Shown here: positions 1 to 64,000 of the stretch, one piece after another
How positions within the stretch are numbered: the first letter of the stretch is position 1
How the letters are laid out: every line of letters begins with the position of its first letter
DNA from: an uncultured Alphaproteobacteria bacterium
Lineage (GTDB): Bacteria; Pseudomonadota; Alphaproteobacteria; Rhodobacterales; Rhodobacteraceae
Assembly (NCBI GenBank): GCA_902570265.1
Contig: CACFXF010000001.1
Span: forward strand, 62,001-126,000
Length of the DNA stretch: 64,000 bases
Reading direction: 5' to 3'
Position numbers and translations under genes: made by a program
The notes under the pieces: generated by a model
The model's database searches: none
What the model saw: the letters and a program-made list of their open reading frames with translations, nothing else
Told to the model about the DNA's origin: nothing

Positions 1-34
1 TGATTCTAAAACTGTCAAACTAATCAATATAAGT

Positions 35-793
35 TTATCTTTTAATTAAAATTCCTTGACCTGTAGGTATTTCTAAAACAGAGTACCCTTTTTTATTAAA
101 CCAATTTAGCTCAGAAATATTTTGCTGTTCATAGTACATCCATCCAAAATCATCTAAGATAATTATAGAACCAGGAACCATTTTTTCAAAAAGTATTTCC
201 AACGTTCCAATTTCAGCATCAACATTATTAAGGTCAAGGTGCATAAAAGATATTTTTTCAGGACAATTAATAGATAAAGTTTCAGGTAGTTTTCCTTTAG
301 TTATAACAACATTTTTTTCACTTTTAAAAAGATCCTTAACCTCATCGCAAAGCGTTTTTGAATGCTCAGGCATAGCATGGTGTGAAAAACTTTCATCATG
401 CTCAAATAGATCATAAAGAAAATATCTTTTATCTTTTATTTTTGAAAATTCTAAATATTCATGAACAACTTTTGCAGTAGTACCTTTGTAACATCCACAT
501 TCAACAAAATCGCCCTCAAGTTTGAGGCCAATTTCTGCCGCCCAAACAATTGTTGCCATTCTCCATAGTATCCCATGAAGAGGATATTGTCCTTTTGAAT
601 ATTTATTAAATATCTTCATCAACCTTTCATTTTTCATAAAACTAAGGTTTCTGCCCCATGTTAGAAGATTATCACTACAATAAATACCTTTTTTAGTATT
701 ATTAATACTATGAAAAATTTGATGAAATCCATTAACAAAAGTTTTTTCCTTACCTTTTGTTACGCCATAGAATTGATCTGTAATGTGATTCAA
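35..793 (-). CDS. TylF/MycF-like SAM-dependent O-methyltransferase
   Basis: A 252-residue class I SAM-dependent methyltransferase of the TylF/MycF (macrocin O-methyltransferase) type, probably cytosolic and acting on a hydroxyl of a sugar or other small molecule. The SAM-binding strand-loop GDFVECGCYKG is at residues 94-104. The acidic metal-binding motifs typical of the family, DLNN (187-190) and ILDDFGW (212-218), are both present. The length fits the family core. The gene stands alone on the minus strand next to sugar-metabolism genes on the same strand, with a 177-base gap upstream. The substrate cannot be read from the sequence. In marine bacteria such enzymes often modify surface polysaccharide, but nothing here proves that. 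Confidence 0.7.
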   Translation of the reverse strand: MNHITDQFYGVTKGKEKTFVNGFHQIFHSINNTKKGIYCSDNLLTWGRNLSFMKNERLMKIFNKYSKGQYPLHGILWRMATIVWAAEIGLKLEGDFVECGCYKGTTAKVVHEYLEFSKIKDKRYFLYDLFEHDESFSHHAMPEHSKTLCDEVKDLFKSEKNVVITKGKLPETLSINCPEKISFMHLDLNNVDAEIGTLEILFEKMVPGSIIILDDFGWMYYEQQNISELNWFNKKGYSVLEIPTGQGILIKR

Positions 794-970
794 ATTAAAA
801 TCCTTTCATTTGGCTTATGCAGCAAATTTTGTACCAATTGATTAATTTTTTTATTTTAACCATAAATTTGAAAAAATTATTAAGTTAAAATAGATTAGAA
901 TTGGGATATTATTACTCTTGGCTACACCAAATCCCCTTTTGAAATTGTCGTAATTAGTAAATTAAAACAA

Positions 971-1939
971 TCAATTAAGATCGTCTTCAATAAATATCTT
1001 AATAATTTCATTAAAATTATTTTCCGATTTAAATCCTAACTGTGATGCCTTAAGGGGTGAGAAATTTTTAGGCCATCCTTTAACCATATTTTGTATTGAT
1101 AAATCTTTTTTTGGAACAATCAGATCAACTGCTTTTTGTCCAGCTATAGATCTTAATGACTCAATTTGTTCTTCTACTGTACAACTTACTCCAGGAAGGT
1201 TTAATGATCTTCTATTTTCTAGTTGGAAAGTTTCCAATGATACTGAATGAATCAAAAAATTTACTGCAGACCTGGGAGATGCATGCCAATGTCGGACTGA
1301 TGAATCAACAGGTAAATATGCTTTTTTACCATTTAAAGGTTCCCTAATAATATTTGAAAAAAAACCTGAAGCGGCTTTATTGGGTTTTCCTGGTCTAACA
1401 CAAATAGTTGGTAGTCTAAGGGAAATACCATTAATAAAGCCTTTCCTACTGAAATCAGAAATCAAAATTTCTATTGAAGCTTTTTGTGCTCCATAACTAG
1501 TCTGTGGAGAACAGAGAAATTCGTCATCTATCTTATCTGGGAACGGAGTGCCAAATACAGCTATTGAAGATGTAAAAATTACTTTTGGAATATACTTTCT
1601 AGAACTATTTAGATGTTCTACTTTTAAAGCAGATAAAAAATTCCACATTGAGAAAAGATTTACATTCCAACCCTTCTCAAAATTTTCTTCTGCCTCACCA
1701 GAGACAATAGATGCTAGATAAAATATTAAACCAAATCTTTCAGATGAGAATTCTTTTAGTATCTCACTATTCTCAACTGTACCTATTACACGCCTTATCC
1801 TAGTATCTTTATATTTTGGTAAATATAGATCAAAAAGACATATTTCATCAATATTGAAAGCATTAAAGTTTGGTTCGAGAAGTTTATAAACTAATTTTTG
1901 ACCAACCATACCCCCTGCACCAATAATCAATATTTTCAT
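971..1939 (-). CDS. denD: NAD-dependent epimerase/dehydratase, D-erythronate dehydrogenase-like
   Basis: A 322-residue extended short-chain dehydrogenase. The NAD-binding loop GAGGMVG is at residues 7-13 and the catalytic YxxxK is Y149/K153. The segment LRLPTICVRPGKPNKAASGF near residue 175 matches what I remember of the DenD (D-erythronate 2-dehydrogenase) family, which oxidises the C2 hydroxyl of D-erythronate so the product can be phosphorylated and decarboxylated. Neighbouring genes encode two FGGY sugar kinases, which fits sugar-acid catabolism, but the partner OtnC/OtnI genes are not seen in the window. It could alternatively be a nucleotide-sugar epimerase; the specific C-terminal region makes DenD more likely. 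Confidence 0.66.
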   Translation of the reverse strand: MKILIIGAGGMVGQKLVYKLLEPNFNAFNIDEICLFDLYLPKYKDTRIRRVIGTVENSEILKEFSSERFGLIFYLASIVSGEAEENFEKGWNVNLFSMWNFLSALKVEHLNSSRKYIPKVIFTSSIAVFGTPFPDKIDDEFLCSPQTSYGAQKASIEILISDFSRKGFINGISLRLPTICVRPGKPNKAASGFFSNIIREPLNGKKAYLPVDSSVRHWHASPRSAVNFLIHSVSLETFQLENRRSLNLPGVSCTVEEQIESLRSIAGQKAVDLIVPKKDLSIQNMVKGWPKNFSPLKASQLGFKSENNFNEIIKIFIEDDLN

Positions 1940-2082
1940 CCTAGTACTCTCTTGATATTTTTATAATTAATTTAAGGCAGTAATTTATATTTATTTCAAA
2001 ATTTTTATTAACCCTTAGATCATGCTATTTTTTATAAATTTTATTATAACTGTTTATATTGAGAAATAATTAATAGTAAGCC

Positions 2083-3570
2083 TTATTTTTTTAGTAAGGT
2101 AGATGTATTTTTATATAAATTCTTAAATAACTCAAACTGCTTAATATATAAAGGATCTGGACATGATTTAATAACATAGTCCAAAGGATTCCAATTTATT
2201 ATATCTTTTCTTGATACATCGCCTATAGCAAGTGCTGCAAGAAATGCATTGCCGTATGCTGCTCCGACAGTAATTTTTTTTACTTCTTGATTGAAACCAG
2301 AAATATTAGAAATTGTGCTTGACCAAATATTATTTTTCACACCTCCTCCCACTGCAAAAAGTTTTTTTGGTTTAAAACCAGATTCTGTAAATGTTTCTAG
2401 AATATGATTTGCTCCATAACTAATCCCCTCAATTATAGATCTGTAAATATCTTCTCTTTTATGTGTTAAATTTAAACCAAAAATTATTCCACATGCATCA
2501 GGATTTTGAATTGGTGTCCTTTCACCCGAAAAATATGGAAGTGTTATTAAATTTTTTGATCCAATTGGGCTTTTTTCTGCCATTCTTGATAACTCATTAA
2601 AAGCATTTTCTGAGATAAGATCTTTTGCAAATTCTTTTTTAAACCATTGTGTTATGGTTCCACTTGTAGAAGTACCTGCCATTAAAGCAAATTCATTTTT
2701 GAATAACCATGGAGCAGACCATAATGTTTCATTTGACTTATTACCATTTGTTAGACCAATAAAAAACATTGTAGATCCATACATAATCATAATATCGCCA
2801 GTATCCTTTACCCCTACACTTATAGCTTCTGCTGCTGCGTCTATTGTTCCTACAGTAACCGGCGTTCCTTGTTGCAAAGTAGTTTCTAATGAAGCTTGCT
2901 TTGTAATATATCCAGCAATCTCTGTTGACCACTTTAATTCAGGGAGTTTTGATATATCAATTATATCTTTTGAAAGTTCACTACTCCACTTAAGATTCAA
3001 TTTATCATAAAGAGGTGTAAAGTTTGCAGCAGTATAATGATCTATAACACATTGATCTGTAAGTTTTTGAACTATAAAAGTAGTAGATGTTACTATTTTT
3101 TCTGCTTTTTTATAAATATCAGGATGATGAGTCTTAAGCCAAAGAATTTTTGGCCCAATTGATTGAGAGGTTAAGGCATTTCCACCAAAATTAAAAATTT
3201 TTTCATTACCTAATGTATTATTTAAATAGTTAATCTCATTAGTCGCCCTTGTATCAACTCCATATAAGACACCCGAATACAATGGTTCTGTTTTATTATC
3301 AATTGGTAACATACATGGACCAATTGCACTAACTGCAACACATTTTATTTGCTCAGGAAAAATATCTTTTTTCTTTAAAAGTTGTTTTGTTATCTTTACA
3401 AAATCTCCCCACCATACATCTTTAGGTGAGTGTTCGGCCCAACCAGGCTTTGGAACGGTCATTTCATGCTTTATAGATGCTTGATTATAAATATTTCCTT
3501 TATGGTCAACCAAGACACCTTTTGTTTCATATGTTCCAATATCAACTCCAAGATATAATTTTTTAACCAT
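2083..3570 (-). CDS. FGGY-family carbohydrate kinase (xylulokinase-like)
   Basis: A 495-residue sugar kinase with the FGGY/actin-type ATPase fold. The N-terminal phosphate-binding loop GVDIGTYETKG is at residues 8-18. The second domain carries the TIDAAAEAISVGV segment, whose Asp is the likely catalytic base, and a C-terminal adenosine-binding motif AVGGGVKNNIW. Length matches XylB-like kinases (about 480-510). The substrate is probably a ketopentose or related polyol, but family members differ widely and the sequence does not settle it. The gene is divergent from the second kinase across a 280-base spacer that may hold both promoters. Downstream on the same strand is the DenD-like gene, 143 bases away. 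Confidence 0.75.
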   Translation of the reverse strand: MVKKLYLGVDIGTYETKGVLVDHKGNIYNQASIKHEMTVPKPGWAEHSPKDVWWGDFVKITKQLLKKKDIFPEQIKCVAVSAIGPCMLPIDNKTEPLYSGVLYGVDTRATNEINYLNNTLGNEKIFNFGGNALTSQSIGPKILWLKTHHPDIYKKAEKIVTSTTFIVQKLTDQCVIDHYTAANFTPLYDKLNLKWSSELSKDIIDISKLPELKWSTEIAGYITKQASLETTLQQGTPVTVGTIDAAAEAISVGVKDTGDIMIMYGSTMFFIGLTNGNKSNETLWSAPWLFKNEFALMAGTSTSGTITQWFKKEFAKDLISENAFNELSRMAEKSPIGSKNLITLPYFSGERTPIQNPDACGIIFGLNLTHKREDIYRSIIEGISYGANHILETFTESGFKPKKLFAVGGGVKNNIWSSTISNISGFNQEVKKITVGAAYGNAFLAALAIGDVSRKDIINWNPLDYVIKSCPDPLYIKQFELFKNLYKNTSTLLKK

Positions 3571-3850
3571 TATATATTTCCTTAATAACTGTCATTAAAT
3601 TCCTCCAAAGAAAATAAAAAATCACAAGTCATTCTTATAATTTTATAAAAAATTTTTAAAAAGATTAATAGCAATTTAAATAAAATCAAAACCTATACGA
3701 TTTAAAAAGTCCATGCTTAAATATTCATTTAATGTTATTGGAAATATCTGCTATATATTTAGTCACCTAATTCTTTAAAAGAAAAAATATTAAGTTAAGT
3801 TATTGGATTGGAATACAAACAATTCAAGCAATTTTATTTATAATAATTAA

Positions 3851-5128
3851 ATGATACTTTCCTTGGGAATAGATATTGGTACTTCTGGAGTAAAAACAGC
3901 AACCTTAAATAGTGAAGGTGACGTTATTAGCAATTCTAGTATTAAACATGAGCTTCAAAATTTAGATAATGTCAATCCATCTGTTTGGTGGAAAACAGTA
4001 AAAAAAGCAATTAAATTAAACCTCATTGATCTTTATAGTAAAGGAATTAATTCTTCTAAAATAAAAAAAATAGCAGTGGACGGTACTTCTGGTACTGTAT
4101 TACTGGCAAATGAAAACTTACAGCCTGTAACCAGAGCTCTAATGTATAATGCAACAGGTTTTGTAAAAGAAGCAAAAATAATTGAAAAATATTCTCCTGA
4201 AAATCACATTACAAAAGGTCAAAACTCAACTCTTGCCAGAGCTTTAAGATTAATAAAAGAAGATAAAAATAGAAATGCAAAATATTTGATGCACCAGGCA
4301 GACTTTATAGTAGCCAATTTATTAAAAAAAGGTGGATTATCAGATGAAAACAATACTCTTAAATTAGGATATGATTTAAAAAAAAATGGCTGGCCTGAAT
4401 GGATTTATAGGACAGGTTTTAAAAAATATTTATTGCCTAAAGTATACCCCATTGGAGCTCATCTTGGAAAATTAAATGAGGTCATTGCTAATGAACTTGG
4501 TTTGAATAAAAAAACTAATATTTATGCTGGAACAACTGATGGAAATGCAGGATTTTTAGCATCCTCAAAATTTAAAATAGGATCAGCAGTAACTTCTTTA
4601 GGAAGTACTTTGACAGTAAAAGTACTATCGGAGATTCAAATTGAGGATTCTAATATAGGCCTTTATTCTCATAAATTAGGAAAGTATTGGCTAGTTGGTG
4701 GGGCATCTAATACAGGTGGAAATGTGCTTGAAAAATATTTCTCTAAAAATCAAATAATAAATCTAAGTAAAGAAATAAATCCAAACAACTCAAGTGAAAT
4801 GGAATATTATCCTCTTGCAAATATTGGAGAACGTTTCCCAGAAAATAATCCAAAACGCAAACCTGAACTAATTCCTCGACCAAAAGATCAAACTCTATTT
4901 CTTCATGGTTTGTTAGAAGGTATAGCAAAAATAGAAAAAAAATCTTATGAGGCTATTCATCAGCGTGGTGGAAGTTACCCTGATCATATTATTACAGTAG
5001 GAGGTGGCGCAAAAAATTTTGTATGGGAAAAAATCAGAATAAGGATAATTAAAACAAAAATTTCATCAGGAAAAAATACAGAGGCTGCAGTAGGAGCAGC
5101 AAAAATACCTTTTTTATTCAATAATTAG
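3851..5128 (+). CDS. FGGY-family kinase, D-ribulokinase-like (plant/cyanobacterial type)
   Basis: A 425-residue FGGY kinase, shorter than the XylB-like neighbour. Diagnostic segments are GIDIGTSGVKTAT at the N-terminus, VDGTSGTVLL near residue 77, AGTTDGNAGFLAS with the probable catalytic Asp, SLGSTLTVKVLS, WLVGGASNTGGNVLEKYFS, and VGGGAKNFVW near the C-terminus. This set recalls the D-ribulose kinases of cyanobacteria and plants (Arabidopsis XK-1), not bacterial AraB or XylB. The likely reaction is D-ribulose to D-ribulose 5-phosphate in the cytosol. It is transcribed away from the XylB-like gene. The next gene downstream (100 bases away) belongs to an ABC transporter and need not be co-transcribed. 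Kinase family is clear; the exact substrate is inferred from remembered orthologues. Confidence 0.72.
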   Translation: MILSLGIDIGTSGVKTATLNSEGDVISNSSIKHELQNLDNVNPSVWWKTVKKAIKLNLIDLYSKGINSSKIKKIAVDGTSGTVLLANENLQPVTRALMYNATGFVKEAKIIEKYSPENHITKGQNSTLARALRLIKEDKNRNAKYLMHQADFIVANLLKKGGLSDENNTLKLGYDLKKNGWPEWIYRTGFKKYLLPKVYPIGAHLGKLNEVIANELGLNKKTNIYAGTTDGNAGFLASSKFKIGSAVTSLGSTLTVKVLSEIQIEDSNIGLYSHKLGKYWLVGGASNTGGNVLEKYFSKNQIINLSKEINPNNSSEMEYYPLANIGERFPENNPKRKPELIPRPKDQTLFLHGLLEGIAKIEKKSYEAIHQRGGSYPDHIITVGGGAKNFVWEKIRIRIIKTKISSGKNTEAAVGAAKIPFLFNN

Positions 5129-5229
5129 ATTATAAAACAAAGATGAAATTCTTTTTTATGGTTTGAATTATCTCACTTACTGGTCTAGGTTATATTTAAT
5201 TTTTATGATTTACTTATTTTTTTAACACA

Positions 5230-6312
5230 ATGACTAATAAATCGTTCGTAAAATTTGAAAATGTTCAGAAAAGCTATGATGGAGAGGTCCTAGTCGTTAA
5301 AGATCTGAATCTTGAGATTCCTAAAGGTGAATTTTTGACTATGTTGGGGCCTTCTGGTTCAGGGAAAACTACATGCCTAATGATGTTAGCCGGCTTTGAA
5401 ACTGCAACTCATGGAATAATTTCATTAGATGGTAATCCTATAAATAATATACCCCCTCATAAAAGGGGTATTGGTATGGTTTTTCAAAATTATGCCCTTT
5501 TTCCTCATATGACCGTTTATGAAAATCTTTCTTTCCCATTAGAAGTAAGAAAATTATCTAAAACTGTAAGGGAAGAAAAAATCAAACTAGCTCTTGATAT
5601 GGTACAAATGAGAGAATTTGGAAACAGAAGACCTGCACAGCTATCAGGAGGGCAGCAGCAAAGAATAGCTCTGGCCAGATCTTTAGTATTTGAACCTGAC
5701 TTAGTTTTAATGGATGAACCCTTAGGTGCATTAGATAAACAGCTTAGAGAGCATATGCAATATGAAATCAAACATCTGCATGAGCGACTAGGTGTTACTG
5801 TAGTTTACGTTACACATGATCAGTCTGAAGCATTGACAATGTCAGATAGAGTAGCAGTATTTAATGATGGTGTGATTCAGCAATTAGCATCACCACCCGA
5901 TTTATACGAACAACCTGAAAATGCATTTGTGGCTCAATTCATCGGGGAAAATAATAAAATAATGGCTGAAGTAGTCGATGTAAAAGGTTCGGTGGTTACT
6001 GCAAAAACGTCTAAAGGTAATTTATTAAAAAGTAAAAAAGTGAATTGTGACGAAGTTGGTTCAAAAACAACATTATCAATTAGACCCGAGCGTATTAAAG
6101 TAGGTTCTAAAGGAGAAAACACATCTGAAGCAAAAGTTCTTGAATTAATTTATATCGGGGATCATATAAGATGTAGAATGCTGGTAGAAGGTGATGAAAA
6201 TTTCATTGTTAAGATACCTAATGCAAAAAAAATATCAGATCTAAAAATAGGATTAAAAACTCAAGTTAGTTGGTCTACTGGTGATTGTAGGGCACTTGAT
6301 AGATTGGTCTAA
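5230..6312 (+). CDS. potA: Polyamine-type ABC transporter, ATP-binding protein (PotA-like)
   Basis: A 360-residue ATPase of a PotABCD-type importer. Walker A GPSGSGKTT is at residues 40-48, the Q-loop near residue 86, the signature LSGGQQQRIALARS from residue 138, Walker B ending MDEP at 161-164, and the H-loop in THDQSEALTMSDR. The C-terminal 110 residues form a TOBE-like regulatory domain containing the SIRPERI motif. Binding-protein and two permease genes follow on the same strand, so this is the energising subunit of that system. No clear Shine-Dalgarno precedes the ATG. Spermidine, putrescine or a related amine is the probable substrate; other substrates are known for this subfamily. Confidence 0.88.
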   Translation: MTNKSFVKFENVQKSYDGEVLVVKDLNLEIPKGEFLTMLGPSGSGKTTCLMMLAGFETATHGIISLDGNPINNIPPHKRGIGMVFQNYALFPHMTVYENLSFPLEVRKLSKTVREEKIKLALDMVQMREFGNRRPAQLSGGQQQRIALARSLVFEPDLVLMDEPLGALDKQLREHMQYEIKHLHERLGVTVVYVTHDQSEALTMSDRVAVFNDGVIQQLASPPDLYEQPENAFVAQFIGENNKIMAEVVDVKGSVVTAKTSKGNLLKSKKVNCDEVGSKTTLSIRPERIKVGSKGENTSEAKVLELIYIGDHIRCRMLVEGDENFIVKIPNAKKISDLKIGLKTQVSWSTGDCRALDRLV

Positions 6313-6377
6313 TGATATATGATCAGTTCTTAGTTCGTTTTGTATAATGGCGAATCGTTAATTAATGGGAGATAGAA

Positions 6378-7457
6378 ATGAAAATTTTAAAATTATTATT
6401 TGCTTCAGTTAGCACCTTAGTATTTGCTTCTGTAGTAAATGCGGATTCAATTACCGTAGTTTCTTGGGGAGGTGCTTACACCAAATCTCAAGTTGAAGCG
6501 TATCATAAACCTTGGCAAAATAAAACTGGAAACCAAGTTGTATCAGAGGATTATAGCGGAGGATTAGCTGAGGTAAAAGCTCAGGTTGAATCAGGTAATG
6601 TTACTTGGGATGTTGTTGATGTTGAGCTTTCTGATGCTCTTCAAGGTTGTGACGAAGGTATTTTGGAAACAATTGATCCATCAACCCTTCCTGCTGCACC
6701 TGATGGAACACCAGCAACAAAAGATTTTATGGATGGTGCATTACAGGAATGTGCTGTAGGCAATATTGTTTGGTCTACAATTTATGCATATGACAAAACA
6801 AAATTTAGCACACCACCAACCACAATGGCTGATTTTTTTAATGTAGAAAAATTTCCTGGCAAACGTGGTATGCGTAAGTTAGGTAAAGCAATGCTAGAAA
6901 TGGCTTTGATGGGAGATGGTGTTCCAGCTGAAGAAGTGTATGACCTTTTAGGTACAGAGGCAGGTGTTCAAAGAGCATTTGCCAAACTTGATACCATAAA
7001 AGATCATGTTGTTTGGTGGGAAGCAGGGGCGCAGCCACCTCAGCTTTTAGCAGATGGTGAAGTAACAATGACCATCGTTTGGAATGGAAGAATATTTAAT
7101 GCTATTGCTGCTGAAGGACAACCTTTTGGCTTAGTATGGGATGGTCAAGTTTATGATCTTGATTTATTTGTTATTCCAAAAGGTAGCAAAAATAAGGAAG
7201 CTGCTTTAGATTTTATTCGCTTTTCAACAGATACTCAAAGATTGGCTGATCAAGCCAGCTGGATCAATTATGGACCTGTTAGAGCCTCATCCATTCCTTT
7301 AATTGGAAGTTACCACAGTGACTCTTCAATAAAAATGATTGATCATATGCCTACTACTGAGGCTGCATTGAAGAATGCACTTCAAAATGATTTTGAGTTC
7401 TGGGCAGATAATGGTGAAGAACTTAATGAAAGATTTAATGCTTGGTTAGCTAACTAA
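6378..7457 (+). CDS. Polyamine-type ABC transporter, periplasmic substrate-binding protein
   Basis: A 359-residue secreted binding protein (PotD/PotF-like, extracellular solute-binding family). A Sec signal peptide occupies about residues 1-22, with likely cleavage after VNA. The mature protein begins with ITVVSWGGAYTKSQ, which is typical of the family, and later contains LVWDGQVYDLDLFVIPKGS and the FWADNGEELNERFNAWL end. The start has a good ribosome site (GGGAG 9 bases upstream). A TATAAT box at 6343-6348 lies about 30 bases before the start but has no good -35 partner. A strong terminator hairpin directly follows the gene, which should let the binding protein be made in excess over the permeases. 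Ligand identity is inferred only. Confidence 0.85.
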   Translation: MKILKLLFASVSTLVFASVVNADSITVVSWGGAYTKSQVEAYHKPWQNKTGNQVVSEDYSGGLAEVKAQVESGNVTWDVVDVELSDALQGCDEGILETIDPSTLPAAPDGTPATKDFMDGALQECAVGNIVWSTIYAYDKTKFSTPPTTMADFFNVEKFPGKRGMRKLGKAMLEMALMGDGVPAEEVYDLLGTEAGVQRAFAKLDTIKDHVVWWEAGAQPPQLLADGEVTMTIVWNGRIFNAIAAEGQPFGLVWDGQVYDLDLFVIPKGSKNKEAALDFIRFSTDTQRLADQASWINYGPVRASSIPLIGSYHSDSSIKMIDHMPTTEAALKNALQNDFEFWADNGEELNERFNAWLAN

Positions 7458-7473
7458 AAGCCTTTAAACTTTC

Positions 7474-7509
7474 AAGCACATAGGGATTATTCCCTGTGTG
7501 CTTTTTTTT
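7474..7509 (+). terminator. Rho-independent terminator/attenuator after binding-protein gene
   Basis: A 12-base-pair stem (7475-7486 with 7491-7502, one T-G wobble), loop TTAT, followed by eight T residues (7502-7509). It lies inside the transporter gene cluster, between the binding-protein stop and the first permease, so it most likely attenuates instead of ending the unit. Confidence 0.88.
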
Positions 7510-7537
7510 GAAAATAATAGCTTAAATTGAGAAAAAT

Positions 7538-8800
7538 ATGCTGGCATCACAAAATAATAACAATCAAAAGATGCTAACAACTGATGGAATCCCACTTAAA
7601 AAAAAGTTATCTAAAGCACTATTTCGAAGTAGATTAAGAGCCTTTGGTCTAGTTACTCCTTTACTTTTATTAATCTCGATTGGTTTTGTTTTTCCAATTA
7701 TTGTTTTTTTGACACGTGGTGTTTATAACGATACTTTTGAAAAATATATGGTTAATCTCACACCTATCCTTGCGGAATGGGATGGAAAATCTGAGCCAAC
7801 TGAAGATATGTATGAAGCTTTAGTTTTAGATTTAGTATGGTTAAAAGAAACTAAAAACATAGGAAAAGTGGCAAGTCGTATGAATCGAGAACTTTCTGGG
7901 TCTCGATCTTTATTTACAAGTTCAGCAAGAAAAGCCAAAAAACTAGAAGCACCTTTTAAAGAATCTTTAACTAAAGTGAAAAAAAAGTGGGCGAAACTTG
8001 AAACATGGCGTGCAATGAAGGTTACATCTCAATCCCTTTCTCCTGTTTTTTTAGCATCTGCTTTAGATATGAAATATACAGCAGAAGGAACTATTGTACA
8101 AAAATCTCCAGAAAGGCGTATCCATGTAAAGTTATTTATAAGAACCTTGGAAATATCTCTAGTTGTAGTAATTGCAGGATTAATTTTGGGCTACCCAGTA
8201 GCATTCCTACTAGCTAACCTCCCAATTAGAATATCTAATTTGCTACTTATTTTAGTATTATTACCTTTTTGGACATCATTATTGGTTAGAACAACAGCTT
8301 GGATTGCTATGCTACAGGGTCAAGGGGTATTGAACGATTTGTTCGTTGTTTTTGGAATAGCAACTGATGAAGACAGATTTACTTTGATTTATAACAAAGC
8401 CGGTACATTAATTTCAATGACGCACATTTTACTACCATTCATGATATTACCAATATATTCAGTTATGAAAACAATACCTCCTTCTTACGTAAGAGCTGCA
8501 AAATCAATGGGAGCAACGAATTGGACTGCTTTCTGGCGTATATATTTCCCTCAAACAATACCCGGCATAGGTGCTGGTGCTATATTGGTTTTTATTTTAG
8601 CTATAAGTTTTTACATAACTCCTGCCTTGGTTGGTGGTCAGGATGGAACCATGATTTCAAATTTTATTGATTATCATATGAGAAAATCTCTTAATTGGTC
8701 TCTAGCGGCCGCAATGGGAGGAGTACTTCTGGTTATAATATTATTTTTGTACTGGATTTATGACCGTGTCGTAGGAATAGATAACATGAAATTAGGATAA
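7538..8800 (+). CDS. potB: Polyamine-type ABC transporter permease (PotB-like)
   Basis: A 420-residue inner-membrane permease. One membrane segment lies at about residues 38-58, then a hydrophilic stretch of about 135 residues (about 61-195) presumably in the periplasm, then about five membrane segments from residue 200 on. The EAA loop that docks on the ATPase reads YVRAAKSMGATNWTAFWRIY near residue 326. Classical PotB is about 285 residues; the extra length is the loop after the first membrane segment, a form seen in alphaproteobacterial homologues. It is 37 bases beyond the hairpin at 7474-7509 and 6 bases before the partner permease, so the two permeases are translated together. Confidence 0.85.
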   Translation: MLASQNNNNQKMLTTDGIPLKKKLSKALFRSRLRAFGLVTPLLLLISIGFVFPIIVFLTRGVYNDTFEKYMVNLTPILAEWDGKSEPTEDMYEALVLDLVWLKETKNIGKVASRMNRELSGSRSLFTSSARKAKKLEAPFKESLTKVKKKWAKLETWRAMKVTSQSLSPVFLASALDMKYTAEGTIVQKSPERRIHVKLFIRTLEISLVVVIAGLILGYPVAFLLANLPIRISNLLLILVLLPFWTSLLVRTTAWIAMLQGQGVLNDLFVVFGIATDEDRFTLIYNKAGTLISMTHILLPFMILPIYSVMKTIPPSYVRAAKSMGATNWTAFWRIYFPQTIPGIGAGAILVFILAISFYITPALVGGQDGTMISNFIDYHMRKSLNWSLAAAMGGVLLVIILFLYWIYDRVVGIDNMKLG

Positions 8801-8806
8801 TAATCT

Positions 8807-10045
8807 TTGCATAAACCATTTCAATATATACCACCTAAACCACCTATGTGGTTTAATCTTTTTTGGCCAGGCATTTTTGGAGCAATCTTAGGTTTTTTGA
8901 CTGCAACAGGCCAAAAAGATCTAATGCTAATTTATGCCATTTTTGGCTTATCTATTTTTGCTACACTCAGTTATGCGTGTGTTAAAATATTAAAAAAGAG
9001 TTTATATTCTTCAATTTTTTGTTCTACAATTTTATTTTCCAGTTCTCTAATTTATTTTGGTCTTACTTACTCAATAGTTTTAGCATTAATAGGATGGATG
9101 TTAGGGAAAATTAGTTTATGGCTTTCTTCTGGTAATTATCGTTTAGGTCTTCCACCCTATGCAACTTCAATTGAAGTTTTATGGTTTTATGGTTTTAGAT
9201 TTATCTGTGGCCTAATTTTTCTTTTCTTAATTGCTCCAATACTAGTAGTTTTTCCACTAAGTTTTAATATAGAACCCTATTTTAGTTTTACTGAGGGAAT
9301 GCTTAATTTTGAGCCAGAGGCATATTCTCTAAGGTGGTATAAAGATATTCTTTATAATGGAATGGTTAATCCTATGGAAATCCAAGGATGGTGGTCTGAT
9401 CTTTGGGCTAATGCTCAATGGATACGATCTATTAGGAATAGTTTTATAATTGGTATTTTTTCTACTTTAATAGCAACTTCAATTGGAACACTTGCTGCAA
9501 TAGGTTTATCAAGAAGTGAAATGCCTTATAGGCGACCTATAATGGCACTTTTAATTTCACCGATGGTAGTACCTTTAGTAATTATTGCTTCTGGATTATT
9601 TTTCTTTTTTTCAGATGTTGGCATTGCCAAAACATATATTGGAGTAATTATAGCGCATGCCGTGCTTGGGACACCTTATGTTATTATTACAGTAACGGCT
9701 ACATTAGTTGGTTTTGATAAAAGTTTAACCAGAGCTGCAGGAAGCTTAGGGGCAGGTCCAGTTAATACTTTTTTTAAAATACAAATGCCACTAATATTAC
9801 CTGGGGTGATTTCTGGAGCTTTATTTGCATTTATAACATCCTTTGACGAAGTTGTCGTAGTTTTACAATTAGCAGATGTTAGGCAAAGAACAATACCAAG
9901 ACAAATGTTTTCTGGTATCAGAGAACAAATTAGTCCAACAATTTTAGCTGTTGCAACAATTCTAGTAATAATTTCAATTATACTCTTAACTGTAGTAGAA
10001 TTGTTAAGAAGAAGGTCTGAGAGACTGAGGGGAATTACAAATTAA
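8807..10045 (+). CDS. potC: Polyamine-type ABC transporter permease (PotC-like, N-terminally extended)
   Basis: A 412-residue inner-membrane permease. The last 280 or so residues are a normal PotC domain with an EAA loop (LTRAAGSLGAGPVNTFFKIQ, near residue 307). In front of it are about 130 residues holding several additional hydrophobic segments, beginning around MWFNLFWPGIFGAILGF. Start choice: TTG at 8807, six bases after the upstream stop, preceded by AGGA at 8794-8797; no ATG lies before the first hydrophobic segment except an internal one at residue 11. It should pair with the PotB-like protein as a heterodimer. Stops immediately against the convergent aminotransferase gene (10046). Confidence 0.83.
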   Translation: MHKPFQYIPPKPPMWFNLFWPGIFGAILGFLTATGQKDLMLIYAIFGLSIFATLSYACVKILKKSLYSSIFCSTILFSSSLIYFGLTYSIVLALIGWMLGKISLWLSSGNYRLGLPPYATSIEVLWFYGFRFICGLIFLFLIAPILVVFPLSFNIEPYFSFTEGMLNFEPEAYSLRWYKDILYNGMVNPMEIQGWWSDLWANAQWIRSIRNSFIIGIFSTLIATSIGTLAAIGLSRSEMPYRRPIMALLISPMVVPLVIIASGLFFFFSDVGIAKTYIGVIIAHAVLGTPYVIITVTATLVGFDKSLTRAAGSLGAGPVNTFFKIQMPLILPGVISGALFAFITSFDEVVVVLQLADVRQRTIPRQMFSGIREQISPTILAVATILVIISIILLTVVELLRRRSERLRGITN

Positions 10046-11245
10046 TTACTTGATAAGTGAAACGAATTTGTTAATTCGCTCACAGGCTTTTTTAAGATCT
10101 GTTTCAGATTTTGCATAACAAAGTCTAAAGTAACCAGAGCATCCAAAAGAGGACCCAGGAACAACTGAAACACCAAAATATTCGAGTAGATATTTACAAA
10201 AATCTATATCATCATTTATTTTTTTTTCACTATTATAAATTTTTCCCAAAAAACAATCACAATTTATAAAATGATAAAAAGCACCTTTTGGCTTAATCTT
10301 AAATTTTGGAAAATTTCTATTTAAAATATCAAATGTTAAGTTTCTTCTATGATGGTATTTTTGAATCCAATCATCTAGAAATTTTTTACTTCCACTTAGT
10401 GCTGCAACTGCTGCAGCTTGACTAATTGATGAAGCATTAGTAGTTGATTGACCTTGTAATTTTATCATTGCATTAATTAAAGACCTATTTCCAGCAGCAT
10501 AACCAATGCGCCAACCTGTCATCGCATACGATTTAGACAACCCATTTACTGTTAATACCCTATCTTTTAAATCCGGAGCTACTTGTGCTAAAGTAACAAA
10601 ACTTTCATTGTCATAAATAATCTTACTATAAATATCGTCGCAAATAACGTTTATATATGGATAATCTCTCAAGACTTTAGCCAAATCAATAAGTTCTTTT
10701 TCAGAATATACAGAACCAGTTGGATTCCCTGGAGAATTTAAAATTAACCAAATGGTTTTTTTGTTTATATGATTCTTCAGTAACTTTGGAGTAATTTTAA
10801 AATTATTGTTGGAAGGACAAGTTACTAAAATTGGAGTACCATCAGCAAAACTTACCATCTGAGGATAACTCACCCAATAAGGTGATGGAATAATTACTTC
10901 TTCACCAGGATCAATCGAAGCTAACAGAGCATTAAATATTAATTGTTTTCCACCATTTCCTACTACAATTTGATCCTCCTGGTAAGAAAGTTGATATTCA
11001 TCTTCAAAATATTTTTTTATAACTTTTCTTAGCTCTTGCGTACCAGCAACATTCGTATATTTAGTTTTACCTTTGTTCATAGCATCTAATGCCGCATTAA
11101 TGATATGATCTGGGGTGTTAAAATCAGGTTCACCTTCTCCAAGCTGAATAATATCCTTACCTAAAGAAATTAATTCCCTGGCTTTCTGCCCTAATACTAC
11201 TGTATTAGATGGTAAAATATTATTAATTTTTTTACTTAATTTCAT
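10046..11245 (-). CDS. Class I aminotransferase, aspartate aminotransferase-like
   Basis: A 399-residue fold-type I PLP enzyme. The PLP lysine lies in NGLSKSYAMTGWRIGYAAG (near residue 237), the Asn of the substrate/PLP contact in NSPGNPTGSVYS (near residue 170), and the C-terminal arginine in FRLCYAKS. Length and motifs fit the I-gamma aspartate/prephenate aminotransferases common in alphaproteobacteria. It is 17 bases downstream of a thiamine-diphosphate enzyme on the same strand, so the two are probably one operon, perhaps converting an amino acid to a keto acid and then to its next product. Whether this is the housekeeping AspC or a specialised paralogue cannot be told. Confidence 0.8.
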   Translation of the reverse strand: MKLSKKINNILPSNTVVLGQKARELISLGKDIIQLGEGEPDFNTPDHIINAALDAMNKGKTKYTNVAGTQELRKVIKKYFEDEYQLSYQEDQIVVGNGGKQLIFNALLASIDPGEEVIIPSPYWVSYPQMVSFADGTPILVTCPSNNNFKITPKLLKNHINKKTIWLILNSPGNPTGSVYSEKELIDLAKVLRDYPYINVICDDIYSKIIYDNESFVTLAQVAPDLKDRVLTVNGLSKSYAMTGWRIGYAAGNRSLINAMIKLQGQSTTNASSISQAAAVAALSGSKKFLDDWIQKYHHRRNLTFDILNRNFPKFKIKPKGAFYHFINCDCFLGKIYNSEKKINDDIDFCKYLLEYFGVSVVPGSSFGCSGYFRLCYAKSETDLKKACERINKFVSLIK

Positions 11246-11262
11246 AATTTATAAAGTTAACT

Positions 11263-12930
11263 TTAAGTTTTTCTTAATTCAGAGAGACTTAATCTTGAGG
11301 ATATATATTCAATATCTGTAATCAACTCGATAACTGAAACCTTTTTTGATTTTAAATACCTGTTAAATACTAGAAAAAAATCATCTACCCTTTTTACTCT
11401 TTTTGCATTTGCTCCCATTGATTTTGAAAAGCTAACAAAATCTGGATTTTTTAAATCGGTTCCAACAACTCTTTTAGGATAATATTTTTCTTGATGCATT
11501 CTAATAGTACCATAAGAAGAGTTATTGATGATGATAAATATAATATTTAGTCCATATTGAACAGCAGTTGATATCTCAATACCAGACATCAAAAAGCCTC
11601 CGTCACCAACAAAAGAAATAATCTTTTTTTTAGGAAAAACAAATGAAGAAGATATAGCAGAAGGAATTGAATAACCCATGCTACCACATGTTGATCCTAT
11701 TTGCATACATTTTGAACTATATTGGATATAACGTTGTGGCCAACCTGTATGATTTCCTGCATCTAAAGTGATTATGGTTTCATCATTAATATATCTATTG
11801 ATTTTACTACAAATAGTTGCCAATGAGTGATTATTGTAATCTTCTTTTATTAAAATATCATCTATGTATTCTTTTCTGAGTCTTTTTAACCAATTTCCCC
11901 ATTTTTCACTATTGAACCAGTCAAACTTAAATATTTTATTAGCAAAATAATTAATGTCAGTTTCTATATATAATTCAGCATTAAAAACTTTTTCTATTTC
12001 TTTAAAATTAGGATAAATTTGTATTAATTTTGTTTTTTCCGATGATTTATTAAATAATTTAAAACTATTTGTAGACATATCACTTAATCTAGAGCCAATA
12101 GACAAAATGAGATCAGCTTCCTTGAAAGCTGACAAAAGTTTCGGAGAAACTGAGGTTCCTAAAGTACCAACATAATTTTTACACCTATTATCAATTAAAT
12201 CTTGACGACGGAAGCTAGTTACCACTGGAAGATTGTTTTTTTTAACAAAACTTTTTATATTTTTCTTAGAATTTTCAGACCAATTAGTTCCACCTAAAAT
12301 TATAAGCGGTTTTTTTGATAATTCTAATAAAGACTTAATTTTTATAATTTGATCCTTATTAACCATTGCTTTTTTTATATGAAATACTGACAAGTTTTGC
12401 TGCATTGTAGTTTTTACTAAAATATCTTCTGGTAATGCAATTACGACAGGTCCTTTACGACCCGAATTAGAAATTTGGAAAGCCTTATGAATTAATTTTT
12501 CAATACTTTCTACCTTAGATATTTGAAAACTTTTTTTAGCAACTTTAGAAAACATACTTACATAATCTATTTCCTGAAAAGACCCCTTTCCATACATTTT
12601 GGTTGCTACCTGTCCTACAAATAAAATCATTGGAGTACTATCTTGCTTTGCAATGTGTACCCCTATAGATGCATGGCATGCTCCAGGACCTCTTGTTACA
12701 AAAGCGACTCCAGGTTTTCCAGTCAATTTGCCATATGCTTCTGCCATATTGGAAGCAGTGGCTTCGTGTTTTGCATTTATTAATTTTATCTTTTTTCTAA
12801 AATCATAAAAAGCATCTAATGCAGCCAAATAGCTTTCGCCTGGAACGCAAAATACTCTGTCAATTGAATGTTTAATAAGGCATTCAATTAAAATCTGGCC
12901 ACCTGTCTTTTTATGATTTTTAAATTTCAA
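11263..12930 (-). CDS. Thiamine-diphosphate-dependent enzyme, acetolactate synthase large-subunit-like
   Basis: A 555-residue ThDP enzyme with the usual three domains: N-terminal PYR domain with the activating glutamate E56 in KHEATASNMA, a central domain with the RGPGACHASIG and FFVGQ-like region, and a C-terminal PP domain with the GDG...NN cofactor motif (GDGGFLMSGIE then INNSSYG). It resembles acetolactate synthase catalytic subunits, but no small regulatory subunit gene is adjacent, so a different decarboxylase or ligase activity is possible. Start: TTG at 12930 with GGAG 10 bases upstream; no ATG occurs before the first conserved helix. Followed 17 bases later by the aminotransferase gene. 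Confidence 0.7.
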   Translation of the reverse strand: MKFKNHKKTGGQILIECLIKHSIDRVFCVPGESYLAALDAFYDFRKKIKLINAKHEATASNMAEAYGKLTGKPGVAFVTRGPGACHASIGVHIAKQDSTPMILFVGQVATKMYGKGSFQEIDYVSMFSKVAKKSFQISKVESIEKLIHKAFQISNSGRKGPVVIALPEDILVKTTMQQNLSVFHIKKAMVNKDQIIKIKSLLELSKKPLIILGGTNWSENSKKNIKSFVKKNNLPVVTSFRRQDLIDNRCKNYVGTLGTSVSPKLLSAFKEADLILSIGSRLSDMSTNSFKLFNKSSEKTKLIQIYPNFKEIEKVFNAELYIETDINYFANKIFKFDWFNSEKWGNWLKRLRKEYIDDILIKEDYNNHSLATICSKINRYINDETIITLDAGNHTGWPQRYIQYSSKCMQIGSTCGSMGYSIPSAISSSFVFPKKKIISFVGDGGFLMSGIEISTAVQYGLNIIFIIINNSSYGTIRMHQEKYYPKRVVGTDLKNPDFVSFSKSMGANAKRVKRVDDFFLVFNRYLKSKKVSVIELITDIEYISSRLSLSELRKT

Positions 12931-13146
12931 TAAGAGTTTTCTCCATCATAAAAAATACGATAAATTTCAAATATATTTTATTAATAATCAAATTTGTTAA
13001 CTAACTATATTATGTTTGCTTTTTTTTTAGGCAGAATATTAAATTTTTATTATTTTATTATTTGATTTTTTTTTTAGTATTTTAATTCTATAAAATTTCT
13101 GTTCAATACAAATTTCTTTAAAATTGATAATAATGAGCAGTTATTT

Positions 13147-13836
13147 ATGAAATTAGACACAGATACTCCACTGGATTCTTATTCTTTAGCTGCTATGGCA
13201 AGAACAGAAGATATATTGGGTTTTTTAGTGGATGACCTAAATGTTGTTGGCTCTAAAGATGCGTTCAAAAATATTCTCTACGGTGTCAGACTAATAGTAG
13301 AAGGAAAAAATCGTAGGTTATCTGACTTTTCTGAAATAATTAATGAAGATGAAGATGAAGATAAAAATAATAAATTAGAAGATAGCTTTAAAATAAATGT
13401 TTTTCGTGAAAATTTAATAGAAGATGTAATATCTATTATTAAACAAAATGGTTTCAAACAAGTAACTAGGGTTAAAAATTCAACTCACATTATAATTAAA
13501 ATACCCGAGCCAACTCAAAATCAACTAAATGAATTTGCAGGTGAGACTAAACGAATTGAAAGATCAGCAATTTCAAGGATAGCTAGAATTAAAAGTGACG
13601 CAATCCAAAGAATTAAAGCAGCATTAGAGAGAGAATATATAGAACCACATGTTGCTGTACCAGCCAAAGCCCACTTGGAGAATATTCAACAGTCTGCTGT
13701 ATCTGAAATTAGGTTAATTAGCCTAAAAAAAAGGAAATCTCTGCTTGGAAGATTTTTTAGTTACTCGGACGAGGAGGAAAAAAAATTAGGAAAAAAACTA
13801 GAAAAATCTCCACATAACGATTTATTTTCAAATTGA
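13147..13836 (+). CDS. Divergent ribosome recycling factor-like protein
   Basis: A 229-residue protein I read as a divergent paralogue of ribosome recycling factor (RRF). From residue 81 on it follows RRF order: FKINVFRENL (RRF: LKINVFDRSM), a linker, IIIKIPEPTQNQLNEF (RRF: RVPLPPLTEERRKDL), then a long basic helix ISRIARIKSDAIQRIKAAL (RRF: VAVRNVRRDANDKVKALL) and a final helix. The first 60 residues do not show the RRF RTGRA helix, and an acidic linker (residues 67-79) joins the two parts. The RRD arginines that contact the ribosome appear as Lys and Ser. An authentic frr gene is not in this window. The following gene is 46 bases away. Homology is my reading; function unknown. Confidence 0.5.
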   Translation: MKLDTDTPLDSYSLAAMARTEDILGFLVDDLNVVGSKDAFKNILYGVRLIVEGKNRRLSDFSEIINEDEDEDKNNKLEDSFKINVFRENLIEDVISIIKQNGFKQVTRVKNSTHIIIKIPEPTQNQLNEFAGETKRIERSAISRIARIKSDAIQRIKAALEREYIEPHVAVPAKAHLENIQQSAVSEIRLISLKKRKSLLGRFFSYSDEEEKKLGKKLEKSPHNDLFSN

Positions 13837-13882
13837 ACGATTTGAAGTTGTTTAACTCTAATTCTTTTTTTATTATAAGAAA

Positions 13883-14362
13883 ATGGAAGAAAAAAAGCCT
13901 CTTACTCATGCAATTACCGATGATGTTGCAATTAAAATAAAAAAAATTATAGATGGTAATTATCAACAGGCAGCCTTAGGTACTATTGATGATAAAGGGT
14001 TACCCATCGTTACAAAAGTAATTCCAATGAATTATAATAATACAATTTACCTTCTGATCAGTGATTTAAGTGAACATACAAAAAATTTGAATATAAATCC
14101 AAATGCATCACTATATTTTGCCCAAGAAGAAACTCATAAAATAAAATCCAATAATCCTAGACTTACACTTCAAGGAAAATTTAAAAAGTTAGAATTAAAA
14201 AAGGATGATCCTAGCTTTCAAATATTACTACAAAAATATAATAAAGTTGAACCAGGTTCAAAAATGTGGGGTATGTTTACTGATTTTAATTTCTATGCTT
14301 TTAAAGAGCAAAAGAAAATTTTTGTTGAAGGTTTTGGGAAAGCATATCAGGGAGATACATGA
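13883..14362 (+). CDS. Pyridoxamine 5'-phosphate oxidase-fold protein, HugZ-like
   Basis: A 159-residue split-beta-barrel flavin/heme-binding protein of the PNPOx-like clan. The order AALGTIDDKGLPIVTKVIPM, LLISDLSEHTKNLNINP, ASLYFAQ, and a terminal FVEGFGKAYQ fits the N-terminal domain of HugZ/HutZ heme-utilisation proteins. The C-terminal DUF2470 domain of full HugZ is absent, so this is a single-domain version. The family includes heme-degrading enzymes and FMN proteins of unknown role. The stop overlaps the next start by four bases (ATGA at 14359-14362), so translation is coupled to the small secreted protein that follows. Confidence 0.68.
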   Translation: MEEKKPLTHAITDDVAIKIKKIIDGNYQQAALGTIDDKGLPIVTKVIPMNYNNTIYLLISDLSEHTKNLNINPNASLYFAQEETHKIKSNNPRLTLQGKFKKLELKKDDPSFQILLQKYNKVEPGSKMWGMFTDFNFYAFKEQKKIFVEGFGKAYQGDT

Positions 14363-14631
14363 AAAAATTTAAATTAAATTTTGTTGCTAGAATATTTCGA
14401 ATATTAAAAATTTTTATGCTGATTAAATTTTTTTTTATGACAACAGTTTTTAGTGCTTTATCTGGTGAAGATTTCTATGAAGGAAAAGAAGCTGATCAAA
14501 TCATTAAATCAGGTTTAATTCAAGAGACCATAAAGGAAGAGGACCATAAACATCTTGTTATAGAATACGATAATGATTTTTTTTGGTGTACTATAGAAAA
14601 AAATGGTAATAAGTCTTGTGTTTTATACTAA
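14359..14631 (+). CDS. Small secreted or membrane-anchored protein of unknown function
   Basis: A 90-residue protein I do not recognise. A basic start and a hydrophobic stretch (about residues 10-34, IFRILKIFMLIKFFFMTTVF) look like a signal peptide or anchor, with possible cleavage near FSALSG. The remaining 55 residues are charged and end with two cysteines (FFWCTIEK and KSCVLY) that could form a disulfide. It overlaps the upstream gene by four bases and overlaps the downstream mepA start by 29 bases, so it is embedded in a tight operon. The tight coupling makes it likely to be real despite its size. No function is proposed. Confidence 0.6.
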   Translation: MKKFKLNFVARIFRILKIFMLIKFFFMTTVFSALSGEDFYEGKEADQIIKSGLIQETIKEEDHKHLVIEYDNDFFWCTIEKNGNKSCVLY

Positions 14632-15523
14632 ACTAATATCAATTATATTTATTTTTCTATTTAAAATAAATCCTAGCTTTGGGCATGACCCAAATCAAAA
14701 CTTACAAGCTAATAAAATTTTTGAAAAATTTAATCTTCCCACCTTTGGTGAAAGTAAACCAATAGGGTTTTATGCAAAAGGATGCCTTAGTGGGGGAGTA
14801 AAATTAAAAGATACTGGACCTACTTGGCAAGTTATGAGACCTAGTAGAAATAGAAATTGGGGACACCCAGATGTAATAAGCTATATAATAGATTTAAGTA
14901 AGTCAGCAAAAAAGGTTGGATGGAAAGGTCTTTATATAGGTGATATAGCTGCACCAAGGGGTGGTCCAATGCCATATGGGCATCAATCCCACCAAACTGG
15001 CCTAGATGTTGATATTTGGCTTACTCCACCAAAAAGCCTTACTCTTACAAAAAAAGAAAGAGATAATATCAAAGCACTATCTGTAAGGAAAAAAAACTTT
15101 AAAGAAGTAAATAAGAATTGGACTTTGGAACATGCGAAAATACTAAGAGAAGCCGCATTAGATAATCGTGTTGACAGAATATTTATAAACGCACCTGCAA
15201 AAATTTGGATGTGTGAAAATATTCAGGGGTCAAAAAAATGGCTTCAGAAAATAAGACCTATATGGGGTCATCATTCTCATTTTCATGTAAGACTAAAATG
15301 CCCAAAAGATTCTACAGAATGTATTAAACAAAGACCAACTGTTTCTGAAATTTCAAAAAGCTTAACTGGATGTGATGAAACTTTAAATTGGTGGGTTACA
15401 AAAGCTTTGGAGCCGGCAGATCCCACAAAAAAGAAAACTCCTACAAAAAAGAAAAAAGGGGCTAGAGATTATACCATGGATGATCTACCAGAAATGTGTC
15501 TTGATGTAATTCATAGCAAATAA
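14603..15523 (+). CDS. mepA: Penicillin-insensitive murein endopeptidase
   Basis: A 306-residue zinc endopeptidase of the LAS family that cuts D-alanyl-meso-diaminopimelyl cross-links in peptidoglycan in the periplasm. Zinc ligands are visible: H127, H130 and D137 in GHQSHQTGLDVDIW and the pair H226/H228 in WGHHSHFHVRL. Other MepA marks are GCLSGGVKL and RNWGHPDVISYI. An N-terminal signal peptide (about residues 1-27) is present when the ATG at 14603 is used; that start lies inside the preceding gene and has no strong Shine-Dalgarno, suggesting translational coupling. A lysine-rich linker (about residues 275-290) lies near the C-terminus. Length is slightly above E. coli MepA (274). Confidence 0.9.
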   Translation: MVISLVFYTKLISIIFIFLFKINPSFGHDPNQNLQANKIFEKFNLPTFGESKPIGFYAKGCLSGGVKLKDTGPTWQVMRPSRNRNWGHPDVISYIIDLSKSAKKVGWKGLYIGDIAAPRGGPMPYGHQSHQTGLDVDIWLTPPKSLTLTKKERDNIKALSVRKKNFKEVNKNWTLEHAKILREAALDNRVDRIFINAPAKIWMCENIQGSKKWLQKIRPIWGHHSHFHVRLKCPKDSTECIKQRPTVSEISKSLTGCDETLNWWVTKALEPADPTKKKTPTKKKKGARDYTMDDLPEMCLDVIHSK

Positions 15524-15623
15524 AAATTTTATGCTTTTTAGTGTTTCATTAAATAAAAAATTAAAACTCTCAAACTATTTTTTTAATTTTCTTAGTTCAG
15601 TAAGTTTATTTCTAGAAAAAAAT

Positions 15624-16523
15624 TTATGGAGGAAAACTATCCGTATTTTTTAAATACCCTGGAAGGGGCTTCTCCAACTGCTTCTCCAGCCATAATGCTG
15701 TTTCTATTGATTTTGAAAGAGAGATACCAGTTTTAATACCAGAACGATCTAACATATATATTAAGTCTTCAGTGGGTATATTTCCCGTTGCTCTAGGGGC
15801 AAATGGACACCCCCCTGAGCCACCAAAACTAGACTCTAGACCCATAACACCTTCTTCTATTCCTGCCCAGGCATTTGCAATTCCAGTATTGCGAGTATTG
15901 TGCAAGTGAAGTCTAACCTTAAGATGGGGAAACAAAGATTTTATTGCCTTCAATTTGACTTTTATGTCCTTAGGTGTAGCTACACCTATGGTGTCTGCTA
16001 AACAAATTTCATTTAAACCTATTTTTGATATCTGTTCAATAATTGAGAGTAATTTCTTTGATGGAATTTCACCTTCGAAAGGACACCCAAAACTTGCCCC
16101 TATGGTGGTAGTTATTTCTATTTTACTATTTGATTTGGCATAAATCTTTTCTAAAACTTTTAGGTTATCCAAAGTAGATGCCCCTTGGTTCCTTATGCTA
16201 AATGTATCTGATGCCACTACAACATAATTTATTACATCTATAGAACTAGCCAAAGCTCTGTTAAATCCCTTTTCATTAAGAACTAGACCAATTAATTTTA
16301 CATCCTTTTTCTTATACTTTGAAAGACTTGCTATAAGTTCGTCCGTATCGAACATTTGAGGTATTTTTTTTGGATTAACAAAGCTAGTTACTTCGATTCT
16401 TTTGAAACCAGAGTCTATTGCGCGAGAAATGAGTTCTTCTTTCTTTAAAGTAGACAATACTTTCTTTTCATTCTGTATACCGTCTCGTGGAGAAACTTCT
16501 ACAACTTGAATAAATTCTTGCAT
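15624..16523 (-). CDS. Hydroxymethylglutaryl-CoA lyase-like enzyme
   Basis: A 299-residue TIM-barrel lyase of the HMGL family (DRE-TIM superfamily). VSPRDGIQNE near the N-terminus holds the catalytic Arg-Asp pair (R13, D14), LHLHNTR gives the metal histidines, and GGSGGCPFAPRATGN has the catalytic Cys loop. It cleaves a 3-hydroxy-3-methylacyl-CoA, in HMGL giving acetoacetate and acetyl-CoA. Start: I prefer ATG at 16523, which has AGGGA nine bases upstream, over the GTG at 16541. It is divergent from a type III CoA transferase, a common pairing for HMG, citramalate or itaconate CoA-ester routes. Leucine breakdown genes are not adjacent, so the true substrate may not be HMG-CoA. Confidence 0.78.
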   Translation of the reverse strand: MQEFIQVVEVSPRDGIQNEKKVLSTLKKEELISRAIDSGFKRIEVTSFVNPKKIPQMFDTDELIASLSKYKKKDVKLIGLVLNEKGFNRALASSIDVINYVVVASDTFSIRNQGASTLDNLKVLEKIYAKSNSKIEITTTIGASFGCPFEGEIPSKKLLSIIEQISKIGLNEICLADTIGVATPKDIKVKLKAIKSLFPHLKVRLHLHNTRNTGIANAWAGIEEGVMGLESSFGGSGGCPFAPRATGNIPTEDLIYMLDRSGIKTGISLSKSIETALWLEKQLEKPLPGYLKNTDSFPP

Positions 16524-16637
16524 CTTGATTAGTTCCCTCACTTAAAAAAATTCCATTAGAAGTAATTGACTTGTAAAAAATAAAAGTGGTTAATTAGAAC
16601 AAGAAATAAAAATTAAAGTCAAAAGAAAGTTTATATT

Positions 16638-17843
16638 ATGCAAAAATATAAAGAGGGAGCTTTAACAGATTTAAGAGTTATAGAAATGGGTCAACTTCTT
16701 GCAGGTCCTTTTTGTGGTCAGCTTTTGGGAGATTTTGGTGCTGAGGTAATTAAGGTCGAACCACCGGAAATTGGTGACCCCATGCGCCAATGGGGAAGAG
16801 AAAAACCACATGGAAAGTCTCTATGGTGGCCTGTAATAGCTAGAAATAAAAAATCTATTACAGTAAATTTAAGAGTCGAAAAAGGTCAACAGATTATAAA
16901 AAATCTGGTGCAAAGTACAGATATACTTATCGAAAATTTTAGACCAGGAACTTTAGAACGTTGGAATATGAGTTATGAGACTTTAAGTGAAATAAATCCA
17001 CGATTGATCATGGTTAGAGTATCAGGTTATGGTCAAACTGGTCCCTATTCAAAGAGAGCAGGTTTTGGTGCTATTGGAGAAGCAATGGGTGGTCTGAGAT
17101 ATGTAAGTGGAGATCCAAGCACTCAGCCAAGTAGAATTGGTATTTCAATTGGAGATGAACTTGCAGCAATGCATGCTTGTATGGGAGCTTTAATGGCAAT
17201 TCATGCTAGAGAAAGAACCGGTAAAGGACAAGTAGTTGATAGTGCAATATATGAGTCTGTACTCAATATGATGGAAAGTTTAGTTACAGAATATAATGTT
17301 GCAGGATATACAAGAGAACGGACAGGACCAATTATCCCAAATGTAGCACCTTCAAATATTTTTGAAACTAAAGATAATCAGATGATTCTAATTGGTGCTA
17401 ATCAAGATGGCGTTTTCGCTCGGCTTTGTAAAATTATGGATCAACCAGAATTATCATCTAATGAAAAATATAGCACTCATAGCGCTAGAGGGAAAAATCA
17501 GAAAGAATTAGATGATTTAATTAATGATTGGACTAAAACTAAAAATCTTAAAGAGATAGAACTATTATGTAATGATAATGGTATTCCAGCTGGTTTAATC
17601 TATAAAGCAAAGGACATGATTGAAGATCCTCACTTTAAGGCAAGACAAGCTATTATTGATATTACACACCCCGAATTTGGTAAAATAAAAATGCAAAACG
17701 TTGCTCCAAAATTATCCAATAATCCAGGAAAAGTTTATAAAGTAGGTCCAACTTTAGGAGAACATAATAATTATGTTTTTAAAGAAATATTAAAAAAATC
17801 TGAAGATGAAATAAAAAATTTAAAAGAAGCTGGAGTAATTTAA
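16638..17843 (+). CDS. Type III CoA transferase (CaiB/BaiF family)
   Basis: A 401-residue family III CoA transferase that moves CoA between carboxylic acids through aspartyl anhydride and thioester intermediates. The catalytic aspartate is probably D173 in IGISIGDELAAMHA. The N-terminal MGQLLAGPFCGQLLGDFGAEVIKVE and the SGYGQTGPY loop are family hallmarks. Length matches formyl-CoA or succinyl-CoA:dicarboxylate transferases. The gene is head to head with the HMGL-like lyase (114 bases apart), so one activates a dicarboxylic acid and the other cleaves it: this is inference. An isochorismatase-fold gene follows 32 bases later on the same strand. Confidence 0.83.
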   Translation: MQKYKEGALTDLRVIEMGQLLAGPFCGQLLGDFGAEVIKVEPPEIGDPMRQWGREKPHGKSLWWPVIARNKKSITVNLRVEKGQQIIKNLVQSTDILIENFRPGTLERWNMSYETLSEINPRLIMVRVSGYGQTGPYSKRAGFGAIGEAMGGLRYVSGDPSTQPSRIGISIGDELAAMHACMGALMAIHARERTGKGQVVDSAIYESVLNMMESLVTEYNVAGYTRERTGPIIPNVAPSNIFETKDNQMILIGANQDGVFARLCKIMDQPELSSNEKYSTHSARGKNQKELDDLINDWTKTKNLKEIELLCNDNGIPAGLIYKAKDMIEDPHFKARQAIIDITHPEFGKIKMQNVAPKLSNNPGKVYKVGPTLGEHNNYVFKEILKKSEDEIKNLKEAGVI

Positions 17844-17875
17844 AAAATCAAATAAAATTAATAAGGGAAAAGAAA

Positions 17876-18523
17876 ATGACTGAAGATTTGAAATCAAATT
17901 ATTCAAAAGCAAAATATCATAACCCACAAAAATATGGAGAAAAACTAGCAATTATTTTTATTGATTTTGCAAATGCTTACTATGATAAAAATAGCCCTTT
18001 GTTCGGTGCTGAAGGTTGTCAGATAGCACTAGAAAATTCAGTAAAGTTACTATCAGTATGCCGTAATTATGAAAGCCTGCCTATAGTTTTTACTGAAGTA
18101 AAATACAAAAATGGGGGTGAGGATGGGGGTGCCTTTTATAAAAAGGTTCCAGCCTTGTCTTGTTTTGATGAAGGAAAAAAATCACAAGAAATACATTCAG
18201 ATTTTAAATTAATCAAAAGTGATATTCTGATAACCAAACAATATCCAAGTGCTTTTTTTAAAACAGATCTAGAGAATGTTTTAAAACAAAAAAATGTAGA
18301 CACTCTTCTTTTAACTGGTGTTACGACTTCTGGATGTGTAAGAGCAACATGCATTGATAGTATTTCAAGTAATTTTGTTACTCTTGTGGTATCTGATGCT
18401 GTAGGAGACAGAGCCAAAGAACCTCACGAAGCAAACTTGTTCGATATGAGTGCAAAATACGCAGATTTAATTACAACTAATGAAGCAATAGAACTAATAA
18501 AAATAAAGATGCAGAATAAATAA
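17876..18523 (+). CDS. Isochorismatase-family cysteine hydrolase (amidohydrolase)
   Basis: A 215-residue hydrolase with the D-K-C triad of the family: D30 in IFIDFANAYY, K121 in KQYPSAFFKT, and C154 in TGVTTSGCVRAT, preceded by the cis-peptide region. These residues favour an amidase such as N-carbamoylsarcosine amidohydrolase, maleamate amidohydrolase (NicF) or RutB-like ureidoacrylate hydrolase over true isochorismatase. The gene follows the CoA transferase by 32 bases and has a good ribosome site (AAGGGAAAAGAAA before the ATG), so they are likely co-transcribed. Which amide it hydrolyses is unknown; the surrounding catabolic genes suggest a small amide released from a nitrogen compound. 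Confidence 0.78.
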   Translation: MTEDLKSNYSKAKYHNPQKYGEKLAIIFIDFANAYYDKNSPLFGAEGCQIALENSVKLLSVCRNYESLPIVFTEVKYKNGGEDGGAFYKKVPALSCFDEGKKSQEIHSDFKLIKSDILITKQYPSAFFKTDLENVLKQKNVDTLLLTGVTTSGCVRATCIDSISSNFVTLVVSDAVGDRAKEPHEANLFDMSAKYADLITTNEAIELIKIKMQNK

Positions 18524-18581
18524 TCATACATGATAAATGATATTATTAATACTCCTTACTATGGAATATTTATCTTCATAT

Positions 18582-19430
18582 TTATTTAATTTGTTTATAA
18601 CCAAATCTTGACTTTTTGATTTTTGTCCAACCAGGATCTGCAAAATGTGCTGGAATTAAATAACTACCTGTTTCAGAAATCTCGAGTAAAACTTTCTCCC
18701 TACTACTTCTAGCTAAAATAGGATCTGAACAAAATGCAGTTGATAATTCTGGATATCGAAGTTGAAGTGGCGAATGAATTATATCTCCACAAAAAAAAGC
18801 GCCTTCTTTGCTTTTCAAACTTAGATGACCTGGAGTATGACCTGGCGTAAGTTGAGTGATTAGTCCTTCAGCTAACTCCCATTCATCTTGTACAAATTCC
18901 ATCTGCCCTTTTTCAACAATTGGCAAAACACTATCTTGGAAAGATCCATGTCTGTCAGATTTTTTGTATGTATTTGACCAATGCTTATATTCTTGCTTAC
19001 CACAAATATATCTTGCATTCGGAAAAGTTGGAACCCATCTACCATTCTCTAATTTAGTGTTCCAACCAACATGATCAGCATGTAAATGAGTACACATCAC
19101 TATATCTATATCCTCAGGTCTTAATCCTTCTTTAATAAGCGCTTTAAGCCAATCTTTTCCATCTCGTTTATGCCAATTTGGATGGTTGGGTCGGTTTTTG
19201 TGTGCTCCAACGCAACAATCAATTAAAATGTTTTGCCCAAATTGACGTAACAACCAAGATCTTATCGTAAGGTGTATCAATCCGTTTGATATCACCTTCG
19301 GATCCAAAGCTTCTTTTTCATTTAATATCTTATCATCAAAACTTGGAAATAAAGTCTTAACTGGTAAGCTAAATGAATTAATGTCAGTTAAACCAGTAAC
19401 TGATAAACTACCTAAAACTAAATTTCTCAT
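18582..19430 (-). CDS. MBL-fold metallo-hydrolase
   Basis: A 282-residue metallo-beta-lactamase-fold hydrolase. The metal motif HLHADH is at residues 115-120. LTPGHTPGHLSL (third histidine) and FFCGDIIHSP (bridging Asp) follow in order, with a final histidine in LIPAHFADPG. This is the layout of lactonases and related hydrolases, for example N-acylhomoserine or pyridoxolactone lactonases; the long N-terminal part before the first motif resembles uncharacterised alphaproteobacterial members. Seven bases separate it from the upstream SDR gene on the same strand, so it is the last gene of a unit reading from 20975 down. Substrate unknown. Confidence 0.78.
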   Translation of the reverse strand: MRNLVLGSLSVTGLTDINSFSLPVKTLFPSFDDKILNEKEALDPKVISNGLIHLTIRSWLLRQFGQNILIDCCVGAHKNRPNHPNWHKRDGKDWLKALIKEGLRPEDIDIVMCTHLHADHVGWNTKLENGRWVPTFPNARYICGKQEYKHWSNTYKKSDRHGSFQDSVLPIVEKGQMEFVQDEWELAEGLITQLTPGHTPGHLSLKSKEGAFFCGDIIHSPLQLRYPELSTAFCSDPILARSSREKVLLEISETGSYLIPAHFADPGWTKIKKSRFGYKQIK

Positions 19431-19437
19431 ACCTATT

Positions 19438-20253
19438 TCACATTATTTGTGGATTTAGTCCTTTATTATCAACTCGTTTTTTTAAATCATTCCAATATCT
19501 ACCAATAAATCTTCCAGCTGTCACACCATTAGACTTATCAGAAACAAGCCACAAGATTGCTTCATTCATTATTGTAGGCGGTAACAAATTACCATCCGCA
19601 CCTTTTTTATTTTTTGAAGGTGGAAGTAGATCTGTATCGGCTGCCCCACCCGGCAATAAAACATTCACATCAACTCCTGTACCTTCTAGATCATATGCCC
19701 AAGTTCTTGATGTAGCTTCAATAAATGCCTTTGATGGTCCATAAGGAGAATATCCTTTTCTAATCATTGTTTGTGAAGAAGTAGAAATATTAATAATTTT
19801 ACCAAATTTATTATTTATCATATGAGGGACTACACTTTTTGCAGCAACAAAAGGACCTATTATGTTGGTATCAATTATAGTTGACCAAGTTTTTTTTTCT
19901 GCTTCCCAGAATTTTGAAGGAACTGTATTAAATGTTTCAGATATAAGTCTCATACCTCTTCCGGCATTATTTACAAGTACATCGATTTTAGAAAATTTTT
20001 TTATACAGTCCTCAGTAAGTCTTGCCATGCCTTCGGCGTCAGAAACATCTACAGTTCTAGAGAAAAAGTTGTCTTTTCCTAATATTCCAATAAGCTCTTT
20101 TGATGTTTGCTGGTAAGCTTTACCCTCTTTTGATGCAGTAATACATAATTTAGCACCAGCTTTAGCTAAGCAAATTGCCATTTCTCTACCCAAACCTCTA
20201 TTCCCACCTGTTATAATTACAGATCGACCCTTTAATGACTTATCTGACTTCAT
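19438..20253 (-). CDS. Short-chain dehydrogenase/reductase
   Basis: A 271-residue classical SDR. The cofactor loop TGGNRGLGRE lies near the N-terminus, NNAG at the usual position, and the catalytic Ser/Tyr/Lys set in STSSQTMIRKGYSPYGPSK. Start: the ATG at 20253 overlaps the TGA of the preceding SDR as ATGA and has a GGGGGA element in front, which is better than a longer frame starting inside that gene. The catalytic segment YSPYGPSK fits the YxxxK rule. Probably oxidises an alcohol intermediate of the catabolic pathway encoded nearby; the substrate is not readable. Confidence 0.8.
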   Translation of the reverse strand: MKSDKSLKGRSVIITGGNRGLGREMAICLAKAGAKLCITASKEGKAYQQTSKELIGILGKDNFFSRTVDVSDAEGMARLTEDCIKKFSKIDVLVNNAGRGMRLISETFNTVPSKFWEAEKKTWSTIIDTNIIGPFVAAKSVVPHMINNKFGKIINISTSSQTMIRKGYSPYGPSKAFIEATSRTWAYDLEGTGVDVNVLLPGGAADTDLLPPSKNKKGADGNLLPPTIMNEAILWLVSDKSNGVTAGRFIGRYWNDLKKRVDNKGLNPQIM

Positions 20254-20975
20254 GGCATATATCCCCCACCATTGACCCACAGAGTTTGTCCCGTCATAAA
20301 ACTACTATCTGAGCCCAGAAGAAACATAATTGGTCCAACAATATCTTCTGGAAGAGCCATTCTTGCTAATGGAGTAATTTTTACATAATTTTCTATATTG
20401 ATGGATATTGGTTCATTTTCATCTGAACGTCCTGTCCCTCCTCGGAGAAATGCAGTATCAACGGCAGAAGGACCAACTGCATTTACCCTTACCTTTGGTG
20501 CTTCTTCCAGTGCTAAAGTTTTTGTAAGATTTATCAATCCAGCTTTCGATGCTCCATAGGCTCCATAATGAGGTCTAACATTAGAAGCCAATCCTGATAC
20601 TACATTTACCATAGAACCTCCATTAACTCTAAGTAACTTTAAAGCTTGCTTAGCCACTAGAAAGGCACCTTTTAAATTCAAGTTTATAACATCGTCAAAT
20701 TCTTTGCTGGTTGTTTTTTCTATTGAAATAAGACCTTGTAAATAACCAGCAAGATTCACAAAACCTGATAACTGATCTAAATTGGAAAAAGCATTTGAGA
20801 TACTTGTGGGATTGGTTAGATCGATCTCAATAGATTTAATACCTTGCTCTGGAGGATGTCTATGTAAAGATTTACTTAGATCCATTACGGTAACATTCCA
20901 ACCATCCTGAAGCGCTCTTTTCGCAAGTGATCTACCAATACCGCCAGCACCTCCTACCAGAACTAAATTATTCAT
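20250..20975 (-). CDS. Short-chain dehydrogenase/reductase
   Basis: A 241-residue classical SDR with the cofactor motif GGAGGIGRS at the N-terminus, the Asp in VTVMDLS that favours NAD over NADP, the NLAG motif, and the catalytic YGAYGASK. The C-terminal SFMTGQTLWVNGGGYMP is typical of FabG-like SDRs. It is the first gene of a three-gene minus-strand unit SDR-SDR-MBL with overlapping and very short junctions. Upstream, beyond 135 bases and the terminator at 21050-21086, lies the Liv transporter on the same strand. Function likely a dehydrogenase step of the same catabolic route; not proven. Confidence 0.82.
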   Translation of the reverse strand: MNNLVLVGGAGGIGRSLAKRALQDGWNVTVMDLSKSLHRHPPEQGIKSIEIDLTNPTSISNAFSNLDQLSGFVNLAGYLQGLISIEKTTSKEFDDVINLNLKGAFLVAKQALKLLRVNGGSMVNVVSGLASNVRPHYGAYGASKAGLINLTKTLALEEAPKVRVNAVGPSAVDTAFLRGGTGRSDENEPISINIENYVKITPLARMALPEDIVGPIMFLLGSDSSFMTGQTLWVNGGGYMP

Positions 20976-21049
20976 ATTTCAAAACCTTGAATTTTTTTCT
21001 TTTTTAAAATTAAGAATTTATCAATTTTAATTTTATCTACTAATATCAT

Positions 21050-21086
21050 ACAACAAAATAAATGCGCCATTAAAGACGCATTTATT
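21050..21086 (-). terminator. Rho-independent terminator of the Liv transporter unit
   Basis: A perfect 10-base-pair stem (21057-21066 with 21077-21086), 10-base loop, followed on the minus strand by TTGTTGT. It lies 25 bases beyond the stop of the binding-protein gene, just before the SDR gene, so it separates the transporter from the SDR-SDR-MBL unit. The T run is interrupted, so read-through is possible. Confidence 0.75.
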
Positions 21087-21110
21087 GTTTATAAGAAAAT
21101 TTTATAAACT

Positions 21111-22286
21111 TTAGCATGGATCAGGGGAATGGCTAGCCATTAGTGTCCACTTTTGATCTTTTATTTGAATTACGTATCCAGGTAACTCTGCATCATTTCC
21201 AGCAAAGCATAAATTTTTGCCAAGAATTCCAGAAAAATTTACCGTTTTTAGACCCTCTTTTATAGCCAACCTCTCACTCTCAAGGTTACTTTTAGATCCG
21301 GTAATTTTTTGCTCCTTCATTACTTTGGCAAATAAATGAATTGCATCGTAGGATTGGGCATCAGTGTGATGAGCCCCAAGTTTTTTTATACCTACAGCAT
21401 TTGTTTCTGAAACAAATCTATCATTAAAAGCCTTTGCTTCTGGAGAAGAATCCGCATGAAATCCAGCCATGAATGTTGTTCCTTCAGCTAAATCTCCAAA
21501 TAGCTCCAGTATATTTGGGTCAGCAAAAATCTGACTTCCAATCATTCTTCCTTTGTAGCCTTGCCGCTTTAGTTCACGAATTGTTTTCGATGCATTCTCT
21601 GGAAGCCCTGCAACTGCAACCATGTCAGGATTATTTGCAACAATTGGAGCAATTTGTGGAGCCAAATCAAAACTCTTGTAGGTTATAGCAACAGGCTTTC
21701 CGTGTTCTATTCCAAATTTCTTAAGTAAAAATGGATAAAGTTTTTCTCCTACAACTGCTGATATTGCTTCATCTGAGACATATACTATATCAACTGATTT
21801 TCTAGGAACATCCATTTCTTGAAATGTTTTCAATAATCTCGCAAATTGCTTGCCCTCATCTTCAGTAATTCTCCAAGCCCATTCCTTATCCTTTGTTAAA
21901 CCCGGTGCAGATGAAGCATTTGACATCATTACTATTTTTTCTCTTTCTGCAACATTAAATGCAACTTTAGCTTCTCCTGATGAAAAAGGGCCAAGAATAG
22001 CGAGCACATCATGATCTTGAGCTAGTGTTCTAGCAGCTAGCGCAGCTTGTTTTGGATCAGATCCACTATCAAACTCAATAATTTCAATCATTTTGCCATT
22101 AATCCCACCAGCAGCATTTATTTCTTTAACTGCCATATCAACTGCTACAGTAGCAGATAATGCTGGTCCTTTTAGCCAGCCCGTTCTACCAGCAATATGA
22201 CCAATTTTTAAAGTATCTGCAATACCTCCTGAAACTAATAAAATCAGGGCTAAAGCACTCCAAACAAAGGCTTTAAATTTATTCAT
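21111..22286 (-). CDS. livK: Branched-chain amino acid-type ABC transporter substrate-binding protein (LivK-like)
   Basis: A 391-residue periplasmic binding protein (Peripla_BP_6, LivJ/LivK fold). A Sec signal peptide occupies about residues 1-23 (hydrophobic core SALALILLVSGG, then IADT). Mature features include LKIGHIAGRTGWLKGPA, INAAGGINGKMIEI and ILGPFSSGEAKVAFN, all standard. Start: ATG at 22286 with a strong GGAGG seven bases upstream; an earlier in-frame ATG would cover this site. It is the last gene of a five-gene importer and has the strongest ribosome site of the cluster. Ligands of this family range from branched amino acids to amides, urea and aromatic acids; the catabolic neighbours suggest a pathway substrate. 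Confidence 0.88.
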   Translation of the reverse strand: MNKFKAFVWSALALILLVSGGIADTLKIGHIAGRTGWLKGPALSATVAVDMAVKEINAAGGINGKMIEIIEFDSGSDPKQAALAARTLAQDHDVLAILGPFSSGEAKVAFNVAEREKIVMMSNASSAPGLTKDKEWAWRITEDEGKQFARLLKTFQEMDVPRKSVDIVYVSDEAISAVVGEKLYPFLLKKFGIEHGKPVAITYKSFDLAPQIAPIVANNPDMVAVAGLPENASKTIRELKRQGYKGRMIGSQIFADPNILELFGDLAEGTTFMAGFHADSSPEAKAFNDRFVSETNAVGIKKLGAHHTDAQSYDAIHLFAKVMKEQKITGSKSNLESERLAIKEGLKTVNFSGILGKNLCFAGNDAELPGYVIQIKDQKWTLMASHSPDPC

Positions 22287-22329
22287 TTTTTTCCTCCTTT
22301 TGTTATTAATCAATATTATTATTTAATAT

Positions 22330-23037
22330 CTACACACTTTCACCAAGATACGCTTCAGCTAAAATCTTGTCAGCTGCTAACTGAGATACAGTTCCCTCCA
22401 ACCTTACAGATCCCAACTCAAGTACATATCCTCTATGAGCAGTTTTTAACGCAAGTTTTGTATTTTGCTCTACAATAAGAATTGAAATTCCTTCGCTATG
22501 CAACTCTTTTATTAATTCAAATAATTGTCCTACTAAAATTGGTGATAATCCTAAAGATGGTTCATCAAGCATCATGAGTTTAGGTTTCGCAACCATCGCT
22601 CTACCAATTGCAAGCATCTGCTGCTCACCTCCAGATAAAACTGAAGCTAATTGATATCTTCGGCTAGCTAAATTACTAAATCGGTCAAAAATTGATTCCA
22701 CTAAATTTTTTACTTGAGATCTATTTTGGCTATGCGCCCCTAGTAAAAGATTTTCTTCTACTGTCATACTTACAAAAATTTGCCTGCCCTCAGGTACTAA
22801 AGTTAGTCCTGATTTAACTCTAGAAGGCGCAGATAAACTATTAATTTTTTTTTCCTTAAAAAAAATATTGCCTTTTGATGGTTTAACAGTTCCTGCTATT
22901 GCTCTTAATAAAGAAGATTTTCCTGCACCATTAGAACCAACTACTGTAACAATTTCAGATTCTCCTACAGATATAGAAATATTCTTTAAAGCATGAATAG
23001 GTCCATACCTTACATTAATATTTTCAATTTCAAGCAT
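22330..23037 (-). CDS. livF: Liv-type ABC transporter ATP-binding protein (LivF)
   Basis: A 235-residue ABC ATPase. Walker A GSNGAGKSSL, signature LSGGEQQMLAIGRAMV, Walker B MMLDEPSLGL and the H-loop VEQN are all present. LivF proteins are about 235 residues. Start: ATG at 23037, which overlaps the stop of livG by eight bases and is preceded by GAGGG; a longer frame from 23094 would run far into livG and is not needed. It pairs with LivG to power the LivHM channel. Position just before the binding-protein gene, 43 bases away. Confidence 0.88.
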   Translation of the reverse strand: MLEIENINVRYGPIHALKNISISVGESEIVTVVGSNGAGKSSLLRAIAGTVKPSKGNIFFKEKKINSLSAPSRVKSGLTLVPEGRQIFVSMTVEENLLLGAHSQNRSQVKNLVESIFDRFSNLASRRYQLASVLSGGEQQMLAIGRAMVAKPKLMMLDEPSLGLSPILVGQLFELIKELHSEGISILIVEQNTKLALKTAHRGYVLELGSVRLEGTVSQLAADKILAEAYLGESV

Positions 23038-23806
23038 TCGATCCCTCAAGATTGTTTTCAGACCCAAGATAAGCTTCAAGGACTTTTCTATCATTTTTTA
23101 ATTCAGAAATAGGCCCATCATATATTAACTGTCCAAAATTCATTACTGAAACTTGGTTACACAAACTGTTAACAAAAGGCATATCGTGGTCAACTAGTAA
23201 TAAAGTTATTCCACGTCTACTTACTTCTTTTAAAAAATCCCTCAATTTTTTAGTTTCTGCTGTATTCAAACCTGCAGCAGGTTCATCAAGCAATAAAAGA
23301 CTTGGTTTTGCCATTAAGGCTCTAACTACCTCTATTTTCTTTCTTATTCCATAAGGAAGGCTTGAAACCGTTTGACCTTTGTGAAGATCTATTCCAAAAC
23401 TTTTTAAAGTTTCAATTGCTTCACCTTTTCCAGAAGATTTCGATAGGAAATCTAAAGGCTTGAACATATCCACAAAATCAATCCGACTATGTTGACCAAG
23501 CATTACGTTTTCCAACACAGAAAGATGTGGCATTAAGCGAATGTTTTGAAAGCTTCTAGATAATCCTTTGTGTATTCTTTTTCGTGATGGAACTCCTCTT
23601 AGATCTTTTCCTTTAAAGTAAACAGTTCCTTTCTCTGGATCGTGAATACCAGAAATAACATTAAACAGTGTTGTTTTACCAGCACCATTAGGTCCAATTA
23701 ATGCATGTCGACTACCCTTTTCCACATCAAATGAAACGTTCTCCAATACTTTAACCCCGCCAAAGCTTTTTGATATATTAGATAGCTTCAAGATAAATTC
23801 AGACAT
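23030..23806 (-). CDS. livG: Liv-type ABC transporter ATP-binding protein (LivG)
   Basis: A 258-residue ABC ATPase. Walker A GPNGAGKTTLF, the LivG-type RSFQNIRLM Q-loop, signature SLPYGIRKKIEVVRALM (the LSGGQ variant seen in LivG), Walker B LLLLDEPAAGL and the VDHDM H-loop are present. Start: ATG at 23806 overlaps the livM stop by eight bases (ATGTCTGA); the extra N-terminal residues of the longer frame are not part of the family. The overlap chain livM-livG-livF shows coupled translation. It forms the ATPase heterodimer with LivF. Confidence 0.88.
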   Translation of the reverse strand: MSEFILKLSNISKSFGGVKVLENVSFDVEKGSRHALIGPNGAGKTTLFNVISGIHDPEKGTVYFKGKDLRGVPSRKRIHKGLSRSFQNIRLMPHLSVLENVMLGQHSRIDFVDMFKPLDFLSKSSGKGEAIETLKSFGIDLHKGQTVSSLPYGIRKKIEVVRALMAKPSLLLLDEPAAGLNTAETKKLRDFLKEVSRRGITLLLVDHDMPFVNSLCNQVSVMNFGQLIYDGPISELKNDRKVLEAYLGSENNLEGSNA

Positions 23807-24647
23807 TACTTTTCCTAGAAAAAAGTTTAGACCAAACTCGATCAAGCGCATCTCTTGTAACAATTCCTTCTGGGCGAAGGATCATCATTGCCACAATTAT
23901 CACCCCAAAAATAAAAAACCTCCAGTCGTCACCTATTCTAAGCGCCTCAGGGATTAATGTAAAAAAAGATGCTCCTAAGAGTGGTCCCCAAGCTGTTTGA
24001 GTCCCTCCAATTAAGACGTATAAAAGAACAAAAATTGATATGTTAGCATTGAAATATTGAGCTTCAATAAATCCAAAGTAAAGAGCATAAAGCCCACCTG
24101 AAAGTCCCGCTATAGATCCCCCAATAGTAAAAGCACTTACCTGTATAGCTCGTTTATTTACTCCCATTAAGTCAGCAACAGCTTCGTCATCATGAACAGC
24201 TCTCATAGCCAGACCTATCCGAGTTGACATAATATAAAATCCAAGAAAAACAACAATTATTGCTACCACAAGAACTACTTCAGTTTCGATATAATTATTA
24301 ACTATCATACCTGTTGGACCACCCAGAAAATCACTGTTTAAAATTATGCCAGCAACAATTTCAGCAATTGCAAATGTGGCCAAAACCATGTAGACACCTT
24401 TTGTTCTCAATACTGGAAAAGCTATCAAAAAACTTATCGCCCCGCCGAGGATAGCAGAAAAAATCAATGTAAGATAAATTGGTAAGCCGAGTTCATTTGA
24501 TAGTATTGCGCATGCATATGCACCTATTGCCTGGAACCCTGCTCCACCTAGATTAAGCTGACCAGTTGCAGCAGTAATGTAAATGGAGTAAGCAAAAATT
24601 ACATTAATACCTAGAATCGCTAACACTCCTGAGAGATAACCACTCAT
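23799..24647 (-). CDS. livM: Liv-type ABC transporter permease (LivM)
   Basis: A 282-residue inner-membrane permease of the branched-chain amino acid type. It has about eight to nine hydrophobic segments, the family motif TGQLNLGGAGFQAIGAY near residue 28, and the cytoplasmic coupling loop with AMRAVHDDEAVADLMGVN. It is shorter than E. coli LivM (425) and matches the compact form common in alphaproteobacteria. The start codon shares one base with the stop of livH (TAATG). It should form the translocation channel with LivH. Confidence 0.87.
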   Translation of the reverse strand: MSGYLSGVLAILGINVIFAYSIYITAATGQLNLGGAGFQAIGAYACAILSNELGLPIYLTLIFSAILGGAISFLIAFPVLRTKGVYMVLATFAIAEIVAGIILNSDFLGGPTGMIVNNYIETEVVLVVAIIVVFLGFYIMSTRIGLAMRAVHDDEAVADLMGVNKRAIQVSAFTIGGSIAGLSGGLYALYFGFIEAQYFNANISIFVLLYVLIGGTQTAWGPLLGASFFTLIPEALRIGDDWRFFIFGVIIVAMMILRPEGIVTRDALDRVWSKLFSRKSNV

Positions 24648-25573
24648 TAGAACTTACCTTTACCTATCGCATTATGTCCAAAAAGCCCAGTAGGTTTAAA
24701 AACCACAAGCAGTAGAAGCAAACTCCAAACTGTAATTTGAGCAGATGAAGCACCAAAAAAATAAATGGATAAAGTTTCACTTAAACCAACAATTAAACCT
24801 CCTGCAATTGCTCCCCAAACAGAACCCAATCCACCTATGACCATAGCTGCTATTGCTTTAGTTCCTACATGATCACCCATGTAAGGGCTTACCTCATGAT
24901 AGTTGATTGCAAATATGGATGCTGAAACTCCACACAGAAATCCTATTAATATGAAAACAACAGGTACAATTCTGTCTACATCAATTCCCATTAAAGTTGC
25001 AGCATCGGGGTTTTCAGCAATTGCTCTTAAAGCTCTACCAACTTTTGTCCGAATCAATAAATATGAAAGAGCCGCAACAATTAGAATCGACAAAATTAAA
25101 CTAATTAACTGGGGGATTGAAATGATGAAACCAGCTACCCTCCAATCTAAATTTGTAAAAGGAGTCGAAAATCCTCGAGTGTCAGAACCGTGTGCAATTA
25201 ATATTAAATATTCAAAAATCAATAAAAAACCAAGAGATGATACTAAAGGTATTGCATGTTCTGTGGCATCCCCATGTTTCATTTTGAAATACCTATAAGT
25301 AAATCTCTCAACTAATAAAGATGCCAAAATTGCACAATTTATTCCTATGAATAAAGCAAACCACCACTTTATGGGGCCCGAAAGACCAAATGGAAGACCG
25401 TAATGAGATAATGACCATCCAACCATACCCGCGAACATGTATAAAGCTGGAATTGTGAAGTTTAAAAAATTTAAAATACCAATGGCTAAAGTAAATGCTA
25501 CTGCTACACTGATATAAATGCTACCTAGCATCAAGCCGTTGATAATCTGTTGAAGTACTTGTTCAAAAAACAT
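24647..25573 (-). CDS. livH: Liv-type ABC transporter permease (LivH)
   Basis: A 308-residue inner-membrane permease. The N-terminal QIINGLMLGSIYISVAVAF and the coupling loop VGRALRAIAENPDAATLMG are diagnostic of LivH, as is the AMVIGGLGSVWGAIAGG segment. Seven to eight membrane segments can be seen. It is the first gene of the livHMGFK unit, so the promoter must lie in 25574-25647, a 74-base gap shared with the divergent FAD monooxygenase gene. The shared upstream region argues that importer and monooxygenase are controlled together, which is inference. Confidence 0.88.
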   Translation of the reverse strand: MFFEQVLQQIINGLMLGSIYISVAVAFTLAIGILNFLNFTIPALYMFAGMVGWSLSHYGLPFGLSGPIKWWFALFIGINCAILASLLVERFTYRYFKMKHGDATEHAIPLVSSLGFLLIFEYLILIAHGSDTRGFSTPFTNLDWRVAGFIISIPQLISLILSILIVAALSYLLIRTKVGRALRAIAENPDAATLMGIDVDRIVPVVFILIGFLCGVSASIFAINYHEVSPYMGDHVGTKAIAAMVIGGLGSVWGAIAGGLIVGLSETLSIYFFGASSAQITVWSLLLLLVVFKPTGLFGHNAIGKGKF

Positions 25574-25581
25574 ATGTTAAG

Positions 25582-25609
25582 TTGACAAAATTTTATCAAA
25601 TTGTACAAG
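25582..25609 (+). promoter_or_regulatory. Candidate promoter of the FAD monooxygenase gene
   Basis: TTGACA at 25582-25587 is a perfect -35 box; TACAAG at 25604-25609 is a 4/6 -10 box with a 16-base spacer. It lies 38 bases before the ATG at 25648, in the short divergent gap with livH. Confidence 0.42.
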
Positions 25610-25647
25610 AAATATTTTGATAATATTATTTTAAAGAGGAAAAATTT

Positions 25648-26850
25648 ATGCCTGATGAAAGAGATGTAGTACTTGTAATTGGAGCTGGACCGGTAGGTCT
25701 AGTTGCAACTGCATCACTTATCTCACATGGTATCCCTGCAAAACTAATTGAAGCAACTGAAGACTTAGCTCAAGATTTGAGAGCATCGACATTTCACCCT
25801 CCGACACTTGATTTCCTTAATAAATTAGGAATAGCCAAAAAACTAGTTGAACAAGGCTTGATTTGTAGAACTTGGCAATTCAGAGATAGGAAAAATGGCA
25901 CAATTGCCACTTTTGATGTCAGCCTTTTGGAAGGTGAAACAGATTTTCCATTTAGACTTCAATGTGAGCAATGGAAACTTACAGCCGCACTAAGAGACTA
26001 TATTGAAAAACACCCCGATGGAGAATTAATAACCAACACAAAAGCTGAAATGGTAGGTCAGAATGATAAATCTGTTTGGGTTTCTGCTAAAAAGGTGGAT
26101 GGAAGTGTTAAAAAATTCAAAGGAAGGTTTTTAATTGGTACCGATGGTGCACGCTCTATAGTAAGAAAGTCCATAGGTGCAAAATTTGATGGTATGACTA
26201 TACCAGAAATTTTTCTAGTTCTATCTACAAACTTTCACTACGAAAAAGCTATTTCTGATCTAGCAAATATTGCTTATATCTCAGATCCTAATGAGTGGCT
26301 TGTTTTATTGAGAACTCTAAGTTTATGGAGAGTTCTTTTGCCAACAAATCCAGATCATACTGAGGATTTTATAATGGCACCTGAAAACGTAGAAAAAAGG
26401 TTACAAGCGGTTGTTCCTTCTTCAGCACCTTATGAAGTAGTTCATAAAACTGCATATAAAGTACATGAAAGGGTTGCCAGTAAATATGTAGAAGGACGAA
26501 TTTTCCTAGCTGGAGATGCAGCTCATATAAATAATCCGTTAGGTGGTATGGGAATGAATGGAGGCATTCATGACGCTGTAAACCTAGTTGAGAAATTGAC
26601 TAAAGTATGGCATGGCGCCCCTCTAGAAACAATGGGAAGGTATGAGCGTCAAAGAAGAAAGGTAGCTATTGAAACAGTACAAACCCAAGCTCTAAAAAAC
26701 AGAGCTATACTAAATGCAAAAGATGCAACCCAAAGATTAGCTTACCATTCCGAATTGCGGGAAATTGTTTCTGACAGAAAAAAACATAAAGAATATGTTA
26801 TGAAGTCTGCAATGATAACTTCACTAAGAGAGTTAGAGAAGGTTGATTGA
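25648..26850 (+). CDS. FAD-dependent aromatic hydroxylase-family monooxygenase
   Basis: A 400-residue class A flavoprotein monooxygenase (FAD_binding_3). The ADP-binding GxGxxG is GAGPVG at residues 12-17, the DG motif is in GTDGARSIVRKSIGA, and the GD motif is in RIFLAGDAAHINNPLGGMGM. These enzymes use NAD(P)H and O2 to hydroxylate phenolic or hydroxypyridine rings. The C-terminal thioredoxin-like extension of phenol hydroxylases is missing, so it resembles the compact type (PHBH, NicC, MHPC oxygenase). It is divergent from the Liv importer. The ring substrate is not readable. A good ribosome site (AGAGGA) precedes the ATG. Confidence 0.82.
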   Translation: MPDERDVVLVIGAGPVGLVATASLISHGIPAKLIEATEDLAQDLRASTFHPPTLDFLNKLGIAKKLVEQGLICRTWQFRDRKNGTIATFDVSLLEGETDFPFRLQCEQWKLTAALRDYIEKHPDGELITNTKAEMVGQNDKSVWVSAKKVDGSVKKFKGRFLIGTDGARSIVRKSIGAKFDGMTIPEIFLVLSTNFHYEKAISDLANIAYISDPNEWLVLLRTLSLWRVLLPTNPDHTEDFIMAPENVEKRLQAVVPSSAPYEVVHKTAYKVHERVASKYVEGRIFLAGDAAHINNPLGGMGMNGGIHDAVNLVEKLTKVWHGAPLETMGRYERQRRKVAIETVQTQALKNRAILNAKDATQRLAYHSELREIVSDRKKHKEYVMKSAMITSLRELEKVD

Positions 26851-26861
26851 CATTGTTAAGA

Positions 26862-27767
26862 TTAAGATATGTGGTTTTCGTGATTTTCTAAATACCAGTC
26901 CGCTAATTCTTCCCTAGTAGGAAACCAAATATCCTTAAACTGATTTAAATATTTCAAAAATTCTTTTAGCGCACGAATGCGAAAGGGCTGTCCAATTACA
27001 TGAGGATGAAGCCCAATATTCATGTGCCTTCCACTTTTACGACTTTCTTCATATAGCCAGTCAAATTGTTCTTTGAAAACAGCAAATGCTCCTTCAACAT
27101 CTTTTCCCTGACGTAAAAAAACAGTAAAATCATTCACTTCAGAAGTATAAGGGATTGAAACAATATCTTTTCCTGATCTAGTTTTTACAAGATAAGGCTG
27201 ATCATCATTTAACAAATCACAAAAAAAAGTTAATCCTTCTTCAGCAATTAAATCAATAGTTTTTGGAGTAGATCTAAGTGAAGATGAAAGCCAACCTTTT
27301 GCGTCGCGACCTACCACATCTCTATAAATTTCAAGTGTAGCACGAATTACTGATCTCTCTTTTTCTTCATCATCTTGGAAATCGGTCAGTAACTCTGTTT
27401 GTTCATAGTTATGTGCTACAATTTCGTAACCCTTTTTAACTGCATAATCAACGACTAAACGTCGTTCTGTTCCCATCATTGCGTTAATGGTGCATGATGT
27501 AGGTATTTGTGCTGCCTCAAACAATTCAAACATTCTCCAAACCCCAACTCTATGACCATACTCACGCCAAGTCCAATTTGGATTATCATAAATGTTTCCT
27601 GCAAGGTTCCCCCCAACTATACCTGGACCACCTGGATATATTACTCTTTCAGTATCTTTTGTAGGTTCCCAATATTCTAAGTTAGTAGTAATTATTACTG
27701 CCATTCTCATACCATTTGGCCACTTTAAAGGTTTTCGATATGGGATAGGTACAAAATCGTATTGCAT
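26862..27767 (-). CDS. Polysaccharide deacetylase (CE4)-fold hydrolase, PuuE-like
   Basis: A 301-residue NodB/CE4-fold protein. The segments MRMAVIITTNLEYW, TSCTINAMMGTERRLVVDYA, YEIVAHNYEQTELL, GWLSSSLRSTPKTIDLIAEEG, and LHPHVIGQPFRIRALKEFL follow the order of the intracellular CE4 branch that includes PuuE allantoinase and HpPgdA. No signal peptide is present, so it acts in the cytosol and is unlikely to attack polysaccharide. Such proteins hydrolyse amide or imide bonds of small molecules. Start: ATG at 27767 with GGGAG upstream, 17 bases after the preceding gene. Substrate unknown. Confidence 0.75.
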   Translation of the reverse strand: MQYDFVPIPYRKPLKWPNGMRMAVIITTNLEYWEPTKDTERVIYPGGPGIVGGNLAGNIYDNPNWTWREYGHRVGVWRMFELFEAAQIPTSCTINAMMGTERRLVVDYAVKKGYEIVAHNYEQTELLTDFQDDEEKERSVIRATLEIYRDVVGRDAKGWLSSSLRSTPKTIDLIAEEGLTFFCDLLNDDQPYLVKTRSGKDIVSIPYTSEVNDFTVFLRQGKDVEGAFAVFKEQFDWLYEESRKSGRHMNIGLHPHVIGQPFRIRALKEFLKYLNQFKDIWFPTREELADWYLENHENHIS

Positions 27768-27784
27768 ATTAAAACTCCCTTTTT

Positions 27785-28639
27785 TTAATTTTTCCAACGC
27801 TCTTCAAAAGAATAGATTTCATCAAATCCAATCATTTTGCTAAATTCATCGAATTTTTGAAGTTTTTGCGTTTTAACTAAACCATTTGTCTTGAATTCAA
27901 CAAAAGCACGCTCGATAGCATCAGCTGCACTTAGAAAACCTAATGCTGGGTATATGATAATACTATAACCCAATTTCTTTAAAATAGTTGGATGTATATT
28001 GCTTAAATCTCCATCCGGAACCATTTTGTAAACCAAGGGTTTATCAATACTTTTTTTAAGTTTTTCTATTTCATCCAGAGATTGAAGGGATTCTACGAAA
28101 ATTAGATCTGCTCCAGCTTTTGAGTAAGCTTTAGCCCTTTTTATTGATTCATCCAAACCAAATTCTAATCTACTATCTGTCCTTGCTATAATAAGTAAAT
28201 CATCACTATTTCTACTTTCTGATGCTACACCTATTCTATTTTTCATCTCATCAACCGAGCAAACCTCTATTCCCTTTGCATGCCCACATCTTTTTGGAAA
28301 CACTTGATCTTCAATTTGAATAGCTGCAACTCCAGCTTTTTCATAACTTTTTACAGCATGTCTTAAATTTAAGAGTCCTCCATATCCCGTATCAGCATCA
28401 ACAATCACAGGTTGATTAACATTTGATGAAATCGTCCTAACACGATCGAGAATATCAGTAAAAGTCATTATTCCAACATCAGGCAAACCTAAATGAGAAG
28501 CAGAAATACCATACCCACCTACAAAAAGTGCAGAAAACCCTATCTTTTCCGCAATGGCTGCAGAAACCATATCATAAACCCCTGGAGCTAATAATGTTTC
28601 TCCAGAATTGATGGCTTCTCTTAGTTTTGAAACTGACAT
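27785..28639 (-). CDS. Isocitrate lyase/PEP mutase superfamily lyase (2-methylisocitrate lyase-like)
   Basis: A 284-residue enzyme of the ICL/PEPM superfamily. The active-site loop with the catalytic Cys is KRCGH (116-120), the metal-binding DADTGYGG is at 81-88, and IARTDSRLEFGLDESIKRA follows. KRCGH marks the true lyases (methylisocitrate, dimethylmalate and related) and not PEP mutase or oxaloacetate decarboxylases. It retro-cleaves a 2- or 3-hydroxy-dicarboxylate to pyruvate or glyoxylate plus a second acid. No prpC or prpD is nearby, so propionate use is not supported. It is the first gene of a two-gene minus-strand unit with the CE4-fold gene. Confidence 0.8.
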   Translation of the reverse strand: MSVSKLREAINSGETLLAPGVYDMVSAAIAEKIGFSALFVGGYGISASHLGLPDVGIMTFTDILDRVRTISSNVNQPVIVDADTGYGGLLNLRHAVKSYEKAGVAAIQIEDQVFPKRCGHAKGIEVCSVDEMKNRIGVASESRNSDDLLIIARTDSRLEFGLDESIKRAKAYSKAGADLIFVESLQSLDEIEKLKKSIDKPLVYKMVPDGDLSNIHPTILKKLGYSIIIYPALGFLSAADAIERAFVEFKTNGLVKTQKLQKFDEFSKMIGFDEIYSFEERWKN

Positions 28640-28722
28640 TAGTTATCTCCAGTTATAGAAAATTCAACATTTTAAAACGTTATTAGATCCATCAAGTCTG
28701 AATTTACTTGCTAATAAAAACC

Positions 28723-28751
28723 TTGTCCAGATAACTCTTTGACTCTAGAAT
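28723..28751 (+). promoter_or_regulatory. Candidate promoter of the decarboxylase/isomerase-like gene
   Basis: TTGTCC at 28723-28728 (4/6) and TAGAAT at 28746-28751 (5/6), spacer exactly 17. It lies 39 bases before the ATG at 28791 in the divergent gap after the lyase gene. Confidence 0.45.
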
Positions 28752-28790
28752 GTTATAAATATTTCATTCTTTAATTAAAAAGAGGTTTGC

Positions 28791-29537
28791 ATGTCTAAGG
28801 ATGCACTCGGTTGGAGATGTAAGTTTGCAGTTGTAGCTCCATCTACAAATACAATTGTTCAACCCGATATGGATAGTTTTCGTTTAAAAGGAATAACTAA
28901 CCACTATGGGAGAATCCATATTCCCAATATGAAAGTCACTAGCGATAAGGAATTTGAAGATTTGGTAGAAGCTATAGGTGCTACATTATATGAGGCAGTT
29001 GATAGATGTATGACTTGCGAGCCGGACCATTTAATAATGGGTATGTCAGCCTTAATGTTTTGGGGTGGTCGAAAAAAATCAGAAAAGAGGATGGGAGAAC
29101 TTTCAAAACATTGTGGAGTAGATGTTACAGCTGGTTCTTTTGCTTGTGAGGCCGCTCTTAATTTATACGGAGTAAAAAGAATTGCTGTAATTTCACCTTA
29201 TTGGCCTATTTCTGATAAAAATGTAACCCTTTTTTTTGAAGATTGCGGATTTGAAGTACGTAAATTCCGTGGTTTGAAATGTATAAGTCCTGTTGCTATA
29301 GCTCACGTTCAGCCCGATGAATTAAAAAAACATGTATTAGAAATGGATGACCAAAGTATAGATGCATTTGTCCAAGTAGGAACAAATTTATCTATGGTTG
29401 AAGTTTGTAATGAAATGTCGATAGAACTAAAAAAACCAATGATACCCATTAATGCAGCAACCTATTGGCAGGCACTTAGAAACAACGGTTTCATAGATCA
29501 ATTTGATGGACATGGACCATTATTTAGAGATCATTAG
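28791..29537 (+). CDS. Asp/Glu racemase-superfamily protein, arylmalonate decarboxylase/maleate isomerase-like
   Basis: A 248-residue protein of the aspartate/glutamate racemase superfamily. Tandem Rossmann-like halves carry IMGMSALMFWGG (residues 82-93) and QVGTNLSMVEVCNEM (195-209) at the places where racemases and maleate isomerases keep their two catalytic cysteines. Here both are Ser/Thr-type loops, as I recall for a proteobacterial subfamily labelled arylmalonate decarboxylase. The likely reaction is decarboxylation or isomerisation of a small dicarboxylate without cofactor. A good ribosome site (AGAGG) precedes the ATG. The aldehyde dehydrogenase follows 64 bases later on the same strand. 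Confidence 0.7.
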   Translation: MSKDALGWRCKFAVVAPSTNTIVQPDMDSFRLKGITNHYGRIHIPNMKVTSDKEFEDLVEAIGATLYEAVDRCMTCEPDHLIMGMSALMFWGGRKKSEKRMGELSKHCGVDVTAGSFACEAALNLYGVKRIAVISPYWPISDKNVTLFFEDCGFEVRKFRGLKCISPVAIAHVQPDELKKHVLEMDDQSIDAFVQVGTNLSMVEVCNEMSIELKKPMIPINAATYWQALRNNGFIDQFDGHGPLFRDH

Positions 29538-29601
29538 AATGATTGTAGTAATACAATTATAATTTCAGTTTAGTAAGTTATTAAAAAAATACGATTTAAA
29601 A

Positions 29602-31116
29602 ATGAAAGGACTTCTTCGTAAAATGTCAGTTTTTCAAAATCCAATTGAACCCCCCCATATTGTAAAAGGCTGGATTGATAATAAACAAAATAATGGATCC
29701 GGAATAGAAATTCCCATCTTTTATCCAGGAACCGGAAAACAAGTTTCTGTGTTGATTGAAGATTCAGAAGAAGATGTAAACAAAGCTGTGCTTTCAGCTC
29801 GAAAAACATTTGAAAAATCTTCCTGGAGAAGGTTATCGGTTGAAAAAAGAATTGAGATACTGGAATCTTGCAGAAAATTAATACTGGATAATATTGAAGA
29901 ACTTGCACGCCTAGAATGTTTGGGAACAGGTCTAATTTTAAGGGAAATAAAGGGATTTCATATACATAGGGCTGCTTATAATTTTCGTTTCTTTGCTCAA
30001 TATATAAGTCAAGCTCATGGTGAACGTTATGACAATACTGAAGGCTATATTACTTTAGTAAATAGAGAACCTGCTGGTGTTGTTGGACTAATAGCACCTT
30101 GGAATGCTCCATTAGCCCTGGCAACTATGAAAATTGCTTCCGCAATTGCATTTGGAAATTGTGCAATATTAAAGCCTTCAGAGCAAACACCTTTTTCCTT
30201 GATAAAATTAGCAAGTTTACTCCAGGATGTATTACCTGAAGGAGTATTAAACTTAGTGAATGGTAGGGGACCAATAACAGGGTCAAGTCTTGTAAGTCAT
30301 CCTGGGGTAGATAGAATTAGTTTTACTGGGGGTACCGTTACTGGTCGTAAGGTAATGATGGATGCAGGCAAACAACTTACGCCTTGTACAATGGAACTTG
30401 GAGGAAAGTCAGCAAATATAATTTTTGCTTCTGCAGATTATCAAAGGGCAATAGACGGAGCACTTATAGGAATCTTTTCAAATAACGGACAACAGTGTCT
30501 GGCTGGATCTAGAATTCTTATAGAAGAAAAAATATTTGATCAATTTGTTGAAGAATTCGTTGAAAGAACAAAAAAAATTGTTGTTGGAGATCCTCTAAAT
30601 GACGAAACAGAAATAGGACCTATAGCTTCAAAACAACACATGGAAAGAATTTTGTCATTTGTTGAAAAAGCAGAGGAAGATGGTGACAAATTATTGGTAG
30701 GTGGGAAAAGGCATAGTGAAGAAAACAATGGCTATTTTATTGAACCAACAGCAGTATTAGCAAAATCAAATAATAGTAGGACTTGTCAGGAGGAAATTTT
30801 TGGACCATTTGCTAGTTTTATTTCGTTTAGTTCTGAAGAAGAAGCAATAAACATTGCTAATGATACGGAATATGGTCTCGTATCTTATATCTGGTCAGAT
30901 CATTTACCAACAATAATGCGTATATCTGAAGAAATGCGATCAGGTGTTGTATGGGTAAATACACCCATGATGAGAGAGCTAAGGGCACCTTTTGGAGGTT
31001 ACCATAATTCAGGAGTTGGAAGAGAAGGAGGTTACTCATGTGAACAGTTTTATACAGAAGAAAAGACTATTTCTATTCCTAAAGCCCCTTTAAATTTAAA
31101 AAAATTTGGCAAATAA
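29602..31116 (+). CDS. Aldehyde dehydrogenase family protein
   Basis: A 504-residue NAD(P)-dependent aldehyde dehydrogenase. The proton-abstracting Glu is in CTMELGGKSANI, the nucleophile Cys in NNGQQCLAGSRI, the cofactor loop in ISFTGGTVTGRKV, and the oxyanion Asn in VGLIAPWNAPLA. Length and motifs fit the ALDH superfamily (succinate-semialdehyde, betaine-aldehyde or hydroxymuconic-semialdehyde types). An alternative start at ATG 29623 exists; the first ATG is kept because neither has a good ribosome site. It belongs to the unit of the decarboxylase-like gene. The aldehyde it oxidises is unknown, probably a pathway intermediate. Confidence 0.84.
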   Translation: MKGLLRKMSVFQNPIEPPHIVKGWIDNKQNNGSGIEIPIFYPGTGKQVSVLIEDSEEDVNKAVLSARKTFEKSSWRRLSVEKRIEILESCRKLILDNIEELARLECLGTGLILREIKGFHIHRAAYNFRFFAQYISQAHGERYDNTEGYITLVNREPAGVVGLIAPWNAPLALATMKIASAIAFGNCAILKPSEQTPFSLIKLASLLQDVLPEGVLNLVNGRGPITGSSLVSHPGVDRISFTGGTVTGRKVMMDAGKQLTPCTMELGGKSANIIFASADYQRAIDGALIGIFSNNGQQCLAGSRILIEEKIFDQFVEEFVERTKKIVVGDPLNDETEIGPIASKQHMERILSFVEKAEEDGDKLLVGGKRHSEENNGYFIEPTAVLAKSNNSRTCQEEIFGPFASFISFSSEEEAINIANDTEYGLVSYIWSDHLPTIMRISEEMRSGVVWVNTPMMRELRAPFGGYHNSGVGREGGYSCEQFYTEEKTISIPKAPLNLKKFGK

Positions 31117-31119
31117 ATA

Positions 31120-31728
31120 TTAAGACTTTTTCTTTTTTAACAATAGGGAATTAAATGCGATAGTTATTCGATCTTGGTTCGAATTGTTTGGATAAACACT
31201 ATGCAAAACATAAGATGGAAATATAACTATTTGACCTGTTTTTGGCCTTATTCTAATCATATTATCAAAACCAGACTTAGGTAGTAGCTTAGCTAGTTCT
31301 CTACCCTCCTGATTTGGGTTAACAAATTCAATCATTCCCGAAAAACCTTCAACCTCAGTTGGCTGTTGAACATAAAAAACTCCCGACCAATGAGAATTAG
31401 GATGAGAATGTAAAACATTTGATCCCCCCTTAGGATTTACATTTATCCAACCTGAAAACCTAGCATCAAGTGTCTCTGGATTAAATTCACCATCGTAACT
31501 TTTCATAATGGATGCAATTGATGAAGCACAGGTGGAACATACTTTTTTAAATGTATCTTCTTTTTTTAAAAAAAGGTCTGGAGTTGAATGCCAACCTTGA
31601 TTATTGGAAATATTGGCACCACTATCATTTTTTCTTATTAAATAGATATCTTTTTTTAGATCTTCCAGAAATGAATTTTCTAAATCGGATTCAATTAAAT
31701 GTATAGGTACGGAAAAACCCAATTGCAT
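31120..31728 (-). CDS. Putative 2-oxoglutarate/Fe(II) oxygenase (TIGR02466-like)
   Basis: A 202-residue protein resembling the TIGR02466 family of putative 2OG-Fe(II) oxygenases. The first metal His is in VLHSHPNSHWSGVFYVQ, followed by a beta-core ending with IVIFPSYVLHSVYPN (second metal His) and RITIAFNSL, which carries the Arg expected to bind 2-oxoglutarate. Start: ATG at 31728; a longer frame starting at 31794 lies inside the tRNA-Lys gene and gives the well-known false peptide MGHRFESCRAH. Substrate unknown; prolyl or small-molecule hydroxylation is typical of the fold. Confidence 0.68.
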   Translation of the reverse strand: MQLGFSVPIHLIESDLENSFLEDLKKDIYLIRKNDSGANISNNQGWHSTPDLFLKKEDTFKKVCSTCASSIASIMKSYDGEFNPETLDARFSGWINVNPKGGSNVLHSHPNSHWSGVFYVQQPTEVEGFSGMIEFVNPNQEGRELAKLLPKSGFDNMIRIRPKTGQIVIFPSYVLHSVYPNNSNQDRITIAFNSLLLKKKKS

Positions 31729-31759
31729 TATTTTACTCTTTTTTGATTCTATAAAAAAG

Positions 31760-31835
31760 TGGTGAGCCCGACAGGATTCGAACCTGTGACCCACTGATTA
31801 AAAGTCAGTTGCTCTACCAACTGAGCTACGGGCCC
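31760..31835 (-). tRNA. tRNA-Lys (anticodon TTT)
   Basis: A 76-base tRNA on the minus strand. It reads from GGGCCCG at 31835, with D-arm GCTC/GAGC, anticodon arm ACTGA/TCAGT around CTTTTAA (anticodon TTT), T-arm with GGTTCGAATCC, and acceptor 3' strand CGGGCTC, then discriminator A and an encoded CCA (31760-31762). All seven acceptor pairs form, one as G-T. Confidence 0.97.
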
Positions 31836-31844
31836 ACATATTTT

Positions 31845-31873
31845 TGTGTATTATTTCAATTAAAAATGGTCAA
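31845..31873 (-). promoter_or_regulatory. Candidate promoter of tRNA-Lys
   Basis: On the minus strand TTGACC (31873-31868, 5/6) is followed after a 17-base spacer by TACACA (31850-31845, 3/6). The mature tRNA 5' end lies 9 bases beyond the -10 box. The -10 match is weak. Confidence 0.42.
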
Positions 31874-31951
31874 GTTTATTTTAAAGTTTTATATGAAATT
31901 GCTTAAAAAAAATTTACTAGAAGAAAAAATAACACTGCGTTATAAATCCAC

Positions 31952-32797
31952 ATGCTAAACTTAAAACATAAATTTAAAATACCATTTATTAAAATGCACG
32001 GATTAGGTAACGATTTTCTTATAATTGATTGTCGTGAAAACAATTATAAATTTTCAAACAGTCAAATAAGATTATTAGGAAATAGAAACTTAGGAGTTGG
32101 TTTTGATCAATTTGTTTTGATGTATAATTCTAATAAAAAAAATATACAAACCTTTTTAAAATTTTGGAATTCTGACGGTTCTTATTCTTCAACATGCGGA
32201 AATGCTACTCGTTGTGTAGCAGATATTTTAATGAATGAGACTGGCTTAAATGAGGTAAATATTGCTACTAGTGCTGAGATAATAAAATGTGTGAAATTAA
32301 CAAATGGTCAAATTTCTACCAATATGGGTGTTCCAAAAATTAAATGGAAAGATATTCCATTATCAGTAAAGTGCGATACTTCTAAATTACCAATAAAAGG
32401 TAATCCAATTGCTACGTCTTTTGGAAATCCACATTGTACTTTTTTTGTTGACAATTTGAAAAAATTTTCAATCTCTAGAATTGGTAAAGAAACAGAAATA
32501 AACCCACTTTTTCCCCAAAAAACAAATGTTCAAATTGCACAAGTTATTGATGATAGTACAATTGAAGTGAAAGTTTGGGAGAGGGGAAGTGGAATAACAA
32601 TGGCATCTGGATCATCAGCTTGTGCAGTTGCATTTTCTGCAAAAAGATTAAATCTCGTAAGAGATGAAGTCCAAATAATTTTGGATGGTGGATCGGTAAA
32701 TGTTAAATGCCAAGAGGATGGAGTTTGGATTTCAGGTAATATCAAATATGTTTTTTCTGGTAAAATATCTTCTCTTCTTTTTGATAACTCGGAATAA
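31952..32797 (+). CDS. dapF: Diaminopimelate epimerase
   Basis: A 281-residue epimerase converting LL- to meso-diaminopimelate for lysine and peptidoglycan. Family marks: FIKMHGLGNDF near residue 12; C82 in GSYSSTCGNATRC, the first catalytic cysteine; SFGNPHCTFFV around residue 160; and C224 in TMASGSSACAVAF, the second catalytic cysteine. Length is normal. The next gene, mtaB, follows by three bases; dapF-mtaB is a common alphaproteobacterial pair and so a strong support for co-transcription. Confidence 0.95.
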   Translation: MLNLKHKFKIPFIKMHGLGNDFLIIDCRENNYKFSNSQIRLLGNRNLGVGFDQFVLMYNSNKKNIQTFLKFWNSDGSYSSTCGNATRCVADILMNETGLNEVNIATSAEIIKCVKLTNGQISTNMGVPKIKWKDIPLSVKCDTSKLPIKGNPIATSFGNPHCTFFVDNLKKFSISRIGKETEINPLFPQKTNVQIAQVIDDSTIEVKVWERGSGITMASGSSACAVAFSAKRLNLVRDEVQIILDGGSVNVKCQEDGVWISGNIKYVFSGKISSLLFDNSE

Positions 32798-32800
32798 TTA

Positions 32801-34072
32801 ATGAATAACATTATTAAAACATTTGGATGTCGATTAAATATTTTTGAAACTGAGGTTATTAAAAATTTTATAACTAAGAACAAAATGAAAAATGTTTCCG
32901 TTCTCAATACTTGTGCTGTAACAAAAGAAGCAGAAAAAAAAGCACAGCGTGAAATAAAAAAAATCAAAAATAAAAATAAGAATTCTTTTCTTATAGTTAC
33001 TGGCTGTGCATCCCAATTAAAACCAAAAATATTTGAACAGATGAATGAAGTAGATTTAGTTTTAGGAAATCAAGAAAAGTTAATTAGTAAAAACTGGTCA
33101 AAAATTAATTCTATATTAGAAGATAAAAACAAGAAATATAATTCCAAACTAGTATCAAATATTATGAAAAAAAATACTCTTCCATTTAATAAATTATCTC
33201 CATCAAAATCAAATACACGTGCTTTTATTGGTATACAAAATGGTTGTGATCATAGATGTACTTTTTGTATTATTCCATATGCTCGAGGAAACTCTAGATC
33301 TATTCCAAAAGTAGAAATAAAAAATCAAATTAAATCACTGGTACTTAGTGGAGTAAAGGAAATAGTTTTGACTGGTGTAGATATAACATCTTGGGGATTA
33401 GATTTTAAAAATAAAGAAAGATTGGGTGACCTGATTGAATTTATTTTAGAGTCTGTTCCTTCACTTCAAAGATTGAGAATTTCTTCAATGGATAGCATTG
33501 AAATTGATCCCAAATTAATGGATTTGTTATGCCACGATAGTAGATTAATGCCCCATTTACATCTTTCTCTTCAATCGGGTGATAATATGATTTTAAAAAG
33601 GATGAAGAGAAGACACCTTAGAGAAGACTCCATTAAATTCTGCTCAGCACTAAAAAAAATTAGGCCTGAAATTACATTTAGTGCTGACATAATAGCTGGT
33701 TTTCCAACTGAGACTGCAGAAATGTTCAAAAACACAATTTCAATTATTGATGAGTGTAAAATTGATTGGATACACGTTTTTCCTTACTCATCACGCATAG
33801 GAACTCCAGCAAGTAAGATGCCACAAATCCCAAAAGAAGAAATTGAAAAAAGAGCCGCAATACTTAGAAAAATTAGTAGTGAAAGGTTAAACAAACATCT
33901 AAATAACAAAATTGGAAGTATCCAGAAGGTTTTAGTAGAAAGAAATGCAAAGGGATTTACAGAAGATTACAGCAAAGTATCATTTCCTCAAGGTCCAGAA
34001 ATAGGAAAAATTATTGAAATGAGAATAAAAAAGCAGTCTAACAATGAACTTTTCGGCATTCCAATAAATTAA
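32801..34072 (+). CDS. mtaB: tRNA t6A37 methylthiotransferase
   Basis: A 423-residue radical-SAM methylthiotransferase that converts t6A37 of ANN-decoding tRNAs to ms2t6A. N-terminal UPF0004 cysteines are C10, C38 and C69 (TFGCRLN, NTCAVT, VTGCAS), and the radical-SAM cluster CxxxCxxC is C149, C153, C156 in NGCDHRCTFCIIPYARG. A C-terminal TRAM-like region is short but present. CRLN in the first motif is typical of MtaB rather than MiaB. It is coupled to dapF (three bases apart) and convergent with gabD. Confidence 0.93.
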   Translation: MNNIIKTFGCRLNIFETEVIKNFITKNKMKNVSVLNTCAVTKEAEKKAQREIKKIKNKNKNSFLIVTGCASQLKPKIFEQMNEVDLVLGNQEKLISKNWSKINSILEDKNKKYNSKLVSNIMKKNTLPFNKLSPSKSNTRAFIGIQNGCDHRCTFCIIPYARGNSRSIPKVEIKNQIKSLVLSGVKEIVLTGVDITSWGLDFKNKERLGDLIEFILESVPSLQRLRISSMDSIEIDPKLMDLLCHDSRLMPHLHLSLQSGDNMILKRMKRRHLREDSIKFCSALKKIRPEITFSADIIAGFPTETAEMFKNTISIIDECKIDWIHVFPYSSRIGTPASKMPQIPKEEIEKRAAILRKISSERLNKHLNNKIGSIQKVLVERNAKGFTEDYSKVSFPQGPEIGKIIEMRIKKQSNNELFGIPIN

Positions 34073-34079
34073 ATTATTT

Positions 34080-35564
34080 TCATACAGACATACAAATATA
34101 TTTCATTTCTAAGAATTCTTCTATTCCGTGTTTAGAACCTTCTCTACCTAAACCTGATTGTTTAACGCCACCAAATGGAGCTAACTCAGTTGAAATTACT
34201 CCAGCATTTACTCCAACCATTCCATATTCAAGTGCTTCTGAAACTTTCCATACTCTAGATAAGTCTTTTGAATAGAAGTAGGCTGCAAGACCAAAAATAG
34301 TGTCATTAGCTTGATTTATTACATCATCCTCGTCTTTAAATCTAAATAGAGGTGCAACAGGACCAAATGTTTCATTAGTAGAAACTACCATATTCTTTGT
34401 AACTTCTGTAAGAAGTGTAGGTTCAAAAAAATTCCCACCCAATTTATGACGGCTGCCTCCGGTAATTAACTTTGCTCCTTTTGATAAAGCATCATTTATA
34501 TGATTTTCTACTTTTAAGACTGCATCCTCAGTTATTAAGGGGCCTAAAGTTACATTTTCATTAAAACCATCACCAACTTCAAATTTACTTACCGCATTAG
34601 ATAACTTTTGTGCAAATTCATCATAAACCTTCTCCTGGACGTATAATCTATTTGCACATACACAAGTCTGGCCATTATTTCTATATTTAGAAAGAATTGC
34701 TCCTTCTACGGCTGCATCCAAATCGGCATCATCAAAAACTATGAAAGGAGCGTTACCACCTAACTCCATTGACATTTTCAAGACTTGAGAAGATCCCTGT
34801 TTAAGAAGAATTTTTCCAACTTCTGTTGATCCAGTAAATGTAAGCTTTCGAACTTTAGAATTAGAACAGAATTCTTCGCCAATAATTTGTGACTTATTAG
34901 AAGTAATAATGGACAAAACACCTTTTGGTATTCCAGCTCTTTCTGCAATTACAGCAATAGCTAAGGCTGATAAAGGTGTGTCTTCAGCTGGTTTGGCAAC
35001 AAAAGAACAACCTGCTGCAAGAGCAGGTCCCAATTTTCTAGTAATCATAGCGTTAGGAAAATTCCAAGGTGTAATCGAAGTTACTACACCAATTGGCTGT
35101 TTGATTACTAATATTTTCTTATCAGCTTGATAACCAGGAATTGTTTCACCATAAATTCTTTTGGCTTCTTCAGCAAAAAATTCAATAAAACTAGCACCAT
35201 AAGCAATTTCACCTTTGGCCTCAGCTAATGGCTTACCCATTTCTGCAGTGATAATCATTGCTAGATCATCAGCATTAACCATCATTAATTCATAAAACTT
35301 TTTTAGAATTGATGATCTTTCTTTACCTGTTTTTAAGGACCATAATTTTTGAGCATCATATGCTAAATCGATTGCCTTCTTAGTTTCTTCCAATCCTAGA
35401 TCAGGTACATTACTTATAACTTCCAAGTTAGCTGGGTTTCTTATCTCAAAAGTATCACCATTGGCGGAATTTACCCATTCACCTGCAATAAATGCCTTAT
35501 CCTTTAATAATGATGGATCAGAAAGCATTGATGACAGTTTTTTATTTTCTATAACTTTGTCCAT
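34080..35564 (-). CDS. gabD: NAD(P)-dependent succinate-semialdehyde dehydrogenase
   Basis: A 494-residue aldehyde dehydrogenase that oxidises succinate semialdehyde to succinate in the cytosol. The motifs MELGGNAPFIVFDDADL (catalytic Glu), KYRNNGQTCVCANR (nucleophile Cys), and ITPWNFPNAMITRK (Asn and cofactor site) are the exact GabD type. Length and the C-terminal GLGREGSKHGIEEFLEMKY also fit. A promoter-like pair lies just upstream (35602-35630). The gene stands alone; GABA transaminase is not in the window. It could serve polyamine breakdown with the importer at 5-10 kb, which is inference. Confidence 0.9.
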   Translation of the reverse strand: MDKVIENKKLSSMLSDPSLLKDKAFIAGEWVNSANGDTFEIRNPANLEVISNVPDLGLEETKKAIDLAYDAQKLWSLKTGKERSSILKKFYELMMVNADDLAMIITAEMGKPLAEAKGEIAYGASFIEFFAEEAKRIYGETIPGYQADKKILVIKQPIGVVTSITPWNFPNAMITRKLGPALAAGCSFVAKPAEDTPLSALAIAVIAERAGIPKGVLSIITSNKSQIIGEEFCSNSKVRKLTFTGSTEVGKILLKQGSSQVLKMSMELGGNAPFIVFDDADLDAAVEGAILSKYRNNGQTCVCANRLYVQEKVYDEFAQKLSNAVSKFEVGDGFNENVTLGPLITEDAVLKVENHINDALSKGAKLITGGSRHKLGGNFFEPTLLTEVTKNMVVSTNETFGPVAPLFRFKDEDDVINQANDTIFGLAAYFYSKDLSRVWKVSEALEYGMVGVNAGVISTELAPFGGVKQSGLGREGSKHGIEEFLEMKYICMSV

Positions 35565-35601
35565 TTAAACCCCAATTTCAAAAGAAATTTTCTTACATGT
35601 T

Positions 35602-35630
35602 AAGATATAAAAGTGTTGTCAAAATGGCAA
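35602..35630 (-). promoter_or_regulatory. Candidate promoter of gabD
   Basis: On the minus strand TTGCCA (35630-35625, 5/6) and TATCTT (35607-35602, 4/6) with a 17-base spacer, about 38 bases before the gabD ATG. Confidence 0.48.
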
Positions 35631-35655
35631 GTTCTTAAGAGATAATTTTATGAAA

Positions 35656-36117
35656 CTATTTATTGTTTTGTCTTATAGCCTCAGACACAGCAATAGAAGC
35701 AGCCGTAGTAACATTTAAGCATCTTGTATGAGATAATATTGGAATCCTTATATTAAATGGTACTGAATCCCTAACATAATTAGGAACTCCCTTACTTTCA
35801 CTTCCAACAATTAATATGTCATTTGATTTAAATTTAAAATCCCATATAGTTTCTGGTGATTTTACGGTAAGAAGAATAAGTCTTCTTTTATATTGATATT
35901 TTTTTATAAAAGAATCAAAATCATCATGGCAATCAATTTTGGCTAAATCGATATAATCCATAGCTGTTCTCTTTAAAGCCTTTAAGGAAAAAGGAAATCC
36001 ACAAGGTTCGATTAAATCTATATCAACTCCAAAACAAGCACATAATCTTATCATAGCACCAAGATTTTGAGGTATATCTGGTTCATATATCGCTAATCTT
36101 ATATCTTGTTTAAACAT
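35656..36117 (-). CDS. trmL: tRNA (cytidine/uridine-2'-O-)-methyltransferase
   Basis: A 153-residue SPOUT methyltransferase that methylates the 2'-O of nucleotide 34 in tRNA-Leu. Motif 1 is YEPDIPQNLGAMIRLC, motif 2 is ILIVGSESKGVP, and motif 3 is NVTTAASIAVSEAIRQ; these form the trefoil-knot SAM site. Length matches E. coli TrmL (157). It is divergent from petA across 114 bases, a neighbourhood I recall as common in alphaproteobacteria (trmL-petABC). Confidence 0.92.
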   Translation of the reverse strand: MFKQDIRLAIYEPDIPQNLGAMIRLCACFGVDIDLIEPCGFPFSLKALKRTAMDYIDLAKIDCHDDFDSFIKKYQYKRRLILLTVKSPETIWDFKFKSNDILIVGSESKGVPNYVRDSVPFNIRIPILSHTRCLNVTTAASIAVSEAIRQNNK

Positions 36118-36231
36118 TCAATAAACCTGCGTCCGAAAGTCTGCTAGACTAATTAGATTTAAAGATATATATGATTTTTAAACAGTTGAAGATATATTTT
36201 TAATTATTATCTATTTTTTAAGGAGAAGATA

Positions 36232-36789
36232 GTGTCTGATTCTAATTCAAAAGAGCCATCTAGAAGAGATTTTATCTATGTAGCAACAGCTGCAGCTGGT
36301 GCTGTTACTGGAGCAGCAGCTATATGGCCATTAATTGATCAAATGAATCCTTCAGCAGATGTCCAAGCTTTGTCATCTATAGAGGTTGATGTAGCTGATG
36401 TAGAACCTGGATCTCAGATAACTGTGAAATGGCTTGGTAAGCCTGTTTTCATAAGAAGAAGGACTCAAGAAGAAATTGATGAAGCAAGGAGCGTAGATAT
36501 TTCAACTTTACCTGACCCTTTATCTTTTAATGAGAATAAACCAGACACTGATGCTAGTGATATAAATAGAACCTTAGATGAATCAGGAGAGTGGCTTGTT
36601 ATGGTTGGTGTTTGCACACATCTCGGATGTGTACCTTTAGCAGAAGCTGGAGACTATAATGGTTGGTTTTGTCCTTGCCATGGTTCTCATTATGATACTG
36701 CTGGTAGAATTAGGAAGGGACCTGCACCAAAGAACTTGCCCGTACCTACAGCAAAATTTGTTGAAGATTTGATAATTAAACTCGGTTAA
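36232..36789 (+). CDS. petA: Ubiquinol-cytochrome c reductase iron-sulfur (Rieske) subunit
   Basis: A 185-residue Rieske protein of the cytochrome bc1 complex; it passes electrons from ubiquinol to cytochrome c1. A twin-arginine motif SRRDFIYVA (residues 10-18) precedes the single membrane helix, which serves as uncleaved Tat signal-anchor. Cluster ligands are C128, H130, C147 and H150, with C133 and C149 as the disulfide (CTHLGC and CPCHGSHYD). Start GTG at 36232 with AAGGAG seven bases upstream. Twelve bases separate it from petB, so petABC is one operon. Confidence 0.95.
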
Positions 36790-36801
36790 AAGGAAAAAAT
36801 T

Positions 36802-38154
36802 ATGAGTGGTATTCCTCACGATCATTATAAACCAAAACCTGGATTTCAGACATGGATGCATAAAAGATTACCAATTTTTGGTCTGATGTATGATACATTA
36901 ATGATCCCTACTCCAAAAAATCTGAATTGGATGTGGATTTGGGGTGTTGTTCTAACTTTTTGTCTTGTTTTACAAATTATTACTGGAATAGTTTTGGTAA
37001 TGCATTACACACCGCATGTTGATAATGCATTCAACAGTGTTGAGCATATTATGAGAAATGTAAATGCTGGATGGGCGATTAGGTATATCCATGCCAATGG
37101 CGCATCTTTATTTTTCATAGCAGTATACATGCATATCTTTAGAGGGTTGTATTATGGTTCATACAAAGAACCACGTGAGATTACTTGGATTTTAGGGATG
37201 CTTATATATGTAGCAATGATGGCTACAGTTTTTTTAGGATATGTCTTACCTTGGGGCCAAATGTCTTTTTGGGGAGCAACTGTTATTACCAGTCTCTTTG
37301 GAGCAATTCCAGTTATTGGAGAGCCATTTCAAACTTGGCTATTAGGTGGACCAGCAGTAGATAATGCGACATTAAATAGATTTTTTAGTCTTCATTACTT
37401 GTTACCTTTTGTAATACTAGGATTAGTTGTCTTACACATATGGGCTTTTCACACAACTGGTAACAATAATCCAACAGGTGTTGAAGTAAGAAGAACTTCA
37501 AAAGAAGATGCAGAAAAGGATACTGTTCCTTTTTGGCCATACTATGTAATTAAGGATATGTTTGCATTAGTTCTAATCTTAATAGCTTTTGTTTCAGTTG
37601 TAGCTTTTATGCCAAATTATCTGGGTCATCCTGATAATTATATTGAAGCAAATGCATTGGTGACACCAGCCCACATTGTACCTGAATGGTATTTGTTACC
37701 CTTTTATGCTATTTTAAGAGCTTTTACAGCAGACGTTTGGGTTGTACAATTTGCTACTTTTATAACTGGAGGAATAGTTACTGCTAAGCTTTTTGGTGTA
37801 ATTGCAATGTTTGGAGCAATTGTTGTGATGGCTCTTGCGCCATGGCTAGATACTTCTTCTGTAAGGTCTGGGAGATACAGACCTCAGTTTAAATGGTGGT
37901 TTGCTATCTTGGTAATTGATTTCGTAGTTTTAATGTGGTGCGGTGCAATGCCTGCCGAAGAACCCTACGCAACTATCGCTTTGATAGGCTCCGCATACTG
38001 GTTTGCATATTTTTTAGTTATATTACCAATATTAGGGATTATTGAAACACCAGATAAACAACCAGAAACTATCGAAGAAGCTGTAGAATTAGCTAAGAAA
38101 AAGAGAACTTCACAATCTCCAAATATTGATGGCAGTACAGTTCCTGCGGAGTAA
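36802..38154 (+). CDS. petB: Ubiquinol-cytochrome c reductase cytochrome b
   Basis: A 450-residue cytochrome b, the membrane core of the bc1 complex that holds two b hemes and both quinone sites. Eight membrane segments can be followed. Heme-ligand histidines lie in the helices with MHYTPHV / [12 protein letters not shown] and [18 protein letters not shown], and the Qo-site PEWY is in [18 protein letters not shown] charged C-terminal tail (about residues 425-450) follows the last helix. Three bases separate it from petC. Confidence 0.96.
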
Positions 38155-38157
38155 TTT

Positions 38158-38976
38158 ATGATTCACCTTTTAGATAAGAAACACATTATGGATAAATTTA
38201 TTTCTACTTTTTTAATATGCTGTTACTTTTTGCTTTTTGTTAATCCATCCTACTCTGCTGGTGAAGCCGAAAAAATAAAAGATTTTGAATTTTCTTTTGA
38301 AGGACCCTTTGGTACTTTTGATAGAAATCAACTACAAAGAGGTCTTCAAGTTTATACTGAAGTATGCGCTGGTTGCCACGGAATGAAACAAGTTGCTTTT
38401 AGAACATTAGGAGACCCTGGTGGACCCGAATTGGAACCAAAACAAGTAAAAGCCTATGCAGCTCAGTACGAAATTTACGATTCTGAAACTGATGACTATA
38501 GAGATGGGAAGCCTTCAGACAAATTCCCAGTTTCAGGTGTGGAAAACGCACCTGATTTAAGTCTTATTGCTAAAGCAAGGGCTGGATTTCATGGTCCTTA
38601 TGGAACTGGTATTAATCAGTTAATAAAAGGGATGGGTGGTCCAGAGTACATTGTGAATTTGTTAGCAGGTTTTACTGGTGAGGAAAAAGAGCAAGCTGGT
38701 GTAACTTTATATGAAAATAAATATTATCCCGGCAAATGGATTGGAATGGCCCAGCCTTTGTGGGGTGATGATGTAGAATACATTGACGGCACTGAAGCTA
38801 CAATTGAACAACAAGCAAAAGATGTTGCGGCCTTTTTAATGTGGGCTGCTGAACCAAAGTTAAATGCTAGAAAAGAATTTGGATTTACGGCCGCATCATA
38901 CCTAATTGTATTAGCTTTATTATTATATTTTACAAACAAGAAAATTTGGGCAAATGTAAAAAGAAAACAAGTTTAG
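38158..38976 (+). CDS. petC: Cytochrome c1
   Basis: A 272-residue cytochrome c1 of the bc1 complex. An N-terminal signal segment (about residues 12-33) is followed by the c-type heme site CAGCH (C70, C73, H74). The sixth-ligand Met is probably in [11 protein letters not shown], and a C-terminal membrane anchor (about residues 246-262) ends with a basic tail. Start: ATG at 38158 is preferred because GGAG lies six bases upstream; an ATG ten codons later is the alternative and would leave a shorter signal. Last gene of the petABC operon. Confidence 0.94.
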
Positions 38977-39053
38977 TTTTTTTTATTGCTGTAATAGTAA
39001 CTATAATATTATGATTATTAAATGCCTCTATTATTTTGAAGAGAGTAAATCCT

Positions 39054-40136
39054 ATGTCTATGAATAGCTTTGGTCATCTTTATCGTTTCACCACATGGGG
39101 AGAAAGTCATGGAAAAGCAATTGGTGTTACTATTGATGGTTGTCCTCCAAAAGTTGATTTAACTGAAAAAAAAATACAAAAATTTTTAGATAAAAGAAAA
39201 CCCGGACAAAGTAGGTTCACAACTCAAAGAAAAGAACCCGACACCGTGGAAATCTTATCAGGAGTTTTTGAGGGGAAAACTACAGGTACTCCAATTCAGT
39301 TAATGATAAAAAATTTAGATCAAAGGTCAAAAGATTATTCAAAAATTTCTACTTCTTTCAGACCAGGCCATGCAGATATTACTTATTTCCAAAAATATGG
39401 AATTAGAGATTATAGAGGTGGTGGAAGATCGTCTGCAAGAGAAACTGCAGCAAGAGTAGCAGCTGGAGCTGTTGCTAGGCTTGCGTTAAAAAAAATTTTA
39501 CCCAGATTAGAAATCCTAGGTTACTTAGTCCAAATAGGAAATAAAAAAATTAATTGGAATCATTTTGATAAAAGACAAATTTCTAAAAATCCATTCTGGT
39601 GCCCTGACAAAGAAATGGTTGAAGATTGGTCATTATATTTAAGCAAAATACGTAAGGATGGTAACTCTATTGGAGCAATAATAGAAGTAATTGCAAAAAA
39701 TCTTCCAGCTGGTATTGGAGCTCCAATTTATAATAAATTAGATACTCAGATTGCTTCGGCTATGATGTCAATTAATGCGGTAAAAGGAGTTGAAATTGGA
39801 GAAGGTATGAATGCTGCAACTCTTACTGGAAATGAAAATGCTGATGAAATTAGATCTACCAGTAAAAAAAATACTATTTACAAATCAAATAAATCAGGAG
39901 GAATTTTAGGAGGTATTTCTACTGGGCAAGATATAATAACTAGATTTGCAGTAAAACCAACTTCTTCTATTCTTAAACCAAAAAATACTATTGATGAAGA
40001 CTATAATAATGTACAAATTCAAACTACTGGAAGACACGATCCTTGTGTAGGTATTAGAGCTGTACCAGTGGGTGAGGCCATGCTTGCTTGCGTCTTATTA
40101 GATCAATATTTAATAAATAGAGGACAAATAGGTTAA
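39054..40136 (+). CDS. aroC: Chorismate synthase
   Basis: A 360-residue FMN-dependent lyase, the last step of the shikimate pathway, making chorismate from EPSP. Signatures: [17 protein letters not shown] at the N-terminus, [20 protein letters not shown] near residue 125 and [19 protein letters not shown] near the end. Start: ATG at 39054 chosen with GAGAG nearby; a TTG at 39036 is in frame but adds residues not usual in the family. Length matches the usual 350-370. It is separated from petC by 77 bases with no clear terminator. Confidence 0.95.
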
Positions 40137-40137
40137 A

Positions 40138-40899
40138 TTAAAATCCCTTACTAGCATATAGTAAAAATTCCTTATTTCCTGATCTTCCCCGTATTGGGCT
40201 CTTCTTTATTCCAATTACTTGCCACTTAGTTGCTTTCATAAAATCCATAACTTTATTAATCACTTCTTCAATATACTCATCTTTTTTTACAACACCATTT
40301 TTATTTAAACTTTTTTTAGATAATTCAAATTGTGGTTTAATTAAGCAAATCATTTTTGTTTTAGAAGGCACTGTTAACATTAATATTGGTAACGCTACCG
40401 TTAATGATATAAAAGATAAATCTACTACCAACAAATCTGGAGTGGGTATATTTAGATTGCGTATTGCTCTTATATCTGTTGAAGAAATGTCAAAAACTCT
40501 TTTATCATTTTTTAATTTTTCATGTAATTGATCAGTACCTACATCAATTGAATAAACTAATTTAGCACCTTTTTCTAAGCAAACCTGAGTAAAGCCACCA
40601 GTAGACGCTCCTATATCATATACAACTTTTTCTACCACATCTAATTCAAAGCTATTTATTGCAAATAATAATTTTATAGCACCACGACTTACCCATTGCT
40701 GTGAATTCTCTTCAATTAAAATTTTATCATCAACTTTTACTAAATAAGAAGGTTTTGAAATAGTTTTAGAATTAACTAATACCTTTCCTTCTTTTATAAG
40801 ATCTGCAGCTTTTGCTCTACTCTCTGATAAACCCAAATTAAAAACCATTGAATCTAACCTAAAACTTTTGTCAGCACTTTTTAAATTTATTTTGATCAT
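40138..40899 (-). CDS. tlyA: TlyA-family rRNA (cytidine-2'-O)-methyltransferase
   Basis: A 253-residue protein with an N-terminal S4 RNA-binding domain (about residues 5-65, including SESRAKAADLIKEGKVLVN) and an FtsJ-like methyltransferase domain. The SAM motif is VYDIGASTGGFTQVCLEKGA and the catalytic K-D-K-E order is suggested by DLLVVDLSFISL and CLIKPQFEL. TlyA methylates cytidines of 16S and 23S rRNA; older annotations call it hemolysin A. It is convergent with aroC (one base between the stops) and divergent from hemF. Confidence 0.9.
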   Translation of the reverse strand: MIKINLKSADKSFRLDSMVFNLGLSESRAKAADLIKEGKVLVNSKTISKPSYLVKVDDKILIEENSQQWVSRGAIKLLFAINSFELDVVEKVVYDIGASTGGFTQVCLEKGAKLVYSIDVGTDQLHEKLKNDKRVFDISSTDIRAIRNLNIPTPDLLVVDLSFISLTVALPILMLTVPSKTKMICLIKPQFELSKKSLNKNGVVKKDEYIEEVINKVMDFMKATKWQVIGIKKSPIRGRSGNKEFLLYASKGF

Positions 40900-40989
40900 A
40901 AAATTAAGTTATTTCTTTTGAATGAATAAAAAGTTAAGTACTATTATGAATATAAAATTAAAAGTTAATATTTTTCAAAGGACATCAAC

Positions 40990-41892
40990 ATGAAAAAAAA
41001 TTTAACTGTAGGGGACGACGAAAAGAAGGTTGTAAAAGAATGGTTTGAGGAATTGAGAAATATTATATGTGAAGAGTTTGAAAAAATTGAAATGCTACAA
41101 AATTCAGATAAGCTTTGTAAAAAACCACCAGGCAAATTCAAAAGAAAACAAACTTTTAGAAAAAGTAAAAATGGCGAAGATGGCGGAGGTGGTATTATGT
41201 CTGTGATGAGAGATGGACGAGTATTTGAAAAGGTTGGCGTTAATATCTCAACAGTTTATGGTACTTTAGAACCTTTAGCCCAGAAAAGTTTATCATCCAG
41301 ACATAACATTCCTGGTCTTAAAGAGGATCCTCAGTTTTGGGCTTCTGGAATAAGCCTAGTTGCACATATGCAATCACCAAAAACTCCTGCAGTCCATATG
41401 AATACGCGAATGTTTTGGACTAAAAGTATGAGTTGGTTTGGAGGTGGCTCAGACTTAAATCCGATGGTGGAAAATGAAGAAGATACTAGATACTTTCATA
41501 ATGAACTAAAAAAAGTGTGCGATATAGCTGATAAAGATTATTATCCCAAATTCAAAAAATGGGCAGATGAATACTTTATGATAAAGCATTGGAATGAAGC
41601 TAGAGGCGTAGGTGGTATTTTTTTTGATGATTTACATACTGAAAATTGGAAAAATGATTTTACTTTTGTTAAAAATGTAGGGAAGGCTTTTCTTGAAGCA
41701 TTTTCTAAAATTACTAAAAATCATATGAAAAAAACTTGGTCTCCAGAAGAACGCGAATGGCAACTTATAAAAAGAGGAAGATATGCTGAATTTAATCTTG
41801 TATATGATAGAGGAACACAATTTGGCCTGCAAACAGGTCATAATCCTGAGGCAGTGTTAATGAGTATGCCACCTATAGCAAAATGGCCATAG
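40990..41892 (+). CDS. hemF: Oxygen-dependent coproporphyrinogen III oxidase
   Basis: A 300-residue enzyme that uses O2 to decarboxylate coproporphyrinogen III to protoporphyrinogen IX in heme synthesis. Family marks: NGEDGGGGIMSVMRDGRVFEK near residue 60 (only its core quoted here), VHMNTRMFWTKSMSWFGGG around residue 137, and RYAEFNLVYDRGTQFGLQTG near the C-terminus. Length equals E. coli HemF (299). The oxygen requirement supports an aerobic lifestyle, with hemH and petABC also in the window. Convergent with the CCA transferase gene, two bases apart. Confidence 0.95.
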   Translation: MKKNLTVGDDEKKVVKEWFEELRNIICEEFEKIEMLQNSDKLCKKPPGKFKRKQTFRKSKNGEDGGGGIMSVMRDGRVFEKVGVNISTVYGTLEPLAQKSLSSRHNIPGLKEDPQFWASGISLVAHMQSPKTPAVHMNTRMFWTKSMSWFGGGSDLNPMVENEEDTRYFHNELKKVCDIADKDYYPKFKKWADEYFMIKHWNEARGVGGIFFDDLHTENWKNDFTFVKNVGKAFLEAFSKITKNHMKKTWSPEEREWQLIKRGRYAEFNLVYDRGTQFGLQTGHNPEAVLMSMPPIAKWP

Positions 41893-41894
41893 TC

Positions 41895-43169
41895 TTAAGA
41901 TTTTGAAAGCAATTGCTTTTTATTTAATTTGAATTCTGAGTTTATCCAAACTTTTTTTAATTTCTCTAGAATTTCTCCTATTTTTTTACCTGAATAACCT
42001 CTTTGCAGTAAATCAATGCCAGTAATAGGAAATTTTTTAACAGCTTTTGCACCTTCTATAATATCTTTGCAATACAATTGAAATTCTATTTCAAATTTTT
42101 TTGATTTTATATAAATATCGAAGTTTTTTTTCTTTGATATATATAATAATAGTAAACTTAATCCTTTTTCTAAACCATAATTAAAACCAAGTGATTTAAA
42201 ATTTTTTGGAAAAACGTCAAATTTATTATAAAAGTTTAACATCTTAATTTCATTTTTTTTTAAACTAAGTACTTTTTCTAAGCATTTTTCTTTAGTATCT
42301 AATAATATACTCAATCTCAATATAGGATCTTTAAGTTCAAAAGTATTGAAGTAGTGTTTACCCATAAATTCTGAAATAATTTTTTTTTCTAGCTCAACAA
42401 GATTTCCAATATTTTTCAAGGATATGCTTGAAAACAAAATATTTAATACCCCTGTTTCTTTCATAAACCTTAGAGCTAAGCAAACTCCGTTACTGGACAG
42501 TATAAGTTTAAACTCCTTCCATATTCTGTCTTTGCTCAGTTTTTTTAATAAATACTTACTTTGCTTTATTGCTACTAGGGTTTTCAAATTTATACTGCTA
42601 TTTTGGGAAGGGTATTTACTTATAAAACGAAAAAATCTTAAAATTCTGAGATGATCTTCTTCAATTCTTTTTTTTGGTTCACCTACAAATCTTACTTTCC
42701 CATTTAACAAATCAGAAAAATTACCCAAAGGGTCTAATATTTCACCCTTCATATTTAAATAGATAGCATTAAAAGTAAAATCTCTTCTCCTAGCATCATC
42801 CTCTATACTACTTGTATATTTAACGATAGCTTTTCTTCCAAATGTTTTAATATCTTGTCTAAAACTTGTAATCTCAAATAATTTTTTTTTGAATACTACT
42901 GATAAGGTTCCGTACTCAATTCCAGTTTCAATTATTGTGCATTTAATGTTATTAAATAATTCTTTAACTTCGTTTGGACTTATATTTATTGAAAAATCTA
43001 TATTATCAAATTCTTCTTGCCAATATGAATTTCTAATACTTCCTCCTACTACATAAACATCTGCACCTTTTGAAGTTAAAATTTTTGTTATTTCTAAAAT
43101 ATCTTTTTTAAACAACCAAGAAATATCAAAAGGGGCTTTGAATTTGTTAATCTTTAGATATGGTTTCAT
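41895..43169 (-). CDS. cca: CCA tRNA nucleotidyltransferase (class II), with altered catalytic motif
   Basis: A 424-residue class II nucleotidyltransferase that adds or repairs the tRNA 3' CCA. The head is VYVVGGSIRNSYWQ (residues 38-51). The nucleotide motif RRDFTFNAIYLN (128-139) and the arginine motif EDHLRILRFFRF are normal. Unusual: the catalytic DxD reads D55-N56-I57-D58, so the first carboxylate of the usual DID appears as Asn with an Asp one residue earlier. The tRNA in this window already encodes CCA. The NUDIX gene lies five bases upstream on the same strand, a frequent alphaproteobacterial pairing. Confidence 0.85.
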   Translation of the reverse strand: MKPYLKINKFKAPFDISWLFKKDILEITKILTSKGADVYVVGGSIRNSYWQEEFDNIDFSINISPNEVKELFNNIKCTIIETGIEYGTLSVVFKKKLFEITSFRQDIKTFGRKAIVKYTSSIEDDARRRDFTFNAIYLNMKGEILDPLGNFSDLLNGKVRFVGEPKKRIEEDHLRILRFFRFISKYPSQNSSINLKTLVAIKQSKYLLKKLSKDRIWKEFKLILSSNGVCLALRFMKETGVLNILFSSISLKNIGNLVELEKKIISEFMGKHYFNTFELKDPILRLSILLDTKEKCLEKVLSLKKNEIKMLNFYNKFDVFPKNFKSLGFNYGLEKGLSLLLLYISKKKNFDIYIKSKKFEIEFQLYCKDIIEGAKAVKKFPITGIDLLQRGYSGKKIGEILEKLKKVWINSEFKLNKKQLLSKS

Positions 43170-43174
43170 TTTTT

Positions 43175-43810
43175 CTAATTCTGATATTTTTCAACAAAAC
43201 TTTTTATAATTCTAGCAGTTGCTCCCCAGATATAATAGGGTCCATAGGGTGCAGCAAAATAACCTCTATCTTCTTCACTTAGGATAAATTTATGATATTG
43301 CATATTTTCAGTGTCTAGAAAAAAGTCAAATGGAACTAAAAATAATTCTTCGACCTCATTTTTATTTATAAAAAATTTGATAGGTTTTTTGATAAATCCA
43401 ACAAATGGATAAATTATAAACTGACTTATAGTTTCATGAGGAGGTAATAAGCCAAGAGTTTCTATGCTATCTTTTGTAACACCTATCTCTTCTTCCACTT
43501 CTCTAAATGCAGCATGTAATACAGAGTTATCTTTTTTGTCTACTCTTCCACCAGGAAAAGATATTTGACCTGGATGGGAAGATAGGTTTTTTGACCTTTT
43601 GGTAAAAACAACATATAAGTTTTGTTCTAATTCTTTTAAGAGAAAAAAAACTGATGCCTTTTTATAGTTTTGATGTTCGTATTTAAGTTGATCTATATAC
43701 AAAAAATGAAAATCTGTAGTAAATTTAATTTGTGGAGAATTAAATTTTTTATCATGGTTTGTTTTTCTTAGACAACGTTTGATTTTCTTTAAAATTGAAA
43801 TATTTTTCAA
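43175..43810 (-). CDS. NUDIX hydrolase, CoA pyrophosphatase-like
   Basis: A 211-residue NUDIX protein of the CoA pyrophosphatase (NudL/PCD1) type. The CoA-pyrophosphatase motif LSSHPGQISFPGGR precedes the NUDIX box AAFREVEEEIGV. The expected reaction splits CoA or its derivatives into 4'-phosphopantetheine and 3',5'-ADP. It ends five bases before the CCA-transferase gene on the same strand, so they probably share a transcript. Confidence 0.85.
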   Translation of the reverse strand: MKNISILKKIKRCLRKTNHDKKFNSPQIKFTTDFHFLYIDQLKYEHQNYKKASVFFLLKELEQNLYVVFTKRSKNLSSHPGQISFPGGRVDKKDNSVLHAAFREVEEEIGVTKDSIETLGLLPPHETISQFIIYPFVGFIKKPIKFFINKNEVEELFLVPFDFFLDTENMQYHKFILSEEDRGYFAAPYGPYYIWGATARIIKSFVEKYQN

Positions 43811-43831
43811 ATAATAACCTCAATATATAAA

Positions 43832-44809
43832 TTAGACATTTTTAACTAATTCAGATGGATCTAATATGTATTGAGTCCCACAAAACTGACAGTCAGCTGT
43901 TACCTTACCTAAATCATTAGTCATTACTTCTATTTCTTTCATTGAATATATCGACATAGTCTGCTTGACTTTGTCTATGCTGCACCCACATCCAAAATCA
44001 AATTCTTTTTCTTCAAAAACTCTAATATCTTTTTCTTTAAAACACTGTAATAACAAATCTGAAAATGTATTTTTTAAATTATCATGTTCTGAGCATATAT
44101 AGTTTTCAAATATAGACGACATCTTTTTCCATTCATCTATGTTATTAAAAATTTTTTCTTTCGCTAAATTTGATAATTCATTAATTTTCTGTCTATCATT
44201 ATTTATATCATTTGATTTTTTATCCTGTGGTAAAATTTGCATCATAATACCAATACCTTTAAAAATTACCTTTTCTTTTTTGTTCAAAGTTTTTTTTATT
44301 AATACATTAAACTTTGTATCTAATTGTTCTGAGTTTTTAAAAAATTCTTCAGCTGAATTTGTTAGACTATTTTCATTCAAGCTAGAAATTCCTTTATAGG
44401 GTAAGTGACCATCACCTTGATCAAGAATCGTAGCAAAGTAGCCATTGCCCAAAAGATCTTTAAATTTTTTTGAATAAAAGTTTAGTTCTCTGTTAAATTT
44501 GGCGTAACCCCTTATTAATGAAATAGATTCAGGTTTTTTTGGAATTATATAATCCGATGCTATTAATTTTAAATCTTTATTTCCATGAACTTGAAGGGAT
44601 AGCTTGTGTTTAAGTTTAATGGAATTAGCCATTAATACATTTAAAACCATAGTTTCTCCTAATATTTTTGATATTTCATCTGGATAACTATGCTGGAATA
44701 TAATCTTATTGAGAGAGTTAGACATTCGACAGATTCTTCCCCTTATTGGTAAATCTTCAAATTGAAAAGACATAACTTTATCGTATTCTGTTTTTTTGTT
44801 ATTAGTCAT
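43832..44809 (-). CDS. hslO: Redox-regulated chaperone Hsp33
   Basis: A 325-residue Hsp33 chaperone, activated by oxidation and unfolding. The C-terminal zinc/redox switch is C274-x-C276 (FGCGCS) and C307-x-x-C310 (CQFCGTQY), a CxC then CxxC spaced about 30 residues, as in E. coli. The N-terminal substrate-binding domain carries LGETMVLNVLMANSIKLKHK (partly quoted). Length is slightly longer than E. coli (292). It is 21 bases upstream of the NUDIX gene, and the unit hslO-NUDIX-cca seems to be co-transcribed. Confidence 0.92.
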   Translation of the reverse strand: MTNNKKTEYDKVMSFQFEDLPIRGRICRMSNSLNKIIFQHSYPDEISKILGETMVLNVLMANSIKLKHKLSLQVHGNKDLKLIASDYIIPKKPESISLIRGYAKFNRELNFYSKKFKDLLGNGYFATILDQGDGHLPYKGISSLNENSLTNSAEEFFKNSEQLDTKFNVLIKKTLNKKEKVIFKGIGIMMQILPQDKKSNDINNDRQKINELSNLAKEKIFNNIDEWKKMSSIFENYICSEHDNLKNTFSDLLLQCFKEKDIRVFEEKEFDFGCGCSIDKVKQTMSIYSMKEIEVMTNDLGKVTADCQFCGTQYILDPSELVKNV

Positions 44810-44876
44810 GACAGTTATTAAAAATTATATTCTTGTATCTGTTATTAATTATATAAATATAAAACAAGTGAAATGA

Positions 44877-45326
44877 ATGTTTAGAATAGGTGAATCAGTA
44901 AAAAAAAATATAAAGTATCACTATAGACCAGGTATATATGGTATAATTATTGTTAATAATAATATCTTACTAACTGAACAAAATGAAGAAGAAATTCAAC
45001 TTCCAGGAGGAGGTATAGATGAAGGAGAACATTATATCACAGCTCTAGTAAGAGAAACATTTGAAGAAACTGGGTGGAAAATACAACCAGTTAAAAGATT
45101 AGGTTTTTTTCATAGATTTGTTTATATGCCAGAGTATGGTAAGTGGGCCCAAAAAGTTTGCCATATTTATATATGTAAAGGTTTATATAATCTAACATCT
45201 CCTTCGGAAAAAGGACATAAAGCAGTCTTAATGAAGCCTAGAGAAGCAGTGTGTTTACTAGAAAGTCCTGGCGATCGTATTTTTGTTAAAAATTACTTTG
45301 GATTAAAGGCTAATTTAAGGTGTTAA
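44877..45326 (+). CDS. NUDIX hydrolase
   Basis: A 149-residue NUDIX-fold pyrophosphohydrolase. The NUDIX box has the G(5x)E(7x)REUxEExGU pattern: GGGIDEGEHYITALVRETFEETGW (core shown as GGGIDEGEHY and RETFEETGW), near residues 46-70. The rest is a small alpha/beta sandwich typical of ADP-ribose or nucleotide pyrophosphatases. It is divergent from hslO. The gene overlaps the convergent lytic transglycosylase by 17 bases at the 3' ends. Substrate unknown. Confidence 0.85.
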   Translation: MFRIGESVKKNIKYHYRPGIYGIIIVNNNILLTEQNEEEIQLPGGGIDEGEHYITALVRETFEETGWKIQPVKRLGFFHRFVYMPEYGKWAQKVCHIYICKGLYNLTSPSEKGHKAVLMKPREAVCLLESPGDRIFVKNYFGLKANLRC

Positions 45327-46524
45327 AAAGATCAGCTGTTGGCCAACTATCTGCAGGGAACCCAAGCTTTATCTGAATACTTCTAACGCTTTGCCTAGTT
45401 TTTCGACCCAATATACCATCAACTTTTCCAACATCATAACCCATTGATTGTAATATTTTTTGTAATTTTAACATCTCTTCAACAGATAGTATTTTTTCTG
45501 GTTTATTACTTAAAAATTTTTTTTGCCCGCCTAATCTAGAAGCAAGGTGAGCTGCTGTGACAGTATATATAAAACTATCATTCCATTTCAAATATATATT
45601 ATAATTTGGATATGCTAAAAACTTAGGACCCTTTAGACCTTGTGGTAACAAAAGTGTTGCCATAGTTTTATCTGATGCGATGAATTTTTTATTCCTTGAA
45701 ATAATACCAAGTTTTCTCCATGAAGATAATGTCCGGTTACGTCCAAAACCTGCTTCTTGCCAAGGAAAGCTAATATCATTAATTATAACTTCCTCAATCC
45801 AAGGTTGATTAGGTTTCCAACCTAATTCTGAAATAAGTGCTGCAGCGGTTAATATTGAATCTTCTGGACTTTTCTTAAGGTCTATAATTCCATCCTTATT
45901 ACCATCTGAGCCAAATCTTAAAATATCAGAAGGTAACATTTGAACTTGACCAACCTCTCCAGCCCATGCACCAGTTGTTTTTAGATCAATAATACCTCTA
46001 GAAAATAAATGAATGGCTGCAATATATTCTTGTTGGAACATTTCAGGTCTTCTGCAATCATGTGCTAGAGTTGCAAGAGCGCTTATTGTATGGAAATTAC
46101 CTTGAACTGCACCAAAATCTGTTTCCATAGCCCAAAAAGCGGTTATAACTTCTGGGGGAATCCCATATTTTGATTTTGCAACTAAAAAAAGATCTCTATA
46201 TTTTTCGATATTTTTTTTACCATTTTTTAATCGATAAGAATTAATTGCTTTTTTTGAAAAGTCAGTAAAACTTAACCTAAAGGTACTTTGCTTTCTATCA
46301 AAAGAAAGCACTTTTTTCGATCTCTGAGTTTTTTTTAAAACAAGAAACACATCATTTTTATCAATTCCTTGATTTATAGCGACTTCACCTATATTTCTCA
46401 AAAATGTGTTAAAATCTCCCCCACAATTGACTAAAAGTTTATCAGCAAATAAGTAATTGCTTTGAATAAAAAAAAATAAAAAAACAAAAAAAATATTTTT
46501 TAAAATAAAATAAAATTGGAGCAT
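45310..46524 (-). CDS. Lytic murein transglycosylase (MltB-like) with peptidoglycan-binding domain
   Basis: A 404-residue periplasmic lytic transglycosylase. A signal peptide is visible (about residues 1-27, hydrophobic KNIFFVFLFFFIQ). The catalytic Glu lies in AFWAMETDFGAVQGNF, and the MltB hallmark GAWAGEVGQVQMLPSD follows. The C-terminal 60 residues form a PG_binding_1 domain (LQKILQSMGYDVGKVDGILG). No lipobox cysteine is seen, so it is probably soluble in the periplasm rather than a lipoprotein. Twelve bases separate it from dapB on the same strand. Confidence 0.88.
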   Translation of the reverse strand: MLQFYFILKNIFFVFLFFFIQSNYLFADKLLVNCGGDFNTFLRNIGEVAINQGIDKNDVFLVLKKTQRSKKVLSFDRKQSTFRLSFTDFSKKAINSYRLKNGKKNIEKYRDLFLVAKSKYGIPPEVITAFWAMETDFGAVQGNFHTISALATLAHDCRRPEMFQQEYIAAIHLFSRGIIDLKTTGAWAGEVGQVQMLPSDILRFGSDGNKDGIIDLKKSPEDSILTAAALISELGWKPNQPWIEEVIINDISFPWQEAGFGRNRTLSSWRKLGIISRNKKFIASDKTMATLLLPQGLKGPKFLAYPNYNIYLKWNDSFIYTVTAAHLASRLGGQKKFLSNKPEKILSVEEMLKLQKILQSMGYDVGKVDGILGRKTRQSVRSIQIKLGFPADSWPTADLFNTLN

Positions 46525-46536
46525 GAAATCGATTAT

Positions 46537-47352
46537 TTAATTTAAGTTAAGAACATCTTGCATTGAATACTCTCCTTTTTCTGCAGTCATACCCCATTTT
46601 GCAGCTTTAAGAGCCCCACGTGCAAATATCATTCTATCTGTAGCATTATGCTTTATGATAATCTGTTCACCTGGTCCCGCAAAAATTACTGAATGATTAC
46701 CTACAATATCACCACCCCGTATCACAGAAAATCCTATTTTTCCTTTTTTTCTAGGTCCAATTATACCATCGCGTTGAATATCTTTTAAATTATCCAACTT
46801 TTTTCCTTTTGTTTTTGCTATTGAATCTCCTAGCATTAGTGCCGTTCCGGAGGGTGCGTCTACTTTTTTACCGTGATGCATTTCAACAATTTCAATGTCA
46901 AAATCAGAATCTAGTGCTTCTGCAACTTTTGCAGATATCCCAGTTAGAATATTTACTCCCAAACTCATGTTACCAGCCCTAATGATTGTAGTATTTTTTG
47001 AAAAATTTTTTATTTTTTTAATTTGTGATTTTGAAAAACCTGTTGTTCCAATAACATCAACAACTTTATATTTTGCTGCTTCCTCAGCAACTTTTACAGA
47101 ATTTTCTGGATTAGTAAAATCAATAACTACATCAGAAACTTTTAAAATTTTATCTAAAGAATCTGAAATGACTAAATTTTTTTCTAAACTTGGAAATAAC
47201 TCAATAGCTTTAGTTCCAATTAACTCATGACCATTTTCCTCAAGTAATCCAACTAACTGAAAGTCTTTTTTTTCTTGAGCAGCTCGAACCAACATCTGCC
47301 CCATCCTACCAGTTGCACCAATAATGCTTAATTTATGTACCTTATTATTCAA
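46537..47352 (-). CDS. dapB: 4-hydroxy-tetrahydrodipicolinate reductase
   Basis: A 271-residue NAD(P)H-dependent reductase of the lysine/diaminopimelate pathway. The Rossmann motif IIGATGRMGQMLV lies at the N-terminus, and the tetrahydrodipicolinate-binding, catalytic region EMHHGKKVDAPSGTAL is present, as is the VIGTTGFS segment. Length equals E. coli DapB (273). Together with dapF in this window it contributes to peptidoglycan precursor synthesis. Divergent from rbfA across 112 bases; downstream is the lytic transglycosylase. Confidence 0.95.
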   Translation of the reverse strand: MNNKVHKLSIIGATGRMGQMLVRAAQEKKDFQLVGLLEENGHELIGTKAIELFPSLEKNLVISDSLDKILKVSDVVIDFTNPENSVKVAEEAAKYKVVDVIGTTGFSKSQIKKIKNFSKNTTIIRAGNMSLGVNILTGISAKVAEALDSDFDIEIVEMHHGKKVDAPSGTALMLGDSIAKTKGKKLDNLKDIQRDGIIGPRKKGKIGFSVIRGGDIVGNHSVIFAGPGEQIIIKHNATDRMIFARGALKAAKWGMTAEKGEYSMQDVLNLN

Positions 47353-47464
47353 TTTGTTGGTCTCATTTAAAAATTAAAGCGTATCGACAAAGTACTCATT
47401 CTTGAGTTATGTATGTACAAACAGTATAAGTCAATAATTATAAAAATAATTTATTTCAAATAAG

Positions 47465-47845
47465 ATGAATAAAGATTTTAACAATAGTTCTCATAGGCTA
47501 CTAAGAGTAAATGAACTAATTAAAAGAGAACTTTCCTCGCTTTTACAAGGTATGGAATGGGAGGAACAAGGCATAAAAAATCTTAATTTGACCTTAACTG
47601 ATGTCGAGTGTAGCAAAGATATAAGAATTGCAAAAATTTATTATATTCCAACAGGAATGAAAAATTCTCAATCAATAGAAAAAGCGATTAATAGTAGAAA
47701 AAAAGAAATTAGAAAATATCTTGGGAAAAAAATACATTTGAAGTATATTCCAGAATTAAGATTTATTGAAGACAACAGTTTTGATGCTTTTCAAAAAACT
47801 TCTGAAATACTTGAAAAATTATCAAAAAGCAAAAGAGAAATATAA
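47465..47845 (+). CDS. rbfA: Ribosome-binding factor A
   Basis: A 126-residue RbfA, which binds the 30S subunit during late 16S rRNA maturation and is needed at low temperature. The N-terminal RLLRVNELIKRELSSLL helix and the KH-like core with SKDIRIAKIYYIP and LKYIPELRFIEDNSFD are standard. truB follows by 11 bases. In most relatives infB precedes rbfA; here dapB lies divergently upstream, so nusA-infB must be elsewhere. Confidence 0.92.
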   Translation: MNKDFNNSSHRLLRVNELIKRELSSLLQGMEWEEQGIKNLNLTLTDVECSKDIRIAKIYYIPTGMKNSQSIEKAINSRKKEIRKYLGKKIHLKYIPELRFIEDNSFDAFQKTSEILEKLSKSKREI

Positions 47846-47856
47846 ATCTTACTGTT

Positions 47857-48777
47857 ATGGATCAAAATTTTCAATTGCCTAATATAAACGGCTGGCTAGT
47901 CATTGATAAACCAAGTGGAATAGGCTCTACTAATATAGTAAATTTAGTTAAGAAAAAAGTTCCATCAACGAAAGTAGGACATGGGGGAACTCTGGATCCC
48001 GATGCAACTGGCTTACTGCCCATTGCAATTGGTGAGGCTACAAAAACAATACGTTTTACTGAAAATTTATTAAAAACGTATGAATTCACAGTTACATTTG
48101 GCTCTTGTACAGATACAGACGATTCCTCAGGGAAGATCATCGGAATATCAGAAAAAAGACCTAGCATGATTAGTATAAGACAGGCATTAAAAAAATTTAA
48201 AGGAGAGATACAACAATTACCACCAAAATTATCTGCAATAAAGTTTAATGGAAGGAGAGCTTACGATCTATTCCGTGAAGGATTAGAATTTCAATTGTCC
48301 CCAAGAACAATTTTTATTAGTGAAATTGAAATAATTGAAAGAATAGATGATGAGAATATTAATCTTAAAATTATAAGTGGGAAGGGGTGTTATGTAAGAT
48401 CATTAGCAAGAGATTTGGGAAATGAATTAGGTTGTTTTGCTCATGCAAAAAACATAAGACGAACAGAATACGGTCCTTTTAATTTAAAAAAATGTGTTCA
48501 TCTTGATGCTTTAGAATATTTTAAATATGACGATCTAGAAGCTAATATTATTACAATAAGTATTTTGTTAAAAGATTACCCTAATTTTGAATGTGTAACT
48601 GAAAATTTAAATATTATTACAAATGGAAATCCTATTAAAATAATTAATATGAAAAATGGAGATTATAATTTGGCCTGGACGCATTATAAAAATATTCCAC
48701 TAGCAATTGGAAAAATAAAAAACTCTGTTTTCTATCCTTTTAGAGTTCTAAATTTATATAAAAATATCATTAATTGA
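47857..48777 (+). CDS. truB: tRNA pseudouridine(55) synthase
   Basis: A 306-residue pseudouridine synthase that makes Psi55 in the T-loop of tRNA. The catalytic Asp is D47 in HGGTLDPDATGLLP, the RNA-contacting region is PPKLSAIKFNGRRAYDLFREG, and SGKGCYVRSLARDLG marks the TruB core. The C-terminal 60 residues are AT-rich and poorly conserved, as is common. It is the second gene of the rbfA-truB unit; the next gene is 11 bases away. Confidence 0.93.
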   Translation: MDQNFQLPNINGWLVIDKPSGIGSTNIVNLVKKKVPSTKVGHGGTLDPDATGLLPIAIGEATKTIRFTENLLKTYEFTVTFGSCTDTDDSSGKIIGISEKRPSMISIRQALKKFKGEIQQLPPKLSAIKFNGRRAYDLFREGLEFQLSPRTIFISEIEIIERIDDENINLKIISGKGCYVRSLARDLGNELGCFAHAKNIRRTEYGPFNLKKCVHLDALEYFKYDDLEANIITISILLKDYPNFECVTENLNIITNGNPIKIINMKNGDYNLAWTHYKNIPLAIGKIKNSVFYPFRVLNLYKNIIN

Positions 48778-48788
48778 TAAAATCATAA

Positions 48789-49304
48789 ATGCTGGATGTT
48801 ATTTCTAAAGAGTTTAAAAAAAATGAGTTAAGTTCTAAAGCAGTTTTTTCAAAATGCTTTAAATTTAGATATTCAATTACCAATAAATTCAATTCAGGGA
48901 GAGGAAGATTACTATTTATACTTTTGAACCCTTCTACTGCAACAGAGAAAGTGTGTGACCCTACACTACTGCGTTGTAAGAAAAGAGCTATTGACTCTTG
49001 TTATAATCAATTTAGAGTTTGTAATTTATTTGCTTATAGAGCAACCAAACCGGAAGAACTTCAAAAAGTTTCTGACCCAATTGGTCCAAACAATAATGAA
49101 ATTTTAAAAAAAAGTATAAAATGGTCAGATAAAATAATATGTTCATGGGGAAGATTTGGAATCTTAAAAGAAAGAGATTTAGAGGTTATTCAATTAATAA
49201 AAAAATATAAAACTCCTTCTTTTCATTTGGGTTTAACAAAAAATAATCAACCAAAGCACCTTCTGTATATAAGTTATAATAAAATTCTAACTAAATGGTT
49301 TTAA
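48789..49304 (+). CDS. DUF1643-family protein
   Basis: A 171-residue protein of the DUF1643 family, function unknown. The recognisable core is LLFILLNPSTATEKVCDPT, then VCNLFAYRATKPEELQ, DPIGPNNNEIL and a terminal HLGLTKNNQPKHLLYI. These proteins are widespread in bacteria and occur in phage and plasmid contexts as well. It sits 11 bases after truB and 97 bases before rpsO, interrupting the otherwise conserved truB-rpsO order. Confidence 0.8.
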   Translation: MLDVISKEFKKNELSSKAVFSKCFKFRYSITNKFNSGRGRLLFILLNPSTATEKVCDPTLLRCKKRAIDSCYNQFRVCNLFAYRATKPEELQKVSDPIGPNNNEILKKSIKWSDKIICSWGRFGILKERDLEVIQLIKKYKTPSFHLGLTKNNQPKHLLYISYNKILTKWF

Positions 49305-49351
49305 AAAGACTTTTCAAATTTCAAAAAACAGGATATACGCATTACAAATAT

Positions 49352-49376
49352 ACTGACTGGACGACATCCTGGCAGT
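49352..49376 (+). promoter_or_regulatory. Imperfect hairpin in the rpsO leader
   Basis: A stem of nine positions (49352-49360 with 49368-49376; two mismatches), loop of seven, followed by TTTTAATTT. It is 26 bases before the rpsO ATG. It could be a weak terminator of the upstream gene or part of an rpsO leader structure; S15 represses its own message in several bacteria. Confidence 0.35.
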
Positions 49377-49401
49377 TTTAATTTATATAAAGGAGTTAAA
49401 G

Positions 49402-49671
49402 ATGTCGATTGATACAAAAACAAAACAGGATTTAATTAAAAAATTTGCCAAAAAAGAAAACGACACTGGATCACCAGAAGTTCAAGTAGCAATTTTAACT
49501 ACTAGAATTACAAACCTGTCTGAACATTTTAAAACTCACAAAAAAGATAATCATTCAAGACGAGGGCTCTTAAAACTTGTATCACAAAGAAGAAAAATTC
49601 TAGACTATGTTAAGTCTAAAGACGAAAATCGTTATAAGACTTTAATAGAACAACTTGGTATTAGAAGATAA
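49402..49671 (+). CDS. rpsO: 30S ribosomal protein S15
   Basis: An 89-residue S15, a primary 16S rRNA-binding protein. The family core is seen in [41 protein letters not shown] and [12 protein letters not shown] (parts quoted). Length equals that of E. coli S15. The ribosome site AAAGGAG six bases before the ATG is among the best in the window. pnp follows after 108 bases, the classical rpsO-pnp arrangement. Confidence 0.97.
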
Positions 49672-49733
49672 TATAAACATTAATAATTCTGATAAACTAA
49701 ATAAGATTAAATTCAAAAAAGTTATACGTGTGC

Positions 49734-49758
49734 ATAAAATATCAAACGGGTATTTTAT
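49734..49758 (+). promoter_or_regulatory. Hairpin in the pnp leader
   Basis: A 10-base-pair stem (49734-49743 with 49749-49758, one T-G pair) and a five-base loop AAACG, ending 21 bases before the pnp ATG. In E. coli a longer leader stem is cut by RNase III and used for PNPase autoregulation; this shorter stem may be a counterpart, which is inference. Confidence 0.45.
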
Positions 49759-49779
49759 TAAAATTATAAAAGGGTGGAT

Positions 49780-51897
49780 ATGTTAAAGTCTATAAAAAAA
49801 TCAATAACTTGGGGTCATGAGAAACTTACACTTGAAACAGGAAAAATAGCACGACAAGCTGATTCATCAGTTATAGCAACTTATGGTGAAACTGTAGTAA
49901 TGGCTAATGTTGTTTTTGCGAAGGAGGCCAAAGCAGGCCAAGATTTTTTTCCATTAACAGTTAATTATCAAGAAAAATATTACGCAGCAGGTAAAATTCC
50001 AGGTGGTTTTTTTAAAAGAGAGGCAAGACCTACTGAAAAAGAAACTCTTACAAGCCGTCTTATAGATCGACCGATTAGACCCTTATTTGTTGAGGGTTTC
50101 AAAAATGAAGTACAGGTGACTTGTACAGTCTTAAGTCATGATGGAGAAAATGATCCAGATATAATTTCAATGATAGCAGCATCTACTGCACTTACACTTT
50201 CTGGTGCACCCTTCTTAGGTCCAATTGGGGCCGCTAGGGTTGGTTTTGTTAAAGACTCTTACGTTCTTAATCCATCAATAGAAGATATGGATAATATAAG
50301 GGAAAATTCTAAACAAAGGCTTGATCTTGTAGTAGCAGGAACACAAGATGCAGTTATGATGGTTGAATCCGAAGCTTATGAACTTAGTGAAAAAGAAATG
50401 CTAGGTGCTGTTAAATTTGGTCATGAACAAATGCAAAAAGTTATAGATCTAATCATAAGTTTAGCAGAAAAAACAGCAAAAGAACCCTATAACTTTATAC
50501 CTACTGTTAATAAAGAATTAATAAATAAAATAAAATCACTTGGTGAAAAAAATATTAGTAAAGCATTTTCAATTGCTGACAAACAAGAGAGACAAAACTC
50601 ATTAAGCGACGCTAAACAAAATGTTTTAGATAACCTTTCAGACGAAGAATTAGAAAATGAAGAACTAGATTATTGCTTTAAAAAAATTGAATCTGAAATT
50701 GTAAGATCTAATATCCTCAAAAAAGGAAAGAGAATTGATGGAAGAAAACTTGATAAAGTTCGACAAATTGAGAGTGAAACGAGATTTCTCCCAAGAACAC
50801 ATGGTTCTGCTTTGTTTACAAGAGGTGAAACTCAAGCGATAGTTGTTACTACTCTTGGTACTGGTGAGGATGAGCAAATAATAGATGCTCTTCATAAAGA
50901 AGGAAGATCAAAATTTTTACTTCATTATAACTTTCCTTCTTATTCAGTAGGAGAAACAGGAAGAGCTGTAGGACCAGGTAGAAGAGAAATAGGTCATGGA
51001 AAATTGGCATGGCGAGCACTACAAGCTGTTCTACCAAAAAGTTCTGATTTTCCATATACAATTCGCATTGTGTCTGAAATAACAGAGTCTAATGGCTCGT
51101 CTTCAATGGCTACTGTATGTGGTGGATCTTTATCTATGATGGATGCAGGCGTACCATTGAAATCTGCTGTAGCAGGAGTAGCAATGGGTCTCATTTTAGA
51201 AGGAAAAGAATATGCAGTTCTTACAGATATTTTGGGTGATGAAGACCACTTGGGAGATATGGATTTTAAAGTTGCTGGAACATCCGAAGGAATAACATCC
51301 TTACAAATGGATATAAAAGTTGCTGGAATTACCCCTGAAATAATGGAAAAAGCATTAGAACAGGCTAAAGAAGGAAGACTTCACATACTAGATGAAATGT
51401 CAAAATCAATCAGTAAACCTGGAGCATTTTCGAAATATGCTCCTAAAATTGAATCTCTAAAAATTGCAACTGATAAAATAAGAGAAGTAATTGGATCTGG
51501 AGGAAAGATGATTCGTGAAATTGTTGAAGTTTCAGGTGCAAAAGTAGATATAAATGATGAAGGAATAATAAAAATTGCGTCAAATGATTCTGATAAGATT
51601 AATAAAGCTATAGAGTTAATTAAATCTATAGTTGATGAACCAGAAGTTGGTAAAATCTATAATGGTAAGATAGTAAAACTTATGGATTTTGGAGCTTTTG
51701 TGAATTTCTTTGGCAAAAAAGATGGATTAGTACATGTTAGTCAGATTTCAACTGAAAGAGTGGCACATCCAAAGGACCTTCTTAAAGAAGGTCAAGAAGT
51801 TAAAGTAAAATTGATTGGTTTTGATGATAGAGGGAAAGTTCGTTTATCTATGAAAACAATTGATCAAAAAACTGGCAAAGAAGTAAAACAAAATTAA
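49780..51897 (+). CDS. pnp: Polyribonucleotide nucleotidyltransferase (PNPase)
   Basis: A 705-residue phosphorolytic 3'-5' exoribonuclease. Two RNase PH domains are seen (the first with [20 protein letters not shown], the second with [19 protein letters not shown], both only partly quoted), then a KH domain ([17 protein letters not shown]) and a C-terminal S1 domain ([20 protein letters not shown]). The catalytic DxxxDxxxxD is in the second PH domain. Start: ATG at 49780 with AGGG five bases upstream; an in-frame GTG two codons earlier would overlap that site. Confidence 0.97.
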
Positions 51898-51923
51898 TCA
51901 TAGTATAAATTATAAATAATTAA

Positions 51924-52664
51924 CTATATTTTTTTTTCGAAGATTCTAAGGTAAATTTTGTTTGCTCTATGTATTATTTTTTTATCTTTTTGAGATATTT
52001 TTTTATTTGTTTTATCTGTATTGGTGCTAGTACTTCTACTAAAACCTGTTGTTTTATAAATTTCTTTGTACCAATGAACCCCCCAAATTCCATCATATTT
52101 TTTTGAACCAGAACTCCAATTGAGCATTGACATATAAAAAGGAATTTCTAGAAAATTACAAAGTTTTCTTAACGTAAGCTCAGGATTATTTTGCAGATCA
52201 TCTGCATCGATTATTAATGGAAAATAACCTAATCTATTATAGATAAATTCATATATCTCATAAAGTTGTTGAAACCCTAAATCTTTAAACTGATAGTTTT
52301 TATTTTTTTTTTTATAAGAATTTAAAACTAACTCTGGTTTTCTAATTAAAATGACATTGTTAAGAGATAAAATGAAATCTTTATAATAATTTTTTATCAT
52401 ATGATGTGTCATATGCTTTTGATATTGATATGGTTTATCTACTTGACCATTAATACAATAATCAGCAACTTCTTTATAATTGGAAAGTTGACTACTTATG
52501 ATTTTATCAAACATAGGATGTTGAATTCCAGTCTTTTTTAAATAGGCAGCATAAAATGGCTCATCTAGAATTTCAAAATCACTTCTTGTTCCAAAACTTC
52601 TCATAAGTGCCGTTGATAAATTTCTAGGTCCAGACCATACGGCTATACGTTTAATATTTTTCAA
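51924..52664 (-). CDS. Sulfotransferase-like protein paired with class IV aminotransferase
   Basis: A 246-residue P-loop protein of the sulfotransferase-like fold. The N-terminal AVWSGPRNLSTALMRSFG (residues 8-25) corresponds to the PAPS 5'-phosphosulfate loop but ends in SGPRNLST rather than the usual GxxxxGKS/T. Later segments are ILDEPFYAAYLKKTG, FILSLNNVILIRKPELVLNS and LGYFPLIIDADDLQNNPELT. It overlaps the upstream aminotransferase gene by 14 bases. The N-terminal half of plant proteins called branched-chain-amino-acid-aminotransferase-like has the same look, so the two proteins probably work together. Reaction unknown. Confidence 0.65.
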   Translation of the reverse strand: MKNIKRIAVWSGPRNLSTALMRSFGTRSDFEILDEPFYAAYLKKTGIQHPMFDKIISSQLSNYKEVADYCINGQVDKPYQYQKHMTHHMIKNYYKDFILSLNNVILIRKPELVLNSYKKKNKNYQFKDLGFQQLYEIYEFIYNRLGYFPLIIDADDLQNNPELTLRKLCNFLEIPFYMSMLNWSSGSKKYDGIWGVHWYKEIYKTTGFSRSTSTNTDKTNKKISQKDKKIIHRANKIYLRIFEKKI

Positions 52665-53553
52665 TTAAATCCTCATATGAATCTCTAAGTAGTTTCAAAA
52701 TAGAATCTTTATTTTTATATTGAATCTTATGACCATCTAAGTATTCTACTCTTGTTAATCCTCCAAAAGTACCAGTTAAAAAAATTTCATCTGCCGAGTA
52801 AGTATCTAACAAAGTAAAATTTTTTTCAAAGATAGGTATATTTAAGTCTTTACAAAGATTAATTACTTTTTTTCTTGTAACCCCGTTCATACAATAATCG
52901 CCCGTAGAGGTCCAAACTTCTTTTCCCTTTACTATAAATAAATTACAGGAATTAGTTGTATTTACAAAACCGTAAGGATCCAACATTAATGCTTCATCGC
53001 CTCCTACACGGCTTGCTTGAATACAAGCTAACACACAATTAAGTTTTGAGTGACTGTTTAACTTAGGATCTTGTATCATAGGAAGTGCTCTTACTTGAGG
53101 AACAGTTATTAGCTTAACGCCCTTTTTATTATCTTTCAGATATGGCTTAGAATGTTCCATAATTATAACATATGTAGGTCCAAAAATAGAAAATTCAGGG
53201 TGCTGAAATGGTTTGATTTTTTTTCCCCTAGTAACCATAAATCTTGCATAAACATCAGTATTCATATTATTAGAAATTCTTGTTTTCTCTAGTTGTTGAT
53301 AAATTTGATTTACAGAAAAATTAAAATTAATCTCAACAAGCTTTAAAGCCTCAAAAAATCTTTCCATATGATCTTCAAAAAATGTCCATTTTTTTTTGTG
53401 TAGTCTTAAACCCTCCCAAATCCCATCACCTAAAAGAAAACCACTATCAAAAACTGAAACCTTAGCTTCATCTCTATAAAATAATTTACCAGAAATATTT
53501 ATTTTAATTTTTGAATTTCTTTTGTCTTCTTTAGAACTGTGCGTGATAGATAT
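52651..53553 (-). CDS. Class IV aminotransferase (BCAT/DAAT-like), apparent non-ATG start
   Basis: A fold-type IV PLP enzyme of about 300 residues. Reading the frame upstream of its first ATG (53367) gives uninterrupted sequence with family motifs: KVSVFDSGFLLGDGIWEGLR (residues 31-50), then KKKWTFFEDHMERFFEALK. The PLP lysine is K170 in SHSKLNCVLA, and TSTGDYCMNGVTRKKVI and FLTGTFGGLTRVEYLDG complete the active site. The frame is closed by TAG at 53563-53565 and has no ATG, GTG or TTG before 53367. The best start is ATA at 53553, seven bases after AGGA (53564-53561); ATC at 53556 is the alternative. Starting at 53367 would delete the first beta domain. Substrate unknown. Confidence 0.78.
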   Translation of the reverse strand: MSITHSSKEDKRNSKIKINISGKLFYRDEAKVSVFDSGFLLGDGIWEGLRLHKKKWTFFEDHMERFFEALKLVEINFNFSVNQIYQQLEKTRISNNMNTDVYARFMVTRGKKIKPFQHPEFSIFGPTYVIIMEHSKPYLKDNKKGVKLITVPQVRALPMIQDPKLNSHSKLNCVLACIQASRVGGDEALMLDPYGFVNTTNSCNLFIVKGKEVWTSTGDYCMNGVTRKKVINLCKDLNIPIFEKNFTLLDTYSADEIFLTGTFGGLTRVEYLDGHKIQYKNKDSILKLLRDSYEDLIEKY

Positions 53554-53611
53554 GATAAAATCCTAACTCAATAAAATAATGTTAATTATAAAATATAACC
53601 TAAGGTAGAAT

Positions 53612-54703
53612 TTAAAGCCACCCAGATAATTCTTTATCTAAAATATTTGTCAGAGCTTTTATATGATCATCTCTATCATTTAAACATGGAATATATAGAA
53701 AGTCTTTTCCTCCAGCTTCCGAAAAACTCTCGGCTATTTCTTCATTTATTTCTTCTAAGGTCTCAACACAATCAGAAGAAAATGCTGGTGCTACGACAGC
53801 TATATTTATTTTACCTTTATTAGCTAATTCAGCCACAAAATCTACTGTGGAGGGGCCAACCCACTTTTCAGGGCCAAATTTTGATTGAAAAGTTGTTGTA
53901 AAATGGGATTTATCCCATTTAAGTCTTTCTGCTAGTAGTCTTGTTGTTTTTTGACATTGACAGTGATAGGGGTCTCCTGCCATTAAATATCTTTCTGGTA
54001 CACCATGATAAGAAACAACTAGATGCTGAGGCTTAAGTTTAGCTTTAGTATATGCTTCTTTAATTGAATTAGCTAAAGAATCCAAATAAAGATTGTTATC
54101 AAAATATGCTGGTACAGTTCTAAATGCTGGTTGCCACTTCATTTTCATTAAAGCTCTAAAAGCTTGATCGTTAGCTGTGGCAGTTGTTGGACCTGCATAC
54201 TGCGGATACAAAGGAAAAAAAATTATTTTTTCACAACCTAAAGACTGTAAATTTTTTATAGCCTTTTCAGTTGATGGATTTCCATATCTCATGCAAAAAT
54301 CCAAAATGACTTTATTCCCATGCTTTTTTTTAAAATAATTAGATATTTTCTTTAACTGAAGCTTAGTAGTAGTAAGTAGAGGACTTTCATTTTCTTTTTT
54401 ATTCCAAATACTTTTATATGCCTCTCCAGAAGAAAAGGGTCTTTTTGATAAAATAACGAGTTGTAGTAATGGTTGCCAAAGCCATTTTGGATAATCTATA
54501 ACTCTTTGATCAGACAAGAACTCACTTAAATATCTTCGCATTGACCAATAATCTGTATTGTCAGGTGTCCCTAAATTAGTAATAAGAATCCCAACTTTTG
54601 CCGAAGGTAATTGGGGATGTTCTTTATCCGCAAATTTTAACCTTCCTTCTCCCGGTTTTTCTAATTTCAACTGACTATCCTGATTTATAGAATTTTTATA
54701 CAT
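53612..54703 (-). CDS. hemH: Ferrochelatase
   Basis: A 363-residue ferrochelatase that inserts Fe(II) into protoporphyrin IX. Family motifs include GILITNLGTPDN, the metal-site segment VVSYHGVPERYLMAGDPYHC and the terminal glutamates in SDCVETLEEINEEIAESF. Length matches alphaproteobacterial HemH (about 350). An N-terminal extension of about 35 residues precedes the first strand. With hemF in this window it completes two late steps of heme synthesis, which serves the bc1 complex. It is 58 bases from the aminotransferase gene upstream of which no terminator is obvious. Confidence 0.93.
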   Translation of the reverse strand: MYKNSINQDSQLKLEKPGEGRLKFADKEHPQLPSAKVGILITNLGTPDNTDYWSMRRYLSEFLSDQRVIDYPKWLWQPLLQLVILSKRPFSSGEAYKSIWNKKENESPLLTTTKLQLKKISNYFKKKHGNKVILDFCMRYGNPSTEKAIKNLQSLGCEKIIFFPLYPQYAGPTTATANDQAFRALMKMKWQPAFRTVPAYFDNNLYLDSLANSIKEAYTKAKLKPQHLVVSYHGVPERYLMAGDPYHCQCQKTTRLLAERLKWDKSHFTTTFQSKFGPEKWVGPSTVDFVAELANKGKINIAVVAPAFSSDCVETLEEINEEIAESFSEAGGKDFLYIPCLNDRDDHIKALTNILDKELSGWL

Positions 54704-54775
54704 TGGTGAGACATATAAAATAGTTAAGTCTATCTATTTTTTTTTCAATAACACTTTAATAAAACTTTAGAGTAT

Positions 54776-55537
54776 TTAAACAAATGACTTAGGTTTTGTT
54801 TCCCAACCTGTTAGACAAATTATGTCAAATGTTGCAATATAACTATTATGTATTTTACTAGACGAGAAGTTGTTTTTGTAAAAATTTAGAACATCGTTTA
54901 AAAAAATTTTTGTTAACGTCCTTTTACTTCTTTTTATCAAACAGTTAGTCTCTCCTATACTTTTTAAATCTATAATTAGATCCCAAGGATCTTGATATTC
55001 AATTTCAAAATGGAGCTTATCAGTAACACAAAATTTAAAACCAGACCTGCTTAGTAATGAACCATAGGTAGGGGTATCTATCATAGGATGTACTCTTGGA
55101 GAAATACCTCCAAAATTTTTTAATTCTGCATATTCCAGTGATTTCCTTAATTCGAATAGACTTCTCTCTCCAAACGCATACCCCATAAAAATACCAGCTT
55201 TTTTTAATCCAAACCTCATTTGTACTAATTTTGAAATTGGATCGTTAACACTATGTAGGTGCAAAGCACTAATAATAAAATCTTTGGAACTTGGGATAAT
55301 TTTTAGAAATTCATTATCATCAATAGTGCTTGTTTTTTTTTGACTAATATTATGAGCCCAGTGTTTTGCAAAAGGACCAACTACTAATGTTTCTAAAAAT
55401 TCGTCTCCAATTTCTACTAATCTTTCTTTTAAATCATTAATAGCTAAGCTATGTAAAAAAGAAGGAAATTTATTTATGATCCTTTTTTTCCTGATATTAA
55501 TTAGGTTTTCGTCAAAAATATTTTGTTGATTAATCAT
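54776..55537 (-). CDS. Methyltransferase-like protein, BioC/NDUFAF5-related, degenerate SAM site
   Basis: A 253-residue protein that follows the layout of the alphaproteobacterial BioC-like family related to the complex I assembly factor NDUFAF5. The start IFDENLINIRKKRIINKFPSF (partly quoted) and FLHSLAINDLKERL are typical, as is GGISPRVHPMIDTPTYGSLLSRSGF near residue 155. The glycine-rich SAM loop normally reads like LDLGCGxG; here the place holds ETLVVGPFAKHW, so SAM binding is doubtful. It is divergent from the carbon-nitrogen hydrolase gene, an arrangement I recall from relatives. Confidence 0.62.
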   Translation of the reverse strand: MINQQNIFDENLINIRKKRIINKFPSFLHSLAINDLKERLVEIGDEFLETLVVGPFAKHWAHNISQKKTSTIDDNEFLKIIPSSKDFIISALHLHSVNDPISKLVQMRFGLKKAGIFMGYAFGERSLFELRKSLEYAELKNFGGISPRVHPMIDTPTYGSLLSRSGFKFCVTDKLHFEIEYQDPWDLIIDLKSIGETNCLIKRSKRTLTKIFLNDVLNFYKNNFSSSKIHNSYIATFDIICLTGWETKPKSFV

Positions 55538-55596
55538 GAGATGATAATTTATAAAAATTTATCTAAATAAAAAGTAATATTAAGAAGTATTTTAAA

Positions 55597-56367
55597 ATGG
55601 ATCCAGATATAAAAATAGGAATAATACAATTAACTTCAAATGATAATTTACAAGATAACTGTAATCAAATGGATTATTATTTCAACCAATGCTTAAAAGA
55701 TGGAGCTAATTTTATTTTAAGCCCTGAAGTTTCAAATTTCATCTCAACAAATACCGAACTTAAAAAAAAATCTATAAAATTTGAGAAAGAAGACCCTATT
55801 ATCAATAAAGTGAAAAATTCCTGTAGTAAATTTAAAGTTTGGTCATTAATTGGATCAGTCATACTAAAAATAAAAAAATTTGGACAAGAAAAATTTGTTA
55901 ATAGATCTATTCTAGTAAATCCAAATGGTAGAATTATAGCAAGATACGACAAAATTCATATGTTTGATGTAATTATCGATAGTAAAGAAACTTATAGAGA
56001 ATCAAAAAAATTTATGCCTGGTAGAAATACGGTACTGGCAAAAACACCATTTGCTAATATTGGTCTTACTATATGTTATGATATAAGATTTCCATACTTA
56101 TTTAGTAAACTCAAAGAAAGTGGTGCTGATATAATTTGTATTCCATCTGCTTTTACAACGAAAACTGGAAAGGATCACTGGGAGACCTTAGTAAAAGCAC
56201 GTGCTATAGAAAATAAGATTTATATTCTTGCTCCAGCTCAATGTGGGCAAAATACTTCCACAAGAAAAACTTGGGGCCACTCATTAATTATAAATCCTAA
56301 TGGAAAAATACTTTGTGATTTAGGGAATAATCCAGGCTATCGTGTACTAAGATTAAAAAATGATTAA
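55597..56367 (+). CDS. Carbon-nitrogen hydrolase (nitrilase superfamily, Nit2/Nit1-like)
   Basis: A 256-residue amidase with the catalytic Glu-Lys-Cys triad of the nitrilase superfamily: Glu in FILSPEVSNF (near residue 45), Lys in IARYDKIHMFDV (near 120), and Cys in IGLTICYDIRFPYLF (near 158). HMFDV after the lysine is typical of the Nit subgroup, which includes deaminated glutathione amidase and omega-amidase, so a repair role on alpha-keto acid amides is likely. Gene position next to the NDUFAF5-like gene and near ubiG matches a common alphaproteobacterial context. Substrate assignment is inference. Confidence 0.87.
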   Translation: MDPDIKIGIIQLTSNDNLQDNCNQMDYYFNQCLKDGANFILSPEVSNFISTNTELKKKSIKFEKEDPIINKVKNSCSKFKVWSLIGSVILKIKKFGQEKFVNRSILVNPNGRIIARYDKIHMFDVIIDSKETYRESKKFMPGRNTVLAKTPFANIGLTICYDIRFPYLFSKLKESGADIICIPSAFTTKTGKDHWETLVKARAIENKIYILAPAQCGQNTSTRKTWGHSLIINPNGKILCDLGNNPGYRVLRLKND

Positions 56368-56429
56368 ATGTTGCAAATTTTCAAAGATATTATAGCCTAT
56401 GATATAGGTAATGATTTCAAATTATATAA

Positions 56430-56870
56430 ATGAAAAAAATATCAAATAATTTGGCTCCTCTGATCTTATTTTCTGAAATCTCAACTATTGATCAATTAAT
56501 AAGAGCTCAAATTTCGAAAATCTTGCCTGATAATATGGCTATATCTCATTTATCAGTATTAAACCATTTATCTTCTATACAAAATGAGAAGACCCCCATG
56601 CAATTAGCTAAAAGTTTTCATGTGACAAAGGGCGCTATGACAAATACACTTTCAAAATTAGAAGCATCTGGATATATCAATATAAGACCAGATTGGAATG
56701 ATGCTAGAAAAAAACAAGTTAAAATTAGTAGAGCTGGAGCAGAAGCACAACGCGAGGCTATAAAATCCATTACACCAATTTTGGATAAAGTAATTAGTAA
56801 ACTTGGTAAAGAAAAAGCAGATTTAGCTTTACCAATTATTAGAGAGCTTAGGAATATTTTAATAAATTAA
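56430..56870 (+). CDS. MarR-family transcriptional regulator
   Basis: A 146-residue winged-helix regulator. The MarR recognition helix region reads TPMQLAKSFHVTKGAMTNTLSKLEASGYI (helix core LAKSFHVTKGAMTNTLSKL), followed by the wing RPDWNDARKKQVKISRAGAEA. Dimer helices flank both ends. It probably binds a palindrome in a promoter and responds to a small ligand or oxidation. It ends exactly where the next gene begins (TAA then ATG at 56871), so the two are likely co-transcribed; it may regulate the neighbours but no operator was identified. Confidence 0.85.
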   Translation: MKKISNNLAPLILFSEISTIDQLIRAQISKILPDNMAISHLSVLNHLSSIQNEKTPMQLAKSFHVTKGAMTNTLSKLEASGYINIRPDWNDARKKQVKISRAGAEAQREAIKSITPILDKVISKLGKEKADLALPIIRELRNILIN

Positions 56871-57599
56871 ATGATTGGGAAAACAAAAAAAATACTGATA
56901 ATTGGAAGTGCTCCAGATTCTGTAAATGCAAATAAATGGAAAAATATTTCATTTGATAATATTGTTGCTATAAATAACGCTTGGAAAGTAAGAAAAGATT
57001 GGACTAATTGTATTTATCCAGAAGATTTTCCAGAAAATAAAAGACCAAAATCTAGCGAAACACAAACTCTACATTCTTCGGAAGAATATGTTAAAGCACA
57101 AAATCACTTTGGTGGTTTTGTATATGCTGGAGGTACTATGGCTTTTACGGCCGGATATTGGGTTCTATATAAGTTTAAACCTCAAATAATATGTTATACT
57201 GGCTGTGATATGGTTTACACAGGAGAAAAAACTCATTTTTATGGAAAAGGCAAAGCAGACCCTCTTAGAAAAGATAAAACATTAAATAATTTATTAGCAA
57301 AATCTGCAAGGTTGGAAGCAATTGCATTTTTAAATAAGTGTAAAATCCTTAACTTATCAAATATATCGGAAAGCAAACTTACTTTTCCTAAAGTAGAGGT
57401 TAATGACTTAGATAATGCAGTTAAAATCCACTACAACAAGTTTAAGGAGGAAAAAATTAATTTGGCATTACAAAAAGAAAAAAAAACTGGTTATTTTATA
57501 CCAGATGGAAAATACTGGAAACAAATGGATAAATTTGACCAAAAAGAAATTAAAGTAATTGATGAATTATGGTTGTCTTCTATTCAGAAAGAAATTTAG
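56871..57599 (+). CDS. Conserved hypothetical protein with nucleotide-sugar-transferase-like N-terminus
   Basis: A 242-residue protein I cannot assign with confidence. The N-terminus KKILIIGSAPDSVNANKW followed by IVAINNAWKVRKDWTNCIYP resembles the start of GT42-like sialyltransferases and other proteins with an IIGxGPS loop. Later come FVYAGGTMAFTAGYWVLYKF and CYTGCDMVYTGEKTHFYGKG. No signal peptide or membrane segment is present. It begins directly after the MarR stop (zero spacing) and converges on ubiG one base away. A glycosyltransferase-like or nucleotide-binding function is only a suggestion. Confidence 0.55.
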   Translation: MIGKTKKILIIGSAPDSVNANKWKNISFDNIVAINNAWKVRKDWTNCIYPEDFPENKRPKSSETQTLHSSEEYVKAQNHFGGFVYAGGTMAFTAGYWVLYKFKPQIICYTGCDMVYTGEKTHFYGKGKADPLRKDKTLNNLLAKSARLEAIAFLNKCKILNLSNISESKLTFPKVEVNDLDNAVKIHYNKFKEEKINLALQKEKKTGYFIPDGKYWKQMDKFDQKEIKVIDELWLSSIQKEI

Positions 57600-57600
57600 A

Positions 57601-58341
57601 TTAATTTTTTATAGAAGAGATAACGAAATTCACAGAAAGATCTTTATGAGATAAACTCCAATTCCACTTTAAAAAATTAAAAACAAAACCTCTTCTGTCA
57701 ATTACTTTTAAATCGGATTGTTCAATGTAATTACATAATTCTTCAGGTTTAATAAACTTATTCCATTCATGAGTTTTTTTTGGAAGCCATTTCATTATAT
57801 ATTCAGCTCCAATAATTGCCCACAAATAGCTTTTATAATTTCTGTTTATTGTAGAACAAATCATTAAACCATCTTTCTTTATAAGGCTAGAGCAGGTTAG
57901 AAGATAACTTTTTGGCTCTGGAACGTGTTCGACCACTTCCATATTTAAAATTACATCAAAAATCTCTTTTTGAGCCAAAAGTTTTTCAGCTGTAGAGATC
58001 CTATAATCTATTTTTAAACCAGACTTTTCTGAATGTAACTTTGCAACTTTAATATTTTTTTCAACTGGATCCACACCAACTACAGATGCACCTAACCGAG
58101 CCATTGGTTCTGTTAATAAACCACCACCACAACCAATATCTAAAATCCTTAATTTTTTAAAAGGCTCTAGACTATCATAGTCACAATTAAAATGTATTTT
58201 AATTTGATCTACAATATATTCTAGACGACAGGGATTGAGCATATGCAGTGGTTTAAATTTTCCATTAGGATTCCACCATTCAGTGGCCATAGATTCAAAT
58301 TTATAAATTTCGTCCTTGTCTACTTCAGCATTTTTTTTCAT
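57601..58341 (-). CDS. ubiG: Ubiquinone biosynthesis 3-O-methyltransferase
   Basis: A 246-residue SAM methyltransferase that carries out both O-methylations of ubiquinone synthesis. [20 protein letters not shown] near residue 18 is the UbiG signature; the SAM loop is [20 protein letters not shown] and the post-motifs [14 protein letters not shown] and [10 protein letters not shown] follow. Length equals E. coli UbiG (240). It serves the quinone pool used by the bc1 complex also encoded here. Divergent from pip. Confidence 0.94.
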
Positions 58342-58395
58342 ATTATATTCCTAAAACTTAATTGATATTTAATATTTAAAAACAATTCATCAACC

Positions 58396-61409
<3,014 letters not shown>

Positions 61410-61433
61410 TTAGTGTTTAAACCTAAAACTTTT

Positions 61434-62045
61434 TTAAGTACTTTTATTTATTTCAATCGAATTAACTACAGACTTTAATTTTTCCTCAAGTTGTCTGTAA
61501 GAAGAGTAATTACTATTTTTTTTAGAAAAACCATATGCACTTGCTGAAATTAAAATATTATCATAAAGACTTAATGCTTTCCAAAACTTACTTCCCGTAT
61601 TAAGAAAATTGTTTACTTTTTTTGTAGACATTGACATGTAAAGAGTATTTCCCTTTTGATAAGATTTGATAATTTTTTGACCATTTATATTAAAAATATT
61701 ATTTAATTTAACATCATTACTTTTTATAAGATCTGAAATTTGTGAATACGAATTCAATCCGGGTTCCTGTTGAAATCTTACAGTAATTATAGATGATATG
61801 GGCCTTCTGATTAATTGATTTGAATTTGGGTTTGTGATACATTCTGTGAGAATTAATACCAAGCTATTATTTTTTTCTTGGGTTAAATCACTATTAAGAC
61901 AAAATTCTTTAGTTGATTTTATAGTTATTTGATAATCATCAATACTATAATTGGCAGATTTTTGAATATCACTTACTTGATTATTAACACATGACATTAA
62001 TAAAAAGCTGATAGGAAGAAAGTTTTTTATAATTTTAAATAGCAT
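61434..62045 (-). CDS. Putative lipoprotein of unknown function
   Basis: A 203-residue protein with a lipoprotein signal: basic start, hydrophobic core LPISFLLMS, and a lipobox LMSC with the lipidated Cys near residue 19. It is exported to the periplasmic face and probably anchored in the outer membrane. The rest shows no domain I recognise; an aromatic and Ser/Asn-rich composition and alternating strands suggest a small beta-rich domain. The 388-base region from the FadH-like stop to accD holds only this gene and spacers. Confidence 0.6.
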   Translation of the reverse strand: MLFKIIKNFLPISFLLMSCVNNQVSDIQKSANYSIDDYQITIKSTKEFCLNSDLTQEKNNSLVLILTECITNPNSNQLIRRPISSIITVRFQQEPGLNSYSQISDLIKSNDVKLNNIFNINGQKIIKSYQKGNTLYMSMSTKKVNNFLNTGSKFWKALSLYDNILISASAYGFSKKNSNYSSYRQLEEKLKSVVNSIEINKST

Positions 62046-62138
62046 GATATGTTTGTAAAAACTTTTACACCCTTTTTTTTATTTTTCAGTTGGTATATAA
62101 ACTTTATGTTGAATATATGTCTAATTAATTATTATTTG

Positions 62139-62155
62139 TACATTTTATAAATGTA
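62139..62155. repeat. Perfect inverted repeat upstream of accD
   Basis: TACATTT at 62139-62145 and AAATGTA at 62149-62155 with a TAT centre form a perfect 7-base inverted repeat, 57 bases before the accD ATG, in very AT-rich sequence. It has the size of an operator for a dimeric regulator, but an AT-rich chance palindrome cannot be excluded. Confidence 0.35.
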
Positions 62156-62211
62156 TATATGTTTTTGAATTATTCTATAAATTTATAAAAAAATATTTTT
62201 GAAGGAAAAAA

Positions 62212-63111
62212 ATGAATTGGATCTCAAACTACGTTCGACCTAAAATTAATGCTATTTTTTCTAAAAAAGATACGCCAGAAAATCTTTGGCAAAAATGTCC
62301 AAATTGTGGAATGATGCTTTTCCATAGAGAAGTAAAAGATGCTTTATGCGTATGTAATGGATGTGGACACCATATGCTTATTCCTCCTAAAGAAAGGTTA
62401 TTAAACCTCTTTGATGGTGGTATTTACTCAAGAATTGATTATGAAGATGTTATCGAGGATCCTTTAAATTTTAAAGATACAAAAAAATATACAGATAGAA
62501 TTAAAGAAACAAGAAAGAAGACTGGTGAAAAAGATGCCATGCTACTGACTGTTGGAGATATAGGTAGATTAAAAGTAACTGTAGCCGTTCAAAATTTTTT
62601 ATTTATGGGTGGATCAATGGGCATGTCAGTAGGTAATAGTATAATTGCAGGAGTTAATAATTGTATAAAATTTAAAACACCTTTTGTAATGTTTGCAGCA
62701 GCTGGTGGAGCAAGAATGCAAGAAAGTATTCTTTCACTTATGCAAATGCCAAGGTCCACTGTTGCTATTCAATCATTAAGAGAAGCCAAATTACCCTATG
62801 TTGTAGTCTTAACAAATCCCACTACTGGAGGTGTTACTGCCTCATATGCAATGCTAGGAGATATAACAATTGCAGAACCAAACGCACTTATATGTTTTGC
62901 TGGTCCCAGGGTAATAGAACAAACAATAGGTGAAAAATTACCTGATGGTTTTCAGAAATCTGAATATTTATTTGATCATGGTATGATTGATATGGTTACT
63001 AGTAGGGATAAAATTAGGGATCAACTTATACTTTTATTACATATACTTATGAAAAAACCTCGTGCTATCAGAGGTGATATTAAAAAAGATATAGACGAAA
63101 TCAATTCTTGA
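62212..63111 (+). CDS. accD: Acetyl-CoA carboxylase carboxyltransferase, beta subunit
   Basis: A 299-residue beta subunit of the carboxyltransferase that, with AccA, forms malonyl-CoA for fatty acid synthesis. The N-terminal zinc ribbon is C29, C32, C48, C51. Crotonase-fold core motifs are FVMFAAAGGARMQESILSLM, VVLTNPTTGGVTASYAMLGD (each in part) and ICFAGPRVIEQTIGEKLPDG. Length equals E. coli AccD (304). The accD-folC order is the usual alphaproteobacterial arrangement; trpA is not upstream. Confidence 0.96.
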   Translation: MNWISNYVRPKINAIFSKKDTPENLWQKCPNCGMMLFHREVKDALCVCNGCGHHMLIPPKERLLNLFDGGIYSRIDYEDVIEDPLNFKDTKKYTDRIKETRKKTGEKDAMLLTVGDIGRLKVTVAVQNFLFMGGSMGMSVGNSIIAGVNNCIKFKTPFVMFAAAGGARMQESILSLMQMPRSTVAIQSLREAKLPYVVVLTNPTTGGVTASYAMLGDITIAEPNALICFAGPRVIEQTIGEKLPDGFQKSEYLFDHGMIDMVTSRDKIRDQLILLLHILMKKPRAIRGDIKKDIDEINS

Positions 63112-63148
63112 TTTATACACTTTTTAAATAAAATAGGATTTTTATAAA

Positions 63149-64000
63149 CTGTCAAATTTAGTTAATGTAAAAGAAAAAAAACATTGTAAAAAAATCTTAA
63201 ATAATTTCCCAAAAAGATTGGGGTTAAATAAATTAAGAATTTCAAAGCTTTTAAAAAAAATTGGTAATCCTCATGAATCCTTACCTCCTGTAATTCATAT
63301 TGCAGGGACAAACGGAAAAGGTTCTACAGTAGCATTTATAAAAACAGGACTAGAATCCAGAGGTGATAAAGTACACGTGTTTACTTCACCACATTTAGTA
63401 GACATCACAGAAAGAATTTTAATAGCTGGAAAAAAAATTGACTTAAAACTCTTTAATGTCTTATTAGAGAAATGTGTAAAAGCTAATGGTAACAATGACC
63501 TGAGTTTTTTTGAACTAATTACAGCAGTTGCTTTCTTAGCATTCTCAAGAAATAAGGCTAATTGGACAATTTTAGAAGTTGGCTTGGGAGGTAGATTGGA
63601 TTCTACCAATGTTATTAAAAGTCCTTTTTTAAGCATTATAACTCCAATTTCTATGGATCATCAGGAATTTTTAGGTAATAACATAAAAAAAATTGCCTTT
63701 GAAAAAAGTGGTATAATTAAAGAGAATTCAAAAGTGATTATTTCTAAACAAAAAAATGCTGCCCTAAAAGTTATAAAAAATGAAGCAAATAAGGTTGATT
63801 GTAAAACATATACATATGGAAATGATTTTAAGGCAAAATACTGTAAAAATTCTTTTTTATTTATAACTAAAAGAAAAAAAATAATACTTCCAATCCCATT
63901 GCTTAATGGAATCCATCAAATAGAGAATGCCTCAGTTTCAATTGCCGCACTTATAGAATTAAAATGTAGAAAAAAAAACCTAGTTGATGCGTTAACCAAG
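63149..64000 (+). CDS. folC: Dihydrofolate/folylpolyglutamate synthase, partial, apparent CTG start
   Basis: The first 284 residues of a FolC ligase that attaches glutamate to dihydropteroate and folates; the gene runs off the window end. The ATP loop is IHIAGTNGKGSTVAF (P-loop AGTNGKGS), followed by VFTSPHLVDITERI, LEVGLGGRLDSTNV, SMDHQEFLGN and LNGIHQIENA. No ATG, GTG or TTG precedes the conserved N-terminal helix; the frame opens after TAG at 63134-63136. CTG at 63149, ten bases after AGGA (63135-63138), is the best start and gives MSNLVNVKEK. TTG at 63218 is the alternative but would remove 23 residues and has no ribosome site. Confidence 0.85.
   Translation, partial: MSNLVNVKEKKHCKKILNNFPKRLGLNKLRISKLLKKIGNPHESLPPVIHIAGTNGKGSTVAFIKTGLESRGDKVHVFTSPHLVDITERILIAGKKIDLKLFNVLLEKCVKANGNNDLSFFELITAVAFLAFSRNKANWTILEVGLGGRLDSTNVIKSPFLSIITPISMDHQEFLGNNIKKIAFEKSGIIKENSKVIISKQKNAALKVIKNEANKVDCKTYTYGNDFKAKYCKNSFLFITKRKKIILPIPLLNGIHQIENASVSIAALIELKCRKKNLVDALTK

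Follow-up and report, generated by a model that had tools for sequence, protein, structure and literature searches.

A sulfotransferase-fold protein and a lysine-less class IV aminotransferase-fold protein are encoded by a gene pair conserved in Alphaproteobacteria and beyond

Background

The class IV branched-chain and D-amino-acid aminotransferases (e.g. 5mqz, 1i1l and 1daa) share their fold and phosphate cup with the first of the two proteins described here (henceforth AT-like), which differs from them in having Asn in place of the Schiff-base lysine, Thr or Ser in place of the N1-binding Glu, and Lys or Arg in place of the Tyr that contacts O3'. The closest described structure is that of an "aminotransferase-like protein" from Variovorax paradoxus (7z79), which resembles AT-like in fold and in its lysine-less NSHSR motif. 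We know of no sulfotransferase partner for the Variovorax protein, and a literature search found no paper on this structure or on its mutant (9j32). The second protein (henceforth ST) shares its fold and its PAPS-site motifs with the Sulfotransfer_5 family (PF19798), the sulfotransferase domains of CurM and olefin synthase (4gbm, 4gox) and the tyrosylprotein sulfotransferases. It is distinguished from these by its shorter length, by KHMxxH and WxxxWY motifs of its own, and by the AT-like partner that accompanies it in every proteobacterial genome tested.

In plants, proteins named "branched-chain-amino-acid aminotransferase-like" are said to fuse a sulfotransferase-like N-terminal half to a class IV C-terminal half; in comparison, the bacterial genes are separate and occur in either order. 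Our literature search returned nothing usable on the plant genes or on the bacterial pair, PF19798 being simply listed, and we came across no account of the pairing or of how general it is. Both fold families were already known, as, evidently, was the missing lysine to the depositors of 7z79 and 9j32. The present analysis turns the routine labels "aminotransferase class IV" and "sulfotransferase family protein" into one defined unit, and the pair merits bench work because the question can be put directly to two small soluble proteins. If plants do carry a fused form, the bacterial two-gene system would provide an easy way of finding out what an orphan plant protein catalyzes.

Results and discussion

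Organization of the locus

The window, a stretch of 64,000 nucleotides, belongs to an alphaproteobacterial genome of 2.16 Mb whose nearest named relatives are the uncultured single-cell genomes AG-891-A21 and AG-404-G18, followed by members of the Rhodobacteraceae/Paracoccaceae. Both frames of the pair lie on its minus strand (Table 1), between a ferrochelatase gene on one side (53612-54703) and a convergent pnp gene on the other (49774-51897). The ST protein begins MKNIKRIAVWSGPRNLSTALMRSFG, and the 14-base overlap of its gene with that of a class IV aminotransferase-fold protein, first noticed in a sequence-only reading of the window, is confirmed. Inspection of the AT-like frame revealed no ATG, GTG or TTG ahead of codon 63, and a TAG stop (53563-53565) lies just upstream of its 5' end. 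The most likely start, judged from the sequence, is therefore one of two adjacent codons, ATC or ATA, which are preceded by the sequence TTAGGA. A start at this point is reasonable, because the same TAG stop and the ATC-ATA are retained in the loci of the five nearest relatives and the residues that follow are conserved; the first ATG (53367) was rejected as it would cut off conserved sequence. Comparison with three close relatives gave dN/dS values of 0.09-0.26, indicating purifying selection on both genes.

Table 1. Positions of the gene pair and of its key residues and motifs in the window
Feature	Position	Strand	Evidence or conservation
AT-like, lysine-less class IV aminotransferase-fold protein, ~300 aa	52651..53553	-	PF01063 E 4.6e-36; start ATA 53553 or ATC 53556; stop 52651-52653
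ST, sulfotransferase-fold protein, 246 aa, TTG start	51924..52664	-	PF19798 E 2.7e-57
Overlap of AT-like and ST, 14 bases	52651..52664	-	both frames; overlaps of 1 to 16 bases common in relatives
AT-like Arg65, phosphate-cup arginine, kept	53359..53361	-	invariant 61/61; = E. coli IlvE R59 by motif
AT-like Asn166 (codon AAC), at the PLP Schiff-base lysine position	53056..53058	-	gap-free profile alignments; = N174 of 7z79, K in 9j32
AT-like Thr199 (codon ACA), at the pyridine-N1-binding Glu position	52957..52959	-	74 T, 10 S of 84
AT-like Thr226 of G-[IV]-T-R, phosphate-cup residue, kept	52876..52878	-	invariant
AT-like Thr262 of T-G-T, phosphate-cup residue, kept	52768..52770	-	82 T, 2 S of 84
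ST 5'-phosphosulfate-loop-like motif W-S-G-P-R-N-x-S-T	52611..52637	-	all but x invariant, 101/101
ST K-H-M-x-x-H (Lys83, His88), candidate catalytic Lys/His	52401..52418	-	K83 101/101, H88 100/101
ST 3'-phosphate-binding-like motif R-x-P-x-x-V-x-x-S (Arg108, Ser116)	52317..52343	-	invariant 101/101

The AT-like protein has an aminotransferase fold with a different active site

AT-like is a fold type IV protein. Its structure model (pLDDT 88.6), for which plasmid sequences were left out of the input alignment, matches 7z79 with a Z-score of 39.2 and true aminotransferases with Z-scores of 31-35. It misses the curated IlvE-type NCBIfam cut-offs (164 bits against 245.55 for TIGR01122; 197.5 against 363 for PRK08320). 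Profile alignments to archaeal branched-chain aminotransferases (5mqz/5cm0/5e25) run without gaps through the active site and place the family motif L-N-S-H-S-[KR]-L-N against I-K-S-L-N-Y-L-N, so that the lysine that carries PLP is replaced by Asn166. The assignment rests on these alignments together with the N174K mutant made by the depositors, while in a MAFFT alignment that included the two distant class IV enzymes encoded by the window's genome, the Lys of those enzymes falls beside Asn166 and not on it. Asn occupies this position in all of 84 members, in 61 of 61 sequences of a diverse set and throughout the tree described below (64 rows). At the position of Thr199, the two further class IV enzymes of this genome have Glu. 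Residue 170, which corresponds to the O3' Tyr of aminotransferases, is Lys or Arg, and the surrounding pocket motif NSHS[KR] is nearly invariant (signature NSHS[KR]L).

The same position had been picked out by the depositors of 7z79 (E 2e-68 to AT-like), as the residue that they mutated to Lys in 9j32, N174, aligns with Asn166. The Variovorax protein also carries a motif SSCNSTN, by which it appears closest to the AT-like clade that lacks ST (see below). AT-like thus combines the fold of the aminotransferases with a different active site. The routine label "aminotransferase" is probably wrong for it on the strength of these residues, and the database names "branched-chain" or "D-amino-acid aminotransferase" under which some members were deposited are probably incorrect.

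The ST protein and its probable donor

ST scores far above the Pfam gathering score for PF19798 (194.2 bits against 23.2). Modeled at pLDDT 94, it resembles tyrosylprotein sulfotransferase-1 with bound PAP (Z 13.9) and the sulfotransferase domains of CurM (Z 13.5) and olefin synthase (Z 13.5-13.7 for the two). On structural re-alignment, all of the 50 matches listed were sulfotransferases; nucleoside and adenylate kinases were also present in the fold search, lower down. The spacing of Arg108 and Ser116 is that of PAPS sulfotransferases. Two distant PF19798 members, one adjoining cysC in a gene cluster on a Dolichospermum plasmid and the other part of a Streptomyces NRPS cluster with cysC and cysD close by, keep Lys83, His88, Arg108 and Ser116, and the proximity of cysC suggests a dedicated supply of PAPS. 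Fold, motifs and the cysC neighborhoods together make PAPS the likely donor. A nucleotide-dependent step, which the sequence-only reading had attributed to this P-loop protein, is accordingly in keeping with its predicted fold and retained PAPS-site motifs.

APS kinase was considered as a gene that might track ST and was rejected, since it is present in 34 of 38 genomes with ST and in 18 of 19 without it. Counting against PAPS as donor, two complete genomes that bear the pair (G040 and G104; loci L019 and L152) yielded no APS kinase match above noise and thus may not make PAPS; both do possess sulfate-assimilation proteins of the PF01507 family. The genome of the window and two congeners encode a second, stand-alone APS kinase (G000:C39:6117-6566) in addition to one in a long frame.

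Conservation and context of the pair

PF19798 is present in 25 of 61 relatives, and in 17 of the 20 loci examined among those that possess it an AT-like gene lies within 1.5 kb of ST. A collection scan found AT-like in the same locus for 66 of 80 named ST loci. Where ST is not beside AT-like (14 genomes, 13 of them searchable), an AT-like gene was present elsewhere in all 13, one of these distant copies being split in two frames; three further cases (G022, G019 and G015) are likewise ST genes that are not beside AT-like, yet have it elsewhere in the genome. To cover the phylum evenly we used a sample of 299 genomes with thresholds of E <= 1e-20 for ST and E <= 1e-60 for AT-like. ST was detected in 22 and AT-like in 25; every one of the 22 ST genomes has both, adjacent in 16, and AT-like occurs in three of the 277 genomes without ST. 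A Fisher test of this co-occurrence gives p 2e-30, a naive value that ignores the relatedness of the genomes. Among the near-complete genomes of the family to which the window belongs, nine that are devoid of one gene are also devoid of the other, with a single exception (G025) that has AT-like only. As ST was not found without AT-like, whereas AT-like does occur without ST, ST appears to depend on AT-like and not vice versa.

The pair spans seven families. The pairing is not due to chance, and the two genes constitute a module that is conserved across families and beyond Alphaproteobacteria. This bears out the earlier proposal of a conserved two-part system for which no reaction has been described, and gene-pair conservation extends to genomes in which the copies are separated: many roseobacters retain both genes at a great distance from each other. 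The order of the genes was only partly as that reading had it. AT-like usually precedes ST, as in the window, often with an overlap of 1 to 16 bases or at close spacing, but this is not general: ST comes first in two unrelated genomes, one of the window's own family (G013) and one of another family (G104).

Within 10 kb on either side, no gene besides the pair is common to different families, which points to the pair itself as the unit; inference of a pathway from the neighboring genes was dropped for the same reason. No bacterial protein fusing ST and AT-like was encountered among the loci examined. Carriage of the pair by viruses or phages was also rejected: scans of viral contigs yielded no carrier, ST had no phage match, and the phage matches to AT-like were distant (27-29% identity).

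Functional interpretation

The pair very likely performs a reaction that has not been described. The explanation we prefer, tentatively and at just short of an even chance, is that ST and AT-like form one functional unit for PAPS-type sulfuryl transfer, with the lysine-less subunit responsible for binding or preparing the acceptor. The nucleotide bound by ST would carry a 3'-phosphoadenosine moiety and most likely be PAPS, whose sulfuryl group ST would transfer. AT-like would have given up Schiff-base catalysis and, with its phosphate cup retained, might bind a ligand that bears a phosphate, such as PLP, PMP, the adduct of either with an amino acid, or a small molecule that is phosphorylated. 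Its pocket, rebuilt around N-S-H-S-[KR], would thereby bind or prepare the acceptor modified by ST. The two may act as a heteromeric complex or in two tightly coupled steps; we infer a physical complex, and an acceptor that resembles an amino or keto acid. Counting in favor of one unit are the strict co-occurrence in the 299 genomes, the frequent adjacency there and the often overlapping starts and stops. Against a single complex stand the lack of a fused protein among the loci examined and the possibility that the genes co-occur because their products serve one pathway without touching each other.

The latter situation is somewhat unlikely. In it, AT-like would perform PLP/PMP chemistry that needs no lysine (e.g. 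enamine formation, or slow transamination with an external amine), and its product would be sulfated or sulfonated by ST as the next enzyme of a small pathway. This scheme agrees with the roseobacters that keep both genes far apart, and with the ST-less AT-like clade, whose genes share operons with those for an amino-acid ABC transporter and, often, for a ClC protein and a ProC-like reductase. However, the overlapping or closely spaced genes of most lineages suggest stoichiometric expression, and no obvious catalytic base replaces the lysine, residue 170 being Lys or Arg. The loss of Lys and Glu from all members, with fold and phosphate cup intact, could mark AT-like as a non-catalytic pseudoenzyme that senses or carries a ligand and leaves ST as the sole enzyme; we regard this as unlikely, because the near-invariance of NSHS[KR] is that expected of a new active site and because members without ST are found in operons. 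An active class IV aminotransferase acting alongside a sulfotransferase, as the sequence-only reading had it, is highly improbable. The PF01063 match and the fold would agree with it, but ordinary amine chemistry is unsupported, since Asn replaces the catalytic Lys and Thr or Ser the N1-Glu in every member examined; furthermore, the making of the N174K mutant implies a wild type without the lysine. With respect to ST, there is a small chance that it is not a PAPS sulfotransferase and uses another nucleotide, such as ATP, or CoA with its 3'-phosphate. The two genomes without APS kinase and the kinases recovered in the fold search speak for this alternative, whereas the uniformly sulfotransferase matches listed on re-alignment, the invariant Arg and Ser of the 3'-phosphate site and the distant members beside cysC speak against it.

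A more speculative reading concerns the metabolite itself. AT-like might work with a phosphorylated substrate, or with PLP or PMP in the absence of a lysine, and pass an intermediate (an enamine or an amino acid) to a PAPS-dependent ST. The outcome would be a new way of making a sulfated or sulfonated amino metabolite, such as cysteate via 2-aminoacrylate; we consider this a long shot. A PAPS:2-aminoacrylate sulfotransferase step to cysteate has been postulated in algae, and we know of no established gene for it. Such a step is used in a diatom metabolic model (PMC7990286) and would be a chemically attractive candidate for the pair.

AT-like genes without ST

In a maximum-likelihood tree of AT-like (64 rows), the ST-linked clades are accompanied by one ST-less clade (support 100/99), which lies beside them at the midpoint root. 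The members of this clade that have an annotated neighborhood (L186, L187 and L190; also L185, L188 and L189) are located on plasmids together with an amino-acid ABC transporter, suggesting that AT-like has a use of its own there. A ClC chloride-channel protein is encoded nearby in four of the six loci, a ProC-like reductase in three of the six, and a regulator in most. By their gene content, these loci suggest an undescribed operon for uptake or catabolism. Lone AT-like copies also occur on plasmids of Dinoroseobacter shibae, Ruegeria pomeroyi and Paracoccus seriniphilus (L183, L184 and L191), where their neighbors are TRAP transporter genes or a regulator.
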